Below, in pieces: positions 1-38,581 of a stretch of DNA of 38,581 nt (its first letter is position 1; each line of letters begins with the position of its first letter). Origin of the DNA: Leuconostoc inhae KCTC 3774. GTDB lineage: Bacteria; Bacillota; Bacilli; Lactobacillales; Lactobacillaceae. A program made the position numbers and the translations under genes. The stretch covers positions 1 to 38,581 of the forward strand of contig AEMJ01000793.1 in assembly GCA_000166735.2 (NCBI GenBank), written 5' to 3'. Below the pieces are notes generated by a model. It did not search any database. It worked only from the letters and a program-made list of their open reading frames with translations, and was not told where the DNA came from.

Positions 1-120
1 TACTTGCCAACCCAAAAAAATAATTAATAAGATGAGTAAAATAACAAGCAAACCTTGTAGTAAATCATTACCTGAAAACAATCGCCGATACCAAGACTGT
101 TGTTCTTTATTTTTAGCCAT
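1..120 (-). CDS. N-terminus of a membrane protein, partial at window edge
   Basis: Only the first 40 codons are inside the window. The ATG is preceded by a strong GGAGGGG ribosome binding site. The visible protein starts with a short polar stretch (MAKNKEQQSWYRRLF) followed from about residue 22 by a run of Leu, Ile, Val and Phe that must be a transmembrane helix. Permeases of the AI-2E/PerM family can begin this way, but 40 residues are too few to assign a family and I do not. It is divergent from the mevalonate genes, so the 192 bp between 121 and 312 should hold promoters for both sides; I see no clear consensus pair there. Confidence 0.6.
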   Translation of the reverse strand, partial: MAKNKEQQSWYRRLFSGNDLLQGLLVILLILLIIFLGWQV

Positions 121-312
121 GAAACCCCTCCAATAATTATGCCACTAAAATACTGTTTTTCGCAATTAAAGTGGTATTTTGTATTACACCTATATTACCA
201 TATTTCGCACAATCCTAAACATACAATGTTTACCTGTTTTATCAATGAATCCTGCCTAAAAAGATTAAATATGATAATATTGAAGTAACTCATATTTTCA
301 GAAAGAACCCTT

Positions 313-1263
313 ATGTCCACAACTGTAACCGCACATACGAATATTGCTCTTATTAAGTATTGGGGTAAAAAAGATCCTATCTTAAATTTACCAACTACCA
401 GTTCATTATCCCTAACACTTGAGCAATTTTATACGCAGACAACGGTCACTCCAAATACCCACAGTGATCAACTAATTTTAAACAATTTATCGGTAGACAC
501 AACAAGAACGCACCATTTTTTAAATGTTTTACGCGAACAACTTGGTAATTTTAGTCCGTTAACTGTCACATCAACAAATCATGTACCAACCAGTGCTGGG
601 TTAGCCTCTTCAGCTTCCGCATTTGCGGCGCTCACAGGTGCTGTCACACATGAGCTTGGGCTTGAAATGTCAAATGAATCATTATCACGACTTGCACGTC
701 GTGGTTCTGGGTCAGCTTCACGATCACTTTATGGTCATTTTGCCGTGTGGCATGAAGGCATGGATGATCTATCATCGTTTGCTGAGAGTCTACATGCTCC
801 TGATATGCCAATAGCGCTTGTCGTTGCTGAAGTGTCATCTGACGTTAAAAAAGTTAGCTCTAGTGAAGGCATGCGGCGTGCGATGACATCACCAAACTAT
901 GGTGACTGGTTAAATCAGAGTAAAAACCAATTTGTTGATATGCAGGCTGCGATAATGACTAGAGATATTGAGAAAATTGGCAGTATTGCAGAAGACAACG
1001 CGTTAAGTATGCATGCTTTAAATCTAACTGCACGACAACAAGCTTTCACCTACTTCACAAGTGAGACACAACAAATACTAAAAATCATTCAAGATATCCG
1101 TCATCAAGGCTTGCTAGCTTTTGCAACCATAGATGCTGGTCCTAATGTCAAGATTATCACAACTTTAACCACTGCCCCACATGTTGTTGCAGCTTTACAT
1201 GACAAACTACCGCAACTTCATATTGAAACTGCTACGAGCGGATCAGGTATAACTTATGACTAA
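313..1263 (+). CDS. mvaD: Diphosphomevalonate decarboxylase
   Basis: This cytoplasmic GHMP-superfamily enzyme makes isopentenyl diphosphate from mevalonate diphosphate by ATP-dependent decarboxylation. The 316-residue length fits the family. Near the N-terminus is HTNIALIKYWGKKD (residues 8-21), the signature of this decarboxylase. The ATP-binding GHMP loop PTSAGLASSASAFAALTGA lies at about residues 92-110, followed by GSGSASRSLYG. The C-terminal TIDAGPNVK carries the conserved catalytic aspartate. The ATG is followed 943 bp later by the ATG of mvaK2, which overlaps the mvaD stop by 8 bp, so the two are translationally coupled. Mevalonate kinase, the first kinase of the pathway, is not in this window. 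Confidence 0.95.
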   Translation: MSTTVTAHTNIALIKYWGKKDPILNLPTTSSLSLTLEQFYTQTTVTPNTHSDQLILNNLSVDTTRTHHFLNVLREQLGNFSPLTVTSTNHVPTSAGLASSASAFAALTGAVTHELGLEMSNESLSRLARRGSGSASRSLYGHFAVWHEGMDDLSSFAESLHAPDMPIALVVAEVSSDVKKVSSSEGMRRAMTSPNYGDWLNQSKNQFVDMQAAIMTRDIEKIGSIAEDNALSMHALNLTARQQAFTYFTSETQQILKIIQDIRHQGLLAFATIDAGPNVKIITTLTTAPHVVAALHDKLPQLHIETATSGSGITYD

Positions 1264-2285
1264 AGTTTTCATCCCCGGTAAACTTTTTTAGCCGGCGAAT
1301 ATGCTATAACACATCCTGGAAACACAGCAATAATTGCTGCTACAACTACTGGCTTAAGTATTGAAATAACGCCCTCAACTACAACATCAAGTGCCTACTC
1401 AAATACCCTTCCTAAGCAGTGGCATTTCGAAATTAATCAGACCGAAAATCAATATACTGATGACTGGCGCTATGTTAGAGCTGCAATTAAAATTATCCAT
1501 GACTATGTCAAGATTAATGCAAACAATCATCATTTCAACGAAATCATGATGACAATTACAAGTAACTTAAATGGTCCATTTGGTAAAATTGGCTTAGGAT
1601 CTTCAGCCGCTGTTGTTGTTGGTGTTGTTGAAGCGTTTAATGATTTTTCCAACTCAACTTACCAATTTTAACGCGCTTTAAATTGGCTAGTTTAGCTCAT
1701 CTGCATGTACAAAAAATGGTTCTCTAGGTGATATTGCCGCAATTACTTATGGTGGTGTCATTGCCTATGAAAGTCCAGATTTATCTGAGTTTGCACAAGC
1801 TGATAATAGTTGGTTAAACCCTACTATTATCAATAAACCTTGGCCAAAATTAGCAATTACATCATTACCTTGGCCAACAGACTGGCAACTACTACTCGGT
1901 GCAACGCATGAGTCAGCTGACACTAAATCTGCTATCAAAAACATCCATTTAGCACAAGAATTTTTATCTGAAAGTCAACATACCGTTCAAAATATTATTA
2001 ATACAGTCATTACAGGTAACTATGTTAATTTTTCCAAAGGTTTGCGTGACAACCAGCGATTGCTCACTCATAATTTACCTACTGGTTATATCACACCAAA
2101 ATTAGCCATATTACTGGAAAGTCTCAAAAATATTGCTGGAAAAATTAGCGGTGCCGGTTTTGGAGACAATGGTTTTGCAGTTTTTAACGACAATGTTGAC
2201 AATCTCATCCATTTTTTGGCAATTACATCAAATAGATGCACAAGTCATTGTTATTTCACCGCAAAAAGAGGTTAGCTATGAGTGA
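1256..2285 (+). CDS. mvaK2: Phosphomevalonate kinase, frame broken four times in this sequence
   Basis: GHMP kinase converting phosphomevalonate to the diphosphate. The reading frame must be followed across four small indels: T-run 1284-1289 (one T short), T-run 1644-1648 (one short), A-run 1711-1716 (one short) and T-run 2212-2217 (one extra). Corrected, it gives about 343 residues. They start MTKVFIPGKLFLAGEYAITH, pass through GLGSSAAVVVGVV (the ATP loop) and NGSLGDIAAITYGG, and end KISGAGFGDNGFAVF. All are hallmarks of phosphomevalonate kinase. Its start overlaps the mvaD stop and its corrected stop (TGA 2283-2285) overlaps the fni start, as expected for an intact operon gene. Every break lies in a homopolymer and the rest is well conserved, so I favour sequence error over a true pseudogene. 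The alternative is a genuinely inactivated gene. Confidence 0.85.
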
Positions 2286-3333
2286 ATCTAAGCAAGCGCA
2301 TCGTAAAGATGAACATTTATCACTGGGTGTCAATGTTTGGCGCCAAAATCAACGACTACAAGTTGGTGCTGATTTTAGCGATATACGCTGGCTACCTAAC
2401 ACTTTCCCAGAAATGTCAGTAGCAGATGTCAATCTTAGTACAACAATTTTAAATCATCACTTTGACTGGCCTTTTTATATTGAAGCAATGACCGGTGGCT
2501 CACATTTGACTGGTCGCATTAATGGACAACTTGCCCAAGTAGCCAAAAAAACGAATTTGGCGATGGCAGTGGGATCACAATCAATTGCTTTAAAAGAATC
2601 TGATGCAGTAGCCTCCTTTAAAATTGCCCGTCAGAATAATCCTGAGGGATTCTTAATTGCCAATTTAGGTGCAGACCATCCGATAGACAATGTTCGTAAT
2701 GCCATTGACATGATTGATGCTAACGCAATTGAAATGCATGTTAATGTCGGACAAGAACTCGTTATGGCAGAAGGTGATCGTGAATTTTACTGGCTTGAAA
2801 ATCTGGCCACAATTATTGCTAAATCACCTGTCCCAGTAATCATCAAAGAAGTTGGCTTTGGTATGAGTGACCAAGCTTTTGACATAATCAATCAACTTGG
2901 ACCTGCCGCAGTCAATGTAGGTGGCGCAAATGGCACTAATTTTGCAGTCATTGAACGTCGTCGTAATCGGCAGCCAGATACTTTCAACATCGATCAATTT
3001 GGCTTATCCACAGTAGAAAGTTTATTATCAGCACAATTAGTAGATAATCAAGTACCATTAGTTGCAACAGGTGGTATTCAGTCTGCAAATGATATTGTAA
3101 CCAGCTTAATGCTTGGTGCATCCTTAACGTCAAGTGCAGGATTTATGCTAGCAACGCTGATGGATAGAGGCGAAACTGCACTTATTCAACAAATTGAAGA
3201 TTGGCAACGTGCTTTGCCACGCCTGTTTACGCTGCTGGGTGCCCAAAATGTGGCATCTCTACAGACTGCACAACGACTATATTCCCCTACGTTACAAAAT
3301 TTTATCAATCAACGTCAAAGCGCGACTCACTAA
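2278..3333 (+). CDS. fni: Type 2 isopentenyl-diphosphate delta-isomerase
   Basis: FMN-dependent isomerase that interconverts isopentenyl and dimethylallyl diphosphate; last gene of the mevalonate cluster. I choose the ATG at 2278 (MSESKQAHRKDEHLSL), preceded by AAGAGG, which gives 351 residues. The open frame upstream of it belongs to the shifted end of mvaK2. RKDEHLSLG near the start, FYIEAMTGGS, VGSQS, VKEVGFGMS-like IIKEVGFGM, NVGGANGTNF and the flavin-phosphate motif ATGGIQSANDI are typical of the type 2 (not the metal-dependent type 1) family. A terminator follows directly. Confidence 0.95.
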   Translation: MSESKQAHRKDEHLSLGVNVWRQNQRLQVGADFSDIRWLPNTFPEMSVADVNLSTTILNHHFDWPFYIEAMTGGSHLTGRINGQLAQVAKKTNLAMAVGSQSIALKESDAVASFKIARQNNPEGFLIANLGADHPIDNVRNAIDMIDANAIEMHVNVGQELVMAEGDREFYWLENLATIIAKSPVPVIIKEVGFGMSDQAFDIINQLGPAAVNVGGANGTNFAVIERRRNRQPDTFNIDQFGLSTVESLLSAQLVDNQVPLVATGGIQSANDIVTSLMLGASLTSSAGFMLATLMDRGETALIQQIEDWQRALPRLFTLLGAQNVASLQTAQRLYSPTLQNFINQRQSATH

Positions 3334-3347
3334 GAGCCGCGCTTTTT
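3317..3347 (+). terminator. Rho-independent terminator after fni
   Basis: The inverted repeat AAAGCGCG / CGCGCTTT (3317-3324 and 3338-3345) encloses a 13-base loop containing the fni stop region and runs into a T-tract. It closes the mevalonate operon. The minus-strand gene hpt converges on it and may use the same hairpin, though its tail on that strand is weak. Confidence 0.8.
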
Positions 3348-3401
3348 ATAATTTATTAAAGTTTTATGATCAAAATAAATATCAAACAACAAGAACACAA
3401 C

Positions 3402-3965
3402 CTACTTAATTAAATCCAATTTATCAAAATCCACAATAGCAATAACTGGTAAATTACGGAAAAAATTATTATAATCCATACCATAACCAACTAAAAATTC
3501 ATCCGGCACGTCTAAACCAAAATAATCAACTTCAAAATCAACCACACGAGCTGCTTTTTTATCAGCCAACGCTACTGTTGTCACTGTTGCTGCACCTTTT
3601 AAATCAAAATAATTATGCAACCATTGCATCGTTCGCCCAGAATCAATAATTTCGTCAACAACAACAACATCACGACCCGTTAAATCCATACTCACATCAT
3701 GTACAACTTTAACTTGCCCTGTCGATTCAATACCAGAATAACTTTTAACATCAATGAAATCAAAATCAACATCAAGTGGCATTTTACGTAGTAAATCTGT
3801 TGCAAATATCACGCCACCTTTAAGTACGGCAATAAATACCGGTCGCTGTACTTGATCTTCAAATTTGACTGTTAACTCGTTTGCCACACGTTGCACTTGT
3901 GCTTGAATATCAGTTTCAGTTGCTAAGACCGATTTGATAGCTGGATGATTAATTAACGACCTCAT
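3402..3965 (-). CDS. hpt: Hypoxanthine phosphoribosyltransferase
   Basis: Salvages hypoxanthine (and usually guanine) with PRPP to give IMP or GMP. The 187-residue product has the PRPP-binding loop VVVVDEIIDSGRT at residues 100-112, the upstream FIAVLKGGVIFATDLLR segment and the flexible-loop region IDVKSYSG, all standard for this enzyme. Its start overlaps the end of purB by 4 bp (ATGA), so salvage and de novo AMP synthesis are coupled at translation. Transcription should come from the purB promoter with its PurBox-like sites. Confidence 0.95.
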   Translation of the reverse strand: MRSLINHPAIKSVLATETDIQAQVQRVANELTVKFEDQVQRPVFIAVLKGGVIFATDLLRKMPLDVDFDFIDVKSYSGIESTGQVKVVHDVSMDLTGRDVVVVDEIIDSGRTMQWLHNYFDLKGAATVTTVALADKKAARVVDFEVDYFGLDVPDEFLVGYGMDYNNFFRNLPVIAIVDFDKLDLIK

Positions 3966-5257
3966 ACTAAACCTACCCTCTTAAAAATTTCATCAACATG
4001 ACGTAAATGATAGTGATAATCAAAGGCATCATCAATTTGGGCTTTTGTTAAGTGTGATGAAATTGTACTATCGGCATCAACAAGATCACGAAACATCAGA
4101 CGTTCGTCCCAAGAACGGGCGGTCAAGGGTTGTACAGTATCATAGGCTTGTTCACGAGATAGTCCAGCATCAATCAAACTTAACAAGAGACGTTGCGAGT
4201 ATATCAAACCGTATGTACGATCCATATTTTTTTGCATTGTATCAGGAAAAACACCCAAATTGTTTAAAATACCAGTATGTCGTTTTAACATGTAATCGAT
4301 AATGGCAGTTGCATCAGCCAAAATAATACGCTCTGCCGATGAATGTGAAATATCACGTTCATGCCACAATGTCACATTTTCTAAGGCCGTAACAGCATAA
4401 CCACGTAAAACACGTGCCAAGCCAGTAATATTTTCATCACCAATTGGATTTCGTTTGTGAGGCATTGCAGAAGAACCTTTTTGTCCCTTAGCAAAACCTT
4501 CTTCAACTTCATGAATTTCTGAACGTTGAAGAGCCCGAATTTCGGTAGCTAGTTCTTCCATTTGTGTGCCAATTAAAGCGATAGTTTGAACATAATCAGC
4601 ATGTAAATCACGTGGTAAAACCTGTGATCCAATAGGTTGTGCAGTCAACCCAAGCTCTTGCATGGCAACTTCTTCAACATAAGGTGGCACATTGGCAAAT
4701 GTGCCTACAGCACCAGATAACTTGCCTGTTTCAACCTCTGAAGCCACACGATCAAAGCGCGCAATTGCTCGCGTTGCCGAAGCATAAAAACGTGCCATTT
4801 TCAAGCCAAATGTGGTTGGTTCCGCATGCACACCATGTGTACGACCCATCATAACTGTCTCTTTATATTTCAGGGCTAACTTTTTTATTGCTTCACGCCA
4901 TTCTTGTAAATCTTCTTTAATAATGACGTTAGATTGGCGCAGACGTAATGCTTGTGCTGTATCCACCACATCTGTTGAAGTCAACCCATAATGAATCCAT
5001 TTACGTTCATCGCCAAGCGATTCTGAGACATTTCGTGTAAATGCAACAACATCATGTCGCGTTGACAATTCAATTTCAGCAATGCGTTTAACATCAAATT
5101 TAGCATTGGCACGAATTTTTTCAAGGTCTGCAGCTGGAATATGTCCGGCAGCCACCCAACCAGCATCAACGGCAATTTCAACGTCAAGCCAAGTTTGATA
5201 TTGATTCTGCATTGACCAAATGTCACGAAGTTCTTGACGAGAATAACGTTCTATCAT
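3962..5257 (-). CDS. purB: Adenylosuccinate lyase
   Basis: Fumarase-superfamily lyase acting twice in purine synthesis: SAICAR to AICAR, and adenylosuccinate to AMP. The 431-residue protein has the superfamily signature GSSAMPHKRNP at residues 261-271, containing the catalytic loop serine, and GRTHGVHAEPTT (138-149) with the catalytic histidine. It begins MIERYSRQELRDIWS, typical of Gram-positive PurB, behind an AAGGAA site. It has its own promoter with two CGAA-cored boxes (see 5292-5368), apart from the main purine operon, and is followed by hpt. Confidence 0.97.
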   Translation of the reverse strand: MIERYSRQELRDIWSMQNQYQTWLDVEIAVDAGWVAAGHIPAADLEKIRANAKFDVKRIAEIELSTRHDVVAFTRNVSESLGDERKWIHYGLTSTDVVDTAQALRLRQSNVIIKEDLQEWREAIKKLALKYKETVMMGRTHGVHAEPTTFGLKMARFYASATRAIARFDRVASEVETGKLSGAVGTFANVPPYVEEVAMQELGLTAQPIGSQVLPRDLHADYVQTIALIGTQMEELATEIRALQRSEIHEVEEGFAKGQKGSSAMPHKRNPIGDENITGLARVLRGYAVTALENVTLWHERDISHSSAERIILADATAIIDYMLKRHTGILNNLGVFPDTMQKNMDRTYGLIYSQRLLLSLIDAGLSREQAYDTVQPLTARSWDERLMFRDLVDADSTISSHLTKAQIDDAFDYHYHLRHVDEIFKRVGLV

Positions 5258-5291
5258 TTTTATATTCCTTTATGTTTTGTCTTTAACTATA

Positions 5292-5368
5292 ATTGTACCA
5301 GTTAATGACGTATTTGCATTCGCTATTTTATAAGTTTTATCTCACAAACAGTGCACATCGTTCGTTAA
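5292..5368 (-). promoter_or_regulatory. purB promoter with two PurBox-like sites
   Basis: Reading on the minus strand, box 1 is TTAACGAACGAT (core C at 5364) and box 2 is AGCGAATGC (core C at 5322), 42 bp apart. Between them lies TTTGTGAGA (5340-5348). The extended -10 TGGTACAAT has its TACAAT at 5292-5297, with its first base 25 bp past the core C of box 2, so box 2 sits where a -35 would be. The same arrangement recurs at purD and purE. The cores resemble the PurR box of Lactococcus and Bacillus (CCGAACAAT-like). Regulation by a PurR homologue is inferred. Confidence 0.65.
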
Positions 5369-5418
5369 TTATACACTATACTATTATCTAAAAAAAGTAA
5401 GATACACATGAAAGCGTG

Positions 5419-6632
5419 TTATTCAACTAATGTTTGTTTTGAATCTACAAGCGTCATTGAAATGATGAAAGCAATTGCATATAGTACAGCAATGACAATA
5501 AATACCATTTTATAGTCCATACCCAAACCATGAACTATAAAACTAGCCAATTGGTTTCCCGATAGTCCGGCCGCTGCCCAAGCTGTCAGCGTCATCCCAT
5601 GAATTTTTGAAATTGCATGCATACCAAACCTATCTGCTAACAACGGCGGTAGTGCAGAAAATCCGCCACCATATCCAGCATTGATTAAAAAAAATGTGGA
5701 AACAATGACAATTGGCATCAAAGTAGCTTGATCAGGTAACAAATAAGCACTTAATGCCATGATGAGAGACATGATAAAAATAACACGATAAATTGTGTTA
5801 CGATCTTTTAAACGGTCTGAAAAGCTAGCAAATCCCACACGACCAGCAGCGTTGAAAAAAGCATCAACACTTACAATTATCGTTATCGCGGCAACTGAAA
5901 ATATAGCCGATCCACTATTTGTTTTGAGTCCCATTAAAATATCTTTTTCTTGCGAAATAATAGCTAATCCTGCCGTAATGTTAAGGTAAAACATCAACCA
6001 AATACCAATAAAATTAGGCGTTTTTATCAATTTTAGCGGCTTGAATTTATTCTCAAGCGGTTTTTCTTGCCAATCAGCTGGTTTTTTTATTAAAATTACC
6101 CCAATCAACATCATTATGGCAAAAACACCCCCTAAAATAACAAACATTTGCCATAAACCAACATTTAGTTGCAAACTGATCATAATGGGAGAGAAAATCA
6201 TTTTGGCTAAGCCAAACCCAGCTACAGCTAATCCTGTTCCAAGCCCTTTATTGTCTTTAAACCAGAGCATTAAATTTTTGACTGGCGTTAAATAGCCGAT
6301 TCCTAAGCCGATACCCATAATAACACCATAAAAAATAAATACCAAGTAATGATTTTTGATGAATGCTTATGCCTGTTCCAATCATACCAACCACAAAAAC
6401 AGCGTTGATAATAACGCAGATTTTTAATGTCACGTTCTACAAAATGCCCTAAAGCCGCTGCTGACAATCCTAAAAATAAAATGGCAATTGAAAACGCCCA
6501 TTCAATATTCGGCACAGTCGTGCCAATATCGTCTGCAATAGCTTGTTTAAAGACACTCCATGCATAAACTGTCCCAATGCTACCATGAATAAGTAAAGCT
6601 GGTAATGCTGCCCGCACCCATTTATTTTCCAC
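5419..6632 (-). CDS. OFA-family (oxalate/formate antiporter-type) MFS transporter, frame broken twice
   Basis: Twelve-helix major facilitator protein of about 403 residues when two small indels are corrected: T-run 6421-6425 (one base extra) and A-run 6330-6335 (one extra). The start is a GTG at 6632 behind GAGGAAA. The N-terminal PALLIHGSIGTVYAWSVF and later GIGLGIGYLTPV and FFLINAGYGGGFSALPPLLA match the oxalate:formate antiporter family, whose members also carry lactate or pyruvate. The substrate cannot be read from sequence. It lies last in the purD-fhs-esterase row with no clear promoter of its own, which makes formate an attractive candidate because Fhs consumes formate. That link is inference. 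Confidence 0.75.
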
Positions 6633-6689
6633 AATAATGATTTCCTCTTTTTGTTTTAAATTATCATTTAGCCATTGCTTATTATTGTT

Positions 6690-7493
6690 CTATTTAAGAT
6701 AATCTTTTCTTTTTGTAATTAATTGGTAACCATTCAAGAATCCGTTCAATTTTTTATCCCAATAATACCAATCATGTTCACCTGGACTGGTTTCAAAAGT
6801 CACATCATATCCTAATGCTTTGATTTGTGATATTGTTTGTTGATTATTTTCAAACAAAAAATCTTGTTCACCAATCCATGCATAAAGTTTTGGTAATGGT
6901 TGTTTTCTAAATGATTGCTGTTGTGCTAATTTAATAATATCGTTTTCTGACCCCGGAAATTTTGTTAGGTTTCCAAATATGCCTTGCCAATAGGCATCGT
7001 TTTGCCATGCATCTCGACCTGGAAAGTTCGGATCTCCTATTAACGCACCAGACAAAGACGCGGCATAACTAAATTGTTGATTACTAAAAGCCATTTTAAA
7101 TGCACCGTACCCTCCCATAGAAAGACCAGCAATAAAATTTTTGTCACGTTTTTTTGAAATTTGTGGAAAAAGTGTCGCTATTTTTTTGGGTAATTCATCA
7201 ACTAAAGCGTCAAAATAGTTCATCCCATATTGTGTATTGGTATACCAAGCTAAATCAGTTGACGGCATTACAATTGCTATTGGTGTCTGTCGCACTAAAC
7301 GTTCAATACTTGTTCGGCGCGTCCATACTGCTTGATCTCCTGACATACCATGCAATAGATACAAAACCGGTATATCTTGCAAATCAGCAGCCGTCCAACT
7401 TGGATTATGATCAGATAGTTCTGGTAGAATAACATTCATCACACGATCCATACCCAAAGTTTGCGAATAGTAATTTACCTGTAAAAGTGCCAT
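6690..7493 (-). CDS. Esterase D / S-formylglutathione hydrolase-like alpha/beta hydrolase
   Basis: A 267-residue cytoplasmic alpha/beta hydrolase. The nucleophile elbow is GLSMGGYG with Ser125, the likely acid is Asp211 (GEQDFLF) and the likely base is His240 (GEHDWYYW). YLLHGMSGDQAVW (residues 45-57) provides the oxyanion-hole region. The family includes lactic tributyrin esterases (EstA) and S-formylglutathione hydrolases, which release formate. Lactococcal EstA is the closest functional analogue I know. The gene is downstream of fhs (36 bp apart) and upstream of an OFA transporter. The true substrate, short-chain ester or formyl thioester, is undecided. Confidence 0.8.
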   Translation of the reverse strand: MALLQVNYYSQTLGMDRVMNVILPELSDHNPSWTAADLQDIPVLYLLHGMSGDQAVWTRRTSIERLVRQTPIAIVMPSTDLAWYTNTQYGMNYFDALVDELPKKIATLFPQISKKRDKNFIAGLSMGGYGAFKMAFSNQQFSYAASLSGALIGDPNFPGRDAWQNDAYWQGIFGNLTKFPGSENDIIKLAQQQSFRKQPLPKLYAWIGEQDFLFENNQQTISQIKALGYDVTFETSPGEHDWYYWDKKLNGFLNGYQLITKRKDYLK

Positions 7494-7529
7494 AGTCTTT
7501 CCTCTCTATTTTCAAAATCGAATTTATTG

Positions 7530-9193
7530 TTAAAAAAGGCCAGTAATGATGCCATTCTTATCAATATCAATATCCAAAGCTGCTGGATGTTTTGGTAAAC
7601 CAGGCATTGTTAAAATTGATCCTGTCATGGCTACTAAAAATCCTGCGCCAAGTTTAGGCACGAACTCACGAATATGAATCACAAATTTTTTAGGCGCGCC
7701 CAGCTGTTTGGCATCATCTGACAATGAATATTGTGTTTTAGCCATAATAATCGGTAATTTATCCCAACCAAGTTGCTTAAATTCTAATAATTGTCTTTGT
7801 GCTACTTGAGATAGTTCAACCCCTTGACCACCGTAAATTACTTGAACAATGCTATTAAGTTTGTTAGTAGCATCATCTGACGATTGGTAAAGTGGTGTAA
7901 AATCAGACTCTTGCGCGCTTTTTTCAATCACTGCTGCTGCCAGTGTTTTAGCGCCAACACCGCCCTTTGCCCAAACTTCTGTTGTATAAGCCGATGCTCC
8001 AAATTGTTCAACATAGGTTTTAACAACCTGTAACTCAACTTCTGTGTCATCAGTAAAGCGGTTAATCGCAACAATAACTGGTATCCCATAACGACCCATT
8101 GCAGTTAAATGTTGCCCTAAATTTTTTAATCCCATTTTTAAAGCGTCAACATTCTCAATATTCAAATCTTTCAGTGCCACATTTCCGTGATGCTTCAAAG
8201 CCCTAACTGTTGCGACAATGACAATTGTATCTGGTGTTTTACCCAGCAGCGGCACCTTGACGTCTAGAAACTTTTCGCCCCCTAAATCAGCACCAAAACC
8301 AGCCTCTGTTACCGCATAATCTGCTAACTGCAAAGCAGTTTTAGTTGCTAAAATTGAATTAGTGCCTTGTGCAATGTTGGCAAAAGGCCCACCATGAATA
8401 ATTGCTGGTGTATGTGCCAATGTTTGTACAAGATTAGGCTTGATTGCATCCTTTAACAGCACTGTCAAAGCCCCAGCAACCCCTAAATCATTAACTGTTA
8501 CTGGTTTTTTGTATATGTATAACCAACAACAATACGCGCAATTCGAGATTTCAAATCCATCAAATCAGTTGATAGTGTTAGAATAGCCATCAGTTCTGAG
8601 GCTACCGTAATATCAAAACCATCTTCACGTGGCACACCAGAAGTTGGTCCACCCATACCAATATTGATATGGCGTAAAGCACGATCATTGATATCCAACA
8701 CACGTTTCCACAAAATACGACGCGGATCAATGTTGAGTGGATTACCTTGTTGCATACTATTATCCAAAATAGCAGCCAATGTATCATGTGCTGATGTCAA
8801 CGCATGAAAATCACCCGTAAAGTGTAAATTAATATCCGCCATTGGTATTACTTGTGCGTACCCACCACCGGTAGCACCACCTTTCATTCCCATAACAGGT
8901 CCAAGAGATGGTTCACGTAAGGCAATCATAGTTTTTTTACCAGCCATCTGTAAAGCATCAGCTAAACCAACAGTTACTGTTGATTTTCCTTCACCAGCCG
9001 GTGTTGGGTTAATTGATGTGACAAGAATTAATTTACCAAGTGTCTTATCTCTTTTAACCGTTGGATCTAACTTGATTTTTGCTTTGTCATAACCATATGG
9101 TTCAATTTCATGCGCCTTTAATCCCGCAATCGTGGCAATTTCTGTAATTGGCTTAACATCGGCCGCTTGAGCAATTTCAATGTCTGTTTGCAT
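7530..9193 (-). CDS. fhs: Formate-tetrahydrofolate ligase, frame broken once
   Basis: ATP-dependent ligase making 10-formyl-tetrahydrofolate, the one-carbon donor for PurN and PurH. The N-terminal part has the nucleotide-binding loop [14 protein letters not shown] and [20 protein letters not shown], both diagnostic. The frame breaks at T-run 8505-8510 (6 instead of 7), between VVGYTYTKK and [16 protein letters not shown]; corrected length is about 554, usual for the family. I take ATG 9193 ([14 protein letters not shown]) as start because AAGGAAG precedes it; the upstream extension to 9238 needs a TTG start with no ribosome site. It follows purD by 72 bp and should share its PurBox-type promoter, which fits its role. 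Confidence 0.93.
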
Positions 9194-9265
9194 ATCTTCA
9201 TACTTCCTTTTTACACTTGAACATGATAATATTTTCAAAAAATTCAGTTACTTGATAAGAAAAGG

Positions 9266-10519
9266 TTAATTTTCTTCATGATTAACCGCTTGATAAGCTA
9301 TGTCATGTCGATATTCTAGGCTTGTATCTAAGAGATTTATTTTATTGTACACACTTTTTTGTGCCAAAGTTGCACTGATATCATGGGCAACAACTGTTGC
9401 CACACGTCCGCCATTTGCAACACCATTTTTGACACCAGCAAAATTGATAATTAAAGGTGTTACAGCATCTACTGTTGGTACGACTGCACCTTTAACGGGT
9501 GCTTGCGGATAACCTGCTGCGACTAAAACAACACCGACATAAACATCAGTGTTTTGCCAGCGTACTGTCGGCGTTTGACCAATCATTAATTGACTGATTA
9601 AGTCATAAAAATCACCTGAGTATTGCGGCAAAACCACCTGTGCTTCTGGATCACCAAACCGAACGTTAAATTCAATTACTTTTGGACCCTCTTGTGTTAG
9701 CATGACACCAGTGTACAACACACCAGCAAAGGGCGTTCCTTCTTTTGTCAAAGCACTAATTGCCGGTTCTACAAGTTCGGTAATCGCGCGATTTTTAATG
9801 TCATCACTAATCCATCGAACAGGGCTATAGGCACCCATTCCACCAGTATTTGGCCCTCTATTCTGATCAAAACGGCGCTTGTGATCTTGTGCTAGCGGTG
9901 CATGTGTCACTATCCCATTTTTCCCAACAAGAGAAAATATAGAAAATTCAACCCCTTCTAGGTATTCCTCAATAACTAATTTTGTCGCAGGATCTTTCGT
10001 ATATAAATCCGTCAAATACGTGCTTGCCACTATAGGATCAGTTAAAATAGTGACCCCCTTTCCAAGAGCTAAACCATCAAGTTTGAATACAATTGGTAGT
10101 CCGAACGCCTGTAATATCTCCGTTGCATGTTCTAGTGTTTCCACAGTCACCGATTTTGCAGTTGGAATTGCGTACTTTTGCAACAAATTTTTGGTAAAAG
10201 ACTTTGATCCCTCTAACTGTGCCGCCACCTTGGATGGACCAAAAATAGGTAACTCAGCAGCCTCAAATATATCAACAATTCCTAATGTCAGCGGCTCCTC
10301 GTTACCAACAAACGTTAAATCAACAGATTCAGATATAGCTAAATCACGAAGACCTAATAAATTCGTTGCTGAAATTGTCACACACTCTAATCCTGCATCG
10401 GTCATCCCATCATTTCCTGGTGCAACAATCACTGTTGTCACTTGTTCACTACGCAAAAATGTTTGTGCCAAAGCGTGTTCACGTGCCCCAGAACCGATAA
10501 TTAATACTTTTTTCATCAC
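9266..10519 (-). CDS. purD: Phosphoribosylamine-glycine ligase
   Basis: ATP-grasp enzyme joining glycine to phosphoribosylamine to give GAR, the second step of de novo purine synthesis. The 417-residue protein starts MMKKVLIIGSGAREHALA, the typical PurD N-terminus, and contains HKRRFDQNRGPNTGGMGAYSP and EFNVRFGDPEAQ, both signature motifs with metal and ATP ligands. It is separated from the main purine operon by the purH terminator and a Nudix gene and has its own promoter with two PurBox-like sites 41 bp apart. fhs, an esterase and an OFA transporter follow. Confidence 0.97.
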   Translation of the reverse strand: MMKKVLIIGSGAREHALAQTFLRSEQVTTVIVAPGNDGMTDAGLECVTISATNLLGLRDLAISESVDLTFVGNEEPLTLGIVDIFEAAELPIFGPSKVAAQLEGSKSFTKNLLQKYAIPTAKSVTVETLEHATEILQAFGLPIVFKLDGLALGKGVTILTDPIVASTYLTDLYTKDPATKLVIEEYLEGVEFSIFSLVGKNGIVTHAPLAQDHKRRFDQNRGPNTGGMGAYSPVRWISDDIKNRAITELVEPAISALTKEGTPFAGVLYTGVMLTQEGPKVIEFNVRFGDPEAQVVLPQYSGDFYDLISQLMIGQTPTVRWQNTDVYVGVVLVAAGYPQAPVKGAVVPTVDAVTPLIINFAGVKNGVANGGRVATVVAHDISATLAQKSVYNKINLLDTSLEYRHDIAYQAVNHEEN

Positions 10520-10552
10520 AGCCTCTAAAATATTTATTTTATGTTATATCCT

Positions 10553-10628
10553 ATTTTATCAGATTTTTTTGTATTTTTGTTCGTTAATAAATTATCTTTT
10601 TCTCACAAATAGATATATTGTTCGTTAT
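10553..10628 (-). promoter_or_regulatory. purD promoter with two PurBox-like sites
   Basis: On the minus strand, box 1 is AATAACGAACAATAT (core C at 10624) and box 2 is ATTAACGAACAAAAA (core C at 10583), 41 bp apart. TTTGTGAGA lies between them at 10601-10609. The -10 candidate TGATAAAAT has TAAAAT at 10553-10558, its first base 25 bp past the core of box 2. The layout matches purB and purE. Both boxes fit the ACGAACAAT core of Gram-positive PurR sites better than those at purB. Confidence 0.7.
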
Positions 10629-10682
10629 TATAATACTATTCAATTTTAATTTGTATACTACCGTTTGCTAACCAACACACAC

Positions 10683-11144
10683 TTACAAAAAAGTCATCGT
10701 TCGTTCACCCTGATATATATCACTTAGTGCAAGCTCATTAATTTCTAGTTCATCAAACACTGGTAACATGTCTAAAAAAGTTCGTGGTGTGTCCATATGG
10801 CGCAACTCATCACGTGTCGTCCAAAATATGTCACCTTCCTGTCCTGATTGAAGTGTACCGTGGTATTGTGTTGCCTTAAACAACATCACAATATAGCGTG
10901 CACCATCAGTCAATGGCCATTCTTTGATACCAACTAGTTGCGGATTTTCAATCGTTAATCCAGTTTCCTCATACGCTTCACGAATGGCACTAGCCACAAC
11001 TGTTTCACCAGATTCAATGTGCCCACCTGGAAAGGTCACGCCCGGCCAATTTGGATTTTTGCGATTTTCAACTAGGATTTCATGTGTTTTTGAATTTTCA
11101 ATCATAATCATATTAGTCAATTCAATTGGCGATGTCCGTGTCAT
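10683..11144 (-). CDS. Nudix hydrolase, 8-oxo-dGTP diphosphatase type
   Basis: A 153-residue Nudix protein. The complete Nudix box GHIESGETVVASAIREAY plus EETGL is at residues 41-63 and fits GX5EX7REUXEEXGU exactly. Start is ATG 11144 (MTRTSPIELTNMIMIE) behind AGAGGAA; a longer frame to 11189 lacks a ribosome site and runs through the upstream terminator. The MutT/YjhB-like size and early TNMIMIEN strand suggest nucleotide-pool cleaning, but the substrate cannot be told from sequence. It sits between purH and purD yet has its own extended -10 promoter, so it is probably not purine-regulated. Confidence 0.85.
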   Translation of the reverse strand: MTRTSPIELTNMIMIENSKTHEILVENRKNPNWPGVTFPGGHIESGETVVASAIREAYEETGLTIENPQLVGIKEWPLTDGARYIVMLFKATQYHGTLQSGQEGDIFWTTRDELRHMDTPRTFLDMLPVFDELEINELALSDIYQGERTMTFL

Positions 11145-11163
11145 TTTGATTCCTCTGTGACAA

Positions 11164-11169
11164 ATTATA
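11164..11169 (-). promoter_or_regulatory. Extended -10 promoter for the Nudix gene
   Basis: On the minus strand TGCTATAAT contains a perfect TATAAT (11164-11169) with the TGN extension. No good -35 is seen. It begins a few bases after the T-tract of the purH terminator and about 20 bp before the Nudix ATG, so transcription restarts almost where the purine operon stops. Confidence 0.6.
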
Positions 11170-11175
11170 GCATAC

Positions 11176-11199
11176 AAAAAGCGCCACACTCAGCGCTTT
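11176..11199 (-). terminator. Rho-independent terminator after purH
   Basis: On the minus strand AAAGCGC (11193-11199) and GCGCTTT (11178-11184) pair around an 8-base loop and are followed by further Ts. It ends the purE-to-purH operon. Confidence 0.8.
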
Positions 11200-11209
11200 A
11201 AATTAATTT

Positions 11210-12736
11210 TTAATGTTTGAAATGACGTGTACCAGAAAATACTAACACAACACCTAACTCATCTGCTTTTGCAATTGAGTCTTTATCTTTAATTGAACCA
11301 CCAGGTTCAACAATGGCTTTAATATCATGGTCAGCAGCATATGCCACAGAATCATCCATTGGGAAAAAGGCATCTGATGCTAATACTGCTTCACTAAAAC
11401 CTGTCTTGTTGACGGCTTTTTGTATCGCATAGACAACTGAATCAATGCGGTTAGGTTGACCTGCACCCACACCCAATGTTTGGCCATCACGTGCTACAAC
11501 AATAGCATTTGACTTCACATGTTTGACAACTTTTTGCGCAAAGATCATTGCACGTAATTGCTGGGCTGTTGGTTGCGCTTTTGATACAACTTCAAAGTTT
11601 GCTTCTGATTCTCCCATCAAGTCACGTTCTTGTATAACGACACCACCCAAAACAGAAGTGACTTCCAAATTTTGTGAAATTGTATTTGTAAATGGTAATG
11701 TTAATAAACGCAAATTCTTTTTTGCTGACAAAATTTCAAATGCCTCGGGGGTGAAACTGGGGGCAATAATTATTTCCAAGAAAATACCGTGCATTTTTTC
11801 AGCCGTTACAGCATCAACTTGACGATTCAAGGCCACAATACCACCAAAAATAGAAATGTCATCAGCAGCAAAGGCTTTATCCCATGCTTCTTCTAAGTTT
11901 TCTCCTTGTCCGATACCTGCTGGATTCATGTGTTTAACTGTGACTACAGTTGTTTCCTCAAATTCAGCAATAATACGCAAAGCGGCATCTGCGTCACGAA
12001 TATTATTATAAGATAACTGCTTGCCATGCAAAATATCAGCATTTAATACTGAATATGATTCTGATAAGGCAGTCGTGTAGGCCGCGGCTTTTTGATGTGG
12101 ATTTTCACCATAACGCATATCATCAAACTTTTCATATGGCAATGTGAGATTTTTGGGAAATTCTGATACCGTTAGATAATCAGCAATTAACGCATCATAA
12201 GCAGCAGTATGTTGAAATACTTTAGCTGCCAATGACTTACGAAATGCTTGATCAACCTGATTAGTTTGCAATTTTTCAATCACAACATCATAATCAGTTG
12301 GATCAACAATTGGTAAAACTGATGCGAAGTTTTTTGCGGCTGAACGTAACATTGATGGACCACCAATATCAATATTTTCAATCGCTTCTGCTTCTGTTAC
12401 ACCGCTTTTTTGAATCGTTTCTTTAAATGGATATAAATTAACAACAACCATATCAATTGGTGTAATGTTAAATTCAGCTAATGTTGCCATATGTTCTGGT
12501 AAATCGCGTCTTGCTAGCAAACCAGCATGTACACGGGGATGTAATGTTTTGACACGACCATCCAGCATTTCTGGAAAATCAGTCACGTCGTCAATTGCAA
12601 TCACATTTAAGCCTGCTGCCTCAAGCACTTTATGTGTGCCACCAGTTGAAACCAATTCATAACCAAGTTCAACTAATTTTTGGGCAAATGGGACAAGCCC
12701 ATTTTTGTCAGAAACACTAAGTAATGCACGTGTCAT
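11210..12736 (-). CDS. purH: Bifunctional AICAR formyltransferase / IMP cyclohydrolase
   Basis: Catalyses the last two steps to IMP: formylation of AICAR with 10-formyl-tetrahydrofolate, then ring closure. The 508-residue length is standard. The N-terminal IMP cyclohydrolase domain (about 1-190) starts [18 protein letters not shown] and has [14 protein letters not shown] and [16 protein letters not shown]. The C-terminal transformylase domain has [20 protein letters not shown] and [11 protein letters not shown]. Last gene of the operon; it overlaps purN by 4 bp and is closed by a terminator. Confidence 0.98.
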
Positions 12737-13323
12737 TTTAAAAATACTCCTTCATTAAGTAACTGTTCTAGTGTGTTTGGATACAAAACATGTTCAACGT
12801 TATGCATGCGCGTTTCTAAATCCTGTAAAGTATCATTAGGCAATCGGGGCACTTTTTGTTGCGCAATAATTTTACCTGTATCAATGCCATTATCAACAAA
12901 ATGTACCGTTACGCCTGTCATATCAACGTCTGCTTCATAAGCATCTAAAATACTGTGTCTACCTGGGAAATTGGGTAACATCGCTGGATGTAGATTAATA
13001 ATCTTACTTGGATAATTGTCAATTAAAGTAGGTGTTAAAATGCGCATATATCCAGCGAGCAAAATACCATCGACCTCATCTATTTTTAACTGATTTAAAA
13101 TTGCTTGTTCGGCTTCTGGTTTGGTTTTATACTCTGAGTATTTAATAAAAGTGGCCGGAATACCAAATATTTTGGCTAAATTTAATGCACCAGCAGCAGA
13201 TTTATCAACTATCAAACGCACAATTTCAGCATGAAGATGTCGCTGCAAAATAGCATCGTGCAATGCTTGAAAATTAGTGCCTGTCCCTGAAGCAAATACA
13301 GCTAAACGGACTGATTTTACCAT
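12733..13323 (-). CDS. purN: Phosphoribosylglycinamide formyltransferase
   Basis: Transfers a formyl group from 10-formyl-tetrahydrofolate to GAR. The 196-residue product has [14 protein letters not shown] at the N-terminus (phosphate loop) and [13 protein letters not shown] followed by [15 protein letters not shown], which hold the conserved Asn, His and Asp of the active site. Start overlaps the end of purM by 7 bp and its stop overlaps purH by 4 bp, showing tight translational coupling. Confidence 0.97.
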
Positions 13324-14354
13324 GGCGCTACACCTTGAAAGACAACGCCTGACTCCTGACGTGCAATCATTTCACCAATGAGGTAAGCTGGCTGGTTTGC
13401 TTGAGATAGTTGCGACATCACCTGTTTACTTGCTTCAGACTTAACAATGAGTACCATACCTAAGCCATTGTTAAAAGTTAACAACATATCTTCAACTGAC
13501 AAGCTACCTGCTTTTTGTAGTGTATTAAAAATAGGCAACACAGGCCATGAACCCCAATTAATCTGAGCAGATAGCTCACTTGTATATGCACGCGGTAAGT
13601 TTTCAATTAAACCGCCACCTGTAATGTGTGCCATTGATTGAATGATCCCTTGCGCCACTAATGGCCAAACAGACTTAGCATATAAAGTAGTTGGTGTCAT
13701 CAGCGTTTCTTGTGTCTCAGCAGCCAAGTGGTTAAAATCAGCATCAGTTTGAATCCCTAAAACATGACGAACCAAAGAATACCCATTTGAATGAATACCT
13801 GATGATGGCAGTCCAATTAAAACGTCTCCAGATTTGACATTTTTTGGCGCCAACAACTGATCACGTTCAGCTACACCAACCGCAAAAGCTGCTAAATCAT
13901 AGTGATTCGGGGCATATAAGCCTGGTAATTCTGCACTTTCTCCGCCAATAAGCGCCATCCCAGAGGCTTTAGCCGCTTTTGCGATACCGGTAACAATTGT
14001 TGCAACAACTTCTGGTCTCATTTTGTCCACTGCCAAATAATCTAACATAAAGGCCGGCTTTGCACCTTGTGCCAAAATATCATTAGCAACCATAGCCACT
14101 AAATCTTGACCAATCGTGTCGTGTTTATTCGCAGCAATTGCAAGCAGTAATTTTGTGCCCACACCATCAGCGCCTGACACCAATACCGGATTCTTATAGT
14201 CTGATCCAAGTGCAAAAGCGGCACCAAAACCGCCAAGACCGTCTAAAACGTTGTCTGTATAGGTATCAGATACTGCATCTTTCATCAATTCAACAGCCTT
14301 TTCACCTGCTTTAATATCAACGCCTGCTTGCTGGTATGCGTTTTGCTCAATCAT
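13317..14354 (-). CDS. purM: Phosphoribosylformylglycinamidine cyclo-ligase (AIR synthetase)
   Basis: ATP-dependent ring closure of FGAM to AIR. At 345 residues it has the family length. It starts [33 protein letters not shown] and SGADGVGTKL follow, then ALIGGESAELPG and HITGGGLIENLPR, all PurM signatures of the AIR-synthase fold shared with PurL. It overlaps purF by one base (TAATG) and purN by 7 bp. Confidence 0.98.
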   Translation of the reverse strand: MIEQNAYQQAGVDIKAGEKAVELMKDAVSDTYTDNVLDGLGGFGAAFALGSDYKNPVLVSGADGVGTKLLLAIAANKHDTIGQDLVAMVANDILAQGAKPAFMLDYLAVDKMRPEVVATIVTGIAKAAKASGMALIGGESAELPGLYAPNHYDLAAFAVGVAERDQLLAPKNVKSGDVLIGLPSSGIHSNGYSLVRHVLGIQTDADFNHLAAETQETLMTPTTLYAKSVWPLVAQGIIQSMAHITGGGLIENLPRAYTSELSAQINWGSWPVLPIFNTLQKAGSLSVEDMLLTFNNGLGMVLIVKSEASKQVMSQLSQANQPAYLIGEMIARQESGVVFQGVAPW

Positions 14355-15973
14355 TATTCTACTCCCTGAATTGTTTGTGAATCTAAATGAATTGTCCCAT
14401 CTGCCAACGTTTCTTCATTGCGTAATGATGCTACTTGGCGCGGGTGATAAATTGTCATGGGTTCAGGGGCAAAATCAACAAGATCTTTTGCCACAAAATT
14501 TGACAAACTGGCTGTATAATCATAAATTGGACTTGGATAATGACCATCAAAATAGGCAGTTGTCAATCCAGTTCCTTGGCCATCATAAGGTAAATCAATC
14601 GCTTTAACAAGTTGATCAACGGATAAGAATCCAAGCGAATCGGCCTCTATTTTTTCACGCATTTCCTCTAAGGTATTATTAGCTCCCATCAATTCTTTGG
14701 TGGTTTGCATGTCAATCCCATAGAAAGACGGAAATTTAAAAATTGGGCTAGCAATACGCACATGGACTGATTTTGCACCTGCCTCCTTTAACATACGTAC
14801 AATAAACATTGAGGTTGTTCCACGAACAATGGAATCGTCAACTAAGACCACATTTTTGTCACGTACAACATCTTTAACCGCACTCAATTTCATTCGGACG
14901 GCACGCTCACGTTTATCTTGCGTTGGCTCAATAAATGTTCGCGCAATATATTGATTTTTCACGAGACCCATCTCATTTGGTAAACCTGTCGCTTCAGCAA
15001 ATCCAGCAGCTGCGGACAAACTTGAGTTTGGTACACCAACGACGATATCAGCATCAGGGACCGGTTGCTCTACAGCAAGTGCAGCACCCATACGTTTACG
15101 TGCTTTATGCACGTTGACACCATAAATTGTAGAATCAGGACGCGCAAAATAAATATATTCCATTGAATCAATATGCAATGCTGTATTTCTTGTATAACTA
15201 TCAATAGTTAGCCCATCGTCATCGATTGCCAACAATTCACCAGGTTGTACATCACGAACAAAACGGGCGCCAATCACATCTAGTGCTGCTGTTTCGGAAG
15301 TGACAATATAATTCCCCTCAGGCATCTGTCCAACAACAAATGGTCGAAATGCATGCGGATCAAGTGCTGCATATAGGCCATGAGGTGTTAACAATAAGTA
15401 AGCAAAACCGCCACGTACAATATTTAGTGCCTCTTTTAATTTATCTACAAATGTCGTTGCTTTTGATCGTCGAATCAGGTGTAACAAAATTTCAGAATCA
15501 GATGAACTTTGGAAAATAGCCCCTTCTTCTTCTAAATCTTCTCGCAAGGACATGGCATTTGTTAAATTACCATTGTGGGCCAGAGATATTTGCATATCGT
15601 GAAAATTGACCATAAGAGGTTGAATATTTTCAACACCATGAGATCCGGCTGTCGCATAACGTACGTGACCAATTGCAGCTGTTCCAGCTAAAGCGTCAAT
15701 ACGTGCAGGATCCCTAAAAACATCGCTCAGTAAGCCTAAACCACGTTCCTGCCAGAGATGCCCATTATTATTTGAAACAATGCCTGCACCTTCTTGACCG
15801 CGATGTTGCAGAGCATGCAAGCCGTAATAAGTGAGTTGTGCGGCATCTTGTCGCCCCCAAACACCAAAAATACCACATTCTTCATTTAGGCTACGTACGT
15901 TCACACGTGTTTTTTCAGTTTGCTGGGCTAATCTTTGTGCGATTTGTTGTTGCTCTATCCCTTTAATTGCCAT
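14354..15973 (-). CDS. purF: Amidophosphoribosyltransferase
   Basis: Commits PRPP to purine synthesis by making phosphoribosylamine from PRPP and glutamine. The 539-residue product begins with a propeptide of about 32 residues before [11 protein letters not shown]; the Cys after NEE is expected to become the new N-terminal nucleophile. The glutaminase domain is followed by a type I PRT domain with [13 protein letters not shown] and [12 protein letters not shown] long polar C-terminal tail makes it slightly longer than average. The ATG follows AGGAGAG, and the frame overlaps the end of purL by 19 bp. Confidence 0.97.
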
Positions 15974-18176
15974 GAAATGCTCTCCTGATAAACTGTTTGA
16001 ATTTCTTCACGTGATAAGGCAATCGTTTGTGTTAGTGTATTAATGACAACATCTGACTCACTGGTGACTAACCCAATTTTTGTTGCCTGCTTTCCTGCCA
16101 AATGTTCAAAGTCTGCAACTTTAGTCTGAGGAACACTAACAATAAACCGACTAGGCGTTTCAGAGAACAAATACTTATCCGACTGTTTCGTAGCAATATT
16201 AAAACTAAGATCACCAGCAAAACTACTTTCTAACAAACTAACAATCATGCCACCCTCTGAAAGATCATGTACACTAGCAAGTAGATTTTTGGCAATAGCT
16301 TCACGGACTAATCCTTGTGACGCTAACTCTGTTTCATCATTAAACTCAAACAATTGACCAATAATTTTCCCTAACTGTAACTTCTGAATTTCTGAACCAT
16401 TGAAACTATCTGTTGTTTCACCAATTAAGTAGATGACATCACCAGCACGTTTGAAAGCCATTGTCGTTGCCTGACTAATATCATCTAACAAGCCAACCAT
16501 GCCAATCATAGGTGTGGGATAGATTGCTTGACCATCCGTTTCATTATAAAGTGACACGTTACCAGAAATAATTGGCGTATTAAGTTGCTTAGCCATGTCA
16601 TTAATACCAGCAACTGATTGATCTAGTTCGTAGTATACTTCTGGGTTGTCAGGTGAACCAAAATTCAAACCGTCTGTAATGCCAATTGGCGTGGCACCAG
16701 TGGCTACAATATTTCGTGCAGCTTCAGCAACGGCCATTTTTGCCCCAACACGGGGGTTAAGGTATAAGAAACGCGCATTAACATCTGTCGTCATTGCTAA
16801 GGCTTTTTTGGTACCACGTATACGCACCAAACTCGCATCCCCACCAGGTTTTATGACTGTATCAGCACGCACCATGGCATCAAAATGTTTAAACAATGAG
16901 GCTTTAGAAGCGATGGTCGACTGTGCCATTAAGGCCTTAATTGTTGCCTTAACTTGAGACATATCAGGTTGATATTGTGTATCTGAAAATTCGGACAGCC
17001 GCTTAGGTGCAATCATTGGTAAATCTTGTTTTGGCGCATGTGTTAGGAAATTAATGGGCACATCTGCAACCCTATTACCCTCAAATTCTAAAATATAACG
17101 ACCATTATCTGTCACTTTACCAATAATGACCGCATCCAAATCAGCCTCTTGAAATAAATCAATGATTGGCTGTTCTTCTCCATGCTTAACAACCAACACC
17201 ATGCGTTCCTGCGATTCTGAAAGCATCAGTTCATAAGGTGTCATATGTAACTCACGCTGCGGTACAAGATCCAAGTTCAACGTAATACCCATACCAGCTT
17301 TAGCTGCCATTTCTGAACTTGACGATAGCAGACCTGCAGCGCCCATGTCTTGAATGCCAACAATAATATCAGAATGATCCTTGACAGCCTTAAGCGTCGC
17401 ATCCATCACTAATTTTCTAAAAATGGATCACCAACTTGAACAGCAGAACGGTCTGATGCTTGCTCTGTTGAAAACTCAGCAGAGGCAAATGATGCGCCAT
17501 TAATGCCATCACGACCAGTTTTTGCCCCAACATAAATAATCGAATTACCAATACCTTTAGCCTGACCAACTTGCATGGCTGTTTGATCAATCAGCCCAAC
17601 AGCCATAACATTAACCAATGGATTACCAGCGTAAACATCGTCAAAACTGATTTCCCCACCAACTGTGGGGATGCCAATAGCGTTCCCATACCCTGCGATA
17701 CCTGCAATCACGCCATCAACAATATGTTTAGTATGTGTATTATCTAATTCACCAAAACGCAGTGAATCTAAAACAGCAATCGGCTGAGCACCCATTGAAA
17801 AAATATCGCGTAATATGCCTCCAACACCTGTTGCAGCCCCCTCGTAAGGTTCAACAAAGCTCGGGTGATTATGACTTTCTGCTTTAAAAACGACAGCTTG
17901 ACCATCACCAATATCTAAAATACCAGCGCCCTCACCAGGCCCTTGCAATACACGTTCATTGTTTGACCAAAATTTGCGTAAAATTGGCTTTGATTTTTTG
18001 TAAGAAACATGTTCAGACCACATACCAGAAAAAATACCAGTTTCAGTAAAATTTGGTAAACGTTTTAACTCTGTCACAATGAGATTGTATTCTGTCTCAG
18101 TTAAACCCCACTGGGTATAAATTTTAGAATCACGTACTTGCTCAGGTGAGAGTTCGCTATTTATGACTGTTGTCAT
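15955..18176 (-). CDS. purL: FGAM synthase subunit PurL, frame broken once
   Basis: Large subunit of the three-part FGAM synthase (PurS, PurQ, PurL) that converts FGAR to FGAM. The corrected length is about 740, the size of small, Bacillus-type PurL. N-terminal motifs are [29 protein letters not shown] and [21 protein letters not shown]. The frame breaks at T-run 17413-17416 (one base short), between GDPFLEK and [15 protein letters not shown]. The second half has [18 protein letters not shown] and [10 protein letters not shown] prefer ATG 18176 ([13 protein letters not shown]) with AAAGG upstream; an in-frame ATG at 18191 (MKGKK) is possible. Confidence 0.95.
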
Positions 18177-18236
18177 TTTTTTGCCTTTCATAACTGTGTT
18201 TTCCTACCATGACATCTGTTTTATAAATAATATGCA

Positions 18237-18904
18237 TTATACTTTTGTTAAAATACCTGAAAGGATACTTTTAAAGAAATTTTGTCCGTCAATATTTCCA
18301 AGAACTGCATCAACAGCACGCTCTGGATGAGGCATCATGCCAAAAACATTGCCTTGCTCGTTCATAATACCAGCAATGTCATGTGCTGAGCCATTTGGAT
18401 TATTGACGTAGCGGAAAACAATTTGATCATTTTTTTCAAGTTTAGCCAAAGTTGTTTCATCGGCAAAATAATTTCCTTCAGCATGTGCGATAGGGATTAA
18501 AATCGTTTCATCGACATCGTATGCACTGCTGAACGCTGTTTGACCGTTTGCAACATGCAATGCAACTTCGTCACAGATGAACCCTGGTTTTGCGTTAGGC
18601 AACAACTGCCCTGGTAACAAGCCAGCTTCTGTCAAAATTTGAAAACCATTGCAAACACCAACAATTAATTTACCAGCATTTGCTGCCTGAGTAACAGCAC
18701 TCATAATTGGTGAAAAACGTGCGATAGCACCAGTTCTGAGATAATCACCATAAGAGAAACCACCTGGCAAAAAATAGCATCAAATCCTGTTAAACTATTT
18801 TGTTTCGCCGAAATAATTTCTGCATCAACACCAAAACCCTGTAACGCATAGAGCATATCAAAATCACAATTTGATCCAGGGAAACTAATGACGGCCGCTT
18901 TCAT
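18237..18904 (-). CDS. purQ: FGAM synthase glutaminase subunit PurQ, frame broken once
   Basis: Class I glutamine amidotransferase subunit feeding ammonia to PurL. The corrected protein has about 222 residues. It starts [18 protein letters not shown] and has [17 protein letters not shown], the nucleophile Cys in [10 protein letters not shown], and [10 protein letters not shown] with the catalytic His and Glu. The break is at A-run 18769-18774 (6 instead of 7), between GFDAIF and LPGGFSYGD. Its ATG overlaps the purS stop by 4 bp; purL follows after 60 bp. Confidence 0.95.
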
Positions 18905-19170
18905 ACATCCACCTCATCTGATACCAAACTTAGGTCAAAGCGATAAGTTTCTGTATTTTGATTAATTAACAAAGCATCCGTAAAGCTTTCAACTTCAGCA
19001 GTTGCGGCATCAACGTCTTTGGCATTTAATTTCACTTCAAAATATTTGCCTTGCGCAACTTGATCAATCCCAACGTAATCCATACGCTTTAGTGCTGCCT
19101 TAATGACCTCACCCTGTGGATCTAAAATTGATGGCTTATAAGTCACATAAATTTTTGCTAAATACATCAT
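18901..19170 (-). CDS. purS: FGAM synthase subunit PurS
   Basis: Small (89-residue) accessory subunit that docks PurQ onto PurL for ammonia transfer. YLAKIYVTYKPSILDPQGEVI and ALKRMDY...VAQGKYFEV match PurS. The start has tandem ATGs (MMYL) behind AAGGAG; the first at 19170 is annotated. It follows purC by 8 bp and overlaps purQ by 4 bp. Confidence 0.95.
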   Translation of the reverse strand: MMYLAKIYVTYKPSILDPQGEVIKAALKRMDYVGIDQVAQGKYFEVKLNAKDVDAATAEVESFTDALLINQNTETYRFDLSLVSDEVDV

Positions 19171-19178
19171 TTTTCTCC

Positions 19179-19922
19179 TTAAATGATCTGCTGTAATCGT
19201 GTTAGAACTTCTTGATAACCAACCGTGACATCCCCTGAATGTTTACGGAAAACGTCTTTATCTAATGAGTTACCAGTTGCTATATCAACTAAACGCATAT
19301 TATCAGGTGATAGTTCATCAGCTAACAATATATCGCCATTTTTTGTACGACCAAACTCTAACTTAAAATCAATTAACTGAATATTAGCTTGTCGAAATAA
19401 GTCGATTAAATGGCGATTAATAATTGTCGATTCAGCTCTTAGCTTGGTTAGTTCATCGTTTGTAGCGTAATTCAAAGCCAAAATTTGTGAATCATTTATA
19501 AATGGGTCATCTAACGCGTCTGATTTATAATAAAATTCTTGGACAATAGGTGTCAATTTTTGCATAGGTGTTGCCGCAAACTTACTCACAAAATGGCCAG
19601 AAGCATAATTTCGTGTGACAACTTCAATTGGCAAAATGTCCAAACTTGTAATTAGTTCATCAGTTTTTGAAATTGAATGCAAGTAATGATTTTTAATGTT
19701 GTTTCCAGTTAAATAGTTAAATAACAATTGACTAATGGCACTATTGAGTTCGCCTTTTCCACTAATTGTTTCTTTCACTTTGCCATTTAATGCTGTAGCT
19801 TGATCAAGGTAATGCACCCACAATATATCAGGGTCATCTGTCGTGTATACCTGTTTTGCTTTACCTGTATATTTCAATGCGCCACGTGTGATTGTACGTT
19901 TCTCATACTCAATGCTGTCCAT
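19179..19922 (-). CDS. purC: SAICAR synthase
   Basis: ATP-dependent ligase adding aspartate to CAIR. I place the start at ATG 19922 (MDSIEYEKRTITRGAL), with GGAG seven bases upstream, giving 247 residues; the ATG overlaps the end of purK by 14 bp. A start further upstream at 19967 would add 15 residues that only mirror purK in another frame. Motifs are YTGKAKQVYTTDD, VVTRNYASGHFV and LIDFKLEFGRTKNGDILLAD followed by ELSPDNMRL, all characteristic. Confidence 0.95.
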   Translation of the reverse strand: MDSIEYEKRTITRGALKYTGKAKQVYTTDDPDILWVHYLDQATALNGKVKETISGKGELNSAISQLLFNYLTGNNIKNHYLHSISKTDELITSLDILPIEVVTRNYASGHFVSKFAATPMQKLTPIVQEFYYKSDALDDPFINDSQILALNYATNDELTKLRAESTIINRHLIDLFRQANIQLIDFKLEFGRTKNGDILLADELSPDNMRLVDIATGNSLDKDVFRKHSGDVTVGYQEVLTRLQQII

Positions 19923-21019
19923 GTGCTTGACTCCATTCATATAATTTTTTAATATTGTCTTCGCCAACTACTGTGATGTGTCCCATCTTACGATTGCGTT
20001 TTATCGCTGCTTTACCATAATCATGGAAGTGCCATTCTGAATGATTTACCAAATCATTTCTAGCTTGTTGAATCTCATCTCCTAATAAATTTAGCATGAG
20101 TGCTGGCTTTTCTAGCGTAATCTCAGGTATTGTTAAACCTGTAATGCTACGAATATGACCTTCAAATTGTGAGACGTTCGTTGCTTCAATACTGTAATGT
20201 CCAGAATTGTGTGGCCGTGGTGCAAGTTCGTTCACCCAAACATTGTCATCACTGACGAATAATTCTATGCCCAAGACACCTCTTAAATCTAATGCATTTG
20301 CAATTTCAGTTGCAATTTGTTGTATTTTTTTGTAAGGACTGCACTAATATTAGCAGGTACAAAACTTGTTTTCAAAATGTGATCAACATGCACGTTTTCA
20401 GAAATTGGCCACATCGTCACATTATTTTGAACATCACGTGTCACCATGATACTCAGCTCTTTTTGAAATGGCACCTTTTGTTCTAATATAAGTGTCCCTG
20501 TTGGAAATTTTTTAACGATTTGATCAACATCATCTTGATTATCCACATGCCATTGGCCATGACCATCATAACCACCACTCACAGTTTTAAGAATTGCGGG
20601 AAACTTTATTTTTGCTACTGCTACTTTAAACTCTTTAGCATCATGAATCGCTATAAATTTAGCCACAGGTACTTTGGCAATATTTTGTACAAATGTTTTT
20701 TCTGTTAATCGATTACTTGTTATTTCAAGTAATCGCGTACCTTGAGGTAAGCTTTTTGTTTGGATAAGGTAACAATATCAACATTTTCAAATTCATATGT
20801 CAAAACATCACTACGTTTTGACAGTTCAGTTAACGCTGACACATCATCATATTCAGCAACAATTTGAAAATCTGATACCTGCCCAGCTGGTGATGCCACA
20901 GTTGGATCCAAAACACCGACCTTATATCCCATCATTTTTGCGGACAATGCCATCATTTGTCCTAATTGACCACCACCAATAATACCAATCGTTGCTGGCG
21001 GTAAAACAATATTTGTCAT
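19909..21019 (-). CDS. purK: N5-CAIR synthetase (ATP-grasp), frame broken twice
   Basis: Carboxylates AIR with bicarbonate and ATP to N5-CAIR for PurE. The corrected length is about 370. It starts MTNIVLPPATIGIIGGGQLG; the ATP-grasp part has LKTVSGGYDGHGQW and LGIELFVSDDNVWVNELAPR, then PHNSGHYSIEA. The breaks are T-run 20753-20757 (one short; frame resumes LPQGTRLLEITSNRLTEKTF) and T-run 20325-20331 (7 instead of 8; resumes IQQIATEIANALDLRGV). Start overlaps purE by 4 bp. Confidence 0.93.
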
Positions 21020-21501
21020 ATTAATTCCGCCTCACTAACAATAGACTTTTGTGTTTGTTCCTTTCGAAATACCACTAATTTTTCTCTCACTTCTTCATGA
21101 TGTAAAGCAATAATTTGTGCAGCTAGAATGCCGGCATTTTTTGCTCCTGCATCACCAATAGCGACAGTAGCAACAGGAATGCCAGCTGGCATCTGAACAA
21201 TTGATAGCAATGAATCCATACCGTTTAGAGCATGTGACTGCATAGGAACGCCAATTACTGGAACAAGTGTATTCGCTGCAATCATACCAGGTAAATGAGC
21301 TGCACCACCTGCACCTGCAATAATTACTTGTAAGCCATTTTTTTGTGCCGCCTGGCCAAATGTTTGTAACTGTTCAGGCATTCTATGAGCAGAAATAACG
21401 TGCTTTTCATACGTTATGCCGAGCTTTTCTAATAACAAAGTTGTTTGTTGCATAGCAGGCCAATCACTTGTTGATCCCATAACTACAGCGACTTGTGTCA
21501 T
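21016..21501 (-). CDS. purE: N5-CAIR mutase
   Basis: Moves the carboxyl group of N5-CAIR to give CAIR; first gene of the main purine operon. The ATG at 21501 (MTQVAVVMGSTSDWPAM) follows GGAGAATAAT and gives 161 residues, typical of class I PurE. An upstream extension to 21537 would translate through a PurBox and is rejected. Motifs: MGSTSDWP, VISAHRMPE (nucleotide contact and catalytic His), AGAGGAAHLPGMIAA. The promoter region holds four evenly spaced CGAA boxes. Confidence 0.97.
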   Translation of the reverse strand: MTQVAVVMGSTSDWPAMQQTTLLLEKLGITYEKHVISAHRMPEQLQTFGQAAQKNGLQVIIAGAGGAAHLPGMIAANTLVPVIGVPMQSHALNGMDSLLSIVQMPAGIPVATVAIGDAGAKNAGILAAQIIALHHEEVREKLVVFRKEQTQKSIVSEAELI

Positions 21502-21512
21502 ATTATTCTCCA

Positions 21513-21645
21513 TTGTTCGTGTTTTATTCAAAATCACAAATACTATTCTTCCCTTGTTCGTTTACTATTCCAATTTAACAGAAAACAGCATAAAATGCTT
21601 CGCTTTTAAATAAGAAAATTCACACAAACAAAAAAACGTTCGTTA
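21513..21645 (-). promoter_or_regulatory. purE operon promoter with an array of four PurBox-like sites
   Basis: On the minus strand the core Cs of four CGAA boxes are at 21642 (AACGAACGT), 21602 (AGCGAAGCA), 21560 (AAACGAACAAG) and 21519 (ACACGAACAAT), spaced 40, 42 and 41 bp. TTTGTGTGA lies at 21620-21628 between boxes 1 and 2. The -10 candidate TTAAAT is at 21573-21578, its first base 24 bp past the core of box 2, close to the 25 bp seen at purD and purB. Boxes 3 and 4 then flank or follow the start of transcription. Box 1 is part of the terminator hairpin of the upstream transporter gene. PurR binding is inferred from similarity to Lactococcus and Bacillus boxes. Confidence 0.65.
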
Positions 21646-21661
21646 TATACGAACGTTTTTA
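21631..21661 (-). terminator. Rho-independent terminator after the ABC transporter, bidirectional
   Basis: AAAAACGTTCGT and ACGAACGTTTTT form a 12-bp perfect stem around TATAT (about 21632-21660), followed on the minus strand by more Ts. It ends the transporter transcript. The stem itself contains two inverted CGAAC cores, one of which is box 1 of the purE array. A further CGAACG on the plus strand lies at 21681. Confidence 0.8.
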
Positions 21662-21751
21662 TACTTTTTATACATATTTACGAACGTTTGCTTTGTAAGC
21701 ACTTTCATAAATCTAAAATCTTAATATTCGCTTCTCACTCATATTGTGAAT

Positions 21752-23226
21752 TTAACGGCTACTACGCGCCATACGCTTTTCGGCATAACCTAATGCACGG
21801 CTAATACTAAAGGTTAATACAAAGTAAATCAATGAGGTGATTAGTAATGGGAAGAATGGCTGGAAACTAGCGCCCTGTACCACCCCAGTTTGGAACATTA
21901 ACTCACCAACACCAATGACTGACACAACGGATCCTTCTTTAATAACCGTCACAAATTCATTCCCCAACGCTGGTAAAATATTTTTAATGGCTTGCGGTAA
22001 AATAATGTACCGCATAGATTTCCCTTTAGATAGACCAAGAGACCTTGCTGCCTCTGTTTGACCGTAGTTAACTGAATTAATACCTGAACGAATAATTTCA
22101 GCAACATAGGCGGCGGAATTTAATCCCATTGCCAACGCACCAGCAGCAAAAGCTGATAAATTCAATCCGATAACTTGTGTGCCGAAAAATACCATAAATG
22201 CCTGAACTAACAAAGGTGTCCCACGTACATATTCAATGTATATATTGCCCAGTGACTTCAATATGAAGTTTGGTGACAATTTAAATAGCGCCAACACCGT
22301 CCCGAGTACAGCACCAATAACAACTGCAATTGCTGCTAAAGCAAGTGTAATCAACGTACCTTTAATAAACAAATTACCATATTTTGCCCAAAATGATTGT
22401 TTGGCAAACATTAACGTATTTGCCTCTTTTTGGTAGGCTTTTAATTTACCAGATGACACAATGCCATCTATTGAAGCGTTAATTTTTGACTGCAACACGG
22501 GTGAATTTTTCCGCATTGCAATTGAGACAGCCCCTTCAGATTCATTTGGCTTTGGGTAAATCACTTGAAGTGCCTTATTTTGTTGTGCATAGGCTTCAGA
22601 AATTGGATCATTTAAGACAACACCTGAAATCTTGCCAGCCGATAATTGAGAAACTAAATCCGGTACCTTCTGGATACTAACTAATGTCGATGAAGGCATG
22701 TTATTCTGTACAAAAGTTTCCTGCGTTGTTTGTCGTTGTGCGCCTACCTTTTTACCAGAAAACGAATCAACATTAGTTGTAAACTGTGGCGCATTCTTTT
22801 TTAAGATTAATATTGTTTGTTTGGGTGACATATAAGATTTTGAAAAATCAACAACTTTTTCACGCTCGGGTGTTGCATTAATACCTGAGATGATCACATC
22901 AATTTTACCAGTTTGCACAGCACCAATTAACCCATCAAATCCCATCTCTTTAATTTGAATTTTTACACCCAAATCTTTAGCGATTTGTTTTGCCATAGAC
23001 ACTTCAAAACCAACGATTTGATCGCGGCCACCAACTGTAGCATGAAATTCAAATGGTGCATAATCAGCTGACAAACCAACAATTAAAACACCACGTTTTT
23101 TAATCGCAGCGTAGGCTGGATCAGTATCTGCCGCCTGTGTTTGTGGAACAAATACTAGAAACATTGGCAGCAATAATATCAATCCCATCGCCGTCATGAC
23201 CAGTTTTTTACAATTTTTTGTACCAT
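21752..23226 (-). CDS. Fused substrate-binding/permease protein of a glutamine-type ABC transporter, frame broken once
   Basis: About 491 residues when T-run 23204-23209 is restored from 6 to 7. The start then becomes ATG 23226 (MVQKIVKKLVMTAMG) behind GGAGAATTGAAGAT. A hydrophobic signal segment ends near PQTQAAD. The periplasmic-binding-type domain (PAYAAIKKRGVLIVGLSADY, DGLIGAVQTGKIDVIISG) spans roughly residues 35-265. The permease domain has several membrane helices and the EAA loop TEAARSLGLSKGKSMRYIILP that contacts the ATPase. This is the GlnP/GlnH fusion layout common in lactic acid bacteria, importing polar amino acids such as glutamine or glutamate. No ATPase gene (glnQ) is adjacent. 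Confidence 0.9.
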
Positions 23227-23262
23227 ATCTTCAATTCTCCTATATCCTAATTAACGTAATTA

Positions 23263-23291
23263 ATCATAACTTGTTATGAATTTTTATGCAA
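23263..23291 (-). promoter_or_regulatory. Promoter of the ABC transporter gene
   Basis: On the minus strand TTGCAT (23286-23291) and TATGAT (23263-23268) are separated by 17 bp, a near-consensus sigma-A pair about 37 bp before the ATG. The dyad CATAAC-AA-GTTATG (23265-23278) overlaps the -10 and spacer and could be a repressor site, but no regulator is suggested by the sequence. Confidence 0.7.
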
Positions 23292-23354
23292 TGTTTTCAA
23301 GCTAATATTCATCAATAGGTTGTATATTGAATTAATCAATGCATAAAACATCAT

Positions 23355-23377
23355 AAAAAAACGCCACAAAGTGACGT
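23355..23377 (-). terminator. Terminator of rnpB
   Basis: On the minus strand ACGTCAC-TTT-GTGGCGT forms a 7-bp stem (one G-U pair) followed by six Ts. It stands immediately after the RNase P RNA. Confidence 0.75.
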
Positions 23378-23383
23378 CTCCTG

Positions 23384-23766
23384 TTGCAAGTATCTGTAGG
23401 CCATGTTTTGTTCCAGTAATATGCAGGATCATATTACCTTCGGTAATCATCTATCTAAGTTTGTTGCCAAACCATACCGATCATCGCTTCAATTTGCTAG
23501 ATCAGCCGCCCCTACCAAAAGTTTGGGTTGCCCACTTGTGGGGTTTACCTCGTCTCAAACGTTAACTTTCATTAACGCATACGTTTCTATGGCACCTTCG
23601 AGCCTATTAAGACATAGCCGTAACCTTAGCCTTTTCGACCGCCGTAGCATCTCTGCTCCTGGGTTTATTTTTTATCCCAGCACAAACACTACAATCATCT
23701 CAGATTGTGTGAGCATGGACCTTCCTCACGCTAGAAATATAGCGCGCAATTACCCGATACTTACAA
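23384..23766 (-). ncRNA. rnpB: RNase P RNA, Bacillus type B
   Basis: Catalytic RNA of RNase P, which matures tRNA 5' ends. The signature block GAGGAAGGTCCATGCTC near the 5' end and ACAAAACATGGCCTACAGA near the 3' end are the two halves of the conserved P4 core region; TATCGGGTAATTGC resembles the start of the Bacillus subtilis RNA. The terminal helix P1 pairs TTGTAAGTAT (23757-23766) with ATACTTGCAA (23384-23393), which I used to set the ends; length is about 383 nt. A terminator follows. Gene order gpsB-rnpB downstream of ypsA is common in Firmicutes. The opposite-strand open frames here are shadows. Confidence 0.92.
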
Positions 23767-23830
23767 ATTGAAAATTATTGACACAAATGATTTAATATGT
23801 CATTGACGGTTCATTAACCAACCAAGTACG

Positions 23831-24220
23831 TTAGATATTTTCAGCGTCATGTCCGAATACAGCACGTTCTAAATTAGCAACACGTTTAATTAAATCTAAA
23901 TTAGTCACTACTTGTGCAGGCTTTGGTGTTTCAACCACAGGCGCCACATATGGTGCTTCAGGAATTACCGTAGCAGCTGGTGTCACTACCTGAGATTGCT
24001 GTTTCACAGCCACTAATTGTTCCTGTGAAGCCTTCAATGCCGTCTGCAAACGTGCTACTTCATTTTGCAATTGGTCTATACGACCCGCATAGGCACCATA
24101 ATCTTTAATAATATCATCTAAAAAATTATCAACATCAGCTGGATCATATCCAACACCCATACGTTTTTGCTTGAAAACACGTTCTAGAATATCTTTTTGC
24201 GTGTACTTTACTTGTTCCAC
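23831..24220 (-). CDS. gpsB: Cell-cycle protein GpsB (DivIVA-like)
   Basis: Small cytoplasmic membrane-associated coiled-coil protein that ties class A penicillin-binding proteins to division and elongation. The N-terminal domain has YTQKDILERVFKQKRMGVGY then DPADVDNFLDDIIKDY, the DivIVA/GpsB signature, followed by a coiled coil (about residues 45-75), a Pro/Val-rich linker and a short C-terminal helix. I prefer the GTG at 24220 (MEQVKYTQKD, 129 residues) because GAGGTG lies seven bases upstream; the ATG at 24235 has no ribosome site. Lies downstream of ypsA and near pbp1A, a likely functional partner. Confidence 0.93.
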   Translation of the reverse strand: MEQVKYTQKDILERVFKQKRMGVGYDPADVDNFLDDIIKDYGAYAGRIDQLQNEVARLQTALKASQEQLVAVKQQSQVVTPAATVIPEAPYVAPVVETPKPAQVVTNLDLIKRVANLERAVFGHDAENI

Positions 24221-24295
24221 AAGTTCACACCTCATTTATTTTTTACTCATTTAATATTACCAATAAATAACTAAAATTACAAGGTAATTACTCTC

Positions 24296-24868
24296 TTATT
24301 CATAAAAATTAGACTTTTCTTCATGTATTTCTTCATATTCTGTTGCATAATCCTGCAATTGATCCATATCAATCGTTGTCAACGGATATGGCATGATACT
24401 TTGATGTTTTTGAATCGCACGATAATCGTAAACAGGCTTTCCTTCAAAATCTAAATCATATACTAAAATGGCACCATCAGTATGCGTAAGCATAAATTGC
24501 TGATAATTTTTAAGTTGCTGGGGACCTTCATATGGTGCTTGTGATACGCTCTCGCAAAAATCACTTTTTGAAATTAGTGACTGAAGGCGCGCTTGATTAT
24601 CAGGTTTCCATTGACTACCAAACTTTTGAAACGGCAACATCATAGCAACTTTTAAAGCCGGAAATTCTTGTTTCAAATCTGAAACAACCGCCACTGTCCA
24701 TTGTTCAATACCCATTTGACCACCAGTAATTACCCATTCAAGACCGTTATCTATCTGTTCTCTAAGGGTACGATTTAAAGCGTATTTAATCACTGCAATT
24801 TTGGGGTCTTTATCACCAAATGTGCCAATTTCGTAATTACGATATCCCGTTACCCATAATCTTGACAT
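24296..24868 (-). CDS. ypsA: YpsA family protein (DUF1273, SLOG fold)
   Basis: A 190-residue member of the YpsA family, related to nucleotide-binding SLOG/DprA-like proteins and linked in Bacillus and Staphylococcus to cell division. It starts [21 protein letters not shown] and has [16 protein letters not shown], the conserved glycine-rich site, then [15 protein letters not shown]. Start at ATG 24868 is preceded by GGAGGTGAGTGAG. ypsA-gpsB adjacency is conserved across Firmicutes. Biochemical role is not settled in the family. Confidence 0.9.
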
Positions 24869-24883
24869 CTCACTCACCTCCAA

Positions 24884-24910
24884 AATAAAAGTCTTGCCTA
24901 CGCAAGACTT
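24884..24910 (-). terminator. Terminator after pbp1A
   Basis: On the minus strand AAGTCTTGC-GTAG-GCAAGACTT makes a 9-bp perfect stem followed by TTATTTT. It separates recU-pbp1A from ypsA-gpsB; the ypsA ribosome site begins at the end of the T-tract. Confidence 0.85.
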
Positions 24911-24922
24911 CTATCGTTCAGA

Positions 24923-27092
24923 CTAATTATTACCCGTTGTTGCACCCACAGCTGCAGATCCTGAAATACCTGCTTCTGCCGGAGTCTCACCAGATTGTGG
25001 TAATGAATTAACCAACGGTAAACCACCATTACTCCATTTTTCACCCTTAACTTCATATTCTACAATATTGCCTCTTACTTTTGGCGTTACCGTATCTGGT
25101 GCTGTCCAATCAGTATTTGGTTTATTTTGCATGGCATATGACATGACTCTCTGATAATATTGCGCTGGTAGGTCTTGATATGTCCAAGGAATATAATTTT
25201 TAGCAGGCCAATCATAACCAGTCCATACTGATAACGCATATGCTTTTGTGAAACCAGTAAACCAGGCATCCTTAATAGCTTGGTCTGGCATGTTTTCATT
25301 ATCACCATAAGCTACCAATCCTGATTTCCCAGCCTGGTGTAGTCCTGGAATGATTGCATCACTGGCTGTTGCATTTGGCTTGATGACACCTTTCATCATA
25401 TCAGTTAACATGAAGGCTGTACTCGTTTTCATTGCCCGCTTACCAGTAGTATTATAATTATGAGTTGTGCCATCAGCTGTTACAATCTTAGTAATGTAGC
25501 TTGGTTTATAATAGGTACCGCCATTGGCAATGGCGCCATAGGCACCTGCTTCTTGTTCTGTTGAAGCATCTAAATTAATTGCATCCTGGCCACCTGGTAT
25601 ATGATTAGTTGGTACACCAAGACTATTAACAAACTTCCCAGCACTTGCACCACCAACTTCTTCCAAAGTTCGTGCTGCCGGAATATTACGTGACTGGGTC
25701 AACGCTGAACGCATCGTGATGTTCCCCATATCCTTGCGATCCCAATTATAGACATCAATATTGGTACCAGGGTACTTATATTTTTTATCTTCAACTGTGC
25801 GATATGTTGGCCAATTCAAGTACTCAATAGCTGGTCCATAATCTAGCAGTGGCTTAATTGATGATCCGGCTGATCGTCCAGTTAGCGTAGCATGATTAGT
25901 TGCCTGTAAAATTTGATTATTACGACTGCCGATTTGTGCAACAACTTTTCCGTTGCTGGGATCTGTCATAGTTGCGCCAATTTGCGCGTCTTCCGAGGGA
26001 AAAGCTACACTATTGCCGTTAGCAGTATCATACATGTACTGTTGCATAGTTGAATCCATATTTGTATAAATTTTCAAACCAGATTTTGTTGTATCATAAC
26101 CTAATGCCTTGGCCTCGGCAATTGTTGACTTCACATACGCATCTGTCACTTGTCGATTATTATTTGCTAACTTGGCTTTTGTAGTTAAATCTTGTAGTCC
26201 ATCAGTTACCGATGTTTTAGTGGCTGCAGTTGCTTGATTTTGTGTGATTGCACCATACTTAACCATGGCAGACAGAACAGTGTTACGCCGTTCTGTAGCA
26301 CGTGATGTGTCTTTTAAATACGGATCATAGTTTGTTGGCGATTGTGGCATGCCAGCTAGTAAGGCAAGTTGCGCCAATGATAATTGTGTCAGTGGTTTAC
26401 CATAAAAATACTCAGATGCCGTTTTCATACCTGAGACACCATGTCCCATGTAAACCTTGTTCATATAGAAGGTTAATATTTCATCTTTTGAAAAATTCTT
26501 TTCAACACGCATTGCCAATACTGCTTCTTGTGCCTTACGCTTGATCGTTTGATCAGCTGTTGATGTACTAAACACTGATAATTTAACTAGCTGTTGCGTT
26601 AAAGTTGAACCACCTTGCATACCCAATGATGAACCGCGAATATTAGCTAATAAGGCACCAGCAATACGAATAGGGTCAACACCATTATGCTTATAAAAAC
26701 GTCGATCCTCAGTTGCAACAACCGCTTGTTTTAACTGTTTTGGAATTTCATTTGAATTTGCATAATCACGATCTACTGTTGATAATTTCCAAATTGCATT
26801 TTCTTGATTATCATAAATGCTACTCGATGTTTCAGAGGCTAAATTGGCTTGTGTGATGTTCGGTGCATCGTTTGCATATGTCACAAATACCGCTGTTCCA
26901 GCCAGACCGCCAATGATTCCTAAAACAACTAACCACAAAAATATTGCTAATACCCAATGTCGTTTTTTTCTTGGCTTTTTGGGACCGCCATTACCATTTT
27001 GATTTTGGTATGCGTGGCGGTTCAGTTGCCGGATGGTTATCGTACATATTGCGATTGCGATTCACACGCGACCATTGATTTTCGTTTGCCAT
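24923..27092 (-). CDS. pbp1A: Class A penicillin-binding protein 1A, frame broken near its start
   Basis: Bifunctional peptidoglycan glycosyltransferase/transpeptidase, membrane-anchored with its bulk outside. ATG 27092 (MANENQWSRVNRNRN) opens a polar cytoplasmic tail; the frame is lost between about 27007 and 27037 and resumes at AYQNQNGNGGPKKPRKKRHW just before a single transmembrane helix. Corrected length is about 722. The GT51 domain has TEDRRFYKHNGVDPI and GGSTLTQQLVKL; the transpeptidase domain has the SSIK active-site motif, SRN and KSGL, so all three penicillin-binding motifs are present. It follows recU by 23 bp, the usual Firmicute pair. Unlike the other breaks this one is not clearly in a homopolymer. 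Confidence 0.93.
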
Positions 27093-27115
27093 AATGACTA
27101 GAGTACTCCTAATTG

Positions 27116-27730
27116 TTAGTTTAAATGTTCAAAATACTGATCAACAGCCTTTAAATAATCTAGACTCGGATTGAGACTATTTGGCACAACGTAACTATCA
27201 CGCACAATTTCATGATATGAAATTGATTGCTTTCCTTTCAGTTTTTGCCACTGTGCAATCAAGTATTGGGCTGGATACAAATAGGTTTCATCTAAACTTG
27301 TAAATTTAATAATCACAAATCCAACACCATGCTGCGATAAAATACTTGCCAAATGAACAATTTGATGTTCATGGAAATTTTTTAACGGAAATGATGTTTT
27401 GTTTTTAGTTTCTTTTGCATCAAAATCAAGATAACGTCCTTGATACACACCATTATAATCAGTTGTTGAAGCCTGTTTAAAATACGCTTCAGTAATTTTC
27501 GCCGCCGAACGTGCGGGATAATCAACTTTCACAATTGTTATTGGTGTTGGCTTTTTATGGATGACTGCTAAATGATTTGCAAGATAGTAGTCATTTGCAA
27601 GGTTAATTTCCTCCTCCAAACCCATTCCTCGTTTACCGAAGGTTAATGCCTTTTTAGTTGTTTTACCTGTACGTATTGTATTTTGAATTTCTTGGGCACG
27701 ATGAGTCCCTGCAGGATAATTGATTGCCAT
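27116..27730 (-). CDS. recU: Holliday junction resolvase RecU
   Basis: Resolves four-way junctions in recombinational repair and chromosome segregation. Start ATG 27730 (MAINYPAGTHRAQEIQN) follows GAGAGG at good spacing and gives 204 residues; a TTG at 27748 would add six. FGKRGMGLEEEINLANDYY near the start and YQGRYLDFDAKETKNKTSFPL in the middle carry the conserved metal-binding acidic residues and the E-x-K. pbp1A is immediately downstream. A -35 TTGTCA (27791-27796) and extended -10 TGGTAAAAT (27770-27775) lie upstream. Confidence 0.95.
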   Translation of the reverse strand: MAINYPAGTHRAQEIQNTIRTGKTTKKALTFGKRGMGLEEEINLANDYYLANHLAVIHKKPTPITIVKVDYPARSAAKITEAYFKQASTTDYNGVYQGRYLDFDAKETKNKTSFPLKNFHEHQIVHLASILSQHGVGFVIIKFTSLDETYLYPAQYLIAQWQKLKGKQSISYHEIVRDSYVVPNSLNPSLDYLKAVDQYFEHLN

Positions 27731-27748
27731 TAATCCTCTCAACTTCAA

Positions 27749-28188
27749 ATTTTAAACTATATAATTACTATTTTACCATAAAAGAAAAGATGACAAGCTA
27801 AAATTTGGTATCTTTTCTCTGCTTTATAATATAACAGTTGTTGATACTACTTCAACTATTAATCAAAAAAATTTGTATGCGTGATTTCTAAACGTATTAA
27901 CGCTATAGTGCGTCATTTACGATCAACTAGCTGATGCTATTTAAAACTATTTTTCAATTTAACTATAAAAATATTACCCATTGTAATCAAGGAAGTATGA
28001 CCAAGTAACACTTGTATCATCATGACATGCCTACCAAACTTTGTACCCCTTTACTTGTATATATCTGATTATTCTATAGAAAAGGTGAACTTATTATACA
28101 AGCATATTTTTTCAAGAATCAAGAACAATTGACACACATTGATCAACATGTAAATTATAATAACAAAATGATAATTCAATATCACGCA
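27749..28188 (-). other. Gene-free stretch upstream of recU with promoters and hairpins
   Basis: No open frame with a ribosome site is found on either strand. On the minus strand there is a good distal promoter, TTGATT (28117-28122) and TATAAT (28093-28098) 18 bp apart. Below it lie a hairpin at 27893-27921 (CGTA...TGACGC / GCGTTA...TACG), a second promoter (TTGAAG/TATATT) and a terminator-like stem AGAAAAGAT / ATCTTTTCT (27783-27818) followed by TTTTAT. A transcript from the distal promoter would be about 310 nt if it stopped there. I could not match it to 6S, SRP or tmRNA. It may be a long recU leader or a separate small RNA. Confidence 0.4.
27770..27796 (-). promoter_or_regulatory. Proximal recU promoter
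   Basis: TTGTCA (27791-27796) and TAAAAT (27770-27775) on the minus strand are 15 bp apart; the short spacing is offset by a TGG extended -10. The -35 overlaps a terminator-like hairpin (27783-27818). A second pair further up is TTGAAG (27850-27855) and TATATT (27828-27833), 16 bp apart. Confidence 0.5.
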
Positions 28189-28228
28189 CAAAAAAATACG
28201 ATAAAGGCTAACCTCATCGTAATTTTTT
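28189..28228 (-). terminator. Terminator after guaA
   Basis: TACGAT (28197-28202) pairs with ATCGTA (28216-28221); flanking A and T runs extend the stem and supply a T-tract on either strand. It lies 68 bp past the guaA stop and closes the guaB-guaA operon. Confidence 0.75.
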
Positions 28229-28295
28229 GTAAACACAACTTTTCATGTTCCCATAAAACGCTCTAAACCACTTTATGAAAGAATCTATTTTAATG

Positions 28296-29846
28296 CTATT
28301 CCCACTCAACAGTTGAAGGTGGCTTAGCCGTAATGTCATACACGACTCGGTTGATATGACCAACCTCATTCACAATACGTGCAGAAATTTTTTGTAATAA
28401 TGACCAAGGTAATTGTGCAAAATCAGCTGTCATACCATCAACTGAAGTGATGGCTCGAATGGCAATTGTATAGTCATAGGTACGAAAATCGCCCATAACA
28501 CCCACTGAACGAACACCAGTTAATACCGTAAAGTATTGCCACACATCAGCTTCAAGACCAGCCTTAGCTATTTCGTCACGTAAAATCCAATCAGAATCAC
28601 GCACAATTTCAAGTTTATCTTCTGTAATGTCACCGAGAATACGAATGCCTAACCCTGGGCCTGGAAATGGTTGACGCCAAACCATCTCATGAGGCATATT
28701 TAGTGCCTCGCCAAGTTCACGGACTTCATCTTTGAAAAGGGTATTGAGCGGTTCAATCAGCTTAAATTGCAAGTCCTCTGGTAAGCCGCCCACATTATGA
28801 TGTGACTTAATTGTTTGTGCTGTATCTGTACCAGATTCAATCACATCAGTATATAGTGTGCCCTGTGCTAAAAATTCAATACCATCCAATTTAGTTGCTT
28901 CATCATTAAAGACTTGAATAAATTCATTACCAATAATTTTACGTTTCTGTTCAGGGTCTTTAATGCCTGCTAATTTAGATAAAAAGCGTTCTTGTGCATC
29001 TACTTTAATAATGTTCAAGCCAAATTGCTTACCCATCATTTCCATAACTTGCTTCGCTTCATTTTTACGTAACAAACCATGATCAACAAAAATTGAGGTC
29101 AATTGATCACCGATCGCTTTATGCAATAAAACACCAACAACAGATGAATCTACACCACCAGAAAGACCTAGCAACACCTTTTTATCACCAACAACTTCAC
29201 GAATATGTGCAACTTGTTCGTCAATAAAACCACTCATATCCCAATTCGCTTCAGCACCAGCAATGCCAAATACAAAATTTTGTAAAATTTGTTTACCATG
29301 CTCTGATAGTGTTGTTTCAGCGTGAAATTGTACACCATACAAACGGCGGTCTTCATTAGCAATAGCAGCTATTGGTGTTGATTCTGATCCCCCAGCAATG
29401 ACAAAGCCGTCAGGTAAATCAACAACATTGTCTGAGTGGCTCATCAAAACTGTCTGAGACATCGGTGTATTGGTAAATAGACGACCGCTTTCTTCAGTTT
29501 GCTTTAAAACAGTCTGCCCAAATTCACCATTGCCAGTGTTCGCTTCAACTTTTCCACCAAGATTTTGTGCCATTAATTGCATACCATAGCAAACGCCAAG
29601 GACGGGTACATCAAGGTTAAAAATCTCATTGTCAATTGTGAAAGCATCTTTTTCGTAGACCGATTTTGGACCACCCGATAAAATAATAGCTTTAGGGTTG
29701 TACGCCTTGACCTCTTCAACTGTCATATTTCTTGACTTTAATTCAGAAAAAACACCCATTTCACGGATTCGGCGGGTAATTAATTGATTATATTGACTAC
29801 CGTAATCTAATACTAAAACTTTGTCGGCATTTATGACATCGGCCAT
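28296..29846 (-). CDS. guaA: GMP synthase (glutamine-hydrolysing)
   Basis: Amidates XMP to GMP. The 516-residue protein has an N-terminal class I amidotransferase domain with the nucleophile Cys86 in GVCYGMQLM and [12 protein letters not shown]. Then comes the PP-loop ATP pyrophosphatase domain ([13 protein letters not shown], about residues 225-236) and the dimerisation domain ending in [10 protein letters not shown]. Start follows AGAGGAG. It lies 92 bp downstream of the IMP dehydrogenase paralogue, after a 10-bp perfect hairpin, and presumably shares the guanine riboswitch in front of guaB. Confidence 0.98.
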
Positions 29847-29887
29847 CTGTTACTCTCCTCTACATTCAAAAAATAAATATCATATAA

Positions 29888-29911
29888 TTTAAAAAGTTTA
29901 TACTTTTTAAA
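29888..29911 (-). promoter_or_regulatory. Hairpin between the IMPDH paralogue and guaA
   Basis: TTTAAAAAGT and ACTTTTTAAA form a perfect 10-bp stem around TTAT. There is no U-tract beyond the stem, so it is at best a weak terminator; it may act as an attenuator or an mRNA processing or stability element between the two genes. Confidence 0.4.
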
Positions 29912-29938
29912 AGTCTAATGAATTGTTAATTATAAAAA

Positions 29939-30919
29939 TTATTTTGCATAGTTAGGTGCAATTTTAGTAATTTCAACATCATGTGGATGTGATTCACGTA
30001 AACCATTATCAGTAATTTGAACAAATTGAGCCGTTAATTTCAAATCTAATATCGTTGATGAACCGGTGTAACCCATGCCAGCTCGCAAACCACCATCAGA
30101 TTGGAATATTGCATCATCAATTGACATATCCCCACCAGCAAAAGTGCCATCTGCTTCTAAAACTTCACCTTTCAGTAAATCTGTCACTAGCGTTGCGTCA
30201 GCCCCAGCAGAAATAGTTTTAACCACATCACCTGAATAATGTACGCCACCTGTTGAAATAACTGCTTTATCAAATTCAGTTGCTATTTCGGCAATGGCCA
30301 TTGTTGTTGTTAAAAATGGATACAAAGTATTATTTGGTAATTTAGAATTGACTGAACGTCCAGCAATTACAGCATCAACACCATCTTGAAATAATGCACC
30401 AGCAATCCCTTGTTCTTCAATCACACCAACTGCTAAAAAGACTGTTGGAAATGCCTTGCGAACTGCTTTTACAATATCATTTGTTTCTTTATTGAGTTCA
30501 TCATGTAAATAAAAGAATATCGCATCAGCGCCAGCTACTATGAGTTTTTCAACTCTTGCTTGTGCACCAGTTGTTAACCAAACTTCTGCTGCAATTCTAA
30601 CACGGCCTTTCAAGTCCAAAAAAGCGTTAGGATACTTTTCATGATCAACCTCTACTGACTTGGCTTCAGCGATAGCTGCCATTTGAGCCGAAATATCTTC
30701 TTGTTCAGCAATAACTCCCAGACCACCATTTAGCGCCGTTGCTGCAGCGCGTCCATCAGTTACTACACCATTTGCTTCTGCAATAATTGGTATGTTCAAA
30801 ATAAAATCATCAGCTAGCTTTGTTGCAAGTGACACTGTGTGTGGTAAGACGTTTGAAGCACCTGGTACAAGCAAAACTTGATCATAACCAAGTCCTTGAT
30901 TTTCATTATTTTCAGACAT
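29939..30919 (-). CDS. CBS-less IMP dehydrogenase paralogue lacking the catalytic loop
   Basis: A 326-residue IMPDH/GMPR-fold protein with start behind GGAGAAAAAAC. It keeps LLVPGASNVLP (residues 16-26), GLRAGMGYTG (277-286) and the canonical C-terminus GLRESHPHDVEITKIAPNY (306-324). It has lost nearly everything catalytic. There is no GPGSICTTR loop (GRSVNSKLPNNTLYPF instead), no MDTVTE, no DxAHGHS, DGG has become TGG, YRGMGS is absent and the active-site flap is deleted. Both it and GuaB replace the CBS module by a linker with KYPNA and GR, so they probably arose by duplication. It lies 23 bp downstream of guaB. The kept parts are those a protomer offers to its neighbour's active site, so I propose it is the partner subunit of GuaB (inference). 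Confidence 0.8.
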   Translation of the reverse strand: MSENNENQGLGYDQVLLVPGASNVLPHTVSLATKLADDFILNIPIIAEANGVVTDGRAAATALNGGLGVIAEQEDISAQMAAIAEAKSVEVDHEKYPNAFLDLKGRVRIAAEVWLTTGAQARVEKLIVAGADAIFFYLHDELNKETNDIVKAVRKAFPTVFLAVGVIEEQGIAGALFQDGVDAVIAGRSVNSKLPNNTLYPFLTTTMAIAEIATEFDKAVISTGGVHYSGDVVKTISAGADATLVTDLLKGEVLEADGTFAGGDMSIDDAIFQSDGGLRAGMGYTGSSTILDLKLTAQFVQITDNGLRESHPHDVEITKIAPNYAK

Positions 30920-30942
30920 GTTTTTTCTCCGTGAATTTATTA

Positions 30943-32114
30943 TTAAAATGTTGGAATGACAACTTGCTTTTTAACTTTTGACAATTTTGCTTCATAATCG
31001 ATGCTGTCGATGTCGCGAACAATGTTGTTGTCTTGTATTAAATCAGTGATTGTTCTAGTACCCATTTTAGCCATATCTTCACGAACATTTGTCATGATCG
31101 TCGTTAAGACATCAATCAATGCACCTTTATATTGCACACGCGCCTCAATACCCTCTGGTACCATTTTCTTTGCTTCATTAACTTCGCCTTGGAAGTAACG
31201 ATCTTTAGATCCAGCTTCCATGGCAGCAATAGATCCCATGCCACGATATGTTTTGTACTTTTTTCCATTATCTTCAAAAACAATGCCCGGTGTTTCCTCT
31301 GTCCCTGAAAACATTGACCCTAACATTACCGCGTTGCCACCAGCAGCAAGTGCTTTAACAATATCTTTTGATGTTTTAGCACCACCATCAGCAATGATAG
31401 ATTTGCCACGTCTGGCAGCTTCAATAGCTGCATCACGAACAGCTGAAATTTGTGGTACGCCAATACCTGCAACAACACGCGTTGTACAAATTGAACCTGG
31501 TCCAATGCCAACTTTAACAACATCAGCCCCAGCATCATACAACGCCGCTGCACCATCTGTAGTCGCAATGTTTCCCGCAATAATATTGAGTTCAGGGAAA
31601 GCGTCACGAACTTCTGACACTTTACGCAAAACACCCTCTGAATGGCCATGTGCTGAATCTAATACAATAGCATCTACACCAAATGCAACCATTGCTTCGA
31701 CGCGCTTTACTGTATCAGATGTTACACCAACTGCACCAGCAACTAGCAAACGGCCTTGTGAATCAATAGCAGCATTAGGATATTTCACAGCATCAAATTC
31801 TGCCATTTTAACTTGCTTAATTTCATCTGCCTGTTCAGCAATTGTCATATTTTTATGGACGACGCCCAAACCACCAAGTTTTGCTAACGCTATGGCAAAA
31901 CGTGATTCTGTTACAGTGTCCATTGCTGCTGAAAGTAAAGGCAACTTTAAATTCAATGTTGGTGTAAGACTAGTTTCAACAGTCACTTCATCAACATTGA
32001 CAGCTCTTTTTGATCATAAACCAACTTGATATCATCAAATGTTAAGCCCATTTTTGCAAACTTGTTACGTGAGCTGAACTTAGGCTTTTCATCATCTAAG
32101 AAAAATTTTTGCAT
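30943..32114 (-). CDS. guaB: IMP dehydrogenase catalytic protein without CBS domains, frame broken once
   Basis: Oxidises IMP to XMP, the first step to GMP. ATG 32114 (MQKFFLDDEKPKFSSRNKF) follows GGAGG. The frame breaks at T-run 32007-32011 (5 instead of 6), after DDIKLVYDQK; corrected length is about 390. The barrel has AAMDTVTE, DSAHGHS (Asp153), the cysteine loop GIGPGSICTTR (Cys210), IADGG, MLGS, YRGMGS and the flap Arg-Tyr in KDRYFQ (306-307). The CBS pair (about 120 residues) is missing, replaced by a short linker. Unusually, the N-terminal LLVPxxS loop reads LVYDQKR, and after VQYKG the normal GGLRxGMGY...ESHPHDV end is replaced by unrelated sequence ending KKQVVIPTF. The adjacent paralogue carries those missing parts. 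Confidence 0.92.
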
Positions 32115-32294
32115 GAGATCCTCCGATTTTAAAAGCAACTTCTAATAAACTAAAGTACCTCAGACGTCAGAAATATCATCGATACTTTGTGCCATTATTT
32201 GTCGCGGATTGTCTAGTTGGCCTTTTTGTTAACACAATTGTTAACTGATCCGCCGAAAGATAGATAAGTAATAATAACAGTCAAATATTTGGTA
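32115..32294 (-). other. Structured guaB leader downstream of the riboswitch
   Basis: About 180 nt separate the riboswitch terminator from the guaB ATG. The stretch contains a 7-bp dyad GTTAACA/TGTTAAC (32228-32245) nested inside a possible outer stem GCGGAT/ATCCGC, and closer to the gene AAAGTA/TACTTT ends that could pair. No open frame with a ribosome site is seen. The function, if any, is unknown. Confidence 0.4.
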
Positions 32295-32333
32295 CAAAAA
32301 AAGCATTTGGGATACACAGATCCACAAATGCTT
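32295..32333 (-). terminator. Riboswitch expression-platform terminator
   Basis: On the minus strand AAGCATTTG (32325-32333) pairs with CAAATGCTT (32301-32309), with an inner GGAT/ATCC stem and a T-tract of seven. The alternative fold pairs CTAAGCATTTG (32325-32335) with CAGATGTTAG (32355-32364), which includes part of the 3' strand of aptamer helix P1. Ligand-stabilised P1 would therefore free the terminator, an OFF switch. Confidence 0.85.
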
Positions 32334-32360
32334 AGGCAATATCATAGACATTGTCTAACA

Positions 32361-32431
32361 TCTGCGAATAGTCACGAATTTTGGGACGTGGTAGAAACTG
32401 CCGGCCATTTTCCAGCGATATATCTGCAAAC
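32361..32431 (-). promoter_or_regulatory. Guanine-class purine riboswitch aptamer upstream of guaB
   Basis: The minus-strand RNA has the purine-aptamer core. ATATATC is J1/2, GCTGG-AAAATGG-CCGGC is P2 with its loop, GTTTCTACC is the conserved J2/3, CACG...CGTG is P3 and ACTAT is J3/1. The C in ACTAT at the position that pairs with ligand predicts guanine or hypoxanthine rather than adenine. P1 is GTTTGCAGATA with TATTCGCAGA, with one mismatch. Binding of guanine should stop transcription of guaB, its paralogue and probably guaA. Confidence 0.88.
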
Positions 32432-32453
32432 AAATGATTTAGTTGTTGGTATT

Positions 32454-32482
32454 ACTTTACCGGTTTTTATGAGAAAAATCAA
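32454..32482 (-). promoter_or_regulatory. Promoter of the guaB operon
   Basis: TTGATT (32477-32482) and TAAAGT (32454-32459) on the minus strand are 17 bp apart and begin transcription just before the riboswitch aptamer. It carries no CGAA boxes, so control seems to be by riboswitch rather than by the regulator of the purE, purD and purB promoters. Confidence 0.7.
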
Positions 32483-32519
32483 CCCTTAATTTGCAAGATA
32501 TTTCCTGTCAATAACATTT

Positions 32520-32548
32520 AAAAAACCAGACATTAAATGCTGTCTGGC
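32520..32548 (-). terminator. Terminator after htpX
   Basis: CCAGACA (32541-32547 on the minus strand) pairs with TGTCTGG (32526-32532) around an 8-base loop and is followed by six Ts. It closes the lemA-htpX operon five bases after the htpX stop. Confidence 0.88.
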
Positions 32549-32552
32549 TTTC

Positions 32553-33452
32553 TTACATTTTCTCTAAACGCGCAATACGTTCTTCTATTGGTGGATGAGT
32601 ATCAAATAAATGTGCCTTTTTCTTTAATGGATTACTAATATATAAAGCCGCTGATGAAGGGTCAACATTTTGCATCGGCTTTGCTGAACCCAACTTACGT
32701 AGCGCAGAAATTAATTCTTCTGGATTACGCGTTAATTCAACACTACCAGCATCCGCTAAATACTCTCGATTACGTGAAATAGCCATTTGTATCATAGCCG
32801 CAACTAATGGTGCTAAAACCATCACCGCAATAGAAAAGACAAAAAGTAATATTTGCAAACCACCGCCACTGCTGTTATTATCACGATTATCGCGGTTACG
32901 ATTACCACTACCAAAAAACCACCAGTTACTGCCTAAATTAGTCAACAACGTAATTGCTGCGGTCAGTGCTAACGCAATTGTTGAGATACGAATATCATAA
33001 TTACGGACGTGACTCATCTCGTGCCCAATAACACCTTCAAGTTCATGGCGATCCATAATTGCTATCAGACCCGTAGTAGCTGCAACGGCAGCATTTTTAG
33101 GACTATTTCCCGTTGCAAAAGCATTAGGGCTTGCATCGTCAATAATAAACACACGTGGCATAGGCAGTTGTCCAACCATTGCCATATCTTCGACAGTGTG
33201 CCACAATTCCGGTGCTTGATCGGCTTGGGTAATTTCTTTACCATGATTCATTGCCATGACAACATTAGTAGAATTACTAATCATAATCACAGTATAAATC
33301 GCACCAATGATTAACGCACCCACGATTCCCATAGTAAGCGAATTTAATAGCATGTACCCTACCGCTGCGCCAACAATGCCAACTAGAATGAGAAAACCAA
33401 CCAAAAGCACGATGGTTCGGCGCTTATTTGATTGTATTTGCTCATATAACAT
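32553..33452 (-). CDS. htpX: Membrane zinc metalloprotease HtpX
   Basis: M48-family membrane protease for damaged membrane proteins. The 299-residue protein has two N-terminal membrane helices (about residues 12-58), the zinc motif HEMSH (144-148), two further helices around a Gly/Asn-rich polar loop (about 175-200) and [10 protein letters not shown] with the third zinc ligand. The C-terminal [11 protein letters not shown] is typical. It directly abuts lemA (shared base at 33452), the standard lemA-htpX pair. Confidence 0.96.
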
Positions 33453-34000
33453 TAAAATTTAACCGTAGGGACGTCTTTTTCAGTTTCTGGTACAGCAATA
33501 AATTCACTTGGTTCAAAATGATGTATTCCCGCGATGATATTGCTAGGAAACGACTGTAGCTTTGTATTATAGCTCGCCGTTGTCGTATTGAACAATTGAC
33601 GGGAATAAGCAATTTTATTTTCAGTATTAGTTAATTCTTCTTGCAGTTTTGTAAAATTAGCACTTGCTTTTAAATCAGGATAGGCTTCAGCAACAGCAAA
33701 TAAGTGCGTCAACGCACCTGATAGTTGGTCTGAAGCTGCCATAGTTGCAGCTGGACCTTGTGCACTATTAACACTTGTTCGTGCGTCAGTAACCGCTTGT
33801 AAAGTTGTCTTTTCAAAATCAGCATAACCTTTAACTGTGTTCACTAAATTAGGAATTAAGTCATTTCTGCGCTTTAATTGCACATCAATTTGGCTCCATG
33901 ATTCCTTAGTCTGCATGCGATATTTAATTAAACTATTGTAAATGCTAATCCAGATAATCGCAATCACTACAACTACGGCAATAATAATAACTAATGTCAT
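33452..34000 (-). CDS. lemA: LemA family protein
   Basis: A 182-residue protein with one N-terminal membrane helix (about residues 2-20) and a long helical LemA domain: [53 protein letters not shown] and [20 protein letters not shown] are family signatures. Function in bacteria is not defined; it is genetically tied to HtpX. A likely promoter, TTGACA (34095-34100) with CATAAG 18 bp further, overlaps the stop codon of the upstream unknown gene. Confidence 0.93.
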
Positions 34001-34096
34001 ACGTGCTACCTCTTTCTATTATGGGTGGTTTAGGACAGTGGAGACTTCTGCGCTATTAAACTAAAAACGCCTTATGCTATTTTCTCATAATATGTG

Positions 34097-35012
34097 TCAA
34101 TCTACAAACACTTCACGCTTATCTTTTAAGCCAACTACTGTTAAGTGATCACTATACCACTGATAAAAAATGGTAATTGTTGAAATAACGTGTAAATGGT
34201 AACATCTCTATTATCATCTATAATATCATAAGTCCATTGTACATGCCCATCATTTATGTGATGTGTCGTTAATCTAAGTGATACTTCACCAATTGTAATG
34301 ACAGCACCAGATTTTTACCTGTCATACGTTTTAAAATAAATTGTTGCTTAGCACCGAGTACAAACAAACTATCCAAAATATTTGTGGACAAATCCTTTCG
34401 CAGCATTTCCAAATCAACCTGTTTTTGTGCATCAATACCCGGTAAATCAATATCATATGCTATCTCAGTGAATTGTGAGGCAATCGCTGTTAAACGTTTT
34501 TGAAATATGTCTAAAGCATCCAAACCAGCAAGTTGCACGGCTTGTGTTTGAACTAGTTTTGCAAACTGTTTTGTATCTAAATAAAAACGTTTATGCGCTA
34601 TATCCCAGTACAATACTCTTAGATTTTGTGCCGTTTCTACTAAATAATAACCACCCGCAGCAAGTGGGGCTTGCACAAAACGAAAGGTCGCATTCGGCCA
34701 CTCTGAAAAATGTAATTCCGCAACTTTTTGCGCGTTAGGCAAAACAACTTTAGTTGGTGACAATGATGCTTGATCAGAAATTTTTGCAAACGCAATAGTT
34801 ACCCAGTGTGTACTTGGAAACCAATAATCATTGTCAATCCGGACCATTTTAGACTGGTGACTATCGAAAGCTAGAATCTTTTGCAAAATAACAAGTAATT
34901 CTGGCATATTTTCAGTCATGCTTAACGCATCAATTAAAATTTGTAACTGATTAAACAAATCTAAATCTGCTTTTAATTGACTACTATATAATTGTGTCTC
35001 AAACTTATCCAT
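34097..35012 (-). CDS. Unrecognised 305-residue protein, third gene of an unknown trio, frame broken twice
   Basis: I do not recognise the family. The uninterrupted first part (247 codons to a stop at 34269) is soluble, with no signal or membrane segment. Restoring one base in T-run 34312-34316 and one in A-run 34165-34170 extends the protein through KKSGAVITIGEVSLRLTTHH and HVQWTYDIIDDNRDVTIYTL to VVGLKDKREVFVD, stop at 34097. The extension looks protein-like and both repairs follow the one-base-short pattern seen elsewhere, so the longer form is probably real. The start lies 6 bp after the coiled-coil gene. Rich in aromatic residues in the middle (YWFPSTHWVTIAF). No function is assigned. 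Confidence 0.65.
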
Positions 35013-35018
35013 TATTCA

Positions 35019-35384
35019 CTATTTCTGATCTAATTTTGCCATATATGACATATATATATGCTGCAATTCTGTGATAAAAGTTGGCACATCAACAAAATGT
35101 GCTAAAATCGCCTGTAATTCTAATTGTCGCAGTGTATCCTCTTTTTCAAACCTTAACAAATACGCTTGTTGTTTGTTCAGCTTTTCTTCAACTTCTGGCA
35201 CACGCTTTTGAGTTGCAACCAATAACTCTTGCTTTTTTTCTAATGCCTCTCGTGTCACTTTGTCACTACGTCCAAATAATCCTGATTTATTAGTGACCAT
35301 TTCTGATAATTGATCTTCAATGACTTGCAACTCTAATGAACGTTTTGTGTTATCGGCTAAAAAGGACTCTAAACCGGCTATCAC
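35019..35384 (-). CDS. Unrecognised 121-residue coiled-coil protein, second gene of the trio
   Basis: A small soluble protein that is helical almost throughout. Residues about 15-95 are charged heptad-like sequence (LELQVIEDQLSEMVTNKSGL, LEKKQELLVATQKRVPEVEE) compatible with a coiled coil broken by NKSGLFGRSDK. The end (LAHFVDVPTFITELQHIYMS) may be a small globular helix pair. No enzyme motif is visible. Its ATG overlaps the first gene's stop by 4 bp and the third gene starts 6 bp after its stop, so the three products are probably made together and may form a complex (inference). Confidence 0.75.
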   Translation of the reverse strand: MIAGLESFLADNTKRSLELQVIEDQLSEMVTNKSGLFGRSDKVTREALEKKQELLVATQKRVPEVEEKLNKQQAYLLRFEKEDTLRQLELQAILAHFVDVPTFITELQHIYMSYMAKLDQK

Positions 35385-35868
35385 TTTTTTACTTCTTGAA
35401 TTTTAGTTGTATTAATTGTCTCTGTCACAGGTAACTCGGATGTTTCTAAGAGTTCAGAAATAATTGCGTCATTACCTGTCAGTGTCACAGTTAACACATT
35501 TAAAGTTCCTAACTGTCGATGATCCCACCAATCACCTAAGTAAACATCATAAAGAGTCGCATTATCGGCAACAGGTTCCAATGTCAAAAAATCAAAATTT
35601 GTGACAATGTAGTTAATTAATTCAGGTGCCAAAAATGCTGCAATATCTTTTTTATATCCACGACTAAACAATCTAGCTGTGCCATAGATATTTCAGATGA
35701 TATGTTTTTGAATCTATCATTAAATTTATGCAAATCTATTAGCTGATAAACTTCTGATATTTGATTATTTTTAATGGCAGACTGCAAATCTCTTAAATAT
35801 GAAATTTTACGCTCTAATTGATTAACAAGTTCTGGTTGTAATATTGTTTGCGTGTCTTTAATTGTCAT
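35381..35868 (-). CDS. Unrecognised 162-residue protein, first gene of the trio, frame broken once
   Basis: Starts at ATG 35868 (MTIKDTQTILQPELVNQLER) behind GGAGG. The frame is lost at T-run 35648-35653 (6, probably 7) and then continues KKDIAAFLAPELINYIVTNF to IQEVKK. The N-terminal half is helical; the C-terminal half (DVYLGDWWDHRQLGTLNVLT) looks like beta strands. No membrane segment or known motif. The exact join is uncertain because two downstream frames are open around the break. Upstream are an extended -10 (TGCTAAAAT, about 35900) with TTAAGA 17 bp earlier and a perfect palindrome at 35932-35943. Confidence 0.65.
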
Positions 35869-35931
35869 TTTATGCCTCCACTATGCACAAATCTTAATTT
35901 TAGCATACACCAACTAGATTCTTAAAAATAG

Positions 35932-35943
35932 ACTGTTAACAGT
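35932..35943. promoter_or_regulatory. Perfect palindrome at the promoter of the unknown trio
   Basis: ACTGTTAACAGT is a perfect 12-bp palindrome a few bases upstream of the likely -35 (TTAAGA) of the trio promoter and about 20 bp after the flippase terminator. Its size and position suit a dimeric transcription factor; nothing identifies the factor. Confidence 0.4.
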
Positions 35944-35961
35944 TTTTTATCTAATTATTAT

Positions 35962-35988
35962 AAAAAAACGATGATCTCTCATCGTTTT
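35962..35988 (-). terminator. Terminator after the flippase gene
   Basis: AAAACGATGA (35979-35988 on the minus strand) pairs with TCATCGTTTT (35965-35974) around GAGA and is followed by more Ts. The 5' arm includes the last codons and TGA stop of the flippase gene. Confidence 0.88.
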
Positions 35989-37915
35989 GGTCGCAACTTA
36001 GCTGGTATATATCGTATTTTATTACCTAATAAATCATCACCAAATCCCATACGCAAATACAAAATTATCACGACAATGCCACCAATAGCAGCACTAATCA
36101 GAGCAGTGATGGTAACTGAAACTTTTGTGTCCATTGGGAACAAAAAGTTACTCATCAAAAATACAACCACGTAAGAAACAATTGCCATAGTTGCTGCGCC
36201 AATAAATAATTGCCACAGTTCTTGACCAACAGAGGATAATGATACGCCATAAGCCGCTTGAAGGTAATCCAGCATGTAAGCTATCGCAATTGCCATCCCA
36301 ATCATACTTGCTATCAAAGCCCCCATACCTTCAAAATACCGAATACTAGGTACTTGAAGTGCAATTTTGACTAACAAGCCCAAAACGAAAGCCTTGATAA
36401 CAATTGATACTTCCGATAATGCTTGAAGAACAAACGCCAATAACATAAACAAACTAAATACAATTGCTAATATCGTTGAAAACTGTAATAAGTAAATTCC
36501 CTCTTGGTTTGATACGTCAATTGGATAAAACATTTTGTAAAGTGGCGCCGCAATGGCAAACATTCCCAGTGCACTTGGAAACATAACCAATGCAAACAAT
36601 TTAATCACTTGTTTTAGCTGATCTTGAATATTTTCCCGTGTTAAAGTCGCTTTACTCCCGGAAAGCATTGGCAGTGCCGTTGCTGCAATACTTGTTGAAA
36701 AAGGTACAATAATCATAATTAATTTATTAGGATTTGCACTAAATAAGGCAAACTGAGTCTGCAGCTGTATATTAGTATTCGCAAAAAAATGATTCATGAT
36801 ATTAAAATAAGTATATTGATCTACTAATTGGAATAATGTTATTGCTGATCCAATAATAATAAATGGCCATGATTCTTTTAAAATATTAAAAATTAAACTT
36901 AATGTTGGCTTTTTGACATGTTGTGCATTTGAATATAAAGGTTTAATCAAAATATAGCGATATTTGAACCATCCCCAGATAAGCACTAACATACTAAATA
37001 TAGCGCCAATAAACGCCGCAAAAGTAGATTGTACAACAACACCGCTCCAATTACCAGGATTAACTCGCAAAATAATAACAGCTGTAACTAGCATGTAAAT
37101 AACACGCGCAATTTGTTCTATAACCTGTGACAATGCCGAAATACTCATGAGCTGATAGCCTTGAAAGATACCACGAAGCATAGACATCAACGGGAAGATA
37201 GCAACAGCTGGTGCTAGTGAATGTAAAACTGGAATAAAATTGGCATTTCCCATAGAAAGTATGGGTGTCAAAAGATAGATCGCGGAACCAAATACAATTC
37301 CTAATATGACCCCTAATATCATAGATTGCCGCATAAGTTGACGAGATTGATATATATCATGCCTTGCATTAAATTCTGCCACTAATTTTGAAATTGCAGC
37401 TGGAACGCCAAACGTCGCGATCGCCAAAAAAATTGCATAAATGGTGTATCCTTGTGAGAATAAACCATTAGCACGGTTAGAATTAGAACCCAGTAATGCC
37501 ATCCAAGGCACAATATAAATTGCTCCCAATATACGCGATACAATATTACCAACAGACAACCAAGCTGATCCTTTTACTAGCGTTGCTTGATTACTATCCT
37601 TTGCTTGTTGTTCCATATCAAGTGTAGGCATTTTTTCAGAAAAAGGGTCTACTTTTTGATTCTGAACAAGACTTGGCTTTTTCTTAATGATTTGCTGACG
37701 AGATTGATCGTTTTTAGCTTTAATTGCTGCAATTTCATCAGGCGTTAGCAGTCTTTTTTTAGTGTTTTTTGGTCTGATGATTGTTGCTTTTTTTGAACCC
37801 GTTGCTGTGCACGTGCTAATATTTCATCCGCGCTTAATATTTGACCATCAACATTAATTTTATCAACGTGTTGACTTCGCATTTTCAGATCACCTGGACG
37901 CTGTTCATCCGCCAT
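35979..37915 (-). CDS. MurJ/YtgP-like lipid II flippase family protein, frame broken once
   Basis: Polytopic membrane protein of the MOP flippase superfamily, probably moving lipid-linked cell-wall precursors. ATG 37915 (MADEQRPGDLKMRSQHVDKI) follows GAGGAG. The frame breaks at T-run 37754-37760 (7 instead of 8) after SSDQKTLKK, then runs on; corrected length is about 645. The membrane part begins LVKGSAWLSVGNIVSRILGA near residue 112 and shows about 14 helices, matching YtgP-type proteins of about 545 residues. The first 100 residues are a hydrophilic, Gln/Lys-rich extension not typical of the family. leuS lies upstream with 77 bp between. Confidence 0.88.
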
Positions 37916-37942
37916 TTGTGTACTCCTCTTAAATTATGTACA

Positions 37943-37959
37943 CTGGCTAAAAAAGCCAG
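37943..37959 (-). terminator. Stem-loop after leuS, possible weak terminator
   Basis: CTGGCT and AGCCAG pair around a T-rich loop between leuS and the flippase gene. There is no U-tract after the stem, so read-through from leuS is likely. Confidence 0.4.
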
Positions 37960-37992
37960 CCTTTATCACTTTAATTATTCATAATAATTCAC

Positions 37993-38581
37993 TTATCCAA
38001 CCACAATATTGACAAATTTGCCAGGTATCGCGATAACTTTACGAATCGTTTTTTCTGCTATAAAATTTTGAACATTATCATCTAATTTTGCAGCAGCAAT
38101 CATGCTATCTTTATCAAGATCGCGTGCCACTGTCGCCTTACCACGCACTTTACCATTCACTTGAAATATAATTTCGACAGTGTCATCCACCAATTGTGCT
38201 TGATCGTATTGCGGCCAAGTCACATAAGATATTGAGGCCTCATTTCCTAATCGCACCCACAATTCTTCGGCTAAGTGTGGCGCAATTGGTGCTAATAGCT
38301 GAACAAAACCTGTCATATAATTAATTGGCAACGCCTCGGATTTATAAGCTTCATTAATAAATACCATCATTTGAGAAATGGCTGTATTAAAATGCATATT
38401 CTCCAAATCTTCCGTTACTTTTTTAACAGTTTGATGATAGATTTTGTCTAAATCACCGGAATTATATGTCGATACAGCCTCACGAACTTGTCCCTCATCA
38501 TCAATTAACAAACGCCAGACACGATCAAGCCAACGTCTTGATCCAGTAATACCTTCCTCTGACCAAGGCTTGTTTTGTGTC
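37993..38581 (-). CDS. leuS: Leucyl-tRNA synthetase, C-terminal part, cut by window edge
   Basis: The final 195 codons of a class I aminoacyl-tRNA synthetase charging tRNA-Leu. The segment begins [20 protein letters not shown], the junction from catalytic core to anticodon-binding domain, and continues with [30 protein letters not shown] and [14 protein letters not shown], which are highly conserved in bacterial LeuRS. The C-terminus ends [15 protein letters not shown] as usual. The catalytic HIGH and KMSKS motifs lie outside the window. Confidence 0.97.

Follow-up and report, generated by a model that had tools for sequence, protein, structure and literature searches.

The DNA analysed here, a stretch of 38,581 nucleotides referred to as the window, is a contig from the Leuconostoc gelidum group and belongs to a draft assembly of 893 contigs. 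On its minus strand, positions 34097 to 35868 hold genes of unknown function between a flippase gene and lemA-htpX, a placement which the original prediction had made and which reading frames and profile matches confirm. The gene of a Polysacc_synt/MurJ-like flippase lies upstream (35979-37631), and lemA (33452-34000) and, beyond it, htpX (32553-33452) follow on the downstream side, all three being assigned by family matches. At the named Leuconostoc loci the order is leuS-like gene, flippase, gene A, gene B, lemA, htpX and guaB-like gene, the outermost genes being ones which we take to be leuS-like and guaB-like.

The locus had been described as three genes encoding proteins of 162, 121 and 305 residues, and it is close to certain that it is instead an operon of two. 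When intact, gene A (35019..35868, minus strand) encodes 283 amino acids and gene B (34097..35012, minus strand) encodes 305. In the window, gene A is cut by single-base losses in homopolymer runs near 35384 and 35647, and the frames of 162 and 121 amino acids are its two ends. Gene B has lost single homopolymer bases at 34164 and 34311, near its 3' end, which leaves a frame of 247 amino acids; the 305-residue frame reported for the window crosses stops beyond residue 247, which points to frameshifts. The best-segment identity of gene B is 90% to L. gelidum subsp. gelidum KCTC 3527, 88% to L. inhae and 99% to a genome of the same species (G004), in which one 283-residue ORF (A) and one 305-residue ORF (B) are both intact and lie 6 bp apart. 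Between the operon region and that genome (locus L008), 1,980 of 1,985 columns are identical; there are 0 substitutions, and the other five columns are losses of one base each in A/T runs. Over the whole window (38,612 aligned columns) the two genomes differ by 2 mismatches and 29 indels; every indel lies in a homopolymer run, and 26 affect one base in a run of at least 4.

That the three genes are real and the frameshifts true features of the strain has next to no probability. The three frames are present as such in the window assembly, yet A and B are intact as two genes in 18 of 18 other Leuconostoc genomes, and the differences from the window's own species are confined to homopolymers apart from just two mismatches; on the intact form in relatives and the homopolymer-only indels, three separate genes were rejected. 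The supposed 4-bp overlap (35381..35384, minus strand) falls within gene A and is an artefact, while the 6-bp gap between the frames of 121 and 305 amino acids is real and is the same spacing that separates A and B in G004. In 17 of the 18 other Leuconostoc genomes (L008-L025), A has 273-302 amino acids and B 304-307, both intact and 0-12 bp apart; the 18th (L017), which a length filter removed from the first comparison and which the second recovered, likewise has an intact A of 302 and an intact B of 305 amino acids. Other frames of the window are probably broken by homopolymer errors too, for instance the presumably guaB-like gene near 32006. The window is thus an example of how such errors in draft assemblies create false genes and false translational overlaps.

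Of the promoter and palindromic operator that had been proposed upstream of the genes, a promoter-like site was found and the operator was rejected. The site (35897..35925, minus strand) consists of TTAAGA, 17 nt and TAAAAT preceded by TG, and the TATGCTAA of its -10 region is invariant across 12 aligned Leuconostoc upstream regions; it is a consensus match, one of 15 such sites found where 10.6 are expected by chance. The palindrome ACTGTTAACAGT (35932..35943, no strand) does exist in the window, yet among the 12 aligned sequences it is complete only there and in G004 (L008) and absent as a full palindrome from all 10 others, so that it is unconserved beyond the species and was rejected as an operator. 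A terminator-like hairpin (35965..35988, minus strand) lies 3' of the flippase gene and upstream of A.

The expectation that the products belong to no recognised family holds after profile and structure searches, for two proteins and not three. Searches of Pfam, NCBIfam, PADLOC and PHROGs gave nothing above noise for A or for B. The noise in Pfam includes DUF745, touched by 9 of 13 A proteins (best E 0.0036), and fragment matches with E of 0.002-0.1; all of these, DUF745 included, lie below the curated cut-offs where cut-offs are shown. Searched by sequence against solved structures, A reached best E-values of 0.039 and 0.042 and the Leuconostoc B profile found no match; with a wide B profile, two designed PPR repeat proteins came up at E of about 4e-5, which we regard as chance because no stretch passes on its own. 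A relationship between A and B themselves was rejected as well (hhalign probability 0.2, E 0.3). The predicted lack of membrane segments is also borne out, again for two proteins, with no hydrophobic 18-mer in 73 A and 73 B proteins.

Structure models were made with AlphaFold2 from 8 sequences for A and 7 for B. In the model of A (pLDDT 84.5), helices are followed by an alpha-beta4-alpha part, which holds a conserved G-[ND]-W-W loop, and then by a coiled-coil hairpin; that of B, of middling quality (pLDDT 74.2), has a helical N-terminus and then two alpha/beta parts. Foldseek gave no match at E <= 1e-3 for either model. VIA gave middling rows, in which A was paired with coiled coils and B with KA1-like sheets, and these rows span mainly residues 129-280 of A and 160-292 of B, so that the remaining parts, barely covered, may have known folds. 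Residues 202-292 of B gave matches to the KA1 / AMPK alpha C-terminal fold at Foldseek E 0.02-0.3 (on a model of pLDDT 74) and at VIA Z of about 5-6 over 82-94 residues, a level that is common by chance. Residues 151-283 of A align with the CT398/HP0958-type proteins (4ilo, 3na7) at Z 10.8 and rmsd 8.5 over 130 residues, within the range that helical hairpins reach by chance. Proteins of that type are coiled-coil hairpins that carry a zinc ribbon, for which A has no counterpart, CxxC being found in 1 of 73 A proteins.

In CP033372.1, a public record of Limosilactobacillus fermentum, gene A is annotated as 'exonuclease SbcC', and the order there is glnA, 'exonuclease SbcC', a hypothetical protein, 'dUTPase', TetR and rplU. 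It could be argued from this label that A is a nuclease subunit of the SbcC/Rad50 type and that A and B, perhaps with the product of the neighbouring gene, form a DNA repair complex; Rad50 is indeed the top Foldseek row for the coiled-coil part of A (E 0.042), and a neighbour related to dUTPases hints at DNA precursors. We consider this improbable. The likeness to SbcC/Rad50 is limited to the coiled-coil part, and coiled coils yield many unrelated matches. The Walker A motif of SbcC/Rad50 is missing from A (0 of 73 proteins) and from B (0 of 73), and no ATPase or nuclease family was matched, the SbcC/Rad50 family being absent among the matches at E <= 1 of 13 A proteins in Pfam and of two in NCBIfam. 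With just 230-330 amino acids, A is also about a quarter of the length of SbcC or less. The identity of A as the SbcC nuclease was rejected on the missing motif and the missing profile match.

Other identities were rejected as well. A defence system finds no support in PADLOC, which was negative for six A, B and C proteins (C being the third gene described below), the best match having E 0.0026 and 15.6 bits over 46 coiled-coil residues. A phage gene was dismissed with A unmatched in 50,697 phage records. Two IMG/VR contigs do carry A (L137:2974-6479 and L138:2959-3840), beside genes that look prophage-like by eye, and in the first of these B- and C-like ORFs adjoin A, with an integrase-like ORF, also judged by eye, beyond them; prophage edges next to the locus are the likelier explanation. 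A plasmid gene was likewise dismissed, A occurring in 1 of 72,556 plasmid records, the 760-kb L. fermentum DR9 'plasmid' of CP033372.1. At the locus (419628-432518; L175), this record carries rplU, an rpmA-like L27 gene, nusB and glnA, and may therefore be a piece of chromosome.

In the genomes searched, the pair is found only in the Lactobacillaceae. By profile search, 195 of 301 genomes of this family carry A and 179 carry B, and each gene is represented in 24 of the 40 genera; the difference corresponds to 16 genomes of two genera (g12 and g33) in which B is very divergent. At the level of the order, B was found in 16 of 246 genomes, all 16 within the Lactobacillaceae, and at the level of the phylum (299 genomes) A was found in the window's own genome only. 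A set of 60 loci outside Leuconostoc (L066-L125) was hand-picked from the hits of A and B to spread the genera, and the third gene was not used for the choice. A and B are adjacent in 60 of these 60 genomes, as they are in 18 of 18 other Leuconostoc genomes, and at six divergent loci (L169-L174) a B-like ORF lies directly after A in 6 of 6 (E 1.5e-7 to 3.4e-4).

Of 20 loci compared together with some 6 kb of flank, 14 have glnA close to the pair and 10 have rplU; neither Leuconostoc nor the divergent pairs share the glnA neighbourhood. Very divergent adjacent pairs (L169-L174, L176-L182) are found in genera g11, g12, g17 and g33, away from glnA and in other contexts. In genus g29 (L078, L086-L090), A has only 230-235 amino acids, its coiled-coil part is shortened and C is absent beside B. 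At one locus of genus g8 (L066:6926-7794), two ORFs of 141 and 102 amino acids stand in place of an unbroken A, which may be a pseudogene or the result of a sequencing error.

The constant pairing makes it likely that A and B are partners, most likely as subunits of one cytosolic complex to which A would contribute its long coiled-coil hairpin; both the physical association and the cytosolic place are inferred. Evolutionary distances of A and B covary weakly beyond control genes (partial r 0.43, p 0.034, n=12), in a comparison that covers 8 to 12 of the 20 loci, namely those carrying the control genes. The distances of A and rplU covary as well (0.52, p 0.02, n=8), and the covariation of A with B is thus not specific.

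Outside Leuconostoc, a third gene frequently accompanies the pair. A gene of one sequence cluster, here called C, follows B in 18 of the 20 loci that were compared with their flanks and in 53 of the 60 sampled genomes; of the seven without it, six belong to genus g29 and one to g8. The C protein of one locus (L077) matches PF08761 (dUTPase_2) at E 1.2e-19, and such a match was obtained at E <= 1 for 16 of 35 C proteins; searched by sequence against the PDB, a mixed C profile found no dimeric dUTPase (best E 0.044). PF08761 is absent from Leuconostoc (0 of 19 genomes), and no C-like ORF was seen beside seven divergent pairs, where one stretch measured only 3.5 kb. About 9 kb from a g29 pair there is an ORF of 121 amino acids whose match to the C profile is too weak for an assignment (L183:3233-3598, E 0.004). 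The absence of C from Leuconostoc, from the g8 and g29 loci and from beside the divergent pairs indicates that C is not needed for A-B. The three-part system that had been proposed is therefore wrong for the window, which encodes two proteins only; the third gene of other genera is not among the three described and is related to dimeric dUTPases, and Leuconostoc does not have it.

In the dimeric dUTPase of C. jejuni, the metal-binding acids are Glu46, Glu49, Glu74 and Asp77 (PMC2954211). By motif reading, the equivalents in the C protein of L077 are E42, E45, E76 and D79. The same four acids (EEED) are complete in 26 of 53 C proteins and no longer so in 27 of 53, which by this four-acid test would be relatives of dUTPases and not dUTPases. 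All 27 degenerate proteins score at least 67 bits against a profile of the intact ones, compared with at most 5.5 for shuffled copies. In a quick tree of A and B, the label intact or degenerate changes 7 times, all 7 changes being forced by starred branches; this tree has 72 rows, 13 from Leuconostoc and 59 of the 60 others, with L066 left out for its split A. A careful tree, which leaves out three long degenerate rows and keeps 3 of the 19 rows lacking C, has 6 changes, at least 5 of them forced. Counts of this kind fit loss and gain alike; we interpret the changes as losses, since the intact and the degenerate proteins have residues in common that are missing from outside dUTPases.

These residues emerged from a comparison, on our own alignments, of the 26 intact and 27 degenerate C proteins with 30 dUTPases of other Bacilli, the best-scoring matches. 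Twelve active-site positions (E42, E45, N48, F53, K54, W56, E76, D79, K168, N172, R175 and Y180) have a frequency of 1.00 in the intact and the outside proteins and are scattered in degenerate C. A second group, W93, H141, W143 and K148 (L077 numbering), is kept in all C subgroups, at frequencies of 0.89-1.00 in intact and degenerate C, whereas in the 30 outside dUTPases the commonest residue differs at each of the four. We read this group as a putative binding surface for A-B that has outlived catalysis. Protein binding in addition to catalysis has a parallel among dimeric dUTPases, in the staphylococcal phage enzymes, which are reported to bind the Stl repressor with their catalytic motifs conserved and with binding modulated by the substrate (PMC5608427). 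Unlike these, C has often lost its acids, and its proposed partners are unrelated proteins.

A different explanation would be that C is a redundant dUTPase in the course of being lost. Selection would have relaxed in the presence of a trimeric dUTPase, and the active site would have decayed first and the gene vanished later; its place beside A-B would be mere history, and A-B would be unconnected with it. The trimeric dUTPase (PF00692) is present in 62 of 62 genomes tested, all 53 holders of C included, which makes C redundant as an enzyme and its catalysis dispensable; Leuconostoc manages without C; in all six pairs compared, degenerate C changes more quickly than A and B do, with dN/dS reaching 0.37 in one of them; and beyond control genes C covaries neither with A (-0.01) nor with B (0.07). 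Over 53 genomes the partial correlations are low (A-C 0.19, B-C 0.23, no significance attached). Against decay, degenerate C is a full-length open frame in 27 of 27 cases, across several genera, the two closest pairs have dN/dS of 0.069 and 0.097, and W93, H141, W143 and K148 outlast the loss of the active site. In three further pairs with saturated dS, the values are bounds of 0.14-0.20, for which a dS of 2.5 was assumed. Judged by these ratios, the degenerate C gene is still under purifying selection, and we consider the redundant enzyme an unlikely explanation that nevertheless deserves to be kept in mind.

The reading that we prefer, with somewhat more confidence than doubt, is that of a two-gene operon whose products would form a cytosolic A-B complex, with C as a docked partner that has lost catalysis repeatedly and is absent in Leuconostoc. 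The C product would most likely dock on A-B through the surface that ordinary dUTPases lack, formed by the four residues named above; its catalysis would have been lost several times, the gene being retained for a non-catalytic partner, and in Leuconostoc A-B would work alone. Taken by itself, the role of C as a docked third subunit is plausible, about even with its alternatives. A wider version is more tentative, and we hold it to be possible without favouring it: an undescribed complex of the Lactobacillaceae may have recruited a dimeric dUTPase to serve as a third, structural subunit, whose active site was lost independently several times, and the subunit may then have gone altogether in lineages such as Leuconostoc.

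The literature searched, a scope outside which most subscription journals lie, holds no paper recognisable by its title or the start of its abstract as dealing with the A-B locus; a passage of one paper mentions subunit D of SbcCD and not A. Neither of the two families has an assigned function, and each occurs in about 60% of the 301 Lactobacillaceae genomes sampled; one of them is labelled 'exonuclease SbcC' in the sole annotated record seen, a label which its sequence does not support. In 27 of the 53 sampled genomes, calling the gene at this locus a 'dUTPase' would be misleading. The repeated loss of the dUTPase active site beside A-B predicts a docking surface made of named residues and, if the proposal is true, the Lactobacillaceae would show, around a single conserved core, the natural stages that lead from an enzyme through a pseudoenzyme to its absence.
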